DNA of 64,000 nucleotides, from positions 62,001 to 126,000 of the forward strand of contig JAQAJJ010000001.1 in assembly GCA_028278675.1 (NCBI GenBank), given 5' to 3'. The position numbers and the translations under genes were made by a program. The notes below the pieces were generated by a model. The model was not told the origin of the DNA and searched no databases. It saw only the letters and a program-made list of their open reading frames with translations. Positions 1 through 64,000 of this stretch are shown here, in pieces; position 1 is the first letter of the stretch; the number at the start of each line of letters is the position of its first letter. This DNA is from Candidatus Azophilus lithoversatilis (GTDB lineage: Bacteria > Pseudomonadota > Gammaproteobacteria > Pseudomonadales > Azotimanducaceae).

Positions 1-3
1 GAT

Positions 4-1578
4 TCAGCGGCTCTCGGCGCGGATGTCCCCGGTGATTGCCTCGAGGTCCGCGGTCATCAACACCCCGGTCAACTCCGTCATGGTCAACGCTTGGCTGACG
101 AACGCCGCCTTGCTCCAGCGCTCGATGGTGGCATGGCTGGACCAGTAGTGGCCGAGGAAGCCGCCAAGGCCGTAGGCGGGCACGTCGAGGCAGTGCCAGA
201 CGTCGCAGCGGCCGGCCAAGGCGATGGCGCCGACGCCCCACCAGACTTGCTGCAGGCCGCCATTGATGCCGGGGCGCTCCGGGGCCGCCACTTGGGCGCG
301 GGACCAGCCGTGCTTGCGCACCGCGCTGATGGCGGCGTCGATTAGTTGGGGATGGGCGCGGGACCACAGGTAGGATTGCTCGGTCAGCCCGGTCGGCTCC
401 ACCACGCCCTCGACTTCCCGGTAGTCCATCTCGCCCATGTGCTCCGCCTGCACCACGGCGACGATCTTTTGCCGCGCTTCGGGGTAGCGGTTCAGCCAGG
501 CCGGTTCGTTGTGCTCGCGTTCCATGCCCGGCATGTAGTGGCGGCAGTCCAAGTAGATGGTCAGGGTTCGCGGCCGGTGCGCTTGGGGAATTTGCGAGAA
601 GTACTTGACGATCGCCAGCAGGCCCAGAGCGCCGTTGTCCTGGGTGATCGAAGGTCCGTCGGTGTGGTTGACCAGCACAATCTGCTCATCTTGTGGCGTG
701 CCGTAATCCCTGCCGGGCAGGTAGGCGATGAGTTGGTAGGCTTCGGCCGGCTCCAGGGTGGCCTCCAGGCGCAGGGTCGCCGTCTTGCCCGCCTTGGCGT
801 CGACGATGACGCCGGCGCCATCCTCGCGGCCCAGAATGAGGGTGGGCGCATGGTAGAGGCTGGCCACCGGGAAGGTGTACAGGCCCTTCGTGCGCTCGAA
901 GGCCATGTCATAGACGATGATCGCGCCGGCCGCCCCGCCGGTGGCGGGAATCTCGTCGAGCCCCTGGGCGAGCTGCCACCAGATGTCGAAGGTGAAGGTC
1001 TCGGCCGGGTCAACGAAGGTGAAGGGGGCCTGCAGGGTCTCGGCGTCGGTGGCGAATTCGTAGTCGTTGAAGGTGTAGTTGATGATGTAGTCATCGTCGT
1101 AGGGCGGCTGCGGATGGGGCCGTGTGGGAATGACGACGATTTTGTCCTGGATGGAGTCGGGCGGGTCGTCGTGATCGTAGTACACCAACTCGCGGTTTAT
1201 GCCTTCCGCGCCGGTCGCTCCCGAATAGGCGCCGTAGCTGGCCACTCGCACCGCCCGGCCATCGGAGGTCAGGGACCAGCCCGCGGGGTCGTCCGAGGTG
1301 TCCCAACGCTCGAATGTCCAGCGGTTCCTGAACAGGTCCACCGCCCCGTACTCCTTGAGCTTGGCCTCCAGAAAGGCCAGGTAGCGCTGCCACTCCGGAC
1401 TGCCGGTGAGGGTGGGCAGATTGGCGTTCTTGACGCTCGCCCAAGCGTATGCCTCCTCCTCAGTGACGGTCCAGTCCCGATTCAGGGCGGTGAGCTGCGC
1501 TCGGTAGGGGTCCGGTTGCGGGGCTTCGGAACAGGCGGCCAGCAGCGCGACCAGAACTGCGGCGGACCACGCTCTCAT
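4..1578 (-). CDS. Lipoprotein with PA-like / M28-family peptidase-like fold
   Basis: Start MRAWSAAVLVALLAACSEAP has a signal peptide and lipobox; M28-like segments VNHTDGPSITQDNGALGLLAIVKYF and VVQAEHMGEM. Confidence 0.6.
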   Translation of the reverse strand: MRAWSAAVLVALLAACSEAPQPDPYRAQLTALNRDWTVTEEEAYAWASVKNANLPTLTGSPEWQRYLAFLEAKLKEYGAVDLFRNRWTFERWDTSDDPAGWSLTSDGRAVRVASYGAYSGATGAEGINRELVYYDHDDPPDSIQDKIVVIPTRPHPQPPYDDDYIINYTFNDYEFATDAETLQAPFTFVDPAETFTFDIWWQLAQGLDEIPATGGAAGAIIVYDMAFERTKGLYTFPVASLYHAPTLILGREDGAGVIVDAKAGKTATLRLEATLEPAEAYQLIAYLPGRDYGTPQDEQIVLVNHTDGPSITQDNGALGLLAIVKYFSQIPQAHRPRTLTIYLDCRHYMPGMEREHNEPAWLNRYPEARQKIVAVVQAEHMGEMDYREVEGVVEPTGLTEQSYLWSRAHPQLIDAAISAVRKHGWSRAQVAAPERPGINGGLQQVWWGVGAIALAGRCDVWHCLDVPAYGLGGFLGHYWSSHATIERWSKAAFVSQALTMTELTGVLMTADLEAITGDIRAESR

Positions 1579-2882
1579 TGGCTGGCTTTGAATTCGATGT
1601 GCAGTTCCTTCAAAGCCCGCAGGGCGAAGTTGGGCGCGATGGTGAAGTCGTTTTCGCCCGGCGCAAACCACATCTCGTCAACGCGGTCCACCAGCGCCTT
1701 GAACGACCAGTACATCTCCCGCCGGGCCAGGGGCGCGCCCAGGCAGTGGTGTATGCCCGAACCGAAGGCCAGGTGCCGCCCCGGCTTGTCCCGGTTGAGG
1801 TCAAGCTGCTCCGGACACTCGAACTCCCGTTCGTCGCGGTTGGCGGCGGCGTAGCGGATGTTGAGCATGGCGCCTTGAGGGATGGTGACGCCGTGCAGTT
1901 CGATGTCCCTGGCGGCGGTGCGGAAGAGGCCTTGCACCGGCCCTTCGAGACGCAGCACTTCCTCGCAGAAGGTGCGCAGGTGCTGTTCCGGGTCGGCTTT
2001 CAGCATGGCCCAGGCTTCCGGGTTCTCGATGAGCAGCTTGACGCCGTAGCCGATCGCGTTGGTGGAGGTTTCCGAGCCGCCGACGAAGGTGTCCGCCATC
2101 ATTTCCGCATGCAGCTCATTGTCGTTGAGGGGACGGCCCCATTCCGGGATGACGCGGTTCACCAGGTCGGAGAGCAGGGTGTCGTCGGGTTCCCGGCGCA
2201 AGCGTTCGAAGATGGGCTGGAAGTAGTGCTGGGCCTCGATTTCCATCTCCACCGACCACTTCTCCTCCGCCTCGGTCTGCATCATGCCGAGCCGCTGCAC
2301 CCAGGCATCGGTCCAAGCCTTGATTTGCCAGATGTCCTCTTCCGGCACACCCACCTGGCGGCCGATCACAATGAGCGGCAGGGGCACGGCGAACTGCTTG
2401 ACCCAGTCGCAGCGGCCATCGCCGATGAAGGCGCCGATCAGCTTGTAGGCGGTTTCCGCCACGAACGGGTCCATGGCCTTGATCTTCTTGGGGCGGAAGG
2501 CCTCGTTGAACATGGCCCGCATCTGCTTGTGGTTGGGATCGTCGCGCCCGGCCAAGGTGGGGGCGGGCACCCAGCCCTCGTCTTGGTAGAGCTGCATCAT
2601 GCGCGTTGCGCGTTCGGCGTCGATGCGTCCGCGCCCGCCGCCCTGGCCGCCGCGCATGCCGCTGACGTAGGCTTCGGTGTCCAGCAGGATGTCGCGCAGG
2701 TCCTCGAAGCGGGTGATGACGTAGAAGCCGGTCAGTGGATCCTTCCACACGGGCGCCTCGTCGCGCAGTCTTTCGTAGGCGGGGTAGGGGCAGTTCTGCA
2801 GGTCGGCATTGAGTAGATTGATGTCGTCGAGGGATTCGGGCGTGACGGGTTGGTAGGGTTGCTTGGATTCTGCTTGGCTCAT
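1575..2882 (-). CDS. Cytochrome P450
   Basis: Heme-binding motif HLAFGSGIHHCLGAPLARREM; I-helix region MMADTFVGGSETSTNAIG; RBS GAGGGG before ATG at 2882. Confidence 0.95.
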   Translation of the reverse strand: MSQAESKQPYQPVTPESLDDINLLNADLQNCPYPAYERLRDEAPVWKDPLTGFYVITRFEDLRDILLDTEAYVSGMRGGQGGGRGRIDAERATRMMQLYQDEGWVPAPTLAGRDDPNHKQMRAMFNEAFRPKKIKAMDPFVAETAYKLIGAFIGDGRCDWVKQFAVPLPLIVIGRQVGVPEEDIWQIKAWTDAWVQRLGMMQTEAEEKWSVEMEIEAQHYFQPIFERLRREPDDTLLSDLVNRVIPEWGRPLNDNELHAEMMADTFVGGSETSTNAIGYGVKLLIENPEAWAMLKADPEQHLRTFCEEVLRLEGPVQGLFRTAARDIELHGVTIPQGAMLNIRYAAANRDEREFECPEQLDLNRDKPGRHLAFGSGIHHCLGAPLARREMYWSFKALVDRVDEMWFAPGENDFTIAPNFALRALKELHIEFKASQ

Positions 2883-2893
2883 GTCAATTCCCC

Positions 2894-3418
2894 TCAACCG
2901 GCTTCACGGATCAAATCCGTCACGCCGTCCCATTGCTCGTGATCCCGCTTCCAGCCCTCGAACAGATCGACGATGATGGGCGCATCGCCGGGCAGTTCCA
3001 CGTACCAGCCCATGTCGTCGCGGCTGTCCATGTAGGCGACGTAGTCGCCGCCCCAAAGGGTGCAGGCGGTTTCGTAGCCCGCCTCGTTGAAGCGCTTGAT
3101 TTCGCCGCCGACATCGTGAATCAGCAGGCCGATGTGGTGAAAGCCCTGTTCGCCTTCGGCGTACATCTCCCGGTAGATGGACGGCGTGTCGTCGTGTTGG
3201 GCGATGAATTGGACGTGGGCCGGCCCCGCTTGCCCGAACGCGTAGCTGACATCGGCCTCCACCGGCTCGCCCCGGTAGCGGAAGCTTTCGGCGATGTGGT
3301 GGCGCACGACATGAAACGGCCCGGCGCCGACCATCTTGTTCCACTTGCGGCAGGCCTCGTCGATGTCGTTGACGAAATAGGCGTATTGCCAAATGGGGTG
3401 TCGAATGATGCTCATCAA
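2894..3418 (-). CDS. VOC (glyoxalase/bleomycin resistance) family protein
   Basis: IWQYAYFVNDIDEACRKWNKMVGAGPFHV...GFHHIGLLIHDV, typical VOC pattern. Confidence 0.85.
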   Translation of the reverse strand: MMSIIRHPIWQYAYFVNDIDEACRKWNKMVGAGPFHVVRHHIAESFRYRGEPVEADVSYAFGQAGPAHVQFIAQHDDTPSIYREMYAEGEQGFHHIGLLIHDVGGEIKRFNEAGYETACTLWGGDYVAYMDSRDDMGWYVELPGDAPIIVDLFEGWKRDHEQWDGVTDLIREAG

Positions 3419-3570
3419 GTCCCTCCAGAACCTTGTTCCCGCTGCGACAGGGGCGAAAAGATAGCAGAAATGGCGTTTGGCAGCAGGTACAGGACATTGC
3501 GGGCCTGCCCGCGGGCGCCCATGCCCAGGAAGCGCTACCGGCCATGGAGCAGTTTAACTGAGTCGCGCCG

Positions 3571-3660
3571 ATCGGGGTTGTCGTGATCACCGGTTCGCGC
3601 ATTCACCGGACCAACCTGGTCAGCTCCAGTCCCGTCACCCAACTCGGTGTGCAGCCCCTG
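3571..3660 (+). pseudogene. Fragment of TonB-dependent receptor plug domain
   Basis: Frame reads IGVVVITGSRIHRTNLVSSSPVTQLGVQPL, resembling the VTGSRI plug motif of TonB-dependent receptors; no barrel follows. Confidence 0.5.
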
Positions 3661-3740
3661 AGCTCGCTCTTGCCCTCCGACGTCGCCCGTTGGGTGGTAA
3701 GCTTGGCCCGTATTGTGGGTTCAGATGACTGGGAGAGGCG

Positions 3741-3941
3741 ATGTCCATCGAAAACGGCGAGCGCTTTATTCGGGCATTGAAGGCGGATCAGGCGTTGCGG
3801 GACAAGGTCAAGGCCGAAGGTCGGGACCATTTCACCGCCATCGCTGCCGCAGCGGGCGCGTCTTGCGATGCGTTTGACGTGGTGGTGGCCCTGCTAAGGC
3901 AGATCGAGGGCGACGAAACCTTGCCGGATTGGGAGCGTTAG
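3741..3941 (+). CDS. Small Nif11-like domain protein (66 aa)
   Basis: MSIENGERFIRALKADQALRDKVKAEGRDHFTAIAAAAGASCDAFDV matches the Nif11/N-terminal leader-like pattern. Confidence 0.55.
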   Translation: MSIENGERFIRALKADQALRDKVKAEGRDHFTAIAAAAGASCDAFDVVVALLRQIEGDETLPDWER

Positions 3942-4730
3942 CTACCCGGAACTGCGCCGTGGCCGAATGACGCCGATTTCCGACGCCTCCACGGAGGCTA
4001 CAAGGCTGCCGACTTCCGGGCAGTCGGTGTACTCGGTCCGCAGGCGCTTGCAAGCTTCCTCCGCGGTGAGGCCGGAGCGGTAGAGGATCTTGAAGGCGCC
4101 ACGCAGGATGGCGATGAGTTCCGGCCCGTAACCGCGCCGGCGCATCCCCTCGACGTTCATGCCCACGGCTGTGGCCGGATTGCCCGCCACGGTGACGTAG
4201 GCCGGCACATCCTTGAGCACCAGGCTCATGCCCGCGATGTGGGCGTGTGCGCCGATGGCGCGGAATTGCGGCACTCCGGCGTAACCGCCAAAGTTGGCGT
4301 GGTCGCCCACCGTGCAGTGCCCGGACACCGAGGCGTTGTTGGCCATGATGACGTGGTCGCCCAAAGTGCAGTCGTGGCCGATGTGGACATAGGCCATGAA
4401 CAGCCCATGGCTGCCAACAACGGTTGCGCCCTGGCCCTGCGCCATGCCCCGATGCACCGTGACGCCCTCGCGGAAGACGTTGCCGTCGCCAATTTCCAGA
4501 CGGGTCGGCTCGCCGCGGTAAGCCAGCGCCGGGGTGTCTTCGCCAATGGTGGCGAACTGATAGATGCGGTTACCCGCACCCATGCGCGTGGGCCCCTTGA
4601 TGACGGTGTGCGACCCGATGACGCAGCCGTCGCCGATCACGACGTCCGGCCCGATGAGGGTCCAGGGCCCGACTTCGACGCCGTCGCCGAGCTCGGCGGA
4701 GGGGTCGATGATGGCGCGGGCGTCAATCAC
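3942..4730 (-). CDS. lpxA: UDP-N-acetylglucosamine acyltransferase
   Basis: Hexapeptide-repeat protein with HRGMAQGQGAT...GHDCTLGDHVIMANNASVSGHCTVGDHANFGG; next to fabZ and lpxD. Confidence 0.95.
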   Translation of the reverse strand: MIDARAIIDPSAELGDGVEVGPWTLIGPDVVIGDGCVIGSHTVIKGPTRMGAGNRIYQFATIGEDTPALAYRGEPTRLEIGDGNVFREGVTVHRGMAQGQGATVVGSHGLFMAYVHIGHDCTLGDHVIMANNASVSGHCTVGDHANFGGYAGVPQFRAIGAHAHIAGMSLVLKDVPAYVTVAGNPATAVGMNVEGMRRRGYGPELIAILRGAFKILYRSGLTAEEACKRLRTEYTDCPEVGSLVASVEASEIGVIRPRRSSG

Positions 4731-4739
4731 CGGCGAGTG

Positions 4740-5198
4740 TCACGGCTTGCGGCCAGCGCAAAGAATGTCCGAAGTGCAGGCGAGTTCACCGTCCACGTAC
4801 GCCTGGCAGGCGAATTTCATCAGCGTGCGGCGCTCGACGAGAATCTTGCTTTCCATGTCGAGGCGGTCGCCGGGCACCACCGGACGCTTGAAGCGAGTGT
4901 TGTCAGTCCCCGCTAGGTAGAAGATGACGTCCTCCGCTTCCTGATCCTTGGTCGCCATCGTCAGCACTCCCGACACCTGCGCCATGGCCTCGACGATGAG
5001 CACCCCCGGCATGATGGGATGGTTGGGGAAGTGGCCGCTGAAGAAGGGTTCGTTGATGGTGACGTTCTTGTAGCCCTTGATGCTTTCCCCGGGCGTCAGC
5101 GCCGTGATCCGGTCAACGAGCAAAAACGGATAGCGGTGCGGCAGATATCTTAACAGATCGTCCATGCTCACGATTGAATCGCTCATTTGTCGGATCAC
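4740..5198 (-). CDS. fabZ: 3-hydroxyacyl-ACP dehydratase
   Basis: [13 protein letters not shown] and [22 protein letters not shown] motifs. Confidence 0.97.
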
Positions 5199-5214
5199 CG
5201 TTTTTGGCGGGAGT

Positions 5215-6276
5215 TCATGACGGATTGTCGGCGGGCGACCCTTCCAGCTCGGCGATCCGCCGGTCCAGCTTGGCGACCCGGCGGGCCAGCTCGTCGAGGT
5301 TCTGGAAACGCAGGACGTTGCGCTTCCAAGCGGTGGCAGCGTTGTGCAAGACGCCTCCGGAGTAGGTGCCGGGCACGGTGATCGAACGCGAAACGTGGGT
5401 GCAGCCGCTGATGGTCACTCCATCGCAGATGCGGATCGGCCGATCGCCGCCGACGCCGACCATGCCGGCCAGAACGCAGCCTCGACCGATTTCGGTGCTG
5501 CCGACGATGCCCACGCAGCCGCAGATTAGGCTATGGGCACCGATGCGGCAGTTGTGGCCGATTTGCACTTGATTGTCGATCTTGACGCCGTCCTCGATGA
5601 GGGTGTCTTCGATAGCCCCCCGATCGACGGTGGTGGCCGCGCCGATGCTTACGTCCCGACCGACCGTCACGCCGCCGAGCTGGGCGATGGGCGCCAAGGC
5701 GCCGCCGCTGCTGCGGGCGAATCCGAAGCCGTCGGCGCCGAGCACCGCGTTGGCATGCACCACGGAGCGCGCGCCGATCTTGACGTCGTCATAGAGGGTG
5801 GCGTTGGCCATGATGCGGACGCCTTCGTCGAGTCGGCAGCGGGCGCCGACGACGGCGTTGGCGTGAATGGCCACGTCCCCGGCGACGGTGGTTTCCGATC
5901 CGATCACCACCCCGGGGCCGATGCTCGCCGTCCCGTCGACGGTGGCGCTCGCGTCAATCCGGGCGCTGGCGTGAATCCCCGCGCTGAGTCGCGGTGGACG
6001 CTCCCAGAGGCGTGAGGCTAAGGCAAATGCGAAGTAGGGATCGGCGACGACGATGGCGTTGGTGGGACAAAGCGCCAGGTCGCGATCATGAAGAATGACG
6101 GCTGACGCCTTGGTCTTGGGCAAATCCGGTCGATAGGCCGGATTGGAAAGGTGGGTGAGCTGGCCGGGTGCCGCTGAAGGCAGGGCCCCCAAGCCGGAAA
6201 TCGCAACATCCGCGTCGCCGACGACCTGGCCGCCCAATCGCTCGGCTAGTTCGCCGAGGCGGTAGGCGCCGGTCAC
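5215..6276 (-). CDS. lpxD: UDP-3-O-acylglucosamine N-acyltransferase
   Basis: Hexapeptide repeats, GADGFGFA and IGHNCRIG motifs, synteny with fabZ. Confidence 0.95.
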   Translation of the reverse strand: MTGAYRLGELAERLGGQVVGDADVAISGLGALPSAAPGQLTHLSNPAYRPDLPKTKASAVILHDRDLALCPTNAIVVADPYFAFALASRLWERPPRLSAGIHASARIDASATVDGTASIGPGVVIGSETTVAGDVAIHANAVVGARCRLDEGVRIMANATLYDDVKIGARSVVHANAVLGADGFGFARSSGGALAPIAQLGGVTVGRDVSIGAATTVDRGAIEDTLIEDGVKIDNQVQIGHNCRIGAHSLICGCVGIVGSTEIGRGCVLAGMVGVGGDRPIRICDGVTISGCTHVSRSITVPGTYSGGVLHNAATAWKRNVLRFQNLDELARRVAKLDRRIAELEGSPADNPS

Positions 6277-6878
6277 GAACTCGGCGCGTCGCGCTTCTGG
6301 TTCAGCTTTTCCGTGACCCGGCGGGTGATGTCGTGCTTGGGATTGACGTAGCGGAGGTTGGCGCGCTCCATGATGAGGTCATAGCCTTCCAGCTCAATGA
6401 GATCCTTAAGCACCGCATCCACCTTCGGCACCATCACCTGCAGCAGGTCCTGGCGTCGGTCCTGCAGGGCCTTTTGCAGCTTGTTGACCAGAAACTCGTA
6501 GTCGATCCGCTTGTCCTCGATGTCCTTCTGCGCCTTGCGCTGCTCGGTTGGGCTCATGACTTCGCCATCCGTTTGCAGCTTTTCCTGCAAGGCCTGGATT
6601 TCGGCGCCGAGCGCATTGACCTCCTCCTCCTCCTTCTTGAGTTCGCTCTGCGCCTGCTCCAGAAGGGCCTTGGCCTCTTCGCTGGACACCAGCGCCCGCT
6701 GGGTGTCCAAGACGGCGATCTTCAGTTCCGCAGCGGCCATGGCGGCTGCGCTCAAGCCCAAGGCCAGTAGGGACGACTGGGCAAACCTCTTTATCCTGAA
6801 ACGGTTGATCACGGCAGGGTTGATCACGAAACGGCTCCTTGCTGTTGTTGCTCGCGGTGGCCAAGGCGGCATGGCCAA
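6273..6878 (-). CDS. ompH: OmpH/Skp-family periplasmic chaperone
   Basis: AELKIAVLDTQRALVSSEEAKALLEQAQSELKKEEEEV coiled coil after a signal peptide; start position uncertain. Confidence 0.85.
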   Translation of the reverse strand: MAMPPWPPRATTARSRFVINPAVINRFRIKRFAQSSLLALGLSAAAMAAAELKIAVLDTQRALVSSEEAKALLEQAQSELKKEEEEVNALGAEIQALQEKLQTDGEVMSPTEQRKAQKDIEDKRIDYEFLVNKLQKALQDRRQDLLQVMVPKVDAVLKDLIELEGYDLIMERANLRYVNPKHDITRRVTEKLNQKRDAPSS

Positions 6879-6943
6879 ACCGCGATGCCAAAGTGTAACC
6901 CGTCCATTCTACATCAGACGGCGCGGGAAGGCGCACCAGCTGA

Positions 6944-8503
<1,560 letters not shown>

Positions 8504-8512
8504 TGTCGGCTG

Positions 8513-10192
8513 ATGCCAGCGCCTCTACAAGCCGTTGAGCCGGCAGCGGCCGGGCGCCCCAAGGGCGAGCGAGCGCGCTCAGAAAACGAGCGAGCGCGCT
8601 CAGAAAACAAGCGCGGGCGCCTCCGGGACGAACGGCTGCTCATTGTCGATTTCGGTTCGCAATACACCCAGCTGATTGCCCGACGGGTGCGTGAGGCGGG
8701 CGTCTATTCGGAAATCCTCTCCTACGATGTCGGCATCGAGGCCATAGCCGCTTTCGGCGCTCGGGGCATCATCCTGTCCGGTGGGCCGGAGTCGGTCACA
8801 CAAGCTGCGGCTCCCCCCATTCCAAAGGGCCTGTTCGATCTTGGCGTGCCGGTGCTGGGGATTTGCTATGGCATGCAGGCCATGGCCAGGCACTTTGGCG
8901 GGCAGGTGGCGGCTTCCGCCAAGCGGGAGTTCGGTCCGGCGGAGATTTGGGTGCGCGGCCCGTCGCGGCTGCTGTCCGTGCTTGAACTTGACGAGGAAGG
9001 CGGCCTGCCGGTCTGGATGAGCCACGGCGACAAGGTGGCGTCGGCGCCGTCGGGCTTTCGAATCACGGCATCCACGGACAGCGCCCCGGTGGCCGCCATG
9101 GAGCATGAGCGGGCGCCTTGGTACGGCCTGCAGTTCCATCCCGAAGTCACCCACACCGATCAAGGAGAGGCCATCTACCGCCAGTTCGTTCGGGGCATCT
9201 GCGGTTGCGAGGGGACTTGGACGGCGGACAACATCATCGATGACGCCATCGAACGGGTGCGGCGGCAGGTCGGTGCCGACAAAGTGGTGCTCGGCTTGTC
9301 AGGCGGCGTGGATTCCAGCGTGGTGGCTGCGCTCCTGGCCCGAGCCATCGGCGATCAGCTCACTTGCGTATTCGTTGACAACGGCTTGCTGCGCAAGAAG
9401 GAACGGGCGGAAGTGGAGGCCGCCTTTGCGCACCCTGCTGCACCCACCAACGCGCCGAACCTCAACTTGGTCACGGTGGACGCCCGCCGGGAGTTCTTCG
9501 CTCGCCTGGCGGGGGTCGATGAACCCGAGGCCAAACGGCGGGCCATTGGCGAGACCTTCATCGACGTCTTCGAACGGGTGGCCAATGAGATAGACGGCGT
9601 CTCTTGGCTGGCTCAAGGCACGATCTATCCCGACGTGATCGAGTCCGCCGCCAGCGTCCACGGCAACGCCCACGTCATCAAGTCCCACCACAACGTGGGC
9701 GGGCTGCCGGAGCGGATGTCGCTGAAGCTTGTTGAACCCCTGCGCGAGCTGTTCAAGGACGAGGTTCGCAGGGTGGGCGCCCGGCTCGGCTTGCCGGACA
9801 GCCTGATCAACCGCCACCCGTTTCCCGGGCCGGGGCTGGCGGTGCGCGTACTCGGCGAAGTTAAGCAGCGCTATGCCGACGTGCTGCGTGAGGCGGACGC
9901 CATCTTCCTTGAGGCATTGCGCGCGGCGGGCTTTTACGATCAGGTCAGCCAAGCATTCGCCGTCTATTTGCCGGTGAAGTCCGTGGGCGTGGTCGGTGAC
10001 GCCCGCCGCTATGAACACGTCATCGCCTTGCGGGCGGTGGAGACGGTGGATTTCATGACCGCGCGCTGGGCGCGGCTGCCGCTCGACCTCCTCGAGCAGG
10101 TATCGAGCCGGATCATCAACGAGTTGCCGCAGGTCTCCCGGGTGGTGTACGACATTTCCAGCAAACCGCCGGCGACCATTGAGTGGGAATAG
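8513..10192 (+). CDS. guaA: GMP synthase (glutamine-hydrolysing)
   Basis: [39 protein letters not shown]-terminal PPATIEWE. Confidence 0.98.
8566..8607 (+). repeat. Perfect 21-bp in-frame tandem duplication in the guaA N-terminal extension
   Basis: cgagcgagcgcgctcagaaaa at 8566-8586 and 8587-8607; encodes ERARSEN twice. Confidence 0.95.
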
Positions 10193-10650
10193 CGGAAACT
10201 GATCTTGCTTGGATGGGACGGGCCCTTGAGCTGGCCGAGAGCGCTGCAACTCAGGGCGAAGTGCCGGTCGGGGCCGTTGTGGTGGACACGGCGGGCAATA
10301 CCTTGCTCGGCCGGGGCCGCAACCGGGTCATCGAGCAGCGCGACCCGAGCGCTCATGCGGAGATCGTCGCGCTTCGCGAAGCTGGGACGGCACGGGGCAA
10401 CTACCGGCTGCCGGGTGCCACTGTTTACGTTACCGTGGAGCCCTGCACCATGTGTGCGGGCGCCTTGGTTCACGCCCGCATCCAACGGCTGGTGTTCGGA
10501 GCGTCGGAGCCGCGGGCGGGCGCCGTGGAAAGCCGGGCGCGGGTGTTGGACAACCCGGCGCACAACCATCGAGTGGCTGTCAGCAGCGGTGTCATGGCAG
10601 CGGAGTGCGGCGCCCTGATGCGTGCGTTTTTCGAGGAGCGGCGGTCGTGA
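10183..10650 (+). CDS. tadA: tRNA-specific adenosine deaminase
   Basis: [11 protein letters not shown] and [14 protein letters not shown] zinc-deaminase motifs; guaA-tadA order. Confidence 0.95.
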
Positions 10651-13600
10651 CCGGCGTCTTGGCACTCGCGGGTCCGCCGGCGCGATCCGATTTCGCCTTG
10701 AGCAAGCTTCGGAAATCCCTCGGACTGGAGGTCCTCCACGCCGAGTACGTGCATGTCTTGAGCCTTGCTGAGGCGCTCGATGCCTTGGAACTGAAGCGGA
10801 CACAGGATCTTTTGCAGTACGGGCCAAGACGGGATCGCCCTGCGTTTGTGGATGGCGACGGCGGTGTGCAGCGCATGGCCACCGTCATGCCGCGGGCGGG
10901 GCTCATTTCTCCATGGTCGAGCAAGGCCACGGACATCTTCCGCATTTGCGGGCTCGGCAAGGTGGTTCGGGTGGAGCGGGGGGTGCGCTGGTTTGCCGCT
11001 CCCGGGATGGATGAGTCCCTTGTCGGGCAGCTCTACGACCGAATGACCGAGGCGCCCATGGACGAGGCGGCTTTCGAGCGCCTGTTTGAGACGCAGCCGC
11101 CACGGCCCTTCGCCCGGATCCCGGTGCTGGCGGAGGGGTCGGCGGCGCTCGAAGCGGCCAACAGCCAGCTCGGCTTGGCGTTGGCTGCGCAGGAAATCCG
11201 CTATTTGGCGGATGCTTTTGCCGAACTCGGGCGCGACCCCACGGATGTGGAGCTGATGATGTTCGCCCAAGCGAACTCTGAGCACTGCCGCCACAAGATC
11301 TTCAACGCAAGCTGGACCATCGACGGCCAGCCCATGGATCACTCGCTGTTCGACATGATCCGCCACACCGCTCGGGCGACCAACGGCTTTGGCATCTTGA
11401 GCGCCTACGCCGACAATGCGGCGGTCATCGCCGGTCCGCCCAATCAGCGCTTGATGGCGGACCCGCGCACTCGTCAATACCGCTACGTCGATGAGCAGGC
11501 GCCGGTGCTGATGAAGGTCGAGACACACAATCATCCCACCGCCATCGCGCCTTATCCGGGGGCGGCCACCGGCAGTGGCGGTGAGATTCGGGACGAGGGC
11601 GCGGTGGGACGCGGCTCCAAGCCCAAGGCGGGGCTGACCGGGTTCACCACCTCGCACCTGAACATCCCCGGCTGCCCGGAGCCTTGGGAAATCGGCACCG
11701 GCAAGCCGGAGACCATGGCCTCGGCGCTCGACATCATGCTCGAAGGCCCGATCGGCGCGGCGGCCTTCAACAACGAGTACGGTCGTCCGGGCCTGGGCGG
11801 CTACTTCCGCACCTTTGAGCAGCACGATCCCAACGATCCGCAGGTGGTGCGCGGCTACCACAAGCCCGTGATGATCGCCGGCGGCCTCGGCACGATCCGG
11901 CCCGGTCATGTGCAGGCCGAGGGCTTTGCGCCGGGCACCCAACTCGTGGTGCTCGGCGGACCGGCCATGCTCATTGGCTTGGGTGGCGGTGCCGCTTCGA
12001 GCATGGCGTCGGGGGCGAGCTCGTCGGAACTGGACTTTGCCTCCGTGCAGCGGGACAACGCGGAGATGCAGCGCCGTTGCCAGGAGGTCATCGACGCCTG
12101 CACGGCCTTGGGCGACCTAAATCCCATATTGCTGATTCACGATGTTGGCGCGGGTGGGCTGTCGAACGCCCTGCCGGAACTGGTCAAGGATGCCGGCACC
12201 GGCGGGCGCTTTGAGCTGCGCAAGGTGCCCAATGCCGACGCCGGCATGTCGCCCGCGGAGATTTGGTGCAATGAGGCCCAGGAGCGCTATGTGTTGGGCG
12301 TTGCCAAGGCGCGCTTGGACGAATTCGCGGCGCTTTGCGAGCGCGAGCGCTGTCCCTGGGCGGCGATTGGCGAGGCGACCGCCGAAAAAGACTTGGTGGT
12401 GCGGGATGAAGCCTTCGACGACCGTCCGGTGGACATGCCGCTGTCGGTGCTGTTTGGCAGCCCGCCGGCGCTGCACCGGGCGATCAAGCGATCGGCGCCG
12501 GCGCCCGCGCCCTTGGACTTGTCCAGTGTGAATATCGAGGAAGCGATTCATCGAGTGCTCGGCTTTCCGGCGGTGGCCAGCAAGCAATATCTGATCACCA
12601 TTGGCGACCGCAGCATCACTGGCCTCGTGGCCCGCGAGCAGATGGTCGGACCGTGGCAGGTGCCGGTGAGCGATGTGGCGGTGACCTTGGCGGGGTTCCG
12701 CACCTTTCGCGGCGAGGCGATGGCGATGGGCGAACGGTCTCCCCTCGCCCTGATCGATCCAGCGGCCTCCGCCCGTCTGGCGGTTGGGGAGGCGTTGACC
12801 AATCTCTTCGCTGCGGATATTGAAGCGCTCGATCGGGTGGTTCTCTCCGCCAACTGGATGGCGGCGGCGGGCAGGGACGCGGAGGAGCAGGCGTTGTTCG
12901 ACGCGGTGCGCGCCGTTGGGCTGGATCTGTGTCCGCAGCTTGGCATCGCCATTCCGGTGGGCAAGGACAGCCTGTCCATGGCCACGGGCTGGTCGGAGCA
13001 CGGTGATCGACACAGCGTCGTCTCGCCGATGACGCTGATCGTGTCGGCATTCGCGCCCGTGGTGGATGCGCGGCGGACCCTGACGCCCGCTCTGCGGCGC
13101 ACGCCTTCCCGGCTGCTGCTGGTGGACATCGGTGGCGGGCAGGGGCGTCTTGGCGGCAGCGCATTGGCCCAGTGCTACGGACAACTTGGAGATGTGTGTC
13201 CAGACCTGGATGACGCATTGGCGTTGGCTGGGGCCTTGCGGGCCACGGCGGCACTCAGCCGGGAAGGTGCGCTGCTGGCCTATCACGACCGGTCCGATGG
13301 TGGGCTGCTGGCCACCTTGGCGGAAATGGCGTTTGCCGGGCGGGTTGGCTGGGAGATCGACGTCGGGGATGAGAGTCTCTTGGCCGCGCTGTTTGCGGAG
13401 GAACTCGGTTGGGTGGTCCAAGTTGCTGATGCCCAAGTGGCCCGGATGAAGACCGCTTATGCGGATGCGGGCGTGAGGGTGGTTGATCTTGGCGCGGTGC
13501 GGACCGATGAGAGGCTGCGGATCCGCCATCGAGGCGCCGTCGTGGTGGACTCGGAGCGGGCCGCGTGGCAACGCCGGTGGGCGTCGCCAAGCTATCGGAT

Positions 13601-14507
13601 GCAGCGTCTGCGCGACAACCCCCAAGCAGCCGACGAAGAGTACGCAGGCGTCAGTGAAGCCGACCCGGGGCTGTCCGCCAAGCTGACGTTTGATCCGCGC
13701 GAGCTCGAGGCTGCGGCCTTCTCCATCGGCCAGTCGCGTCCGCGTGTTGCGGTGCTGCGGGAACAGGGCGTCAATGGGCACCTGGAAATGGCCGCGGCCT
13801 TCGACCGCGCTGGATACAGGGCTGTGGATGTCCACATGACGGAGCTGATTTCGGGTGCGGTTTCGCTGCTCGACTTCCCGGTGCTTGCCGCCTGTGGCGG
13901 CTTTTCCTACGGCGACGTGCTTGGTGGCGGGGGTGGCTGGGCGAAGAGCATCCTCCATCACGACGCGGTCCGCGACGCCTTCGCCGCCTTTTTCGCCGCC
14001 GATCGACTGGCGCTCGGGGTCTGCAACGGCTGCCAGATGATGGCCCATCTCAAGGCGCTCATTCCGGGTGCTGACTCCTGGCCAAGATTCGTGCGCAATC
14101 GCTCGGAGCAGTTCGAAGGACGCAACGTGCTGGTGCGGATCAACCCAAGCGATTCGCCTTGGCTGGCCGGCATGGCGGGCAGCGTCCTGCCGGTGCCCGT
14201 CGCCCACGGCGAGGGCCGCGCCGAATTCACCAATCCGGACGATCTTGGGCAATTGGCCTCATCGGGCCTTGTTGCGGCGCAGTACGTGGACACACATCAT
14301 CAGGTGTCGCAAGCCTACCCTGCCAATCCCAACGGTTCAGCGGACGGCCTGGCAGGCGTCACGGCGGCTAGCGGCCGGGTGTTGGTCTTGATGCCGCATC
14401 CCGAAAGGGTGTTCCGCAGCATCCAGAACGCATGGACCGAACCGTCCTGGGGTGAGGACGGCCCTTGGATGCGATTGTTCCGTAATGCGATGCGGGTTTT
14501 GAGCTAG
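10647..14507 (+). CDS. purL: Phosphoribosylformylglycinamidine synthase
   Basis: [31 protein letters not shown]-terminal GATase [12 protein letters not shown]; likely GTG start at 10647 overlapping the tadA stop. Confidence 0.97.
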
Positions 14508-14690
14508 ACGTTTCCTTCCCTGCCGCTGCCCCCTTCCGAATTGGGACACAGACACATTCCGTCCTACAGGCTGGTCGTCATATCGCACCTGCTGCTTCCG
14601 TAAATCTGCTGTTTTCGGGTGGCGAATTCCGGTATGGACTGCAGAGATTGCCGTCTAGACATCCTTGCGAACATTGGCAATTCTCATGCG

Positions 14691-15626
14691 ATGGCTACCC
14701 CACGCTACAAACTGGTGGATTCCGAACGTGCCATGAGTTACCACTTGGTCTCTCGCTGCGTTCGCGGTGCCTGGCTGTGTGGCAGAGATAGGCGCACGGG
14801 CAAGGACTACTCGCATCGCAAGCGCTGGCTGATTGAGCGGCTCTTGTTCCTGGCACAGTTTTTCGCAGTTGAGATCGACTCGTACAGCGTGATGAGCAAC
14901 CACTTTCACTTGGTGGCTTTTTTCGATCCCAAAAAGTGCTTCTCGTGGACCAACGAGGAAGTAGCATTTCGGTGGGTTGAAGCCTTTCCGCCCACCGAAG
15001 ACGGCCAAGTTGTGGAAGAGCGCAAGTCCATTGAGCGAGACCGGCTGCTAAGTGATCCCAAGCGGTTGGAACAAGCCCGCCGCACCTTGGGTTCCCTCTC
15101 CGATTTCATGAAGCACCTCAAGCAGCCGATTGCTCGCCGGGCGAACAAGGAGGATGGCTGCAAGGGGCATTTCTTCGAACAGCGGTTTTACTCCGGGGCC
15201 TTGCTTAGCGAAAAGGCAGTGCTCGCTGCCATGGCCTATGTGGACTTGAATCCGATTCGGGCGAAACTCGCGAAGCGGTTGGAGGAATGCACGGATGCAT
15301 CCATTGGAGAGCGGCTTCGGGAGAATGACTTAGCTGCACTCGATGAGTTTCTGGCACCTGTGGCTTCTGGGCTCAGTGAAGAGAAGCCGCAAACCCCGCG
15401 GATTGAGATGACGTTGAAACAGTATTTGGGGCTGCTCAACAGCCTCATCGAAGCCGATGCCGCGGAAAGCCGGGCAACGGCGAGACACCCGGATCACACG
15501 AGCCGATGGATGGCCCGAGTGGCCTCGATTCGCAAGCGCCAGCGTGCCTTTGGGCCAGTGGAATTGCTCAAGAACTGGATTGCGGATCGGGGCTTGCAAC
15601 TTCGCGAGGTTCCCCTGCTCGACTAG
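14691..15626 (+). mobile_element. IS200-like / REP-associated tyrosine transposase (RAYT, Y1_Tnp)
   Basis: YHLVSRCVRGAWLCG, SYSVMSNHFHLVAFFD (HUH), MAYVDLNPIRAKLAKRLEE. Confidence 0.85.
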
Positions 15627-15665
15627 GGCCCAATCACGCTGGCCAGCTTGGCGGTGTTGGGCCTT
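15625..15665 (+). terminator. Hairpin immediately downstream of the RAYT gene
   Basis: aGGGCCCAA ... TTGGGCCTT stem containing the inner palindrome GCTGGCCAGC; no clear U-tract. Confidence 0.5.
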
Positions 15666-15874
15666 GGGTTACGCCAATCAAACCGCAGGAAGGCCCCCGG
15701 GATTAAGAACGCCGTTCGACTCGCATCGAATGAGGGTGAAGCAGCACCGGTTGGTGAGGCCTTGGACGCGACCCGAAGGCCCGCGCCCACTACCCGCTGT
15801 GTGGCATCGTCGGCTGCTCACTTGGAGATTGGCCGTGTGCAGCTGCTTCGCCTTGCCCGAGCTAAACCACCCCC

Positions 15875-15903
15875 TTGACAAACCCACCCACCATCGCGAT
15901 AGT
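15875..15903 (+). promoter_or_regulatory. Sigma70-type promoter upstream of the leuA leader (TTGACA-17-GATAGT)
   Basis: Exact -35 at 15875-15880, 17-nt spacer, -10-like GATAGT at 15898-15903. Confidence 0.75.
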
Positions 15904-15910
15904 GCGCCGC

Positions 15911-15982
15911 GTGAACAAGCTTCCCTCCCAAAGCCTCTCCTTGCGCCCGCAAGGCCTGCACTTGCGCCTGCTGCCGGCGTAG
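15911..15982 (+). CDS. Putative leucine-rich leader peptide (MNKLPSQSLSLRPQGLHLRLLPA)
   Basis: GTG start 7 nt after the -10 hexamer; 7 of 23 codons are Leu; stop at 15980-15982, upstream of leuA. Confidence 0.6.
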   Translation: MNKLPSQSLSLRPQGLHLRLLPA

Positions 15983-16058
15983 CCGGCACATCTCACCCCC
16001 CAAGGGCAAACGCCCGACTCGACCCCAAGCCCCGATCCACTCAGCAGGAGTCTTTGCC

Positions 16059-17777
16059 ATGAGCGAGCCTGTCGCAGTCAGCGAACCCCAATCGTCCGCA
16101 CATAAACCGCGCAGCCGTGCCAGCGGCGCGATGCCGTTCCACAAGTACCGCCCGGTCGCGCCCATCGACCTGCCCGAACGACAATGGCCGGGTCGGACCC
16201 TTGACCGCGCCCCCCGCTGGTGCAGCGTGGATCTGCGGGACGGCAACCAGGCCCTGATCGATCCGATGAACGTGCAGGAAAAGCTGCGCATGTTCGATTT
16301 GCTGCTTGAGGTCGGCTTCGCGGAGATTGAGGTCGGCTTCCCCGCGGCATCGCAGCCGGACTTCGACTTCATCCGCCGTATCATCGACGAAGGCCGGATT
16401 CCTGATGGCGTTGCCATCCAAGTGCTGTGTCAGGCGCGTGAGGAGCTCATCGAGCGCACCGTGGAAGCCTTGGCCGGCGCGCCCAAGGTCATTTTCCATC
16501 TGTACAACTCCACTTCGGAGCTGCAGCGGCGGGTGGTTTTCGGGATGGACCGCCAGGGCATCATCGACCTCGCTGTTAAGGGCGTCTCCTTGGTCAAGGC
16601 GGGCCTTGCGGCCTTGGATGCCGACATCACCTTCGAGTACTCGCCGGAGAGCTTCACCGGCACGGAACTTGATTTCGCCGTGGACATCTGCACTGCTGTG
16701 GCGGAGCAGTGGGACGCGACGATTGAGAAACCGATGATCGTCAACCTTCCGTCCACGGTGGAGATGGCCACGCCGAATGTCTATGCGGACCAGATCGAAT
16801 GGTTCGTCAGCCACTTCCCGCACCGCGACAAGGCGGTGATCAGCCTGCACACCCACAACGACCGCGGCACCGGCATCGCCGCCACTGAGTTGGCGCTGCT
16901 CGCGGGCGCCGAACGGGTTGAAGGCACCCTGTTCGGCAACGGCGAGCGCACCGGCAATTGCGACATCGTCACCACGGCGATGAACCTCTTCAGCCAGGGG
17001 GTGGATCCGGAACTGGACTTCCGCAACATGCCGCGCATCCGCCAGACCGTGGAGGCCATCAACAAGCTGCCCGTGCACGAACGCCACCCCTACGCGGGCG
17101 ACTTGGTGTTCACGGCGTTCTCAGGCTCTCATCAGGACGCCATCAAAAAGGGCATGGCGCGAGTGGATCCCGGCCGCTGGGAAGTGCCCTACCTGCCCAT
17201 TGATCCTGGCGATGTGGGTTCGTCCTACAAGGAAACCGTGCGCGTCAACAGCCAGTCCGGCAAGGGCGGCGTCGGCTTTCTGCTCGAGGAGTTCTACGGC
17301 ATCATTCTGCCCCGGGAGATGCTCAAGGAGTTCAGCGGTGTCGTCCAAAAGCTAACCGAGACACTCGACAGGGAAGTCAAGGTCCTTGAAATCTATCAAG
17401 CGCTGCTTGATGAGTACGCGGTGGATAGCGGCCCCTACCGCCTGATTGACTTTGACGTGCTTACCGGGCGTCGCGCCGAGCAAAGGTGCGTCGCCCGCAT
17501 CGAGGCGTCCGAGCAACCGGTGACCATCGATGGTGAGGGCGGCGGTCCCATTGAAGCTTTCGTTAATGGCCTTGAGGAGACCTTTAACGAGCCCGTCAAC
17601 ATCGTCGAATACCACGAACATGCGCTAACCACCGGTAGTGATGCCCAAGCCATCTGCCTGCTGGCCATCGAAGATGCCGATGGCGGGCGTTGCTATGGTG
17701 TGGGTCTTAGCCGCAACACCATCCCGGCATCCTTCAATGGGGTGGTCGCGGCTGTGAACCGCCGTTGGCGGCATTAG
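16059..17777 (+). CDS. leuA: 2-isopropylmalate synthase (long LeuA2 type)
   Basis: RAPRWCSVDLRDGNQALIDPM; LHTHNDRGTGIAATELALLAGAERVEGTLFGNGERTGN; SD AGCAGGAG. Confidence 0.97.
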   Translation: MSEPVAVSEPQSSAHKPRSRASGAMPFHKYRPVAPIDLPERQWPGRTLDRAPRWCSVDLRDGNQALIDPMNVQEKLRMFDLLLEVGFAEIEVGFPAASQPDFDFIRRIIDEGRIPDGVAIQVLCQAREELIERTVEALAGAPKVIFHLYNSTSELQRRVVFGMDRQGIIDLAVKGVSLVKAGLAALDADITFEYSPESFTGTELDFAVDICTAVAEQWDATIEKPMIVNLPSTVEMATPNVYADQIEWFVSHFPHRDKAVISLHTHNDRGTGIAATELALLAGAERVEGTLFGNGERTGNCDIVTTAMNLFSQGVDPELDFRNMPRIRQTVEAINKLPVHERHPYAGDLVFTAFSGSHQDAIKKGMARVDPGRWEVPYLPIDPGDVGSSYKETVRVNSQSGKGGVGFLLEEFYGIILPREMLKEFSGVVQKLTETLDREVKVLEIYQALLDEYAVDSGPYRLIDFDVLTGRRAEQRCVARIEASEQPVTIDGEGGGPIEAFVNGLEETFNEPVNIVEYHEHALTTGSDAQAICLLAIEDADGGRCYGVGLSRNTIPASFNGVVAAVNRRWRH

Positions 17778-17805
17778 AAGGCACTTCGTCGGAGGTGAAG
17801 CGCCT

Positions 17806-19134
17806 TCAATCGGTTGCACCGTCCCTTCTTCCCACGGAGGAGAGGGGGGCTGGGCGAACGCCTGTTGCTTGGGGGTGTTTCCCTACAGCCGGCCTCACTA
17901 TGAGGTGCTTGATGACGTTGTCGCTGATCTGCAGGGTTTCAACGAGATAGCCGTCGAGGCGCAGGCACAAATTGGTGTCGGGAATGGTTTGCAAGGCTTC
18001 CACGACCAGCCCGTTTAGGGTCTTGGGGCCGCGGGTGGGCAGGTTCCAGCCCAAGGTGCGGTTGATGTCGCGCAACACTGCAGCGCCGTCAATTAAGTAA
18101 GCGCCGTCCGGCATGGGCATGATTTCCGGCATGTTGGCGGCGTAGTCCGTGGTGAATTCGCCGACGATCTCTTCAAGAATGTCCTCCAGCGTGACGATGC
18201 CCTGCACATCGCCGTATTCATCGACCACCAAGGCCGTGCGCCGTCTCTCGCGCTGAAAATTGACCAACTGGGTGTGCAGGGGCGTTGCCTCCGGCACGTA
18301 GTAAGGCTCGCGCGTCAGTTTCAGCAGGCCATGCTTGTCCAAATCCCGCTGTTCCAAGTGACGGGCCAGCCGTCGCAGGTGCAGCATGCCGACCACGTTG
18401 TTGACATTGTCCCTGTAGATGGGCAAACGGGTATGCTGGCTGCTGGCGAGGGCATCCAGGATGTCATCCATGTCGTCATGAAGGTCGATGCCTATGATTT
18501 CATCTCGGGGCACCATAATGTCATTGACGGTGACGTTCTCCAGATCCAGGATGCTGAGCAGCATGCTCTTGTGCCGAGCTGAAACCCGAGCCGACTCGCG
18601 CACCACCGTGCGCAGCTCCTCGGCGCTGAGATGGTCGTTGTTGTCGGTGCTGCCAATGAACGGCTTGGCGATTGCGTTGCTGACCCCGTTGGTGAGCCAG
18701 ACCAGCGGACGGGTCAGCTTCAGCAACGGCTCCAGCACATGGGCGGAGCCGAAGGCCAGCGCCTCCGGCCGCCGGGCGGCGATGGTCTTGGGCGTCACTT
18801 CGGCGAAGACCAGGAAGAACAGGGTGAGCGCTATGGGCGCAAGGACCACCCCGGTGTCTCCGAACAGGCGCAGCCCGATCACCGCGCCGAGGCTGGCGGC
18901 GAGGAAGTTGACGAAGTTGTTGCCGATCAGAATGACGCCAAGCAGCCGGTCCGGCTGTTCGGTCAGCCGCAGCGCCTTGCGCGCCCCGGCGTGGCCCTCG
19001 CCGGCCAAGTGCCGCAACCGGTAGCGGTTCAATGCCGTCATCGCGGTTTCCGACGAGGAAAAGTAGGCGGAAAGCGCCGTCAGCCCCAGAATCGTCCCTA
19101 GCAGCGCCGAAGTGGAGAGCTCCGCTAGGGTCAT
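17806..19134 (-). CDS. HlyC/CorC-family transporter (CNNM + CBS domains)
   Basis: LGLTALSAYFSSSETAMTALNRYRLRHLA...; IMVPRDEIIGIDL; VVDEYGDVQGIVTLEDILEEIVGE. Confidence 0.93.
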   Translation of the reverse strand: MTLAELSTSALLGTILGLTALSAYFSSSETAMTALNRYRLRHLAGEGHAGARKALRLTEQPDRLLGVILIGNNFVNFLAASLGAVIGLRLFGDTGVVLAPIALTLFFLVFAEVTPKTIAARRPEALAFGSAHVLEPLLKLTRPLVWLTNGVSNAIAKPFIGSTDNNDHLSAEELRTVVRESARVSARHKSMLLSILDLENVTVNDIMVPRDEIIGIDLHDDMDDILDALASSQHTRLPIYRDNVNNVVGMLHLRRLARHLEQRDLDKHGLLKLTREPYYVPEATPLHTQLVNFQRERRRTALVVDEYGDVQGIVTLEDILEEIVGEFTTDYAANMPEIMPMPDGAYLIDGAAVLRDINRTLGWNLPTRGPKTLNGLVVEALQTIPDTNLCLRLDGYLVETLQISDNVIKHLIVRPAVGKHPQATGVRPAPLSSVGRRDGATD

Positions 19135-19958
19135 CAACCCCGTTCCAGCAGCATCTCGAGCACGAATTTGCTGCCGAAGTAGCCGAGCAGCAGGAAGGTA
19201 AAGGCGATGATGGTCCAGCGCACGGCCGATGCGCCGCGCCAGCCAAGCCATAGACGGCCAGCCAACAGACCCCCGTAAATCGCCCAGGAAAGAGACGACA
19301 GCACGGTGTGATGCACCACATGTTGGGCGAACATGTCTTCGAGATAGAGAAAGCCGCTGCCAATTGCGGCTGTCAGGGCTGCGAAGCCGGCCCAAATCAT
19401 GGCGAACAGCAACCGCTCCATGGTCTCCAAGGGCGGCAGGATGCGCAGCAGGAGGATGTGGGTGCGGGTGCGTATGCTGCGCTCGACAAAACCAAGCACA
19501 ATCGACTGAATGGCCGCCATCATCAGTATGCTGTAGGCCAGGATGGAGACGAAGATGTGCGTTCCGAGCCCGGCATCCGAAGCTTCTATCGCCTTGGGTG
19601 GTGGTTGCGCGACCAACGATGCCGAAAGGGCCAGGGCCGATAGCGGAAACAGCACCACGAGCAGGCTGCGGACCGGTTGCGCGGTGCTCAGGATCGTCAC
19701 CAAGGCGGCCATGATTAGGGCAGTGAGGCTAGCCACGGGGAAGAGGCCGAGATTGATGCCTTCAGGGGCGTCAATCTGCGCATAAACCGCGAAGGCGTGC
19801 AGAACAATGGCCGGTGCTGCCAGTGCCACCAGCAGGCGCATGGACAGTTTCGCGTTGTTCGCTAGGGAACTGGCCTGCAGGCTGGTGCCCGCCAAGTACA
19901 AAACGACGGCGATCAAACCCGGCAGTATCGGGCTCGCGGCGGCGGGATCGAGCGGCAT
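19134..19958 (-). CDS. CcsA/HemX/YpjD-like cytochrome c assembly membrane protein
   Basis: Multi-TM protein with LGTHIFVSILAYSILMMAAIQSI; next to corC and convergent-side ffh as in proteobacteria. Confidence 0.85.
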   Translation of the reverse strand: MPLDPAAASPILPGLIAVVLYLAGTSLQASSLANNAKLSMRLLVALAAPAIVLHAFAVYAQIDAPEGINLGLFPVASLTALIMAALVTILSTAQPVRSLLVVLFPLSALALSASLVAQPPPKAIEASDAGLGTHIFVSILAYSILMMAAIQSIVLGFVERSIRTRTHILLLRILPPLETMERLLFAMIWAGFAALTAAIGSGFLYLEDMFAQHVVHHTVLSSLSWAIYGGLLAGRLWLGWRGASAVRWTIIAFTFLLLGYFGSKFVLEMLLERG

Positions 19959-20173
19959 GGCCTGAATGGTTGGCGCTGGAAATTCGCTGGAGGGCAAGTT
20001 TCGCACAGCGCAGCCGCAGCCGCTAGGTGTTCCAAGTGTTTCTGTTTCAAGTGTTTCCAAGTGCTCCTAGCGTTCCGGCCATCTAGCGCCTCTCGCGGAC
20101 AACTTCAGCGCTTCAACGGATCCAATCCTCCAAGCGTTACGAACACTATGGGGCGCGACATCGTCTTAACGGC

Positions 20174-20441
20174 TTTTGTGTGCCGGAACCTGCGTGTGTA
20201 CTAAGTGCAACGACGTAAACAACATCATCGTGATGGCGCTTTTGAGTCGGAATCTGTGTGTGTCCTAAGTGCTTAAGTGCATAAACAACATCATCGTGAT
20301 GGCGCTTTTGAGTCGGAATCTGTGTGTGTCCTAAGTGCAAATTTTTGTGTGCCGGAACCTGCGTGTGCACTAAGTGCAACGACGTAAACAACATCATCGT
20401 GATGGCGCTTTTGAGTCGGAATCTGTGTGTGTCCTAAGTGC
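20174..20441 (+). repeat. Composite tandem repeat array (A1-B1-B2-A2-B3)
   Basis: A units 20174-20215 and 20343-20384 (42 nt, one difference); B units 20216-20272, 20282-20338, 20385-20441 (57 nt); shared core YCGGAAYCTGYGTGTG..CTAAGTGC. Confidence 0.95.
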
Positions 20442-20513
20442 AAATTGGTCTGTGTCCCAAGCGCGATGGCCAATTTCATTGCGTCCACCGATGCGCAGGC
20501 CGAGGTCAGCCCC

Positions 20514-20519
20514 TATAAT
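20514..20519 (+). promoter_or_regulatory. Candidate -10 element TATAAT upstream of ffh
   Basis: Exact TATAAT 31 nt before the ffh ATG; no good -35 seen. Confidence 0.4.
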
Positions 20520-20549
20520 TCCACTTATCACCGTTCCTCTCATGCCTTT

Positions 20550-21923
20550 ATGTTCGAAAATCTCTCCGATCGATTGAGTGGCGCCCTGAAGGGATTGTCC
20601 GGCAAGGCGCGGCTGACCGAGGACAACGTCGCCGGCGCCATGCGCGAGGTGCGCGCCGCCTTGCTCGAAGCGGATGTCGCTTTGTCCGTGGTTCGGTCGT
20701 TCACCGACAATGTCAGGCAGCGGGCCCTCGGCCAGTCAGTTGTTGCGGCCCTCGATCCGGGTGAAGCGCTGATCAAGATCGTTCACGAAGAACTCGTGGA
20801 GGTGATGGGCCAGGCGAACGATGCGTTGAACCTCGCGACGGTGCCGCCGGCTGTCATCCTCATGGCCGGTCTGCAAGGGGCGGGCAAGACCACGACCGCC
20901 GCTAAGCTCGCGCTGTTTGTGAAGGAGCGGCTTAAGAAGCGTGCGGCTCTGGTCAGCGCCGACGTTTATCGTCCAGCGGCCATTGACCAGCTTGAGGCCC
21001 TGGCCGGTCAAGTGGGCGCTCAGTTCATTGCCTCCAGCGCCTCGGAAACCCCCATCGCCATCGTCGAGCGGGCCTTGGCCGAGGCGCAGAGCAAAGTTTC
21101 CGACGTGCTGATCGTCGATACCGCCGGCCGTTTGGCGGTGGATGCGGCCATGATGGATGAAATCGCGGCTTTGCAGAAGCGCCTCAATCCGATCGAAACG
21201 TTGTTCGTTGTCGATGCAATGACCGGTCAGGACGCGGCGGCGACCGCCAAGGCATTCAATGACGCCCTGGACCTGACCGGCGTGATTCTCGCCAAGGCGG
21301 ATGGTGATGCCCGGGGCGGCGCGGCATTGTCGGTGCGCTTCCTCACGGGCAAGCCGATCAAGTTTCTCGGCATGGGTGAGAAGCCTGATGCTTTGGAACC
21401 CTTCCATCCGGACCGCCTCGCCTCGCGCATTCTCGGCATGGGCGACGTGCTCTCGTTGATCGAGGAAGCGGAGCGCAAGGTCGATCAGCGCAAGGCCGCG
21501 CGCTTGGCCAAGAAGGTCAACCGGCGGCAGAAGTTTGATCTGGCTGATTTTCGAGATCAGTTGGAGAGCATGGCCAGCATGGGCGGTGTTGGGAGCATGT
21601 TGGACAAGCTGCCCGGCATGAACCAGGTGCCGACGTCGGCGCGCGCCCAACTCGACGACGGGCAATTCCGGCGCATGGCGGTGATCATCGACTCCATGAC
21701 CCCCCATGAACGCCGCTTCCCCGATGTCGTCAACAGCTCCCGCAAGCAGCGCATTGCCCGGGGTAGCGGCACCACGGTCATCGACGTCAACCGCATGCTC
21801 AAGCAGCACCGGCAGATGCAGAAGATGATGAAGAAGTTCGGCCGCAAGGGCGGCATGCAGAACATGATGCGCGGCCTTCAGGGCATCAAGGGGGCTCAAC
21901 GTCCGCCGGGCTTGCGACGCTGA
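20550..21923 (+). CDS. ffh: Signal recognition particle protein
   Basis: GLQGAGKTTTAAKLA, DTAGRLAVD, TGQDAAATAKAFNDAL; Met-rich M domain. Confidence 0.98.
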   Translation: MFENLSDRLSGALKGLSGKARLTEDNVAGAMREVRAALLEADVALSVVRSFTDNVRQRALGQSVVAALDPGEALIKIVHEELVEVMGQANDALNLATVPPAVILMAGLQGAGKTTTAAKLALFVKERLKKRAALVSADVYRPAAIDQLEALAGQVGAQFIASSASETPIAIVERALAEAQSKVSDVLIVDTAGRLAVDAAMMDEIAALQKRLNPIETLFVVDAMTGQDAAATAKAFNDALDLTGVILAKADGDARGGAALSVRFLTGKPIKFLGMGEKPDALEPFHPDRLASRILGMGDVLSLIEEAERKVDQRKAARLAKKVNRRQKFDLADFRDQLESMASMGGVGSMLDKLPGMNQVPTSARAQLDDGQFRRMAVIIDSMTPHERRFPDVVNSSRKQRIARGSGTTVIDVNRMLKQHRQMQKMMKKFGRKGGMQNMMRGLQGIKGAQRPPGLRR

Positions 21924-23739
21924 TCGACGGCGCCGGCGCCTCGGACGTGCCCCAAGCTGCTGTCAAGCGCGATGTTCGGCTGACACCGAATACGGCTGAA
22001 CCGATGCGCAAGTCCTGCCAAGAAAGCGGCGGCTCAGTTGCGGCGATGGGAGCATCCGCCAACTCGGAGACATCGATCTCGCTGCTGTTGCGTAGTGTCA
22101 ATGGCCAGGAATCCCAGCCGTCTTCGTCCTTTACCCAATAGCTGCCACTGAGCGACTCCCCGTTCGGCAGCCATCGGAGCGCGGCGTAGCCCGGCTCCCC
22201 GTCTTGGGTGAGGTCAATGCGCACGAGCATCCGAGTCCGCAACTCTCTGTAGAGCCGGTCGCGCTCGCCTAGTGCCATGTGAAGGTCATCAGGCACCGGA
22301 AAAGGCTCGGGGCGCAGGATCACGTCGGCCAAGGGATCTTGGCGTTCGCAGAAGTACGCTGTCGTGGCTGCGCAGCTAAGGAGGTCAGAAAGGCGCGCAG
22401 TCAGTGCCGCATCCTGGCCCTTGGAGGCTTCATGAAGCGCCCGCATGGCGGTATGGCCTGGCCGGGCGAGATGATCCCTCACGTAACCGAAGTCGAATTC
22501 GGCCCAGGCGGCCTCGCCAGCGGTGGCGCGACCAAACTGGCTGGCGGTGGATATCTTGCGGAAGTCGAGCAACGGCGAGTTCACCAGCAGCATCAAAACA
22601 CCGATGAGGGCCGCGGCACCAAAGTTGACGTGGCGCAACACGACCATCCAGTCCCGCCAGTACCGGACCACGCCGAAGGCGTAGCCGCCCGAAAACAGCG
22701 CGAACAGCAAGGCGATGGTCAGCGCCCATGAACGCTCGACGGTCCAGCCATATTGATCGATGCGCAGGTAAAGACCGTACAGCGCCAGCGCCGAGATGAT
22801 GGGCAAGATCGCGGTCCCGGTGGCGATGGCGCTGTGAATTGTCGGCGGATAGGGCGACTTCTCTCCGGTCTGGTAGGCGGCGTTCACGAAAAACAGGGCC
22901 AAGGCGTTTAAGGCCATCAGCAACGCCGTGCCATTGCCGGTGCCCCACAGAGGTGCGAGGCCCGTGAACGGCAGCGCAGCCAGGAAGGCCGCGACGACCG
23001 CCAGCACCAAGGGCAGCAACAGCCGCATCAAGCCCTCAAGCAGAGCCGTGATGCCGTCTATGGTGCCGGTCAGGTTGCGAAACACCAGCACGCCGAAGCC
23101 GAAGGCAACCGCGAGCACGGGAAACAGAAACCAATCCTTGGAGAACAGGTCGGTGAAGAACTCGATGCCGATGACGTCGAACAGGGCCGCCCAAAGCCAC
23201 AGCAGCAGGCAGATGGCCAGCGTTTGCGCCGCCGCCAGTCCAGCCACCAGAAAGTTGCGCCATGAGCGGCGAAACAGCGTGCCGTAGTCGAGGGGCGCGC
23301 CCGAGGCGAGAGGCCCCACGAACATCAGCGCCTTGAACCCGGCCACCAACCAAGTGGCAATGGCGACCGCCACGAGGGATTCCACTGGAAAGGCATCGAT
23401 CGGCGACGCCTGCCACCCGACGTAGAGGCCGCAAAGCACCAAGAGGCCGCTCGCCACGCTCGCCAACGCGAAGGCCCGGCGGATGTTGCCAGCCTCCAAT
23501 ATGAACAGCAGCAGGGTCGGCCAACTGAGCGCGAAGGTGAACAGGGCGTAGTTCAAGGTCGGTGTCTGGCTTGGCCAGACGCCCGCTTCCAACGCCCGCC
23601 AAAGACCGAGCAGCATCAGCCCCTGCGCCAAGGAAAGCGCCAGCATGAGTGCGCGCGGAAGTCTGATCACGGCCCCGGTCATGGGCGAACCTCCAACTAA
23701 TCGGTGCGCCATCAAATGCCAATGCTTGACCGATTGCAA
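21886..23739 (-). CDS. DUF4153-like polytopic membrane protein
   Basis: About 12 hydrophobic segments with a C-terminal soluble region; start could be the internal MTGAVIRLPRALML. Confidence 0.6.
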   Translation of the reverse strand: MQSVKHWHLMAHRLVGGSPMTGAVIRLPRALMLALSLAQGLMLLGLWRALEAGVWPSQTPTLNYALFTFALSWPTLLLFILEAGNIRRAFALASVASGLLVLCGLYVGWQASPIDAFPVESLVAVAIATWLVAGFKALMFVGPLASGAPLDYGTLFRRSWRNFLVAGLAAAQTLAICLLLWLWAALFDVIGIEFFTDLFSKDWFLFPVLAVAFGFGVLVFRNLTGTIDGITALLEGLMRLLLPLVLAVVAAFLAALPFTGLAPLWGTGNGTALLMALNALALFFVNAAYQTGEKSPYPPTIHSAIATGTAILPIISALALYGLYLRIDQYGWTVERSWALTIALLFALFSGGYAFGVVRYWRDWMVVLRHVNFGAAALIGVLMLLVNSPLLDFRKISTASQFGRATAGEAAWAEFDFGYVRDHLARPGHTAMRALHEASKGQDAALTARLSDLLSCAATTAYFCERQDPLADVILRPEPFPVPDDLHMALGERDRLYRELRTRMLVRIDLTQDGEPGYAALRWLPNGESLSGSYWVKDEDGWDSWPLTLRNSSEIDVSELADAPIAATEPPLSWQDLRIGSAVFGVSRTSRLTAAWGTSEAPAPSISVASPADVEPP

Positions 23740-23840
23740 GGCGAAAGCGCCGGCGGCCCCGAGTGGCGACGATTGAGCAGTTTCAATGTCGCATCCGCTC
23801 CATTAGAATGCGCCCCCTTTCCATCTAGGGGCTGCAAGGC

Positions 23841-24224
23841 ATGGTGACGATTCGCTTAGCGCGGCATGGCGCCAAGAAGAATCCCTTCTACCACATCACG
23901 GTGGCGGACCGTCGCGCCAACCGCGATGGGCGCTTCATTGAGCGGGTGGGTTTCTTCAATCCCTTGGCTCGGGGCCGAGACGAGACGTTGCGGGTTAATC
24001 TTGAACGGGTCGATCATTGGCTTGCGGAAGGGGCCCAACCGTCGGACCGGGTGCGGCAGCTCATCAAGCAGGCGCGCAAGGAAGCGGCGGCACTGGCCGA
24101 GGCACCCCCGGTCGCTGCCCAAGAGGCTCCGGTGGATGAAGCCGCCAGGGATGAAGCGGCGGTCGAGGAGAGCGTGGCTGAGGAAGCGGCTGCGAGTCAA
24201 TCCACCGAGGCCAGCGAAGCCTGA
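23841..24224 (+). CDS. rpsP: 30S ribosomal protein S16
   Basis: [41 protein letters not shown]. Confidence 0.98.
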
Positions 24225-24244
24225 CCGACCGGCAGAGCGACAGT

Positions 24245-24763
24245 ATGGTGACCGTCGGTCAAGTCGGCGGTGCTTATGGCGTTCGCGGTTGGGTGCGCAT
24301 CGCCTCCTTCACTGATCCACCGTCCAATTTGCTTGACTATCAGCCTTGGCACTTGCGCTTGGAGCGGGCGGATAGTGGGCAATCCGGATGGCAGCTCTGC
24401 CCGGCGGAGGCTGTCCGGCCGCACCGCGGTGGCTTTGTCGCCCGATTTCCGCAGGTCGTTGACCGCGATGCGGCACTGCGCATCTCAGGAGCGGAAATCG
24501 CCGTACCCCAAACCTGCCTACCTGCTCCGGGGGAAGGCGAATTCTATTGGCGCGAACTCATCGGGCTTCGGGTGGTGGACCAAAACGGGATGGATTTGGG
24601 CGTGGTGGAGCGGCTGCTGCCGACCGGCGTTCACGATGTCCTGGCCATTCAGGGTGGCGGGGATGGCGGTGCGGAGGTGTTGATTCCCTTTGTGGGCGCC
24701 CATGTGAGTGAGGTTCGCATCCAGGATGGCGTCATCCATGTCGATTGGGAGGCGCCGGAGTGA
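24245..24763 (+). CDS. rimM: Ribosome maturation factor RimM
   Basis: VTVGQVGGAYGVRGWVRIASFTDP; FYWRELIGLRV. Confidence 0.96.
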   Translation: MVTVGQVGGAYGVRGWVRIASFTDPPSNLLDYQPWHLRLERADSGQSGWQLCPAEAVRPHRGGFVARFPQVVDRDAALRISGAEIAVPQTCLPAPGEGEFYWRELIGLRVVDQNGMDLGVVERLLPTGVHDVLAIQGGGDGGAEVLIPFVGAHVSEVRIQDGVIHVDWEAPE

Positions 24764-25548
24764 ATTTGTGGGTTGGCTTGGTCTCCCTATTCCCGGAGAT
24801 GGCTACGGCGATTGCCTCGGCAGGCATCCTCGGCCGGGCCATTCAACGCGACGAGATGGGTTTTGAGGTGTTCAATCCCCGCAATCACGCCGTGGACCGA
24901 CGGCGCACGGTCGATGATCGCCCCTACGGCGGCGGTCCCGGCATGGTCATGATGGCGGAGCCACTGCTCGGCGCGATTGGCGAGGCCCGTCAGCGGGCCC
25001 CATCGCCGCCTCGGGTGATCTATCTGTCACCCCAGGGTGCCAAGCTCGACCAGTCACATGTGGAGCGCCTTTCACAGTTGCCCAGCTTGGTGCTCATTGC
25101 CGGTCGTTATGAAGGCATCGACGAGCGGGTCATCGAGTCGGCGGTGGACGAGGAGTTGTCCATCGGCGACTACATTTTGAGCGGCGGCGAACTGCCCGCC
25201 ATGGTGCTGGTCGACGCCCTATGCCGGCTGCTGCCCGGCGCGCTGAACAATGAGGAATCGATCCAAACCGAATCTCTGCTTGATGGTTTGCTCGAATACC
25301 CGCAATATACGCGCCCGGAGCAGGTTGGGCCGCTCAAGGTGCCGGCGGTGCTGCTCGGCGGTGACCATGGCGCCATTCGTGGCTGGCGGCGAGCAGAGGC
25401 CCTGCTGCGCACTTGGCTGCGACGCCCCGACTTGCTGGCCTCAAGAGCGCTTTCGGATGCCGACTCTGCCTTGCTTCAAGCAGGCCTGCGGCGGCAGTCG
25501 CATGCGGGATCACGATGGCCGGACGGCGGTGGCAATGAAGGAGAATGA
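24760..25548 (+). CDS. trmD: tRNA (guanine-N1)-methyltransferase
   Basis: [41 protein letters not shown] start overlapping the rimM stop. Confidence 0.97.
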
Positions 25549-25550
25549 CA

Positions 25551-25901
25551 ATGCGCAGGAACAAAGTGCTTGAAGGCTTGGAAAACGAACAACTGAAGAC
25601 TGACCTGCCCGAGTTCGCCCCGGGCGATACCGTGACGGTGCAGGTCAAGGTGCGCGAGGGCAGCCGGGAACGGCTGCAGGCCTTCGAGGGCGTGGTGATC
25701 GGCAAGCGCAACCGCGGCCTGAATTCCGCCTTCACCGTGCGCAAGATGTCCCACGGGGTGGGCGTGGAGCGCACTTTCCAAACCCATAGCCCGCTGATCG
25801 CTTCGATCACCGTGAAGCGGCGCGGCGATGTGCGCAAGGCCAAGCTCTACTACCTGCGGCAGCGCTCTGGCCGGGCGGCCCGCATCAAGGAAAAGGTATA
25901 G
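25551..25901 (+). CDS. rplS: 50S ribosomal protein L19
   Basis: [44 protein letters not shown]. Confidence 0.98.
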
Positions 25902-25949
25902 GTTCCGCAGAGTTTCGCTCAATGCCAAGGTAACGTCGGGGGGTACGCC

Positions 25950-26822
25950 TTGAGCCCCGTCATAGAGCAGTATCTTGAGGAAATCTGGCTGGCGAAGGGA
26001 TTGAGTGAAAACACCCTAGCCGCCTATCGGCGAGATCTTGATGCCTTGGAGTCGAGCTTGGGCAAAGCAGTGCTCGACGCTACCGCTGCTGACCTATTGG
26101 CGGTCATGGCCAGCCGCTACGACCAAGGCTACCGGGCCTCAAGTTCAGCCCGCTGGCTGTCCTGCATCAAGGGTTTTTACCGCCATAACCTTGAAATAGG
26201 CCGCATCCCGACTGACCCCGCCGCTCATTTGGAGCATCCCAAGCTGGGACGGCCGTTGCCGTCATCGCTCGACGAGGCGCAAGTCGAGGAACTGCTGCGG
26301 GCCCCGGACGCCTGCACCGCAGTCGGCTTGCGCGACCGCGCCATGCTGGAACTGCTTTACGCCACGGGGCTGCGCGTCTCCGAACTCGTAAGCCTGCAGG
26401 TCGAGTCGCTCAACTTGCGCCAAGGGGTGATCCGGGTGACAGGCAAGGGCGGCAAGGAGCGCTTGGTGCCGGTTGGCCAGGAGGCGCTGGCCTGGGTGGC
26501 GCGGTTCGTTCTGGAGGGACGCACGAACTTGGGCGGGGAGGGCACCAAGGCGCTGTTTCCAAGCAACCGCGGCCGCGTCATGACCCGGCAGACCTTCTGG
26601 CACGCCGTAAAGCGTTATGCGGCGGCCGCTGGCATCGAGCAAAACCTGTCGCCGCACGGTTTGCGCCACGCTTTTGCCACCCATCTGCTGAATCACGGCG
26701 CGGATTTGCGGGCGGTGCAGATGATGCTGGGCCACGCTGACCTTTCCACGACCCAGATCTACACCCACGTCGCCCAGGCGCGGCTCAAGTCCCTGCACCA
26801 AGCCCACCACCCCCGGGGTTAG
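25950..26822 (+). CDS. xerD: Tyrosine recombinase XerD
   Basis: LLYATGLRVSELVSL; HGLRHAFATHLLNHGADLRAVQMMLGHADLSTTQIYTHV. Confidence 0.95.
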   Translation: MSPVIEQYLEEIWLAKGLSENTLAAYRRDLDALESSLGKAVLDATAADLLAVMASRYDQGYRASSSARWLSCIKGFYRHNLEIGRIPTDPAAHLEHPKLGRPLPSSLDEAQVEELLRAPDACTAVGLRDRAMLELLYATGLRVSELVSLQVESLNLRQGVIRVTGKGGKERLVPVGQEALAWVARFVLEGRTNLGGEGTKALFPSNRGRVMTRQTFWHAVKRYAAAAGIEQNLSPHGLRHAFATHLLNHGADLRAVQMMLGHADLSTTQIYTHVAQARLKSLHQAHHPRG

Positions 26823-26889
26823 CCGGTCTGGCGATCAGTGATGTTCGGGGTCAGAAAGAGGCGGGACTGTCCGACACGCCTTGGGCGCC

Positions 26890-26906
26890 GAGTTGCGCAG
26901 CAACTC
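26890..26906 (+). repeat. Short perfect hairpin GAGTTGC-GCA-GCAACTC
   Basis: 7-bp stem with a 3-nt loop in the xerD-fmdB intergenic region. Confidence 0.8.
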
Positions 26907-27003
26907 GAACGCTTCGCCGAAGCGCCGTAATGACAGGTTGAGTAGCTGGGGCGGCGCTCGCAGAACAAAGCTCCGCCCCCAAACGCGGAAAATGCCCGTC
27001 CCT

Positions 27004-27109
27004 GGCCGCGGAGTTTCGCGCCGGCGAGCGGTCAACCGAACCCTCGGCCCGCTGTTCCCGGCCGCGGGGCTTCGCGCTGGCGAAACTCCAACCGAACCCC
27101 CGGCCCGCT
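27004..27109 (+). repeat. Imperfect 50-bp direct repeat
   Basis: 27004-27053 and 27060-27109; equal length, both end in CGGCCCGCT. Confidence 0.85.
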
Positions 27110-27124
27110 AGGGCCGAGGGTTCG
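27093..27124 (+). repeat. Long hairpin CGAACCCCCGGCCC-gcta-GGGCCGAGGGTTCG
   Basis: 14-bp stem with one mismatch; the right arm is a perfect 14-nt inverted repeat of 27037-27050. Confidence 0.85.
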
Positions 27125-27227
27125 CCTGCGCCGCAGGCCGTTTTCCACTATCATGCGCGCCCCAAGCGCCTCGGCGCCATCCCAAGTGTTGGGGCGCTTT
27201 CCCTGCAAACGGTTTTGAGGAACATCG

Positions 27228-27623
27228 ATGCCCATCTACGAGTATCGCTGCGGAAACTGCGGCCATGAGATGGAGGCCATTCAGAAGATCAGCGAGGCGC
27301 CCCTAGTAGACTGCCCGCGGTGCGAGGCCGCTCGATTGAGAAAGAAGATCTCCCCGGTGGCTTTTCGCCTGAAGGGCAGTGGGTGGTATGAAACGGACTT
27401 CAAGTCCGGACAGCAAAGAAACCTGGTCGGCGCCGACGACGGGTCTGGCAAGGACCAGCCCAGCGCCGATAGCGGCGAGGCTGCTGCTTCCTCCTCCAGC
27501 GATGGCGGGAGCGACGCCGGCAAGGACGCCAAGAAGAACGCCAAAACGACTGAGACGGCGGCCAGCAACGGCAGCGGCAGTGGCAGCGCGGCCAAGGCGG
27601 CTTCGGCCGCGGCCTCGGAATAG
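27228..27623 (+). CDS. FmdB-family zinc ribbon protein
   Basis: MPIYEYRCGNCGHEMEAIQ...DCPRCEA; low-complexity C-terminus. Confidence 0.92.
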   Translation: MPIYEYRCGNCGHEMEAIQKISEAPLVDCPRCEAARLRKKISPVAFRLKGSGWYETDFKSGQQRNLVGADDGSGKDQPSADSGEAAASSSSDGGSDAGKDAKKNAKTTETAASNGSGSGSAAKAASAAASE

Positions 27624-27632
27624 GCGGGTCCC

Positions 27633-29408
27633 ATGCGCAGCTACCCCTGTGGAGTGCTCAATAGCGCCCACATCGGCGAGACCGTGGTCCTGGCCGGCTG
27701 GGTGCATCGGCGGCGCGACCACGGTGGCGTCATCTTTCTGGACGTGCGCGACCGCACTGGCATCGTACAAGTGGTTTACGACCCGGATGCCGAAGAGAGC
27801 TTTCAGGCGGCCGACCGGGTGCGCAGCGAATACGTGCTGCAAATGACCGGCCGGGTTCGCCGCCGCCAAGCCGGCGCCGAAAATCCCAACATGGCCACCG
27901 GTGAGATCGAAGTGCTCGGCGCGGGACTTGAAGTGCTCAACCCGTCGGCGACGCCGCCGTTTGGTCTTGATGAGCACTCCGACGCCGGTGAGGATGTGCG
28001 GCTGCGCTACCGCTATCTCGATCTGCGCCGCCCGGAGATGCAGGAGCGCTTAAGGATTCGGGCCCGGGCCGCGAGCGCGGTGCGCGGCTACTTGGAGGAG
28101 CAGGGGTATTGGGAGATCGAGACGCCGACCTTAAGCCGCCCCACGCCGGAGGGCGCACGCGACTACCTAGTGCCCAGCCGCACCCATCCCGGCCACTTCT
28201 TCGCCCTCCCCCAGTCGCCGCAAATCTACAAGCAGTTGCTGATGATGTCCGGGATGGACCGCTACTACCAGATCGCCCGTTGCTACCGGGACGAAGATCT
28301 GCGCCATGATCGGCAGCCGGAGTTCACGCAGATCGACATCGAGGCCTCCTTCGTCAGCGAGCAGGACGTCATGGACCTTGCTGAGGGCATGATTAAACGG
28401 TTGTTTCGGGCAGTGAAAGGCGTTGAGCTCGGCGATTTTCCGGTGTTGACCTTCGATGAGGCCATGGGCCGCTACGGCAGCGACAAGCCGGACCTGCGCA
28501 ACCCACTCGAACTCACCGACATCGGCGATCTCATGGCCGCAGTCGAGTTCAAGGTCTTTAGGGGACCGGCCCAAGATCCCCAAGGCCGGGTGGTGGCCCT
28601 GAAAGCCCCCGGCGACAGCCTCTCGCGCAAGGCCATCGACGACCTTACCAGCTTTGTAGGCCGCTATGGGGCCAAGGGACTGGCCTACATCAAGGTCAAT
28701 GAACTCGACGCCGGGACGGCGGGCCTGCAGTCGCCAATCCTCAAGTTCCTGCCGGACGGCATCGTGCGCCAAGTATTGGAGCGGTGCGCTGCCGTCAATG
28801 GTGACATCGTCTTTTTCGGTGCGGGGCCGGCCAGCGTGGTCAACGACTCCATGGGTGCCCTGCGGGTTGAGTTGGGCCGTCTGCTCGGCCTGACCGGCGA
28901 AGGGTTCGCGCCCCTGTGGGTGGTTGGCTGGCCGTTGTTCGAGGCCACCGCGGACGGCGGAATTGACGCCGTGCACCATCAGTTCACCCGGCCCACGTGC
29001 AACATCGAGGAACTGCTGGCCGCGCCCCTGAGGGCCCGCGCCGCTGCGTACGACTTGGTGCTCAACGGCTATGAAGTGGGTGGCGGCTCCCTGCGGATTC
29101 ATACTGAGGCGATGCAGAAGGCGGTGTTCGAGGCGATGGGCATCGCCCGGGAAGGTGCCGTCAAGTTCGGCTTCCTGCTCGATGCGCTGCGTTACGGCTG
29201 CCCGCCGCACGGTGGCATCGCCCTGGGCTTCGACCGCTTGGTCATGCTGTTGGCCGATGCGGCAGCCATCCGCGACGTGATCGCCTTTCCCAAAACCCAG
29301 TCAGCAGCCTGCCTGATGATGGCCGCGCCCGGCGAAGCCGACGAGCGCCAACTGCGCGAACTGCACATTCGCCTGCATGGAAAGGCGGGAGACAAGGCAA
29401 CGGGTTAG
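27633..29408 (+). CDS. aspS: Aspartyl-tRNA synthetase
   Basis: [77 protein letters not shown]. Confidence 0.98.
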
Positions 29409-29411
29409 CAA

Positions 29412-30146
29412 ATGGCGGGGCACAGCAAGTGGGCCAACATCAAGCACCGCAAGGCCGCTCAGGACGCCAAGCGGGGCAAGCTGTGGACCAAGATTCTGCG
29501 CGAGGCGACTGTCGCCGCCCGTTTGGGGGGCGGCGTTCTGGAGGACAATCCGCGCCTTCGCACCGCTGTGGACAAAGCGCTCGGTGCCAACGTGCCCAAG
29601 GATACGATCCAAAAGGCCATCAACCGGGGCACGGGCGGCGGCGAGGGCGCGGACCTCGACGAACTGACCTACGAAGGCTACGCCGCTGGCGGCGTGGCAC
29701 TGTTGATCGAGGCCCTGACCGACAACCGCAATCGCACGGTGGCGGAAGTGCGCTACGCTTTCGGCAAGCATGGCGGCAGCCTCGGCGCCGATGGCTCGGT
29801 GGCTTACCTGTTCAAGCGCCAAGGCGTGATCACCTTCGCGCCCGGCGCCGATGAGGAGCAGGTCTTGGATGTGGCGCTCGAGGCGGGGGCCGAGGATTTG
29901 GAGACCGATGAGGATGGCGCCTTGGCGGTGATCACCCCTTGGGAGGCCTTGGGCACGGTCGCCGACGCCCTTGAGGCCGCCTCCTTGGCGCCGGACCACA
30001 AGGAGGTGGCGATGGTGCCTTCAACCCTGCAGGATTGTGACGAAGCCCAGGCGGAGACCCTGCTGCAGTTGATCGACGCGCTTGAGGAATTGGACGACGT
30101 GCAGAGCGTTTACAGCAACGCCCGTCTGCCGGACGGCGCTCTATAA
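29412..30146 (+). CDS. yebC: YebC/PmpR-family transcriptional regulator
   Basis: [28 protein letters not shown]. Confidence 0.97.
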
Positions 30147-30216
30147 TCATCGTTCCTGAATCATCGGCTTGGTCCGGTGGTCAACATGAAGATACGAACA
30201 ACATGGGCGCATTAGC

Positions 30217-30738
30217 TTGGGTGCGATAAGGGTGCTCGGCATTGATCCCGGCAGCCGCTCAACCGGCTACGGCTTGGTTGAGGCGGCTCAGGGCCGGATC
30301 GGCTACATCGCCTCCGGCTGCATTCGCCCCGCCGCCGGGGCCATGGCGCAGCGCCTTGGCGAGATTCACGCCGGCGTCAGTGAGTTGATCGCTGCCCACG
30401 GTGCCGACCGATTGGCGATCGAGGAAGTTTTCATGTCTCGCAATCCGCAGGCGGCGTTGAAGCTCGGCCAAGCCCGAGGGGTGGCCATGGCCGCTGCCGT
30501 GGCCGCTGGCCTGGAGGTTTTCGAATACGCCCCGCGCACGATCAAGAAGGCGGTGGTGGGCACCGGCGGGGCGACCAAGGCGCAGGTGCAGCACATGGTG
30601 CGCATCCTGCTCAATTTGCGCGGCGGGCGGTTGGCTGCGGATGCGGCGGATGCCCTTGCGATTGCCATTTGTCACGTCAATACTTCGGGATGCAAGCCAA
30701 CGGCACACTCTGTCAGTCGAACGGACACAGCCAAGTGA
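30217..30738 (+). CDS. ruvC: Crossover junction endodeoxyribonuclease RuvC
   Basis: RVLGIDPGSRSTGYGLVE; AIEEVFMSRNPQAALKLGQARGVAM. Confidence 0.97.
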   Translation: MGAIRVLGIDPGSRSTGYGLVEAAQGRIGYIASGCIRPAAGAMAQRLGEIHAGVSELIAAHGADRLAIEEVFMSRNPQAALKLGQARGVAMAAAVAAGLEVFEYAPRTIKKAVVGTGGATKAQVQHMVRILLNLRGGRLAADAADALAIAICHVNTSGCKPTAHSVSRTDTAK

Positions 30739-31334
30739 TCGGACGCATTGAGGGCCGCTTTGTTGAAGCCGTCGCACAGTTGACGCTGATCGACATTGGC
30801 GGCGTGGCATACGAAGTCGAGCTGTCCGCCGGGGCCCGATCGGCCTTGCCGCCGCCCGGCGGCGATGTCTCGCTCTACACGCACTTCCTCGTGCGCGAGG
30901 ATGCGCAGCAACTCTACGGTTTCGCCTCCCGTTCGGAACGGGAGCTGTTTCGGGCGGTGCTGCGCATCTCTGGGGTCGGGCCGAAACTGGCCCTTTCCCT
31001 GATATCCGCCTTCGATGTGGATGAACTGGCCCATGCGGCTGCCGACGGTGATCCGGGTCGCTTGACCCGAGTGCCTGGCATCGGTCGCAAGACGGCTCAG
31101 CGGGTGCTGCTTGAATTGAAGGACCGGCTTGCCGACTTTGCCATCACGCCCGCTGCCTCGCGATCGGGCGCCGATGCCTCCGCCGTCGCCGAAGCGGAGC
31201 GTGCGCTCATCGCCTTGGGCTATCGTCCTCAGGATGCCGCGCAAATGATTCGCGGGGTTGGTGATGAGGATATGGCCGCGGAAGCGATCGTTCGGGAAGC
31301 GCTGCGGGCCATTGCCGGCCGGTCGGCCTCATGA
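30735..31334 (+). CDS. ruvA: Holliday junction helicase subunit RuvA
   Basis: [45 protein letters not shown] overlaps the ruvC stop. Confidence 0.96.
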
Positions 31335-32413
31335 GTGTGGTTCCCGATCGGCTGGTGAATCCCGCCACCGAAGGGGTTGGGGAAGGGCGTCTCGACCGCA
31401 GCCTGCGTCCGGTCACCTTGGACGAATACGTTGGCCAGAGCGCAGTGCGGGAGCAGATGGCCATCTTCATCGAAGCAGCTCGGCGGCGTGGCGAACCGCT
31501 CGACCACACCTTGATATTCGGTCCGCCCGGGCTCGGCAAGACCACCATGGCCCACATCGTTGCCCATGAGATGGGCGTGGCGGTCAAGTCAACGTCCGGC
31601 CCAGTGATGGAGCGGGCCGGGGATCTGGCAGCGCTGCTCACCAATCTGGAGGAGGGCGACGTGCTCTTCGTGGACGAAATTCACCGACTCTCGCCAGTGG
31701 TGGAGGAAATCCTGTATCCGGCCATGGAGGATTTTCAGATTGACATCCTGATTGGCGAAGGCCCGGCGGCGCGTTCCTTGAAACTCGACCTGCCGCGCTT
31801 CACGCTGGTTGGCGCCACCACCCGCGCCGGGCTTTTGACTTCGCCATTGCGCGACCGTTTCGGCATCGTGCAACGATTGTCATTCTACAGCGTCGAGGAA
31901 CTTTGCGAGATCGTGCAGCGATCCGCCCGCAAACTGAACCTCGCTGCCGAAGAGCCCGGTGCCTTGGAAGTGGCGCGCCGATCCCGGGGCACACCGCGCA
32001 TTGCCAATCGGCTGTTGCGGCGGGTGCGGGACTTCGCCGAGGTGAAGTCGGACGGCGTGGTTACCCGAGCGACCGCCGACGACGCCCTGAACCTGCTCAG
32101 CGTGGACCGCGAGGGATTTGACGCCATGGACCGCCGGCTGCTCGACACCATCATCCAGAAGTTTTCGGGCGGGCCAGTGGGCCTTGACAATTTGGCCGCC
32201 GCGGTGGGGGAGGAGAGCGATACAATTGAGGATGTCATCGAACCTTACCTGATTCAGCAGGGCTATGTAATGCGCACGCCGCGGGGCCGAGTGGCGACCG
32301 CCAACGCCTACCTGCACTTTGGCTTGGCGGCGCCGGATGACTCCAGCGCCGCGGCAGCGCGCCAAGCCGCCCTCGACTTGGCTTCCCTGCCTTCGGAGGA
32401 AGTGGACGAATGA
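31331..32413 (+). CDS. ruvB: Holliday junction helicase subunit RuvB
   Basis: [44 protein letters not shown]. Confidence 0.98.
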
Positions 32414-32451
32414 GTCAAGTTTTCGGATCGTGCGCCGGCGCGCGCCGTCTC

Positions 32452-32470
32452 CAAGTTGCGAAGCAACTTG
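32452..32470 (+). repeat. Perfect hairpin CAAGTTGC-GAA-GCAACTTG between ruvB and tolQ
   Basis: 8-bp stem, 3-nt loop, followed by GTGTGC-TT-GCACAC at 32474-32487. Confidence 0.8.
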
Positions 32471-32512
32471 ATCGTGTGCTTGCACACGCCGCCTAACCAG
32501 CCGGAACCTGAC

Positions 32513-33190
32513 ATGGCCGAGCAAATTTCGATATTCGAGTTGGTGGCCAATGCCAGTCTGCTGGTGCAGATCGTCATGGCTCTTCTGGCGCTGGCCTCGA
32601 TCATCTCCTGGATGATGATCTTTCAGCGCTGGTTCTTTCTGCGCCGGGTGGCCAATGAGGTCGCTCAGTTCGAAGACCACTTCTGGTCCGGGGTGGACCT
32701 GCGCGAACTCTACGCGGAACTTGATGGCCGCGACGACCTGACTGGCATCGAGACCGTCTTCGTGGCTGGCTTTCAGGAGTTTGTGCGTCTCTCGGATCAG
32801 GCTGGGGCGGAAGTGGACTCCATCATGCAGGGCGTGCAGCGCGGCATGAGGGTGGCGCTGAATCGTGAGGAGGAGCGTCTTGCCACCCATTTGGCCTTCT
32901 TGGCCACGGTGGGTTCCACGAGTCCCTACGTCGGTCTGTTCGGAACGGTCTGGGGCATCATGAATTCGTTCCGCAGCCTCGCCAACATGAGCCAAGCGAC
33001 GCTCGCTTCGGTGGCGCCGGGCATTTCGGAGGCCTTGGTGGCCACCGCAATGGGGCTGTTCGCTGCCATCCCCGCGGTGATCGGCTACAATCGCTTCTCG
33101 GCCCAGGTTGAAGAGCTTATGAAGCGCAACGAAGCCTTCAGCGATGAGGTGACCAGCATCCTGCATCGCGCGGCCCAAGCGAGAGTCTAG
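32513..33190 (+). CDS. tolQ: Tol-Pal system protein TolQ
   Basis: ATVGSTSPYVGLFGTVWGIMNSFRSL; ISEALVATAMGLFAAIPAVIGYN. Confidence 0.96.
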   Translation: MAEQISIFELVANASLLVQIVMALLALASIISWMMIFQRWFFLRRVANEVAQFEDHFWSGVDLRELYAELDGRDDLTGIETVFVAGFQEFVRLSDQAGAEVDSIMQGVQRGMRVALNREEERLATHLAFLATVGSTSPYVGLFGTVWGIMNSFRSLANMSQATLASVAPGISEALVATAMGLFAAIPAVIGYNRFSAQVEELMKRNEAFSDEVTSILHRAAQARV

Positions 33191-33621
33191 TGCGCCGCAA
33201 GCCGATGTCGGAAATCAACGTCGTGCCCTACATCGACGTGATGCTTGTGCTGCTGGTGATCTTCATGGCCACCGCGCCTCTGCTGACCCAAGGCGTGCTC
33301 GTCGATTTGCCCGAAGCGCCCTCCGAACCGATCACTGACACCGAGGATGATCCGCTGGTGGTTTCCATTCGCGCGGATGGTGCCATTTTCGTGAATCTCG
33401 GCATCCAGGACGCCGATGATGAGGGCACTCGAGTGACCATCTACTCCTTGGGGGATCAAGCCGGCAAAATTCTCCGCGCCCGGCCTGAAGTGCCGGTTTA
33501 CGTCAAGGCGGACCACCGTTTGGACTATGGCAAGGTGGTTGGCGTCATGACTGTGCTGCAGAAGTCCGGGGCTGAATCTGTCGGTCTCATCACCGACCCG
33601 CCTTCGCAGATCGAAAGCTGA
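33190..33621 (+). CDS. tolR: Tol-Pal system protein TolR
   Basis: MSEINVVPYIDVMLVLLVIFMATAPLLTQGV. Confidence 0.96.
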   Translation: MRRKPMSEINVVPYIDVMLVLLVIFMATAPLLTQGVLVDLPEAPSEPITDTEDDPLVVSIRADGAIFVNLGIQDADDEGTRVTIYSLGDQAGKILRARPEVPVYVKADHRLDYGKVVGVMTVLQKSGAESVGLITDPPSQIES

Positions 33622-34328
33622 TGGCTGATACGGTTCGTTCCTACAGCGGCCCCCTCGTTCTCGCGCTGCTGCTGCATCTGGCGGCGTTCGCCGCGCTGCA
33701 CGGCGGCTGGTTCCCGCAAGCTCAGCCCGAAAGTCGCGCCATCAAGCCGAACCTCGTTCAGTCGCAGCTGATCGTGATGCAACCCAAGGCGCCACCCAAA
33801 CCCAAGGTGCCACCCAAGTCCGAGCCGCGGGTGCCGGCGGCGGTGCCGAAACCTGCGGCCGAGGTGCCCAAGGTGGCCGAGCCGGAGCCGCGGGCAGAGC
33901 CGGAGCCGCGCCCTGACCGGGAGGCGGAGCAGGCGCTGGAGGATCAGCGGCGCCGTTTAGCGGAACTAACCCAGGACTCGTTCGTTCAAGCGCTGGCCGA
34001 GGAAGCGTCTGAACTTGCCACCGATCAGGATCTGAGCGTTGCCCAGAGTTTCCGCTTCGGCATTTACCAGCGCGTGGTCGCCAATTGGTCGCGTCCGCCG
34101 AGTGCCCGCAACGGCATGCAGGCGCGCCTGCTGGTCGAACTGATTCCCACTGGAGCGGTTGTTGGGGTCACTGTGGTCGAGTCGAGCGGCAACAGCGCTT
34201 TCGACCGTTCGGCGGAAGCCGCTGTGCGCAAGGCTCGCGCCTTTGAAGTGCCTCGGCAACCAGACCTGTTCGAGCGCCACTTCCGGCGCTTTTCCCTGTT
34301 GTTCAAACCGGAGGACTTGTTGAGGTGA
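33621..34328 (+). CDS. tolA: TolA (cell envelope integrity)
   Basis: N-terminal TM, Pro/Lys-rich linker, TonB/TolA C-terminal domain; located between tolR and tolB. Confidence 0.88.
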
Positions 34329-35797
34329 TGGCTAACGAGGCAATGTCTCAGGCCGACAAGTTGGCGCACCGCCCCAAGGGTGGCGCAATCGAGTTGCTGC
34401 GCAACTTGGCGGTCACCGGGCGCACACGTCGATTCACTCGACAGCCCTTTCCCACGATCAGGAAAACTAGGCTTCACCGCGCCGCCCCGACTGCGGTTGG
34501 GATGGCCTTCATTGTGGTTGCGGCCTTCTGCCAAGGTGCGGAGAGCCTTGACAGCATCATCATCGATGCGGGATACGACCAACAGACCAAAATTGCGGTA
34601 GTGCCCTTTCGGATCGGGCCGGAGTTCGGCGATCGTGAACCCATTTCGGACATCATTGGCTTCGACTTGGCTCGCAGCGGCCAGTTTGCGCCCACCGAAA
34701 GAGGCAACATGCTGTCATTTCCGGCCGAGCGCGCCGAAGTCTTCTTTCGCGACTGGCGCGTTCTCGGCGTGGAGTACCTAGTCATCGGACGGGTGACGAC
34801 GGAGTTCAACGGCGACGTCTCGGTGAGCTACGAACTCTACGACGTGACCAATGAACGGGCCATGGCTGAAGAGCGCTTGACGGCCCCGGCCGCCAAGTGG
34901 CGCGACCTTGGACACACCATTGCCGATGCGATCTTCGAAGCGGTCACCGGTGTGCGCGGTGCCTTCTCCACCCGCATTCTCTATGTATTGGCCCAGAACC
35001 CTGGCACCGAGTACGCTCGCTACCGGCTTGAAGTGGCGGATTCCGATGGCGCCCGGGCGCGCACCCTGCTGTCCTCGGATGAACCCATCATGTCGCCGAG
35101 TTGGTCCCCGGATGCGGAGCGGGCGGCCTACGTCACCTTCGAAACCGGACGCCCGGTCATTGCACTGCACGACGTTGCCACTGGGGAGCGGGAGCTGTTG
35201 CCGCATTTTCCGGGCATCAACGGTTCCCCGGTCTTCTCCCCCGACGGGCGGAGCTTGGCGGTGGTTCTGTCCCGCGACGGCAATCCGGAAATCTACCTGA
35301 TGAATCTGGCGGACTACCGCCTGCGGCAGATCACTCGCCATCATGGCATCGATACCGAGCCGTCATGGACGCCGGATGGACGCAGCCTCATCTTCACCTC
35401 GGACCGCGGGGGCCGGCCGCAGATCTACCAGGTGGAACTGGCCACCAACTTCGTCGAGCGGCTGACCTTCGAAGGCCGTTACAACGCCCGGGCCCGCCTG
35501 CTGCCCGATGGCGTCCATTTGGTGTTCGTGCATCGCCGCGATGGGGTTGATCACATCGCTTGGCAGGATTTGGAGCGCAACGATCTGCGGGTTCTCACCG
35601 AAACCGCCCTTGATGAGTCTCCCTCGCTGGCCCCAAACGGCACCATGCTGATCTACGCCACCCAAGATCAGGGCCGGGGCATTCTGGCAGTGGTGTCCAT
35701 TGACGGGCGGGTGAGATACCGCCTGCCCTCGTCGAGCGGCGATGTGCGGGAACCGGCTTGGTCGCCATTCATCGACGGTCTGAAGTCGGCCTTTTAG
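34325..35797 (+). CDS. tolB: TolB beta-propeller
   Basis: Repeated [14 protein letters not shown] / [24 protein letters not shown] / [24 protein letters not shown]; start uncertain. Confidence 0.95.
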
Positions 35798-36009
35798 CGC
35801 GGGCGATGGCGCATCGCCCTGGAGTTGGAGGAATACCCCGCAGTCGGTCCGGGATTCCGTTTAGCGAGACAGGTTGGCCTGTCAAGAAAGTTTTCCTATC
35901 GGTTAGAATGGCTGGCTGTGATAGCCTTGCCAAGCATGTCTGCGGAATGATGATTGGACGATGTTGGGCATGATGGTAACTGATGCAGGCTTCAGAAGGA
36001 GAAGGAACT

Positions 36010-36534
36010 ATGCTTAAGCGGCAAATCGGTCTTTTAACTCTCGTGGCGGCGGCAGCGCTTCTCGTTGGATGCCAGACGCCTGAACCCACTCCGGAACCCA
36101 GTCCTCCCACTGATGATACGCGGCCCATTTCCACGCCGCCACCCACGCCGGAACCGCCGACGTTCAACGACAACATGGAACCCTACTATCCCGGCTCCAC
36201 CAAGCTGCTGCCGCGGGTGTTCTATTTCGAATTGGACAAGGCGGTGATCGATCAAGCCGATCTCGCGGCCTTGGAGACCCACGCGCAAGTGCTCATGGAC
36301 AATCCGCGACGCCGGGTGGTTATCGAGGGCCACTGTGACGAACGGGGCACGCGGGAATACAACTTGGCCTTGGGCGAACGGCGTTCGGATGCGGTGTCGA
36401 GGTTTCTCAAGGCCGCTGGCGTTCTCACATCGCGCATTGAGACGGTTAGCTACGGTGAAGAGCAGCCGGAAGATCCGGGCCACACCGAAGCGGCTTGGTC
36501 GCGCAATCGCCGCGCCGTGATGATCTATCGTTAA
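36010..36534 (+). CDS. pal: Peptidoglycan-associated lipoprotein Pal
   Basis: Lipobox LLVGC; VVIEGHCDERGTREYNLALGERRSDAV. Confidence 0.97.
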   Translation: MLKRQIGLLTLVAAAALLVGCQTPEPTPEPSPPTDDTRPISTPPPTPEPPTFNDNMEPYYPGSTKLLPRVFYFELDKAVIDQADLAALETHAQVLMDNPRRRVVIEGHCDERGTREYNLALGERRSDAVSRFLKAAGVLTSRIETVSYGEEQPEDPGHTEAAWSRNRRAVMIYR

Positions 36535-36645
36535 TTTGCGGGATGTTGTGCCTACGGCAACGGTGTGTGCGCGGAGGCGAGCGAGCCGTGGCATGACTCG
36601 GCGCACGTTGATGCAAACGGGATTAAGCCGTTGAAGTTAAGAGAT

Positions 36646-37518
36646 ATGCCATATTTGGAGCGGCAGCTTGGGTTGTTTTTTCTGGCGTTCGTCATGGTGA
36701 GTGCGCTGGCCCTCGAACAGGAGGGCATTGCCGCTGTTCCGGTGGAGGAGTCGGCACCGGAGAAGTCGGCGGAGCGGTCCCCGCAGCCGCTATCGAGTCC
36801 CGTCACCGGGCGTGACGTTGAGGTCTTTGCCGGCGCACATCCGGCCGCTAGGCCTGAGCTGGCCCAAAACGGCCGCGTTGCGCAAGGCGCCGGCGTTGCG
36901 CCGCTGTTTCACCAACTCCAAGTCCTGCAAGGCGAGCTTCAAACCCTGCGCGGGATGGTCGAGGAGCTTAGGTTTCAGATGGAACGCCTTGCTCGTGACC
37001 AACAGAACCAGTACGTTGATCTGGACCAGCGCCTGTTGGCGTTGCGCAGCGGCCATCCTCAGCCCGGTGTGGACGATGGGAGAGCGGACGCCCTGTCGCC
37101 AGGCCGCTTGGCACCGGCCGCCAACGGGCCGGACGGAGGTGGTGAGACCGAACGGGCGGCCTACGCGGCTGCCTTCAATCTAATGAAGGACCGGGCGTTT
37201 GACGAGTCCGCGGCTGCCTTCAAGCAAATGATCGAAACCTATCCGAACGGGGAGTTCACGCCAAATGGCTACTATTGGCTTGGCGAGCTGCATCTGGCCC
37301 AGGGGCACGCGGAGGAGGCCCGCCAGAATTTCGCCCAAGTGGTGAACCTTTACGCGAGCCATGCCAAGGTTCCGGATGCGCTGTACAAGCTCGGTGTGGT
37401 GTATCACCGGCTGGGAGACGATCAGCGGGCGCTTGAGTACCTGGACCTTGTGCAGTCGGAAAGCCCCGACAGTTCTGCCGCCGGATTGGCGCGCGAGTAT
37501 GCGGCGGAGCTGCGCTGA
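36646..37518 (+). CDS. cpoB: Tol-Pal system protein CpoB/YbgF
   Basis: AAYAAAFNLMKDRAFDESAAAFKQMIETYPNGEFTPNGYYWLGELHLAQG, TPR; follows pal. Confidence 0.93.
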   Translation: MPYLERQLGLFFLAFVMVSALALEQEGIAAVPVEESAPEKSAERSPQPLSSPVTGRDVEVFAGAHPAARPELAQNGRVAQGAGVAPLFHQLQVLQGELQTLRGMVEELRFQMERLARDQQNQYVDLDQRLLALRSGHPQPGVDDGRADALSPGRLAPAANGPDGGGETERAAYAAAFNLMKDRAFDESAAAFKQMIETYPNGEFTPNGYYWLGELHLAQGHAEEARQNFAQVVNLYASHAKVPDALYKLGVVYHRLGDDQRALEYLDLVQSESPDSSAAGLAREYAAELR

Positions 37519-37547
37519 CTGGCGGTGAGCTGCCTCGATTACCCATC

Positions 37548-38189
37548 ATGCGGTTGCGCATTGCCGAAATCTTCCTGTCGCTGCAGGGCGAAACCACCAC
37601 CGTTGGCCTGCCCACCGTCTTCGTTCGCCTGACTGGCTGCCCGCTGCGTTGCGGCTACTGCGACACGACCTACGCCTTTGCCGGCGGTGAAATGCGCACG
37701 GTCGAGAGCATCCTGACCGAAGTGAAAACCCATTCCATCTCCCATGTGACCGTGACCGGCGGCGAGCCGCTGGCGCAGCCCGAGGTTCACGGCCTGCTCA
37801 GTGCGCTGTGCGATGCAGGCTTCAAGGTGTCACTGGAAACCAGCGGGGCGCTGGACGTCGCTCCGGTCGACCAGCGCGTCAGCAAGATCGTTGATGTCAA
37901 GACCCCGGGCTCCGGAGAGGTGGGCCGCAACCTGTGGCGCAACCTGGAGCGCTGCGGCCCCGGGGATCAAATCAAGTTCGTGATTTGCGATCGCGCCGAC
38001 TACAATTGGGCGAAGCTGAAGTGCGATGAATTCAAGCTCGTGGAACGCGTTGGTGCGGTGCTGTTTTCGCCGAGCCATGATGATTTGCCCGCTCGCAGCC
38101 TTGCCGATTGGATTGTCGCCGACCGTTATCCCGTGCGTCTGCAGATTCAATTGCACAAGGTTCTGTGGGGCAACGAGCCGGGACGTTGA
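37548..38189 (+). CDS. queE: 7-carboxy-7-deazaguanine synthase
   Basis: [36 protein letters not shown], radical SAM CxxxCxxC. Confidence 0.95.
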
Positions 38190-38869
38190 AAGCGGTCGTT
38201 CTGCTGTCGGGGGGCTTGGACTCTGCCACCGCCTTGGCCATTGCAAGCGCCCAAGGCTTTGCCTGCCATGCGCTGTCCTGCCGTTACGGGCAGCGTCATC
38301 GGGTGGAATTGGAAGCCGCGGCCGCGGTAGCCCGTTCGCTCGGCGCAGTCGAACACCGGGAGGTGGCTGTTGACTTGGCCGGCTTTGGCGGTTCGGCGCT
38401 AACCGATGCCGACATCGACGTGCCCGGGGTGCCGACCTCGGGCATTCCGGTGACCTATGTGCCCGCCCGCAACACGGTCCTGTTGGCTTTGGCTTTGGCA
38501 TGGGCCGAAACGCTTGGAGCGGAGCATGTGTTCGTTGGGGTCAACGCGGTGGACTATTCGGGCTACCCGGATTGCCGCCCTGAGTTCATAGCCGCCTTCG
38601 AAACCATGGCGAACTTGGCCACCAAGGCCGCAGTGGAGGGCCGGCGCTTGAGCATTCACGCGCCGCTGATCGATCTCGGCAAGGACGAGATCATCCGCCG
38701 TGGAGTCAGCCTAGGGGTGGACTACGCATTGACCGTCTCGTGTTATCAACCCACCGATCAAGCCGAGGCTTGCGGTCGATGCGACAGTTGCCGCTTGCGC
38801 CGCACTGGATTTGAGGCTGCCGGCGTCCCGGACCCCACCCGCTACGTTGTGGGCTTCGCCGACCCTTAG
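38186..38869 (+). CDS. queC: 7-cyano-7-deazaguanine synthase
   Basis: [18 protein letters not shown]-terminal [13 protein letters not shown] start overlaps the queE stop. Confidence 0.95.
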
Positions 38870-39930
38870 TCCGAGGACTGGCCGCTGCCGCCCGCCGCCG
38901 CATCGGCTTCGAGCAGGCGGGCTCCGCGCAGGATGTTGCCGAGGGCGTAGTTGCCTTCGTGGCAGGCGTATTCGTACACCCGCGTGTCCGTGGCTGGCCA
39001 CGGATACTCGCCGGACCAGGACGACTCCCATGCGGCGGGATCCTCCACCGTGAAGGCGTACAGCAGTTGATCCTTGCTGGTGCGGGTGAAACGCTCCACC
39101 ACGCGCAAGGCCTCGGTGGCGCCGAAAAAGTAAAGCCCGGACTTCGTCTTGAAGTTCTCGGTTCTCACCACCAAGGTGTCGCCCTCCCAATGACCCACGG
39201 AATCTCCCATCCACTGGCGTATTCCCGGCGTATGTCCGCCCGCCAACCGAATGATTCGGGCATCGTGGACCATTTCATTGAGAATCATGACGTAGTCCCG
39301 CGTCTGCACGATGCGCTTGAGGTTGTTGTAGAGGGTGGGCAGCATCGGTGGCCCCGAAGAGGAGCCGAACGCCAGCAGGCAACGCTCCCCCAGGGGACGC
39401 ATTTCGGCATCGTCATAGGGCCCCGGGCCTTCTCGCCCCAGCCACCAGGCGGTGCCGGTGTTCTGGCCGAACAGGGCGAATAGTGCGGCTCGTCGCTGCT
39501 GGCCGATGGGCGTCTGTGCGGGCAGCCGCCCGTTGACGGGGTCGAAAATGATGGAGGTGCGGAACTTGCCGTCGATCATGAAGCGGTCGTTGCCGGGATC
39601 GATCCAGAAGGCGTTGTAGCCGCCCACATTGCCGGCTGCGCCCGTCGAACCGTCACCGCCGGCCGGGGGAGCCTTCCGGTTCGGGTCGCTGTGTTGCGCA
39701 TCCTCCTCGATGAACGCCTGCGCCTCATCAACCAGCTTCTGCGCTTCCTCTGGCGCCAGAAAGAGATTTTCGCCATAGGCCTCGGGCCGCTCCAGCGGCG
39801 TCAACGTGGCGATGTCGTAGGTGCCGCTGAGATCCGGGCGACCATCAGCAGTGCGCGGAATGTCGGCGTCCACGGGCAGGGCGAGCAGGACCAGCGGGAT
39901 GCTGAAGATGACTTTCAACTGCGCTCGCAT
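38866..39930 (-). CDS. Conserved exported protein of unknown function
   Basis: Signal peptide [47 protein letters not shown]. Confidence 0.65.
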
Positions 39931-40227
39931 AGCGGGCCCTCGGTCGGATAAACCAGATAACCATACCGCAAAACGGCTTGGGGGAGGAATGGAAGGCACC
40001 GTCCACGAGGTCCGCCTGCCAACGACCGATGGCCGTCACCTGGTGCTGCCGCGCCACACGCAACCTACGCCCGATCAACGTCTGCTGCTCCGAAAACTGG
40101 GCCCGAACATCAGGAGAGAGCCCGAGAGCTCCTCGTGGCAGCGGCGGTCTGCAACTGGGATCGGGGTAGAGTGGGGAGCCCGGACACTTGGAGGGGGCTG
40201 ATCGGAATCGCCCATTGAAAGGGGCGC

Positions 40228-40303
40228 TGGTGGGTCGTCTGGGGCTCGAACCCAGGACCAACGGGTTAAAAGCCCGGTGCTCTACCAACTGAGCTAACGA
40301 CCC
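40228..40303 (-). tRNA. tRNA-Lys (anticodon UUU), CCA encoded
   Basis: Reverse complement GGGTCGTTAGCTCAGTTGGTAGAGCACCGGGCTTTTAACCCGTTGGTCCTGGGTTCGAGCCCCAGACGACCCACCA folds as a cloverleaf. Confidence 0.97.
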
Positions 40304-40432
40304 CGCCGCCAGCAGGGCGCGCATTGTATGCAGGGTTCGATGGCTAAACAAGCCTGCCTAACCTGCCTGTTGTCAACAGCCTCCGGCGAAGTGCTGGCAC
40401 TAAAACGATGAAAAAGGTAGCATTTCAGCATT

Positions 40433-41338
40433 ATGAAAACCACGGCAACGGTCAATCTTTCTGACTATGTAAGCGCCGAGGAGATGCGCCCCCTGCAGGC
40501 GCGTTCGGACTGGCTGGCCAGTTGGATGGCGTTGTTCAATTTGGTCGTGATGGCCGCAGCCTTTGCTTTGCCCGTCCTGTGGTTCAATCCGCTGACCCTG
40601 ATCATTGGCGTATTGCTGCTCGGCGGGCGTCAGTTGGGCATGGCGGTGCTTTACCACGAGTGCGCCCATCAGATCTTCTTCAAGGCCCGGTGGCTGAACG
40701 ACGCCTTCGGCACTTGGTTGTTCGGCGGCTTGATGAATACGTCGCTGGCCGGCTATCGGGCCTATCATCTGGACCACCATCGCCACGCGGGCACCGAGCA
40801 GGACCCGGACTTCGCCATGGCCAGCGCCTATCCGGCGGAGCCTGCCAGCATGCGCCGCAAGCTCACGAGGGATCTGACCGGCCGCACGGGCTTGAAGGAT
40901 GTTCGTCGGCAGATCAAGTCATTTGGCCTCGCGCGCAACGCTCCCTTCCTAGCATCCCACGGCCTCATGCTCGGCCTGCTGGCGCTGGCCGGTGCGCCTT
41001 GGGCCTACGCCCTTTGGTGGGTGGCCTATCTGGTGGCCTATCAGGTGGTCACCCGCATTCGGTTCATGAGCGAGCACGGCGTGGCCGTGGACCGGCTAAG
41101 CCCGGACGTGCGCGAGAACACCGTCACCACTTTGACCTCCTGGTGGGAGCGCCTGCTCATCGGACCGAACTTCGTCAGCTACCACTTGGAACACCACCTG
41201 CAAGCGGGGGTGCCCTGCTATCGCCTGCGCCGCTTTCACCACCTGCTGAAGGAAAGAGGGTTCTTCGCCGCTTGCGAGCAGCCAGCGCGTTGCTTCTCCA
41301 ACGGCTACCTGCACGTTCTGCGCAAAGCCACCGCCTAG
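40433..41338 (+). CDS. Fatty acid desaturase family protein
   Basis: His boxes HECAH, HLDHHRH, HLEHH. Confidence 0.9.
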   Translation: MKTTATVNLSDYVSAEEMRPLQARSDWLASWMALFNLVVMAAAFALPVLWFNPLTLIIGVLLLGGRQLGMAVLYHECAHQIFFKARWLNDAFGTWLFGGLMNTSLAGYRAYHLDHHRHAGTEQDPDFAMASAYPAEPASMRRKLTRDLTGRTGLKDVRRQIKSFGLARNAPFLASHGLMLGLLALAGAPWAYALWWVAYLVAYQVVTRIRFMSEHGVAVDRLSPDVRENTVTTLTSWWERLLIGPNFVSYHLEHHLQAGVPCYRLRRFHHLLKERGFFAACEQPARCFSNGYLHVLRKATA

Positions 41339-41530
41339 GCTGCGCCTCCCCAATACGGCACGCCAGCGCTCACCGTTGCGAGGGCGTGATGTCCTCCAAT
41401 GAAGCCTGCTTGGATTTGGCATCTTCCCGCGGACCGAGGACATCTTGCCTTCGCTGCCGAACGGGCGTCGGCGTCGCCGGAGTGGATCCCCGGGGCAAAC
41501 AGAGCGCCGTTCGGGCCGACGCGGGCCGCC

Positions 41531-42994
41531 TTAGGCGGCAACGGCCTGCGCGTTTGCTGGCGGTTCCGCGTCGGCGGGTTCGATCTTGAAGCCCGTTGCG
41601 CCGTAGGCCATCGACACCAACGGATTGATCAGGTTGAAGAAGCAGAAGGGCAGATAGGCCAAGGTGGGCACGCCCAAGGTGGCCGCCATGTAGGCGCCGC
41701 AGGTGTTCCAAGGCACCAGCGGCGAGGTGATGGTGCCAGTATCCTCGACCACCCGCGCCAGGTTCTTTTCGTGCAGGCCGCGGCGCAGGTATTCGTCCCG
41801 GAACATGCGTCCGGTCAGCACGATGGCCATGAACTGATCGGCTGCCAGTACGTTGATGCCGAAGCATGTGCCGCCGCTCGCCGCGATCAGGCTGCCCGTG
41901 CTGCGGCCCAGTTTGATCAGGCCGCGCAGGAGAACCTGCAGGATGCCTGCCCGTTCCAGGACCGCGCCAAAGGCCATGGCGGCAATGACCAGCCAGACGG
42001 TGGCCAGCATCGAGCTCATGCCGCCTCGGGACAGCAACGAATCAAGGTCGGCATCACCCGTGGTGGCCGTATAACCGTCGAACAGCACCGTCCACAGGAC
42101 CCGCGTGATGGTGCCGACGCCGTTGCTCTCGCCGTCGGCCATCGCGAGAATGGCGGGGCGTTGAAACGCCAAAGCAAAGAGTATGCCGGTCAAAGCGCCC
42201 GCCAAAATCGTGGCCACTGCGGGCGTTTTACGCACCGCCAAGACGATCACCAGAACCAGTGGGACGAGATGCAGTGCGCTGATGTCGAAGTGGGCTTCGA
42301 GCAGGGCCAGGGAGGCGTCGAGGTTGCCCGCCTGTTCGGCTTCGGAGCCGCCGCCGATAAAGAGGAAGATCGCTAGGGCCGCGGCTAGGCTCGGCGCGGT
42401 GGTCCAAGTCATGTGCCGAATGTGGGTGAAGATGTCGATGCCGGTAACCGCTGGGGCCAGATTGGTGGTGTCTGAAAGCGGCGACATTTTGTCGCCGAAG
42501 TAGGCGCCGCTGATGATGGCCCCGGCAGTGATCTCCACCGACTGGCCCAACGCTGCGGCGATGCCCACCAGCGCAATGCCCAAGGTGCCCGCCACTGTCC
42601 AGGAACTGCCGATTGCGATTGCCGTGATGGCGCACAGCAGGCAGCAGGCGGCGTAGAAAAAGCCAGGGTCCAGCACCAGCAGCCCGTAGAAGATCAGCGT
42701 CGGCACCGTGCCGCTGATCATCCAGGCGCCGATCAGGCTGCCGACGGAGAGCAGAATGAGGATCGCCGGCATGGCGGTGCCGATGCCGCCCACAATCGCC
42801 CGTTCGATTGCCTTCCAGCGATGGCCGTTCTTTAAGCCGATGCCTGCGGCGATCGCCGCGCCGCAGACCAGGGCGATTTGATTGGCGCCGGCTGACGAGT
42901 CGCTGCCGAACAGCGCCACTGAAGCCGTCAGCAGCGCCAGTGTGCCGCCGATGCCGATGAACGCATCCGCAGCGTTGGCTACTCGGATCTCCAA
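41531..42994 (-). CDS. nhaC: Na+/H+ antiporter NhaC family
   Basis: GAYFGDKMSPLSDTTNLAPAVTG; GTITSPLVPWNTCGAYMAATLGV. Confidence 0.93.
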   Translation of the reverse strand: MEIRVANAADAFIGIGGTLALLTASVALFGSDSSAGANQIALVCGAAIAAGIGLKNGHRWKAIERAIVGGIGTAMPAILILLSVGSLIGAWMISGTVPTLIFYGLLVLDPGFFYAACCLLCAITAIAIGSSWTVAGTLGIALVGIAAALGQSVEITAGAIISGAYFGDKMSPLSDTTNLAPAVTGIDIFTHIRHMTWTTAPSLAAALAIFLFIGGGSEAEQAGNLDASLALLEAHFDISALHLVPLVLVIVLAVRKTPAVATILAGALTGILFALAFQRPAILAMADGESNGVGTITRVLWTVLFDGYTATTGDADLDSLLSRGGMSSMLATVWLVIAAMAFGAVLERAGILQVLLRGLIKLGRSTGSLIAASGGTCFGINVLAADQFMAIVLTGRMFRDEYLRRGLHEKNLARVVEDTGTITSPLVPWNTCGAYMAATLGVPTLAYLPFCFFNLINPLVSMAYGATGFKIEPADAEPPANAQAVAA

Positions 42995-42996
42995 CG

Positions 42997-44178
42997 CTAT
43001 AGCGTCCCTTCTGCTCTTAAGGCCGCGATTTCGGCCCTTGCGTAGCCCAAGCCCGTCATTATCTCTTCAGTGTGTTCGCCCAGCCCCGGCGCGCCCCGCT
43101 TGAGCGTGGGGCCATCCTCCGATGCGCAGTGTCCTGAGAACACCGCTTTGACGCCGTTGACGGCTGGCTCCGGCGAAGCAATCTCGACAAAGGCATTGCG
43201 GTGCTCGAACTGAGCGTCACTGGCCACCTCGGCCAGTTCGCGCACTTCGCTGGCTGGCACGCTCTCCTTGCGCAGGGCGTCGAGCCAGTGGGCGGTGCCG
43301 TGTTGGCTGAGGGCGGCACAGAGCAATGCGTTGACTTCTCCGCTGCGCTTGAACCGGGTTCGGGGGTCGGCGAAGTCCGGGTAGCGAACGGCGAGGCCAA
43401 GAATCCGGAAGAGCGACTTGGCCTGCTTCTCGTTGAGTGCCACGATTTGAATGCGGCCATCGGCGGTGGGAAAGACGTTGGCCGTTGGCTGCAGGGTGGG
43501 CGAGAGGTTGCCGAGCCGTTCCGTCGTTTTGCCGCTCATCAGGTAGGCGGTCATTTGCGGGGCGAGCATGAGCATTGACGTGTCCATCATCGCCACGTCG
43601 ATGTGCTGGCCTTCCCCGGTGAGTCGTTTGCGGTAGAGGGCGGCGGCCAAGGCGAAGGCGGCGTGCAGGGCGGTGGCCATATCGACGGCGAAGTAGCCCG
43701 CCCGCACCGGTCCGCTCTCCGGGAAGCCAGATACGGCCATCATGCCGGAAGCGGCTTGAATGGCCCCGTCGAAGGCGGGCAGCGGCGACTTTGGCCCGCT
43801 TTGGCCGTACCCGGAAATTGAGCAGTACACCAGGTCGGGCTTGATCTTGCGCAGTTGGTCGTAGTCGAAGCCCAGGCGCCCCATGACGCCGGGCCGGAAG
43901 TTCTCCACCACCGCATCGGCGTCGGCGGCGAGGCGGTGGAGAATGTTCTTGGCGCCAGCACTCTTGAGGTTCAGGGTGAGGCTCTTCTTGCCCAGATTGG
44001 CGGTGGTGAACATGGCCGAGGGCCGCTCGGGGTTGCCGCTTCGGGTCAGGTCGCCGGTTCCCGGTTGCTCAATCTTGATGACTTCGGCGCCGAGCGCCGC
44101 CAACTGCTGGGTGGCGAAGGGGCCAGCCAGAACTTGGGTGAAGTCGATGACCTTCAGCCCCTTGAAGGCGAGGGTCAT
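42997..44178 (-). CDS. CaiB/BaiF family CoA-transferase
   Basis: LKVIDFTQVLAGPFATQQLAALGAEVIKIEQPGTGDLTR; NFRPGVMGRLGFDYDQL. Confidence 0.95.
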   Translation of the reverse strand: MTLAFKGLKVIDFTQVLAGPFATQQLAALGAEVIKIEQPGTGDLTRSGNPERPSAMFTTANLGKKSLTLNLKSAGAKNILHRLAADADAVVENFRPGVMGRLGFDYDQLRKIKPDLVYCSISGYGQSGPKSPLPAFDGAIQAASGMMAVSGFPESGPVRAGYFAVDMATALHAAFALAAALYRKRLTGEGQHIDVAMMDTSMLMLAPQMTAYLMSGKTTERLGNLSPTLQPTANVFPTADGRIQIVALNEKQAKSLFRILGLAVRYPDFADPRTRFKRSGEVNALLCAALSQHGTAHWLDALRKESVPASEVRELAEVASDAQFEHRNAFVEIASPEPAVNGVKAVFSGHCASEDGPTLKRGAPGLGEHTEEIMTGLGYARAEIAALRAEGTL

Positions 44179-44690
44179 GCTCTTGGGGTCAATTCAAATA
44201 ACCAGAGGGTGCCGGAGGTCACCGCCTCCAAGGGGATTGGCTGACCCCCAGCGTACTTGCGCGACAGTTCCGTCAACAAGGGCTCAAGCAGCGGCCCGTC
44301 CTGGATGCGCACCAGATTCTGGTTGTAGAGCTTGCCATCGATGCGAGTGATGATGCGCCCATCGCGTTCGGCTTCGATGGGCCATTGCTTCCAGATGCGG
44401 CCCCAGGTTGAGTCCATGTAGCCGCAGGGAATGAACATGCGTCCCTCGTGCGCCAGCACCCACACGGTGCGTGAGCGCGGCGGCTCCAGGGATTGGAACT
44501 CGATGGTCTCGATGTCCTTCACGAAGGACCAGTCGGCCGGCGGCTTGGTTTGCAGTTCGCCGCTGGTGAAGGGGCCGCCCGCGATGATCTCCAAGGGACC
44601 ATCGGCGAAGCGGGCACCGATCAGCACCGCGGCCACGGTGACAGCGATGGCCAGAACCAAGCCCATCACGATTTTTGCGAACAACTTCAT
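44175..44690 (-). CDS. Small membrane-anchored protein of unknown function (paralogue of 50228-50662)
   Basis: N-terminal TM MKLFAKIVMGLVLAIAVTVAAVLIG; DGKLYNQNLVRIQD; ATGA overlap with the downstream CoA-transferase. Confidence 0.75.
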   Translation of the reverse strand: MKLFAKIVMGLVLAIAVTVAAVLIGARFADGPLEIIAGGPFTSGELQTKPPADWSFVKDIETIEFQSLEPPRSRTVWVLAHEGRMFIPCGYMDSTWGRIWKQWPIEAERDGRIITRIDGKLYNQNLVRIQDGPLLEPLLTELSRKYAGGQPIPLEAVTSGTLWLFELTPRA

Positions 44691-44812
44691 AAGCTCAACC
44701 CATACCCAGTGTTGGGGGGTGAGGGTAATTGCGCTGCCAGCGAAGGGCAACCCGTGGCTCGGTGCGGCCCAAGCACCGATTGGCAATCGCGGTGTGGCCA
44801 TAGTCACGTGGG

Positions 44813-44938
44813 AGCCCTCAGCTTGGGGAGCGCGAGGGGTCCGCCCCTCGCAGGAGGAGCCCTCAGCTTGGGGAGCGCGAGGGGTCCGCCCCTCGCAGTA
44901 AGGCAGCCCTCAGCTTGGGGAGCGCGAGGGGTCCGCCC
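44813..44938 (+). repeat. Three direct copies of a hairpin repeat
   Basis: agccctcagcttggggagcgcgaggggtccgcccctcgcag at 44813-44853 and 44858-44898; 34-nt partial copy at 44905-44938. Confidence 0.97.
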
Positions 44939-45128
44939 GCGCGACCGGCCGGCCGCGGGGCCAACGCAGGCGGCGTTGTAGTTTGTCTGACGCCAAACTC
45001 CTGCGGAGCCTGACGATATTGAAGGCAGGCCTTCGGGTTACGCCCCAGGCCGCGCCACTCGGCGTTGCTCGTCGCTCACTTGACGCTGGCCAAACCGCGC
45101 TCCTCGCGCCCTTATTCTGCGCGGGAGG

Positions 45129-45152
45129 CCCTCGCGCTCCCCAAGCTGAGGG
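45129..45152 (-). repeat. Inverted 24-nt copy of the 44813 repeat core
   Basis: ccctcgcgctccccaagctgaggg is the reverse complement of ccctcagcttggggagcgcgaggg. Confidence 0.95.
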
Positions 45153-45214
45153 TTCCGGTTGGCGCGGCCCGGGGCGCAACAGCGCTAACCCAAATCGTGT
45201 TAACAGGCCCTAAA

Positions 45215-45633
45215 TGCCACGCTTGGGCGTTGCGCCACATGGGCGGGCGCCGCTCCGGCAGGATTGTCAACATTGCTTGCGCCGCTGGCCGCTGGGAAAG
45301 CCCCAACCCAGCCGCCTGCAACACCAGCAAGCACGCCGTGGTCGGCATGACCCGTTGCGCGGCGTTGGAGAACGCGGCGCTGGGCGTCAATGTCAACACC
45401 ATCTGCCCCAGCTTCGTGGAAACCGATATGATAGCTGCCCTCAAGGAACACGCCGACGCGGTGGGCGTTGCGTTCGAGGAACTGATCGCTGCAGCCAAAA
45501 GCCGGGTGCCCATGGGCCCCGGTTCCGCGAGCCGGCGGAAATTGCCCACATCGCGGTGTATTGGGGCAGTGGCGAATCCGACGGCATGACCGGGCAGGCC
45601 ATCTGCATTTCCGGTGGCATGAGCATGGACTGA
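45215..45633 (+). pseudogene. Truncated and frameshifted short-chain dehydrogenase/reductase
   Basis: WALRHMGGRRSGRIVNIA...NTSKHAVVGMTR...VNTICPSFVETDM in one frame, then AEIAHIAVYWGSGESDGMTGQAICISGGMSMD in another; no Rossmann N-terminus. Confidence 0.85.
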
Positions 45634-45703
45634 GGGCCCGCGTCAAAGGTGGAGAGAACGAACGGCTCGGGGCAGCAGCACTAGGATAGAGGAGGTCTTG
45701 AAC

Positions 45704-46603
45704 ATGAGCGAAGCCAGCGTATTTGAGCAGATTCGCTACGAACAGCCCGCCGAAGGCGTGGCGCGGATCATGCTGGCGCGCGCGGACATCCGCAATGCGC
45801 AGAGCAAGCAGATGCTCTACGAGATGGACCGCGCCCTTAATGTGGCCATGCACGACGACGCCATCAAGGTGGTGATCATTGGCGCCGACGGCCCCCATTT
45901 CTCCTCCGGGCACCACCTGAAGGATCGCAGCCGCATTGGCGACTATGGCCCGCCGATCATGGGCGTGGGCGGCTACCGCCGTCCTGGCCAGGAGGGGCAC
46001 ATGGCCATGGAGCAGGAGGTTTTCATCGGCTTCTGCTGGCGCTGGCGCAACATGCCCAAGCCGACCATCGCCCAAGTGCAGGGCAAGGCCATCGCCGGCG
46101 GGCTGATGCTGGTTTGGCCCTTTGACCTGATTGTCGCCGCCGAGGACGCCCAGTTCTCCGATCCGGTGATCGCCTTTGGCGTCAACGGCCATGAGTACTT
46201 CGTCCACGCCTGGGAAGTCGGCCATCGCAAGGCAAAGGAAATGCTCTTCACCGGCGACGCCATCAGTGCCCAGGAAGGCAAGGAACTCGGCATGGTCAAC
46301 CATGTGGTGCCAAACGCCGAACTGAACGACTTCACCTTGGCTCTCGCCAGGAAGATCGTCAAGCAGCCGCCCTTCGGCTTGAAGCTGGCGAAGCTCGCCG
46401 TGAATCAATCGCTGGACGCCCAAGGCATGTACAACGCCATCCACTCGGCCTTCGGCTTGCATCACTTGGGGCACGCCAACTCCCGCATTCTCCATGAGAT
46501 GGGGGTGGATCCCACTGGCGCTGATAAGATCGAGAAGGAAGCCAGGGAGCAGATCGCCAGCGGCAAGACGGCTCGTAAGGAAGCGACTGGTAAGGGTTCC
46601 TAG
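45704..46603 (+). CDS. Enoyl-CoA hydratase/isomerase family protein
   Basis: VVIIGADGPHFSSGHHLKD; PTIAQVQGKAIAGGLMLVWPFDLIVAAEDAQF. Confidence 0.93.
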   Translation: MSEASVFEQIRYEQPAEGVARIMLARADIRNAQSKQMLYEMDRALNVAMHDDAIKVVIIGADGPHFSSGHHLKDRSRIGDYGPPIMGVGGYRRPGQEGHMAMEQEVFIGFCWRWRNMPKPTIAQVQGKAIAGGLMLVWPFDLIVAAEDAQFSDPVIAFGVNGHEYFVHAWEVGHRKAKEMLFTGDAISAQEGKELGMVNHVVPNAELNDFTLALARKIVKQPPFGLKLAKLAVNQSLDAQGMYNAIHSAFGLHHLGHANSRILHEMGVDPTGADKIEKEAREQIASGKTARKEATGKGS

Positions 46604-47376
46604 AAGAATTGATTGACCAGTCCGGCCAAGGTTTCCGGCTGGTCGAGTTCCACCAGATGCCCGGCTTCGGGCACCTCCTGAATCAAGGATTCGCCGGCGA
46701 CGGCCGCTTGGAGCCTTTCCAAACAGGCTCTGGGAACCAACCGATCCTCCGTGCCCCGCAGCAGCAGCATGGGTTGGGTGATTCGGTAAGCGCGCTTTAG
46801 GATGCCCGTGTCGTTGAGCGGCCACAGATAGCGGGCGGCCGCTTCCCGGGCCCGGATCTCCATCACCTGCCACTCGATTTCGTCCACGTCGTCGGGCTTC
46901 TGCCAAAGTGCGGCGTATCGTTCCGGGTGGGCGCACAGCAACGGCGGGTAGCTCTTGGGACCGGGGCGTTGTGCCCAGAGATCAATCGCGTGCCGGCGTT
47001 CGTCGTGGACGCCGAAGGGGCCGATTAGGATCAGTTTGGCGATGCGCCGGCGCTGCATCGCAGCGGCCTCGAGGGCTAAGGGCGCGCTGACCGAACTGGC
47101 GATCAGGCCGAAGGGGCCTTCGGTCGCGCCTTCGAGAATTTCCAAGGTGGCGGCCGTCCAGTCCGACAGGTCGTCGAGCCGGTCGTGACCTTCGGCGCCG
47201 GGAAAGCCCGGCAGCGAAGGCACGATAACGCGGCGGCTTTCGGCGAGCCGATCAAGGAAGGGAATCCACTTCGGCAGGCCACCGAAGCCAGCCAGGAAAA
47301 CGACGGGTTCGCCATCGCCTTGTGCCCAAACCCGAACCTCCGCGCCGTTGCAGCGCAGGCTTCGTTCACCTGTCAT
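46600..47376 (-). CDS. Alpha/beta hydrolase
   Basis: GEPVVFLAGFGGLPKWIPFLDRLAESRRVIVPSLPGFPGAEG; C-terminal EAGHLVELDQPE; ATGA overlap with the upstream LLM gene. Confidence 0.88.
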   Translation of the reverse strand: MTGERSLRCNGAEVRVWAQGDGEPVVFLAGFGGLPKWIPFLDRLAESRRVIVPSLPGFPGAEGHDRLDDLSDWTAATLEILEGATEGPFGLIASSVSAPLALEAAAMQRRRIAKLILIGPFGVHDERRHAIDLWAQRPGPKSYPPLLCAHPERYAALWQKPDDVDEIEWQVMEIRAREAAARYLWPLNDTGILKRAYRITQPMLLLRGTEDRLVPRACLERLQAAVAGESLIQEVPEAGHLVELDQPETLAGLVNQFF

Positions 47377-48638
47377 GCAGCGACTTGACGGGGCGCCCGG
47401 CGCTCGGCGCCAGCCATGGGCTGCGGCCACCAACGGTTCTCCCACTCGGAAAACAGACCGCTGATTTGGGGCAGCACCTGCTCGGCGTAAAGCTGGGTGT
47501 TGTACTTTGTCAGATCGTGGCTCATGTTGCCGAACTGCAGCAATAGCATCAGGTTGCCGACGTTGAGCGTGGTGCAGACCTCGCGCAGCCGTTCGGCCAC
47601 TTCGTCGGGGGTGCCGATGATGACGTAGCCGGCCTCGAGAATCTCCTCCCAAGTGGTGGCGCCGCCACCGAAGCCACCACCCTTGGTCTGCTTGCTCCGT
47701 TCCTTCATGGCCGCCGCCGCCACCTGGGATTGCACCCGGGCGCGGATGGTAGCCTCGGTGGTGTAGCCCGGCGGCTGGACGTAGTTTGGGCTGACGTGCA
47801 GGCAACGGCCATAGAAATACTCGGCGGGCTCCTTGTACAGGCGCAGGGCCTCCTCATGGGTCTCGGCGACGCCAACGAACTGCAGGAAACCCGCCCGGTA
47901 GGGGTTGCGGTCCTTGCCGAGCTTGTCCATCTCCTCCCAGAATCCCTGCATGGTGCGCAGGCCGAGCTTGTAGCCGAAGTAGGAGAGGTAGCAGTACACA
48001 TAGTCCAGTTCCGCGCACCAGCGCCAGGTCTCGATCGAGCCGCCGCCGGGAATCCAGACTGGAGGGTGGGGCTTTTGCACGGGGCGCGGCCAGACATTGA
48101 CGTAGCGCAGTTGGTTGAAGCGGCCGTTGAAGGCGAAGGTCTCCTCCGCCGACCAGGCGCGCATGATCAGGTCGTGGGCTTCGTAATAGCGCTCGCGCAG
48201 CTTGGACGGGTTCTGCCCGTAGGCGTAGGCGGTGTCCATGGGCGAGCCAACCGGAAAGCCGGCGATCAGGCGGCCGCCGGAGATGCAGTCGAGCATGGCG
48301 AACTCCTCGGCCACCCGGATGGGCGGGTTGTAGAGCGCCAGCGAGTTGCCCATCACGCACAGCGCTGCATCTTCGGTGCGGCGGGCGAGAGTGGAGGCGA
48401 TCAGGTTGGGCGAGGGCATCAACCCGTAGCCGTTGGCGTGATGCTCGTTGCAGCAGATGCCGTCGAAGCCGGCTTCGGCGGCGTATTCCAGCTCGTCCAT
48501 GAACTCGTTGTACATGACGTGTGCTCGGTTGGGGTCGAGCAGGCCGGGATCGATATCGACCCACACCGACTCGTGCCGGTCGCGGAAGTCGTCCGGCAGT
48601 TCCTTGTAGGGCATCAGGTGGAACCATAGGTTTTTCAA
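47373..48638 (-). CDS. LLM-class (luciferase-like) flavin-dependent oxidoreductase
   Basis: GFDGICCNEHHANGYGLMPSPNLIASTLARRT; FAMLDCISGGRLIAGFPVGS; TTG start with GGAGAA upstream. Confidence 0.92.
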   Translation of the reverse strand: MKNLWFHLMPYKELPDDFRDRHESVWVDIDPGLLDPNRAHVMYNEFMDELEYAAEAGFDGICCNEHHANGYGLMPSPNLIASTLARRTEDAALCVMGNSLALYNPPIRVAEEFAMLDCISGGRLIAGFPVGSPMDTAYAYGQNPSKLRERYYEAHDLIMRAWSAEETFAFNGRFNQLRYVNVWPRPVQKPHPPVWIPGGGSIETWRWCAELDYVYCYLSYFGYKLGLRTMQGFWEEMDKLGKDRNPYRAGFLQFVGVAETHEEALRLYKEPAEYFYGRCLHVSPNYVQPPGYTTEATIRARVQSQVAAAAMKERSKQTKGGGFGGGATTWEEILEAGYVIIGTPDEVAERLREVCTTLNVGNLMLLLQFGNMSHDLTKYNTQLYAEQVLPQISGLFSEWENRWWPQPMAGAERRAPRQVAA

Positions 48639-48832
48639 GCCGCGTTCTCCTTGGGCCTTCTTGGCGCTCGTGAAACTAACACAGTTGCGGGGTTGGTGAT
48701 AAGGTGAAGGCGTCTGATCAACTTCTGCGGAAATGGAGACTAGCCAATGGCTGATCGGTTGTTCCGTCGGCGTCAGCGGCGCGTCCTTTTGGGGCAAGCT
48801 GAAGGTTCCTGCGAACCCAACCGGAGTTTGCC

Positions 48833-49507
48833 ATGCAGCCCCTGACCTCGCAGGCACCGCTGATTGTCTATTTGGACTACAAGAGCCCATACGCCTTCCT
48901 CGCCTTGGAACCCACGTACCAGTTGGAGGACGACTTCGGCATCGAGATAGATTGGCGGCACCTGACGCTGGATATCGGCAGCTTTCTCGGCACCGCCAAG
49001 GCGGACGGCAAGGGCCGGGTCCTGGAGAGCAACCGCAGCGAGGAGCAGTGGTCTTGGGTGCGCTACGCCTACCGGGATGCGAAGCGCACCGCCCGGCATC
49101 GCGGCCTGGTGCTCAAGGGGCCGCTCAAAGTTTGGAACTCATCGCTCGCCGGCATTGGCATGCAGCGGGCCAAGGCGGCAGGGCGCGAGTGCCTCAAGCG
49201 ATACTCCCGCGCCGTCTTCGACCGCTTCTGGCGGCGCGAGCTGGACATTGAGGATCCGTCCGTGATCGAAGCGCTGCTCGAGGAGTCCGGCGTGGCCACC
49301 GACGGCTTTCAAGACTACCTCGAAGGCGTGGGGCGTGCCGAGCACGATGCCCTTCAAGCGCAGTTGTTGCCCGCCGGAGTGTTTGGCGTTCCCACCTACG
49401 TTGTTGAAGGGCAACCGTTCTTTGGCCGTGAGCACCTGCCCTTCGTGCGCTGGCATCTCGGCGGACGCCAAGGCGATGCCCCCGACATCGCCTATCGGCC
49501 CTTCTGA
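48833..49507 (+). CDS. DsbA family / 2-hydroxychromene-2-carboxylate isomerase-like protein
   Basis: IVYLDYKSPYAFLALEPTYQL; AGVFGVPTYVVEGQPFFGREHLPFVRWHL. Confidence 0.85.
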   Translation: MQPLTSQAPLIVYLDYKSPYAFLALEPTYQLEDDFGIEIDWRHLTLDIGSFLGTAKADGKGRVLESNRSEEQWSWVRYAYRDAKRTARHRGLVLKGPLKVWNSSLAGIGMQRAKAAGRECLKRYSRAVFDRFWRRELDIEDPSVIEALLEESGVATDGFQDYLEGVGRAEHDALQAQLLPAGVFGVPTYVVEGQPFFGREHLPFVRWHLGGRQGDAPDIAYRPF

Positions 49508-50127
49508 TGGGACTAGTCGTTCACATCGATTTCAAGAGCCCCCAGGCCCGATTGGCCTTGGGGCCGACTCTCGCCGTGGCTGAGCAGACCGGTGCCGCCA
49601 TTGACTGGCGCCCCTTCCACCTGAAGCCCCGTCCTGAACGGCAGGAGGCTGACCCCGCGTCCAGGGGAGCACGGCATCGACGCGCGCGGGCGAACTACCG
49701 CCGTTGGGAACTCGACTTTTACGCAGGTCGCCAGGGCATTGAGTGGGTGTGCCCCGAAGCGGAACTTGACAGCTTCGTGGCCAATGCCGGGCTGGCGTGG
49801 ATGAAGCGCCTGAACGCGAGCCCAAGCCAGTGCGATGCCTACGTCAGCCGCGTGTTCACCGAAGCATGGGCTGGCCGCATGGACTTAAGCGACCGGGATG
49901 CTGTGGTGGCCGTCATCGCGTCCGCCGGCGTCGATGGCGCAGGCTTCGGCCATTTTTTGGACCAGCAGGCGGGCGTGGAGCTGGCGCGCGCCGCCGATGA
50001 GGTGCGCGCCTTGGGCGCCGGCGATGTGCCGGCTTATGTCATTGGCGGCGAGCTCTACATCGGCCGAGCGCACTTGCCGGTCATCCGCTGGTGGCTGGGC
50101 GGACAGGTGGGTGAACCACCGGTTTAA
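49507..50127 (+). CDS. Second DsbA family / HCCA isomerase-like protein (tandem paralogue)
   Basis: VVHIDFKSPQARLALGPTLAV; GDVPAYVIGGELYIGRAHLPVIRWWL; ATGA-type overlap with 48833-49507. Confidence 0.8.
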   Translation: MGLVVHIDFKSPQARLALGPTLAVAEQTGAAIDWRPFHLKPRPERQEADPASRGARHRRARANYRRWELDFYAGRQGIEWVCPEAELDSFVANAGLAWMKRLNASPSQCDAYVSRVFTEAWAGRMDLSDRDAVVAVIASAGVDGAGFGHFLDQQAGVELARAADEVRALGAGDVPAYVIGGELYIGRAHLPVIRWWLGGQVGEPPV

Positions 50128-50227
50128 CCGTTTCCTCTTTCGATCCATGAAATTTCCTTGCTTACACATCATGAATTTCGTTCCCGCCTATCGTAGGATT
50201 GACGCATCGTTTTGCAGGGCAATCAGC

Positions 50228-50662
50228 ATGGGTGGAAGGTTGGCGGTTTTCGTAGGCGCGTTGGCCGCGGCCGGATGCAGCGAGCCCTTCGTCACCATTC
50301 CCGGCGGTGAGCTGTCGGGCGCCGACCGTCAGCCGCCGGAAACCTGGGGTGAAGTGCCGGACACCATCCAATTGGAGACCCGCCCGGTTGATCCCTACTC
50401 CATCAACATCTGGGGCGTGGGCATCGGCGGCGACCTCTATGTGGCGACCAGCGGCGGCGGCACCGCTTGGACGGAATTCATCGAGGATGATCACAACGTT
50501 CGGGTGCGCATTGATGATGGCCTGTATCGCCTGCAGGCCACCTTGGTTGATGAGGCCGTCGAACGCGGCCGAGTGGCGATGGCCTACTCCGACAAGTACG
50601 AGGTGAACCCGCACGAGGGCTGGGTTTCCGAGGGCATGATCTTTCGTTTGGAGCGGCCATGA
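50228..50662 (+). CDS. Small lipoprotein of unknown function (paralogue of 44175-44690)
   Basis: Lipobox LAAAGC; WGEVPDTIQLETRPVDPYSINIWGVGIGGDLYV...VRIDDGLYRLQATLVDD-like region; ATGA overlap with the CoA-transferase. Confidence 0.8.
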   Translation: MGGRLAVFVGALAAAGCSEPFVTIPGGELSGADRQPPETWGEVPDTIQLETRPVDPYSINIWGVGIGGDLYVATSGGGTAWTEFIEDDHNVRVRIDDGLYRLQATLVDEAVERGRVAMAYSDKYEVNPHEGWVSEGMIFRLERP

Positions 50663-51885
50663 CCTACTTGATGGACGGCATTCGGGTCATCGACACCGCG
50701 TCTTTTCTGGCGGGGCCGGGTGCCGCGACCGTCATGGCCGACTTCGGTGCCGACGTCATCAAGGTGGAGCCGCCGGGCGGCGACGGCTACCGCAAGCTGG
50801 TGGGCAAGCATCCGGTGCCCTACCATTGGCAACTCACCTCGCGCAACAAGCGCAGCATTGGCCTGGACCTCACCCAGGAAGCGGGCCAAGCGGTCCTGCA
50901 CCGGCTGGTGGCCGACGCCGATGTCATTCTGACCAACTTTCTGCAAGGCCAGCTCAAACGCTTTCACATGACCTACGCCGAATTGAAGGCCATCAACCCG
51001 CGCATCGTCTTCGCCCAGTTGACCGGTTACGGCACGCAGGGGCCGGAAGTGGCTCGCAAGGGCTTTGACATCACCGCTTGGTGGGCCCGCTCCGGCCTGA
51101 TGGAGTTCATTCGCGAGCCGGGCCAGACGCCGCAGGGCTCGGCGCCCGGCATGGGCGACCACTGCACAGCGATGTCCATGTACGGTGCCATCATGACCGG
51201 CCTCTTTCGGCGGGAGCGCACCGGTGAGGGCTGCCAAGTCAGCACCTCCTTGGCCGCCAGCGGCGCTTGGGCCAACGGCATGGCGCTGCAGGGGGTGATT
51301 GCCGGGCTGGATTTGAGCGCCTACAAGCAGGCCAAGGGGCTGCGCAATCCATTCACCATCGCCTACCCGACCAAGGACGACCGCTTCGTGGTCTTGGCAG
51401 TGATCAACACCCGAAGGGAGTGGCCGCAATTGGCCGCCGCCCTCGGCCATCCGGAATGGTTGGATGACGAGCGCTTTGCAGACTTCGATGCGCAGATGCG
51501 CAATCGCCACGCGCTCAGCGACCTGATCGCTGCCGAAACGTCGCAACTCACCCAGAAGGAGCTGATGGCGCGGCTCGACGCGCACGAGGTCACCTGCGGG
51601 GTGGTCGCGCCCATGGGCGACGTGGTGCATGATGAGCAGCTCCAGGCGAGCGGCGTCATCCTGCCCACCCATGATGCGGGCGAAGACTACCGATTCACCG
51701 TCAACTCGCCGATCTTCGTGGCGGAGGAGGCCAAGCGCCCGCCGGCCCGCGCTCCCGAAATCGGCGCCCACACTTGGGAAGTGATGCGCGAGGCGGACTA
51801 TTCCGACGACGAGGTGGCCGCGCTGTTCAAGGATCGCGTTTTGGTTGCCAACACTTCCGTGTCTCCGCCTACTCCAGGCACCTGA
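50659..51885 (+). CDS. CaiB/BaiF family CoA-transferase
   Basis: IRVIDTASFLAGPGAATVMADFGADVIKVEPPGGDGYR; NFLQGQLKRFHMTYAELKAINPRIVFAQLTGYGTQGP. Confidence 0.95.
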   Translation: MTYLMDGIRVIDTASFLAGPGAATVMADFGADVIKVEPPGGDGYRKLVGKHPVPYHWQLTSRNKRSIGLDLTQEAGQAVLHRLVADADVILTNFLQGQLKRFHMTYAELKAINPRIVFAQLTGYGTQGPEVARKGFDITAWWARSGLMEFIREPGQTPQGSAPGMGDHCTAMSMYGAIMTGLFRRERTGEGCQVSTSLAASGAWANGMALQGVIAGLDLSAYKQAKGLRNPFTIAYPTKDDRFVVLAVINTRREWPQLAAALGHPEWLDDERFADFDAQMRNRHALSDLIAAETSQLTQKELMARLDAHEVTCGVVAPMGDVVHDEQLQASGVILPTHDAGEDYRFTVNSPIFVAEEAKRPPARAPEIGAHTWEVMREADYSDDEVAALFKDRVLVANTSVSPPTPGT

Positions 51886-51896
51886 ATTTCGGATAT

Positions 51897-52320
51897 TCAT
51901 GCAGCTACGGGAGCAGGGCGCTGGCGAATTGCCGCCCCAGGCCTTGGAAGGCGCAATGGATTCGTTGTGCCAGCGCCTCGCACCGCCAACGGCAATCTCG
52001 CCGAATTCGGCGGGCCTTGGCTGCTGGGCGATTTTTCCTTGGCCGACATCACCATGATGGCCTGCTTTCATCGCTTGCAGGACCTGGGCCTTGAGGCGGC
52101 CTTGCATGACGAAGCGCTACCCCATCTTGGCAGCTACTGGGAACGTTTGCAGGCGCGGCCTTCTCATTCTCAGGGGGTCACAAGGCGGCACGATGCAGAC
52201 TGGTGCCGCGCCATTGAGGAAATCTGGGGCACCGCACCGTCGCCCCTGCTTGGCGATGTTCGCCGACGGCTGAACGCTTGGCCATGCGCAAGCGGCGGTC
52301 GGGATTGTGCAGCGGTCTGA
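51897..52320 (+). pseudogene. Glutathione S-transferase C-terminal domain remnant, frameshifted
   Basis: ANGNLAEFGGPWLLGDFSLADITMMACFHRLQDLGLEAALHDEALPHLGSYWERLQARPSH lacks an N-terminal thioredoxin domain; upstream half is in another frame. Confidence 0.75.
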
Positions 52321-52440
52321 CCGCGGTCACATCAACCCGATTCGCTGGTGTGCGGCCAGCCCCGAATCCCGGGTTGCATTCTGCGCTATTAGTCAAGCAA
52401 AATGCGTATTTAGGCCTTTTCATTCGCCATGGAGGCGCAT

Positions 52441-53898
52441 ATGAGCACTTCGAACGTCGGCATTAGCGGGTTCGCAGCCTATCTTCCCCCGTATACGGTT
52501 CGTTTGGCGGACTGGTGCGACTGGACAGGGAATGCTTGGGAGAAGGTCAAGACGGTCATCGGCACCACCTTTCGCATGTGCGGCCCCAACGAAAATGCTT
52601 ACACGATGGCGGCCACCGCGGTCCTGCGCTTGATTCGACACTACGATGTTGACCCGCGCTCCATCGGTTATCTGGCGTTGGGCACCGAGTCGAGCACCGA
52701 CAACTCGGCCGGTGCCATCATCGTCAAGGGCATGGTCAACGACGCCCTTGCCAAGCACCGGCAGCCGCAACTCAGCAGCGCCTGCGAGGTGCCGGAGTTC
52801 AAGCACGCCTGCCTCGGCGGGGTTTACGCGCTCAAGGCAGCGTTCCGCTATCTGGCGGTTGATGGCCACGGCCGCAAGGCGATTGTCGTCTGTTCGGACG
52901 TTGCGGAGTATCAGCGCTTCTCCTCGGGCGAGCCAACCCAGGGTGCCGGTGCCGTCGCCTTGCTCGTGGAGGAGAACCCGCGGTTGCTGGTCGTGGAACT
53001 CGGTGTGTCGGGCTCCTCCTCGGCGTATCGAGGGGTGGACTTCCGCAAGCCGTTTCAGCGCTTCGCGGAGCAGACCATCGGCCGGTTCGCGCAGCTCAAG
53101 GACTTTCCCGTATTCAACGGCAAGTACTCCACCACCTGCTACATCGACGCCGTTTTGGGTGCGATGAAGGATCTGTTCCCGCGCCTGACCGGCGCTCCGA
53201 GCGCCTTCTTCAAGGAAGTCAAAGCGGTCTTTCTGCACCGGCCCTACCAGCGAATGGCGGAGATGGGCTTGGCTATGAGCTACTTGCTGGCGTTGGCTGC
53301 GGGCGGTGCCGCCGACCGTGCTGAGTTGGCGAGTTACGCCAACGCGTCCGAGGTCGATAGCGACGCGCTGGCCAAGGAGTTGACCGCTGAACATGCTCTT
53401 TACGATCTGGTTCGGGAGCAGAACATCAACGCGGAGATTTATCCGTTGGCTACTAAAGCCGCCCGGTTCTTGCGCCAACTGCCCGTGTTTGGCGACCTGA
53501 TGACCCAATTGGGCGCTAGGAGGATGGGCGAAGTCGGCAACCTCTACACGGCTTCACTGCCGGCTTGGATGGCTGCCGGCCTCGAAGAGGCGTCGGTGGA
53601 TTCGGTGCCGTTGGCGGGTGAGTGGGTGCTGACCGTTGGCTACGGCAGCGGCGATGCAGCGGAGGTCATTCCGATGCAGGTGGTGCGGGGCTGGGAAGAA
53701 GCCGCTGACAAGATCCAGTTCTCCGCGGCGCTGAACAACGCTCGAATCCTTGATCGCGGCGAGTATGAGATGCTGCATGATCGAGGCGCCCTTCCCCGTC
53801 AGCGGGATGCGGCGGGTGTGTTCTACATTGACCGTATCGGTGACCGCAGCAGTCAATTTGACGACCAGGGCGTCGAGTACTACCGCTACCGGGCCTGA
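52441..53898 (+). CDS. Hydroxymethylglutaryl-CoA synthase-like / thiolase-fold condensing enzyme
   Basis: MSTSNVGISGFAAYLPPYTVRLADW; FKHACLGGVYALKAAFRYL; VFLHRPYQRMAEMGL. Confidence 0.85.
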   Translation: MSTSNVGISGFAAYLPPYTVRLADWCDWTGNAWEKVKTVIGTTFRMCGPNENAYTMAATAVLRLIRHYDVDPRSIGYLALGTESSTDNSAGAIIVKGMVNDALAKHRQPQLSSACEVPEFKHACLGGVYALKAAFRYLAVDGHGRKAIVVCSDVAEYQRFSSGEPTQGAGAVALLVEENPRLLVVELGVSGSSSAYRGVDFRKPFQRFAEQTIGRFAQLKDFPVFNGKYSTTCYIDAVLGAMKDLFPRLTGAPSAFFKEVKAVFLHRPYQRMAEMGLAMSYLLALAAGGAADRAELASYANASEVDSDALAKELTAEHALYDLVREQNINAEIYPLATKAARFLRQLPVFGDLMTQLGARRMGEVGNLYTASLPAWMAAGLEEASVDSVPLAGEWVLTVGYGSGDAAEVIPMQVVRGWEEAADKIQFSAALNNARILDRGEYEMLHDRGALPRQRDAAGVFYIDRIGDRSSQFDDQGVEYYRYRA

Positions 53899-53924
53899 CT
53901 CGGCCAATCGGGCCCGACGATTGG

Positions 53925-55172
53925 CTACGCTGGTTGGGCTGCGGCAATGGCGCTGCAGTGTGGTGGATTGCCGTGGAACTCGGCCTGCGCCTCAACCGCC
54001 CGCCATACGCGCATGAGATTGCCGCCCACTATCTTGGCGATGTCCTGCTCGCTGTAGCCGCGGCCGAGCAGGCCGTGGATAAGGTTGGGGTAGGTGGATG
54101 CGTCCTTGAGCCCGATGGGCAGTGAATCGCCTACGCCGTCGTAGTCCGAACCAATCCCGACGGCGTCGATGCCGGCCAAGGCCACGGCCCGGTCGAAGTG
54201 GTCGAGGGCGTCGTCGAGAGTGGCGTAGGGGTAGGGGTGATCCTTCCGGGATTGCGCCATGAAGGCGGCCAGCCGCGGGTCGTCCTCAGCGAGGTGGTTG
54301 GGGAAGGCGAAGCCGAGCACGGCCTTGCGTTGCGTGGCGCTGAGGGCTCGGGCGGCTTCGGTCAGGAAGCCGCTGCCGAAGTTGATCTGAATGACCCCGC
54401 CCGCTTCGCCAAGCGCCGCGGCCATCTCGTCGCTCAGGTTGCGCTCGAAGCCGGGGGTGAAGTGGCGCAGGGATGAGTGGGAGGCGATGACCGGCGCCTG
54501 GCTCAGTTCGATGACCTGCCAGAACGCTTGGTCGGAAAGGTGCGAGACATCGATCATCGTGCCCAGCCGATTCATTTCCGCGACCAGTTGCTTGCCGAAG
54601 GGAGACAGGCCCTGCCAACGCTTGAACGGGTCGTAGGAGGAATCGGAGATGTGGTTGCTCTTGGAGTGGGCTAGGGTGACGTAGCGAATGCCGCGTTCGT
54701 GGAAGTGGCGCAGATTGGCGAAGTCCCCGTTGATGGGGCCGCCGTTCTCCATGCCGAGCGGCAAGGCAATGCGCTCGGAGGCCTTGATGGCCATCAGGTC
54801 GTCCGCGCAGGTGGCTAGAGCGAACTTCTCCGGCGCTTGGCCGACGATCCGCTCCACCGAGTCGATCAACTCATCGGCCAGTGCCGCGGCGCCGCCCCCG
54901 GCATCGACCTTGGGGGGAATGTAGATGGACATGAAGGGCGCATCGAGCCCGCCGGCCTGTGCTCGGGGGTAGTCAAAGTCCCCGTCCGCAGTCGCCTTGG
55001 AGACATCCCGCCAAGCCCTGTGCAACCGATAGGGGACGTCGATGTGCGTGTCAACGATCAGCAATTCATGTGCTAGTTGGCCAGCCCGTTCCTCGGAACG
55101 GTCGGTGCTCGGTCCGCCGCAGCCGTGGACAAACGCCAATAAGGGCAGAATCGCGCACAGTGATTTCTTCAT
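53925..55172 (-). CDS. Membrane dipeptidase (peptidase M19), lipoprotein
   Basis: LLIVDTHIDVPYRLHR; GIRYVTLAHSKSNHISDSSYDP; MIDVSHLSDQAFWQVIELSQAPVIASHSSLR; GIGSDYDGVGDSLP. Confidence 0.95.
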   Translation of the reverse strand: MKKSLCAILPLLAFVHGCGGPSTDRSEERAGQLAHELLIVDTHIDVPYRLHRAWRDVSKATADGDFDYPRAQAGGLDAPFMSIYIPPKVDAGGGAAALADELIDSVERIVGQAPEKFALATCADDLMAIKASERIALPLGMENGGPINGDFANLRHFHERGIRYVTLAHSKSNHISDSSYDPFKRWQGLSPFGKQLVAEMNRLGTMIDVSHLSDQAFWQVIELSQAPVIASHSSLRHFTPGFERNLSDEMAAALGEAGGVIQINFGSGFLTEAARALSATQRKAVLGFAFPNHLAEDDPRLAAFMAQSRKDHPYPYATLDDALDHFDRAVALAGIDAVGIGSDYDGVGDSLPIGLKDASTYPNLIHGLLGRGYSEQDIAKIVGGNLMRVWRAVEAQAEFHGNPPHCSAIAAAQPA

Positions 55173-55178
55173 TTCAGG

Positions 55179-55595
55179 TCACCTCGGTGTTCGCTGGAGA
55201 ACTTGGTCCAGCGCGTCCTGCGATTCGCGCGCGGGATCGCTCACCATTTGCTTGGAATGCCAAGCGAAATGGCCGTCCGGACGGATCAGCACCGCGCCGT
55301 GTCCGTCACGCCGTGGAGCGCCCCCCAATTGCCGTCCGGGTCGATGAGGGCATCGCCGACGACCGGCTCGACTTGCGGGCACAATTGGCGGGTGGCGCGC
55401 CGCCATGCCGAGGTCCGCTCGGTGCCCGCAGCAGCTTGAAGCCGTTGCCGCACAGATCCAAGGTGGACCGCGAGTGCCCGGATCCGCCTCGACCAGCAGC
55501 GAATCGACCCCAAAACGAGATGGCTGAATGGATGGCGCCAACCCGGTGGGTCCTCCCCCGACGATGAGCACGGAAACCTTTTCGACCGAGTTCAC
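55179..55595 (-). pseudogene. Decayed FAD-dependent aromatic monooxygenase (N- and C-terminal fragments)
   Basis: VSVLIVGGGPTGLAPSIQPSRFGVDSLLVEADPGT followed after a short scrambled stretch by GAVLIRPDGHFAWHSKQM; DLCGNGFKLLRAP in another frame. Confidence 0.7.
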
Positions 55596-55830
55596 GATGG
55601 CGAGTCCTTGATCGGCGGTTGGCGGCACCCCGCTCAGGCGAAGCGGCCGCGACCCGTCCCTGGCGAAGGTGCCCGGCGGGCCGGGCAGCCCCCCCTTGCG
55701 GGACTGTCGTGACGCGAGCAACCATATTGGTGGACGGCACAGCCGTCAAGATCCAGGCTGTCAGCGCTGTGCCGGAAGGCGCTATCATCAAGCAAGCGCT
55801 CAGATCGGAAAGGAACGGGCGGGGTGTTGA

Positions 55831-56520
55831 GTGCGGGAAAAAATGGATCGACCGGTACCCCCGGTGCCTATGGGCAGTAGCGGCGATCAAAGAACTCGGC
55901 GGCGCGACTATGGTGCAGCGACGCTGAACCGCGCCGATTTGGCGACCGACCCGCTCACGCAGTTTGCCGCTTGGCTGGACGAGGCCAACGCCGCCGGCGC
56001 CGTTGACGCCACGGCGATGGCGCTGGCGACGACCGGTGCGGGCCCGATGCCATCGGTGCGCATCGTGCTGCTGAAGCACTTCGATGCCGACGGACTGTGC
56101 TGGTACACCGACTACCGCAGCCTCAAGGGCGCGGAACTTGCCGAAAACCCGTTTGCCTCCGCCTTGTTCTATTGGCGCGAGCAGGATCGCCAAGTGCGCG
56201 TCAGCGGTGCCGTGCAGCGTTTGTCCGCCGCCGAGTCGGCAGCCTACTTCGAGTCCCGGCCTGCGGAAAGCCGCTATGCGGCGGCCGCTTCGGTGCAGTC
56301 CGCCCCAGTGGCGAACCGGGAAGCGCTGGAACAAGCGATTCGGGCGCTGCGCCAAGCCCACACGCCCGATGCGCCACCGTGTCCGTCTGAATGGGGCGGC
56401 TACCGCCTGCGCCCCGTGGAATATGAGTTCTGGCAGGGCAGGGCCGGGCGTCTGCATGACCGCTTCCGCTACCGGAGAGGGGACGCGGGCGCTTGGGACA
56501 TTGCCCGGTTGCAGCCCTGA
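55831..56520 (+). CDS. pdxH: Pyridoxamine 5'-phosphate oxidase
   Basis: PSVRIVLLKHFDADGLCWYTDYRSLKGAELAENPFASALFYW; C-terminal GAWDIARLQP. Confidence 0.96.
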   Translation: MREKMDRPVPPVPMGSSGDQRTRRRDYGAATLNRADLATDPLTQFAAWLDEANAAGAVDATAMALATTGAGPMPSVRIVLLKHFDADGLCWYTDYRSLKGAELAENPFASALFYWREQDRQVRVSGAVQRLSAAESAAYFESRPAESRYAAAASVQSAPVANREALEQAIRALRQAHTPDAPPCPSEWGGYRLRPVEYEFWQGRAGRLHDRFRYRRGDAGAWDIARLQP

Positions 56521-56722
56521 TTGAGAGTCTTCCATGAAACACGGCAACGGAAAGGCCCTTGCCGGGAACCTAAACGGCCTAGCGCCTAAAACCCACTTAT
56601 TTACGGGACAGGACACTAGCGAGACGATGCCGCAAGACCGATGATAGGGTGGACGCCGGGCGCAAAAGTTGACTTGTTTGGCAATCTTCTCCCGCGATCA
56701 AGAAAACTGAAGGAGCAACAGC

Positions 56723-57637
56723 ATGAGCAACGTGGAATTCGGCATCGGCCTGCGTCGTTTGGACAACGTGGCCGCGGACGCACGGGAAGCGGAGGCCTTG
56801 GGCTACGAATACGTCTGCACCGGCGAACACGTGTTTTTCCACGGCCCGGTGGGCAACGGCTTGATCTCCCTGGCTGCCGCCGCGGGGGCCACCGAGCGCA
56901 TCAGGCTGATGTCCACCATCACCCTGGCACCGCTCTATCCAGCGGCGCTGCTGGCCAAGCAAGTGGCGTCCTTGGATCAGGTCTCCGGTGGCCGCTTCAG
57001 CTTGGGCGTTGGCGTCGGCGGCGAGTTCCCCAAGGAGTTTGAAGCCTGCGGTGTGCCGGTGGATGAACGTGGCGCCCGCACCGATGAAAGCCTCGACATC
57101 CTGGGTCGCCTTTGCCGAGAGGACAACCTGCACTACGAGGGCCGTTTCAACACCTTGAGCGGGGTCACCTTGGGGCCGAAGCCGGTGCAAGAGCCGCATC
57201 CGCCCATCTGGGTATCGGGCCGTAGCGAAGCCGCCATGCGCCGCTGCGCCCGCTTCGGCACCGGGTGGCTGCCGTACATGTACACGCCGGAGAAGCTCGC
57301 GGAAAGCGTTGAGCGCATCAAGCGCCTTTCAACGTCTTGGGAACGGCCGGCGCCAGTCAAGCCAGGGCTGTTCATCTTTTTCGCCGTGCACGAGGACCGG
57401 GAAACCGGCATCAGGATGGCCGTGGAGCGGCTTTCATTGCAGTACAATCAAGACTTCTCGGCGTTGGTGGGCAAGTACGCCTTGGCGGGCAATCCCGACG
57501 ACGTCGTGGCGCGGCTTCGGGAGTACATTGACGCCGGAGCCCGCACCATCATGCTCAATTCCGCCTGCTCGGCCGACTATGTGGCCGAGAATGAGCGCCT
57601 GCTGGCGAAGGCGGTGATGCCGACCCTGCGCGGCTGA
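56723..57637 (+). CDS. LLM-class F420/flavin-dependent oxidoreductase
   Basis: RIRLMSTITLAPLYPAALLAKQVASLDQVSGGRFSLGVGVGGEFPKEFEACGV. Confidence 0.95.
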   Translation: MSNVEFGIGLRRLDNVAADAREAEALGYEYVCTGEHVFFHGPVGNGLISLAAAAGATERIRLMSTITLAPLYPAALLAKQVASLDQVSGGRFSLGVGVGGEFPKEFEACGVPVDERGARTDESLDILGRLCREDNLHYEGRFNTLSGVTLGPKPVQEPHPPIWVSGRSEAAMRRCARFGTGWLPYMYTPEKLAESVERIKRLSTSWERPAPVKPGLFIFFAVHEDRETGIRMAVERLSLQYNQDFSALVGKYALAGNPDDVVARLREYIDAGARTIMLNSACSADYVAENERLLAKAVMPTLRG

Positions 57638-57665
57638 CTGCGGGGCTGGCTGAACGGGCGAGCTT

Positions 57666-57854
57666 TTAGTTTTTCTTGCTTTTGCTAATCACGATGTGGC
57701 GGGTGCCCCCCTGGGCGCGCCACCCGCTTACGCCAGCGGGTATTTTCTGGATTTTCTTGCCTGCCGCCAAAAACGCCTGGACATCTTCGGCGATGGTCTC
57801 ACGCGCGTTCGTGGAGGAAAGAACCTGTTGTCGTTTTGCCTTTCTTTTGGCCAT
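57666..57854 (-). CDS. Small basic protein (62 aa) resembling SutA-like small regulators
   Basis: MAKRKAKRQQVLSSTNARETIAEDVQAFLAAGKKIQKIPAGVSGWRAQGGTRHIVISKSKKN. Confidence 0.6.
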   Translation of the reverse strand: MAKRKAKRQQVLSSTNARETIAEDVQAFLAAGKKIQKIPAGVSGWRAQGGTRHIVISKSKKN

Positions 57855-58152
57855 GTTGGAACCAACGGTTGGGAATTCTGTCGAGACCTTGCGCGGCAGG
57901 TGACCTTTGCGAATGATGGTGCGCCGGCGAAGGTTCGGATGATGCGATTGCGGGCATTGTCTGTTCGGCCTCCTGCGGAGCGCTGGTTTCGTTGTCCAGT
58001 CCACCGCCTTGCCGCGGCCCGCGATGGGTCTTGAACTTTCGTAGTGGAAGGCGAAAAGGAACCACCCTGCGAGGTCCATCGTCGAAAACAACGAAATTTG
58101 AAGCCGAAGGGACCGAAATGGATAGCCAGTCGTCTAGTCCGATGCTAACAGA

Positions 58153-59598
58153 GTGTGCGGCGAAATCCAACCGCTCGCTGGTATGCGTGCCCTTGGTGTG
58201 TGTGTTGGCACCGAGAAAATCGCTATCCCCGCCCTCCCAAATCCGCCAAAATTCGCCGCCCTCAACGAACTGGCCGCGCCGAAGACAGCCCGATACGCCG
58301 TGGCCCGCACCCTGCTGATCGGCGTAGCCCTAATTGCCCTTTGCGGGGGCATGCAGGGCACCCTGCTCGGGGTTCGCGCGTCGCTTGAAGGGTTTTCGCT
58401 GGATGCCATCGGCCTCATCATGTCGGCCTACTACGCCGGATTTCTGCTCGGCGCTTGGCTCACGCCACTGTCGGTGGGGCAGGTGGGCCACATTCGGGTG
58501 TTCGCGGCTTTGTCGTCAATGGCGTCGGTGACCATCCTGCTGCATGCCACCTTTGTCGAGCCGGCTTGGTGGTATCTGTTTCGGCTGCTTAGCGGGTTCT
58601 GCTTTTCGGGGCTGTACTTGGTGGCGGAAAGCTGGCTCAACGCGGTGTCCTCGAACGAAAACCGGGGCCGCTATCTAGCCGCCTACATGTTCACTGTCGC
58701 CTTAGGGTTCATTGCCGGACAGGCGTTGGTCATCCTTTGGCCACCGAGCGGCTTTGAACCCATCATTCTGGCGTCGGTGATTTTGTCGGTGGCGATGATT
58801 CCGGTGCTGTTGAGTTCCATCGCCGCGCCGCCCATCGAGTTTTCGGAGCACCTGCACTTGACCCGCTTCATCCGCGCTACGCCCTTGGGGGCGGTTGCGG
58901 TTTTGGTTCAGGGGATGACCTTGGGCGCAATCATGTGGCTGACGGCGGTGCTTGGCCGGGAGCTGGGCTATTCGCTCACCGCCAGTTCCTTCCTTGTGGG
59001 CACGTTGATGGCAGGTGGCTTGGCGGTGTTGATCCCCATCGGCCGGCTTTCGGATGTTCAGGACCGGCGCCACACGCTGCTGTTGTTGGCCAGTGCCGCG
59101 GTGGTCGCGGCGTTTTTCGTGCCCGCCGCAGCAGCCTTCGGCAACTTCTGGCTGCTCGCCGTCACGCTGTTCCTGGTCGGTGGCGCGGTGCCGCCGATGT
59201 ACTCGGTGTCCATCTCCATGATCAACGATCAACTGAGCAGCCACCAGATTCTCTCGGCCAGCAGCGGCATTATCCTGATCAACGGGGTCGGCGGTCTGCT
59301 CGGGCCGCTGCTTGGCGCCCGCGCGATGAGCCTGTTTGGCTCGCCCAGCCTATATTACTTGGTGGCCGCATTGAATGCCCTCCTCATAGGCTTCACCCTG
59401 CACCGCATGCGGGTACGCCCGCCGGTCGCCTCCGACGTGTCATCGGAGTTGACCGCCGTGGTCATGCCCACTTCCCAAGTTGTGGTGGCGAACGCCATGG
59501 ATGAGGCGGATCCCGGGGATGGGCTGGCCCCCATCTTCGACCCCGCGCAAGGGTTGGGCGGCGAGGGCCGCGAAGAGCCACAACAGCCTTTCGAGTGA
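58153..59598 (+). CDS. MFS transporter (YcaD-like)
   Basis: 12-TM pattern; GLIMSAYYAGFLLGAWLTP; GLYLVAESWLNAVSSNENRGRYLAAYM; start uncertain. Confidence 0.9.
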   Translation: MCGEIQPLAGMRALGVCVGTEKIAIPALPNPPKFAALNELAAPKTARYAVARTLLIGVALIALCGGMQGTLLGVRASLEGFSLDAIGLIMSAYYAGFLLGAWLTPLSVGQVGHIRVFAALSSMASVTILLHATFVEPAWWYLFRLLSGFCFSGLYLVAESWLNAVSSNENRGRYLAAYMFTVALGFIAGQALVILWPPSGFEPIILASVILSVAMIPVLLSSIAAPPIEFSEHLHLTRFIRATPLGAVAVLVQGMTLGAIMWLTAVLGRELGYSLTASSFLVGTLMAGGLAVLIPIGRLSDVQDRRHTLLLLASAAVVAAFFVPAAAAFGNFWLLAVTLFLVGGAVPPMYSVSISMINDQLSSHQILSASSGIILINGVGGLLGPLLGARAMSLFGSPSLYYLVAALNALLIGFTLHRMRVRPPVASDVSSELTAVVMPTSQVVVANAMDEADPGDGLAPIFDPAQGLGGEGREEPQQPFE

Positions 59599-59802
59599 GC
59601 TTCGGCCTTGTTGGCGCCACCTTGGCGTTGTAGATTGGCCAACGTTTTCAAGATGATGGAAGGAGACATCCGCCATGCGGTTCGGTGTTTTCGGCGAGCG
59701 AATTCGTTGCCGCCTCCGAGATCTATCCAGCTTTCGTCGCGGTGAAGCAGGAGCAGGGCTTCATGGCCTCCAGGTCAAGACTGGGACCCAGTCCCTTGGG
59801 AT

Positions 59803-61107
59803 TTGAGCACGCTGGCTGCCAGTTCCACTCGGACCGGATGCGGGATTTGCGGCGCGCCTGCTTTCGGGTGCGTAAAGTGCTCGAAGGGGTGGTTTACGAC
59901 ACCGTTGCTTTGGTTGGATGCGATTTCCGTTCCGGCAAGCCGGATGCTGGAATTCAACGACGCCACGATCCGTTTCTACGACAGTCGGGACGCGACGGAA
60001 ATGATGCGCTTCATGGCCGGCTGCTCGCTGGATGAGACGTTGCGCTTTGAATTGGAGGCGGCAAATTCGTCGCCTGGAGGCCCCCAAGGACAACTCGGCG
60101 CCAAGAGCGGGCTGCGGGTGTCGCGGCTCTGCCTTGGCACCATGAACTTTGGCGAACCCGGACGCGGCCATCAAGGCGACTGGACCCTAGGCATTGACGA
60201 TGCGCGGGCCATCTTCAAAGCGGCCATCGAGGCGGGGCTTTGCTACTTCGACTGCGCCGATGTGTACGGCATCGGTGCCAGCGAGAAGGTGGTGGGGGCG
60301 CTGCTGAAGGAACTGCTGCCGAGGCACGACTACGTTCTGGCCACCAAGGTCGCCATGCCGATGGGACGTGGGGCGAACAGCGGTGGGCTGTCGCGCAAGC
60401 ACATCATGGAAGGGGTGGATGCTTCGCTTAAGCGCCTTGGCCACGACACCATCGACCATCTGGTCATTCACCGCCATCCCCACGGCATTCCCGGCCAAGT
60501 TGAGACGCCCATTGAGGAGACCCTTGAGGCCCTGCATGACGTGGTCAAGGCCGGCAAGGCGCTCTATCTGGGCGCTTCATCGATGTTTGCCTGGCAGTTC
60601 GCGGAACTGCAGCTCACCGCCCGCCTGCACGGCTGGACCGAGTTCGTCTCCATGCAAAACCACTACAACCTCGTCTATCGGGAGGAGGAGCGGGAAATGA
60701 ATCCCTACTGCCTGCGCACCGGCGTGGCGCTCACGCCTTGGTCGCCCTTGGCGCGGGGGATCCTGACCGGCGCCTATCAGGGCGGCTTTGCCGGTGGCAG
60801 CACCAACCGCTCCCAAGGGCAGGACCGGGGCCGCACCGAGAGCCTCTACCGGGGCGAGCACGTTTTCGACGTGGCGGCCCGGGTGGTGGAGGTGGGGCAG
60901 AGAGCCGGCCTGCAGCCCGCCCAGGTGGCCGTGGCCTGGCTGCTCGCCCAACCGGGCGTGACCGCGCCCATCGTCGGCGTATCCCGCGTCGAGCAGATCG
61001 AGGCCCTCATCCAAGCCGCCGGCGCGCAACTCGCCCCCGAGGACATTGCCTATCTCGAAGCTCCCTACCGGCCGGTCGACAACCTGCTTTCGCTAGGCCA
61101 CTCCTGA
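59803..61107 (+). CDS. Aldo/keto reductase with abnormal N-terminus
   Basis: SGLRVSRLCLGTMNFGEPG...YFDCADVYGIGASEKVVGALLK...; true AKR homology begins near 60094. Confidence 0.85.
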   Translation: MSTLAASSTRTGCGICGAPAFGCVKCSKGWFTTPLLWLDAISVPASRMLEFNDATIRFYDSRDATEMMRFMAGCSLDETLRFELEAANSSPGGPQGQLGAKSGLRVSRLCLGTMNFGEPGRGHQGDWTLGIDDARAIFKAAIEAGLCYFDCADVYGIGASEKVVGALLKELLPRHDYVLATKVAMPMGRGANSGGLSRKHIMEGVDASLKRLGHDTIDHLVIHRHPHGIPGQVETPIEETLEALHDVVKAGKALYLGASSMFAWQFAELQLTARLHGWTEFVSMQNHYNLVYREEEREMNPYCLRTGVALTPWSPLARGILTGAYQGGFAGGSTNRSQGQDRGRTESLYRGEHVFDVAARVVEVGQRAGLQPAQVAVAWLLAQPGVTAPIVGVSRVEQIEALIQAAGAQLAPEDIAYLEAPYRPVDNLLSLGHS

Positions 61108-61130
61108 ATTGGTAGTATCGCGCTCCGTTT

Positions 61131-61397
61131 TTGGATGTGGGTTGGTGGGCGTTGGCTACCGAGGCGCCGGAGTTTGATTGTTGCGTTGACGCGCTGGGGC
61201 TGCTGTGCCCGGAGCCGCTCATGATCGTGCGCAACCGGGTGCGGGAAATGGCGGCGGGGGAAGTGGTGCGCATCATCGCCACCGACCCATCCACGGAGCG
61301 GGACTTCACCAACTTCTGCCGCTTCATGGGCCATGCGCTCATTGAGCGGCGCATCGGCGACGGTCGATTCGAGTTTTGGATCAGGAAAGGCGGTTGA
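61131..61397 (+). CDS. tusA: TusA-family sulfurtransferase
   Basis: CCVDALGLLCPEPLMIVRNRVREMAAGEVVRIIATDPSTERDFTNFCRFMGH. Confidence 0.9.
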   Translation: MDVGWWALATEAPEFDCCVDALGLLCPEPLMIVRNRVREMAAGEVVRIIATDPSTERDFTNFCRFMGHALIERRIGDGRFEFWIRKGG

Positions 61398-61888
61398 GCG
61401 CGTTGTCCGTTGCCGCGGGCGATTATTACTTCGCCTACGGCAGCAACATGAATCCGGCGCGGGTGAGCGAACGTGGGCTGCGATTCACGGCGGTTCGCGG
61501 CGCTTGGGTGGAAAACCTGCGGCTGGTGTTCGACAAGGTGTCGCGCCTGCATCCGAATGCCGCCCACGCCAACGTCGTCTATGCGCGAGGCGAGCGGGTG
61601 GAAGGCGTTCTCTACCGGCTGGCGAGCGCCGATGAAATTCTGAAGATGGACCCGTTCGAGCGCGCACCTTGGAATTACGGGAGGGATGCGGTGCAGGTGC
61701 GCGCCGGGGACGATGTCCTCTGGGCTTGGACCTATTTCGCCAATCGCGCCGTGCGCCGTGAAGGATTGAATCCTCCAGCCGAGTACCTCGCCCACATGCT
61801 GGCGGGCCGCGACCATCTCTCGGCGGACTACTTCGAACGGCTGGCGCGCACGCCGGTTGCGGACCCCGCCAAGCCGCACGGTGGCTGA
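61376..61888 (+). CDS. Gamma-glutamylcyclotransferase family protein
   Basis: YYFAYGSNMNPARVSERGL; VEGVLYRLASAD. Confidence 0.88.
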   Translation: MDQERRLSALSVAAGDYYFAYGSNMNPARVSERGLRFTAVRGAWVENLRLVFDKVSRLHPNAAHANVVYARGERVEGVLYRLASADEILKMDPFERAPWNYGRDAVQVRAGDDVLWAWTYFANRAVRREGLNPPAEYLAHMLAGRDHLSADYFERLARTPVADPAKPHGG

Positions 61889-62972
61889 GCGCCTCGATTG
61901 TCTGGTCGTCGGGGCGGGCGCGGTGGGGCTTGCTGTGGCTCGCGAGCTGGCGCGGAAAGGCCGCGAAGTGGTGGTGGCTGAGCGCGCCGAAGTGATCGGC
62001 GGGGAGAGCAGTTCGCGCAACTCCGAGGTCATTCACGCTGGCATTTACTACCCCCAGGGTTCGCTCAAGGCGCATCTGTGCGTGGCGGGCAAGGCGCTGC
62101 TTTACGACTACTGCGCCTCCCGTCAGGTCGCCCATCGGCGCTGCGGCAAGATCATCGTTGCCAGCAGCGAAGCTCAGCTTGAGACGCTCGCAGGCTACTG
62201 CGCCTCGGCCTTGGCCAATGGCGTCGGAGCGCTTGAGTGGTTGGATGAGAACGCTGTGCGCGAACTGGAGCCGGAGGTCGCGGCGCTGGCCGGCGTGCAT
62301 TCGCCTTCGACCGGCATCATCGACTCCCACGGCTTCATGCAGAGCCTGTTGGGGGAGTTGGAGAGCCTGGGCGGAGCGCTGGCGCTGAACGCGGAGGTCA
62401 CCCGAATTCAACGCAACGGCCGCCGCTTGCGGGTCACCGCTGAAGGCTACGATCTGGATGTCCGCTGGGTGGTCAACAGCGCCGGTCTCGAGGCGCCTAT
62501 CGTCGCCCGGATGCTGACGCCGGATGCGCCTGCGGCCCACTACGCCCGAGGCCGCTACTACGCCTACAGCGGCCCCTCACCCTTCCACCGCCTAGTGTAT
62601 CCAGTGGCGGAGCCCGGCGGATTGGGCGTCCACGTCACTCTGGACCTCGGCGGTCAAGCCCGCTTCGGTCCGGACGTGTGCTGGATTGACCGCATTGACT
62701 ACAGCTTTGACGACAGCCAGCGGGAGGCCTTCATCGACGCCATCCGCCGCTACTATCCGGCCTTGAATGAGTCGAGGCTGCACCCAGGCTACACGGGCAT
62801 TCGCCCGAAGATCACCGCGCCCGGCACACCGGCGGCGGACTTCCGAATCGATGGCCCGGCCAAGCACGGTGTGCCGGGGCTGGTCAACCTGCTCGGCATC
62901 GAGTCGCCGGGGCTGACGGCAAGCCTGGCCATTGCCCAGGCCGTTGCTGCGATTGTCGAAGCGCAGTCCTAG
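61881..62972 (+). CDS. FAD-dependent oxidoreductase, L-2-hydroxyglutarate oxidase-like
   Basis: CLVVGAGAVGLAVARELARKGREVVVAERAEVIGGESSSRNSEVIHAGIYYPQGSLKAHLCV; PGYTGIRPKI. Confidence 0.92.
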   Translation: MAERLDCLVVGAGAVGLAVARELARKGREVVVAERAEVIGGESSSRNSEVIHAGIYYPQGSLKAHLCVAGKALLYDYCASRQVAHRRCGKIIVASSEAQLETLAGYCASALANGVGALEWLDENAVRELEPEVAALAGVHSPSTGIIDSHGFMQSLLGELESLGGALALNAEVTRIQRNGRRLRVTAEGYDLDVRWVVNSAGLEAPIVARMLTPDAPAAHYARGRYYAYSGPSPFHRLVYPVAEPGGLGVHVTLDLGGQARFGPDVCWIDRIDYSFDDSQREAFIDAIRRYYPALNESRLHPGYTGIRPKITAPGTPAADFRIDGPAKHGVPGLVNLLGIESPGLTASLAIAQAVAAIVEAQS

Positions 62973-62992
62973 GCTTGAGGCCGCTGGCCTAC

Positions 62993-64000
62993 TTACTGCC
63001 GGTAGTGGCTCAGGAAGTGCGCCAAACGCCCGATGGCCTCGCGCAGTTCATCCACATGGGGCAGAAAGACGATGCGGAAGTGATCGGGCTTTGGCCAGTT
63101 GAAGCCAGTGCCTTGGACGACCAAGAGCTTTTCCTGCTGCAGCAGATCGAGCGCGAAGCGCTCGTCGTCCGTGATGTTGAATCGCTCCGAGGCCAGCCGA
63201 GGGAAGAAGTAGAGCCCCCCTTGGGGCTTGACGCAGGAGAGCCCTTCGATTTCGTTCAAAAGCCGCCAACCGAGTTCCCGTTGTTCGAACAACCGGCCGC
63301 CGGGCTGCACCAGCTCGGTGATGGATTGGTAGCCGCCCAAGGCCGTCTGCACGGCATGTTGGGTGGGCACATTGGCGCACAGGCGCATCGACGCCAACAT
63401 GTTCAAGCCTTCGATGTAGTCGCCGGCGCGGTGCTTGGCGCCGCTGACCACCAGCCAGCCAGTGCGAAAGCCCGCGGCCCGGTAGGACTTCGACAGGCCG
63501 CTGAAGGTCAGCACCAATAGATCGTCGGCCAAGGTGGAGACGGGCACGTACTCGGCGTCCCCATAGATGACCTTGTCGTAGATCTCGTCCGCCATGAGCA
63601 CGAGGTCGTGGCGCTGGGCGATGGCCACCAACCCCTCCAGCGTTTCACGGCTGTACACGGCACCGGTTGGGTTGTTCGGGTTGATGATGACCAGCGCCTT
63701 GGTGCGCGGGGTGATCCTGGCCTCAAGGTCGGCCAGGTTCGGTGCCCAGCCGTCGTCCTCGTTGCACAGATAGTGGACCGGTGCTGCGTCACAGAGGTTC
63801 ACCGCCGCGGTCCAGAGCGGATAGTCGGGCGCCGGGATGAGCACTTCATCGCCGATTTCGAGCAGCCCCTGCAAGGCCAGCATGAGCAGCTCCGAGACGC
63901 CGTTGCCGATGATGACGTCATCTACCTCCACCCCGCTGACGCCCAACTGCTGGGTGTATTGCATGACGGCCTTGCGCGCCGAGTAGAGGCCCTTGGAGTC
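62993..64000 (-). CDS. Class I/II aminotransferase (AlaA-like), truncated by the window end
   Basis: VIINPNNPTGAVYSRETLEGLV; TFSGLSKSYRAAGFRTGW; reading frame stays open to the window edge. Confidence 0.92.
   Translation of the reverse strand, partial: DSKGLYSARKAVMQYTQQLGVSGVEVDDVIIGNGVSELLMLALQGLLEIGDEVLIPAPDYPLWTAAVNLCDAAPVHYLCNEDDGWAPNLADLEARITPRTKALVIINPNNPTGAVYSRETLEGLVAIAQRHDLVLMADEIYDKVIYGDAEYVPVSTLADDLLVLTFSGLSKSYRAAGFRTGWLVVSGAKHRAGDYIEGLNMLASMRLCANVPTQHAVQTALGGYQSITELVQPGGRLFEQRELGWRLLNEIEGLSCVKPQGGLYFFPRLASERFNITDDERFALDLLQQEKLLVVQGTGFNWPKPDHFRIVFLPHVDELREAIGRLAHFLSHYRQ

Follow-up and report, generated by a model that had tools for sequence, protein, structure and literature searches.

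A conserved leader element upstream of leuA: a probable leucine attenuator with a putatively leaderless peptide and possible Rho-dependent termination

Several described leader systems resemble the region that we analyzed. The enterobacterial leuL leader (Rfam Leu_leader) likewise places a Leu-rich leader peptide directly before leuA, and sensing by ribosome stalling is its natural reading. In the actinobacterial LEU element, a pseudoknot is combined with a base stem in which the Leu run pairs with the Shine-Dalgarno (SD) sequence of leuA (Seliverstov et al. 2005, PMC1262725). In S. meliloti trpL (rnTrpL/peTrpL), the ATG of the leader ORF is itself the 5' end of the transcript (PMC7298713). 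In the Rho-dependent attenuation of the tnaC and bp2923 uORFs, a ribosome stopped close to the ORF's 3' end masks the rut site (reviewed in PMC12218461). The element described here combines traits of these systems. In the window (the whole 64,000-nucleotide stretch of DNA analyzed), it lies between a single promoter and leuA, and its best overall explanation, to which we assign a probability of about 0.6, is a leucine-starvation attenuator of leuA that would use a leaderless peptide and Rho-dependent termination.

The leader peptide and its start codon

The leader ORF and the sequences that frame it are the following.

15875-15903, + strand: sigma-70-type promoter TTGACA-17-GATAGT (-35 TTGACA at 15875-15880, -10 GATAGT at 15898-15903)
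15911-15982, + strand: leucine-rich leader ORF with GTG start (15911-15913), 23 codons including 7 Leu, and TAG stop (15980-15982)
16046-16050, + strand: Shine-Dalgarno AGGAG of leuA, assigned from the sequence
16059-17777, + strand: leuA, 2-isopropylmalate synthase, 572 aa (NF002991, E 4e-237; TIGR00970, E 5e-214; both over the cut-off)

As in an attenuator, a leucine-synthesis gene is preceded by a short leader ORF that contains a run of Leu codons. The ORF translates as MNKLPSQSLSLRPQGLHLRLLPA and is separated from leuA by 77 nt, and its GTG lies 7 nt past the -10 hexamer. Over the 1.1 kb around it, where 0.2 sigma-70-like promoter sites are expected, we found no other. The promoter, the GTG at this distance and the 23-codon ORF with its seven leucines all lie where the original prediction had placed them.

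In the window, the interval from purL (10452-14507) to the leuA promoter also contains a 335-aa ORF (14619-15626) whose match to REP-associated tyrosine transposases is weak and below the cut-off. In the congeners L002 and L004, the DNA directly 5' of the promoter resembles the end of purL instead, and because the purL end seems to sit there, the ORF may be a recent insertion adjoining the leader.

To place the leader among its relatives, we used 207 genomes from 37 genera of the window's family and also fetched upstream regions from order-level outgroups; the records of close relatives are labelled Gammaproteobacteria, Pseudomonadales, HTCC2089 or K189A clade. leuA is present in 195 of the 207 family genomes and in all 37 genera. 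Upstream of it, we observed a near-universal layout that begins with a promoter (consensus TTGrCA-17-TATAGT, identically placed in 76 of 81 leaders), a start codon soon after, and a short peptide that ends Leu-Leu/Arg-Leu-Pro-Ala/Val before the stop. Among the 80 aligned leaders, codon -1 is Leu without exception, codon -2 is Leu in 56 and Arg in 20, and codon -3 is Leu in 72, where it is spelled CTG, CTA, CTC or CTT. The last ten codons contain a mean of 5.28 Leu in the ORF's frame, whereas the other two frames average 0.66 and 0.23. Because the Leu codons vary synonymously and only that frame is rich in Leu, the alignment indicates that the Leu run is under selection as an amino acid.

A Leu-CGA(Arg)-Leu triplet recurs at the leader ends, with CGA as codon -2 in 19 of the 80 family leaders. 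The same triplet stands upstream of leuA in unrelated bacteria, alphaproteobacterial and other (L079, L083, L084, L090, L099, L109 and L255). CGA is often decoded slowly.

The position of the start codon is tied to the promoter. With the consensus as sole criterion for picking promoters, the first open in-frame ATG or GTG lay 6-9 nt past the -10 hexamer in 41 of 76 family promoters, with a mode of 7 nt, as against 5% of random positions (5-9 nt). In 25 of the 76 promoters the first in-frame start is at least 13 nt away, 17 of these at 24-28 nt. This spacing suggests that leaderless translation is common in the family and, because the second promoter group starts at 24-28 nt, that it is not universal. 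For the window itself, the distance from promoter to start points to a leader peptide that is probably leaderless, so that the earlier proposal of a leaderless, Leu-rich leader before leuA gains support from its relatives. If such starts are real, Gammaproteobacteria would have a leader-peptide switch that, in most family members, operates without a Shine-Dalgarno sequence.

Two conserved hairpins and their distribution

The RNA from the leader ORF to the leuA Shine-Dalgarno sequence contains the following structural features.

15939-15966, + strand: overlapping hairpins CCTTGC-gccc-GCAAGG (15939-15954) and CGCAAG-gcctgca-CTTGCG (15948-15966), seen in a few congeners only and outside the conserved core
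15972-15988, + strand: HP1, a 7-bp hairpin TGCCGGC-gta-GCCGGCA round the stop and the final Leu-Pro-Ala codons, identified by compensatory changes in 76 leaders and the covariance model
15989-16003, + strand: unstructured, G-free spacer CATCTCACCCCCCAA, identified by composition
16004-16015, + strand: HP2, hairpin GGGC-aaac-GCCC with no U-tract behind it, 99% of cells paired
16016-16045, + strand: C-rich, G-poor stretch past HP2 (15 C and 5 G of 30), with the spacer a candidate rut segment by composition only

In the window, the TAG sits in and just past the HP1 loop. In nearly every family leader, the 3' part of the layout consists of HP1 (GCCGGY-n3-GCCGGC) round the stop, a spacer of 14-19 nt with 5% G, HP2 (GGGC-loop-GCCC), and then ACCC. 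A covariance model of this part (R1; 80 positions, 11 pairs) has one strong match in the window, at 59.3 bits (E 2.8e-15), the next best reaching 10 bits. Because column-pair covariation on a MAFFT alignment was swamped by gap noise, we relied on 76 leaders aligned to the model. In this alignment, which is fitted to the structure and so leans towards it, 94% of cells are paired, as against 28-61% in slid controls, and 21 cells are compensatory, where shuffles give 3.9 and not one of 500 reaches 21; four pairs have changed on both sides. An alignment not fitted to the structure (A2) agreed with this. In HP2, the compensatory changes convert GGGC/GCCC to GCGC/GCGC, GGGU/ACCC and GGAC/GUCC. In 59 of 81 leaders, the stop lies two codons past the last Leu. 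In most of the remaining ones it is found 5-7 codons on, in the 3' flank of HP1, and HP1 is still kept; HP1 is therefore more than a by-product of the stop context. Together, the comparisons indicate that both HP1 and HP2 are kept by selection.

This outcome redraws the structural part of the original prediction. The three hairpins that it named all exist in the window, and our survey of the relatives, which it had called for, found the Leu codons and the third hairpin, HP1, to be conserved; the first two hairpins are not, and HP2 and the G-free spacer had been missed. The competition between the two overlapping hairpins, once thought to form the switch, is confined to some congeners; other family members do not show it, and we found no third or alternative helix in the family alignment. 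Because the conserved HP1 and HP2 are mutually compatible rather than exclusive, the classical architecture of leucine attenuation, with 1:2, 2:3 and 3:4 switching, is not supported here. We also rejected a 2:3 antiterminator formed through the HP1 3' arm: with the 5' arm masked, HP2 stays folded (median 0.96) and the 3' arm pairs diffusely downstream (0.34), with no conserved or specific partner found. Neither the family alignment nor the masking of HP1 thus revealed a mutually exclusive antiterminator conserved in relatives.

R1 matches 153 of the 207 family genomes at E<=0.1, in 33 of the 37 genera, normally with one strong match each, and the strong matches that we checked lie directly upstream of leuA. 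In an order-wide scan of 392 genomes, only family members scored above ~32 bits, and the element was not found outside the family, where matches reached 25-32 bits only. We opened five weak outgroup matches: two fall within sucC, antisense to it, and the rest in or over other reading frames. In a GC-rich genome short ORFs and hairpins are abundant, and a random ORF next to random GC-rich hairpins could in principle produce such a region. The restriction to a single element in each genome, placed at leuA in 33 genera, and its absence outside the family, together with the compensatory changes, the Leu bias of one frame and the spacing of start codon and promoter, refute this explanation, whose probability we regard as negligible.

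A conserved protein site offers another account of the same conservation. Here a leucine-sensing regulator would bind HP1 and HP2, or the corresponding palindromes, as DNA or RNA, and the ORF would be incidental. HP1 is a strong palindrome, and HP2 and the spacing are constant, as such a site would demand. However, it would account neither for Leu codons that vary synonymously in frame, in the one frame that is rich in Leu, nor for a start codon tied to the promoter, and we consider it very improbable.

A subset of genera carries a second type of leader, class B (L028-L030, L173, L175, L177-L179, L182, L183, L185-L190 and L192), in which GCCG-uuGUAGG-CGGC replaces HP1. A conserved CCTRCA downstream can pair with the GUAGG loop, and this GUAGG:CCUAC pairing is a possible pseudoknot or alternative helix; the downstream hairpins of class B are variable and have no U-tract. 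A different departure is found in the congener L251 (G008:C104, ~21430-21624), which contains a second, truncated copy. There, a leader with HP1 runs straight into a segment from within leuA (codons ~345-399) at a common GCCGGC, as if the intervening sequence had been lost by a microhomology deletion.

How transcription into leuA may be controlled

An obvious U-tract terminator was missing from the original reading of this locus, and this is borne out in the window and in most leaders. We found no U-tract behind any hairpin of the window, nor the combination of a GC hairpin and a U-tract before leuA. Across the family leaders, the 8 nt past HP2 contain 0-3 T and those past HP1 mostly 1-4 (2 in the window, CATCTCAC). 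A lenient rule for intrinsic terminators is passed by 9 of 81 leaders, mostly at HP1, as in L159 (GCCGGC-GTA-GCCGGCTTTTTCTTC). HP1 could accordingly be read as a weak intrinsic terminator: a stalled ribosome would cover its 5' arm and permit read-through, and after the ribosome's release HP1 would fold and transcription would stop at the A/U-rich spacer. Beyond these nine leaders, the stem of 7 bp, mostly G-C, and the base composition of the spacer (36% U and 4% G in 10 nt) agree with such a role. Yet the low T counts past HP1 speak against it, tight coupling would hold the ribosome on HP1 with the polymerase barely past, and HP2 is left unexplained; on balance, termination at HP1 seems unlikely.

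The leader could instead act on translation, as in the actinobacterial LEU element, if the Leu run sequestered the Shine-Dalgarno region of leuA by pairing and ribosome stalling released it. Within the genus the Leu run can indeed pair with this sequence (in L004, CUCCUGCUG with CAGCAGGAG), and folded leaders of congeners place it in long-range pairs. Across the family, however, a leader's own Shine-Dalgarno sequence is no better a pairing partner than a foreign one (mean rank 0.43-0.50), and L005-L007 are the only ones of the genus to outdo foreign leaders. In addition, simulated stalling of the ribosome alters Shine-Dalgarno pairing little, and the distance from HP1 to leuA varies from 68 to 189 nt. 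We therefore rejected sequestration by the Leu run as a family-wide device, leaving it partial support in the genus, and think it rather improbable overall.

The missing terminator raises the question of whether codon starvation is read out here by Rho rather than by alternative hairpins. The 24 nt past HP2 are ~38% C and 12% G across the family, and the peak of C minus G over 78 nt is at least 0.15 in 89% of leaders, as against 5% of upstream controls. The window's own 78-nt C>G stretch exceeds 99.85% of its + strand windows. By composition, the region thus contains an unstructured, C>G, rut-like segment of ~70-90 nt before the gene, a signal that is not exclusive to the family: the 0.15 threshold is also passed by 46% of leuA leaders from outside the family that have an intrinsic terminator and, within the family, by only 41% of class B leaders. 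Because these leaders pass too, we take the C>G composition as suggestive only of Rho; the Leu codons themselves raise the C content. Of the three effectors compared, Rho-dependent termination fits best with G-poor, C-rich RNA and no U-tract.

Leucine-dependent control through Rho would proceed as follows. Judged by the promoter-start spacing, transcription would begin at the GTG or within ~2 nt of it, and the ribosome would start the leader peptide without a Shine-Dalgarno sequence. When leucyl-tRNA is plentiful, the ribosome would cross the Leu codons, reach the stop inside HP1 and depart. The stretch of Leu codons, the G-free spacer and the C-rich tail would then be naked, weakly structured RNA, with HP1 and HP2 embedded in it, on which Rho could load and stop transcription before leuA. 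When leucine is short, the ribosome would stall in the C-terminal Leu run, cover the 5' part of the rut site and keep HP1 open, and RNA polymerase would get to leuA.

A leucine-starved ribosome in the C-terminal Leu run would thus act on the rut site with the correct sign. On the other hand, it would cover only the 5' part of the candidate rut and leave the spacer and the tail, and the role of HP2 is not explained. The presence of Rho discriminates nothing; to our knowledge, Rho is universal. Taken apart into its components, the reading is graded accordingly. That the region serves as a leucine-responsive, ribosome-mediated attenuator of leuA is, from its sequence and conservation, very probable. 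Rho as the effector is a serious possibility for which we would not quite give even odds. A tentative extension holds that leaderless peptides control Rho throughout the family, the C-rich Leu codons lying in a translated, discontinuous rut site masked by the starved ribosome and two fixed hairpins replacing antiterminator and terminator. If true, codon starvation would control Rho at an amino-acid biosynthesis gene.

Comparison with known systems

We found no family in Rfam that matches the leader element, and none of the papers searched (openly licensed ones) contained an earlier description of it. It is thus a conserved RNA element that R1 detects and Rfam 15 does not contain; the family that carries it consists of marine gammaproteobacteria, largely uncultured. 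Inspected by eye in seven family genomes, the regions upstream of ilvB and trpE held nothing comparable, so the device looks leuA-specific. A conserved block, TTTGACA...CCCCAA(C/A)AAT(A/G)CGC, lies ~100-130 nt before ilvB in the genus (L256, L258 and L260) and is probably a promoter; we saw no leader peptide near it in these three regions. In other phyla, the same type of leuA is preceded by a Leu-rich ORF in 26 of 49 cases and by a clear intrinsic terminator in 13 of 49. Because Leu-rich ORFs before leuA are widespread there, the family version is a new, uncatalogued variant of an idea that is itself widespread and already known. Four leaders from other phyla (L063, L103, L105 and L110, mostly Desulfobulbaceae-type) join a Leu-rich leader ORF to a strong intrinsic terminator and, as classical attenuators, are useful comparators.

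In contrast to enterobacterial leuL, whose Leu_leader model is not matched, the family element has its Leu run at the extreme C-terminus, its stop inside or next to HP1 and, judged by promoter spacing, its start usually at the 5' end of the transcript; it has neither a U-tract terminator nor a conserved antiterminator. With the actinobacterial LEU element it shares a leader ORF with a Leu run before the same kind of leuA, and no classical terminator was identified in either, whereas the base stem between Leu run and Shine-Dalgarno sequence is weakly supported in part of the genus and not supported in the family. The proposed masking of a C-rich rut site by a ribosome close to where a short ORF ends recalls tnaC and bp2923. 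There, the stall is caused by the nascent peptide or by arrest; in the leuA leader, where composition alone points to Rho, it would be caused by codon starvation. S. meliloti trpL differs in that it encodes Trp rather than Leu, belongs to an alphaproteobacterium and has an intrinsic terminator, but it provides a published parallel for a leader ORF that begins at the transcript 5' end in the attenuator of an amino-acid biosynthesis gene.
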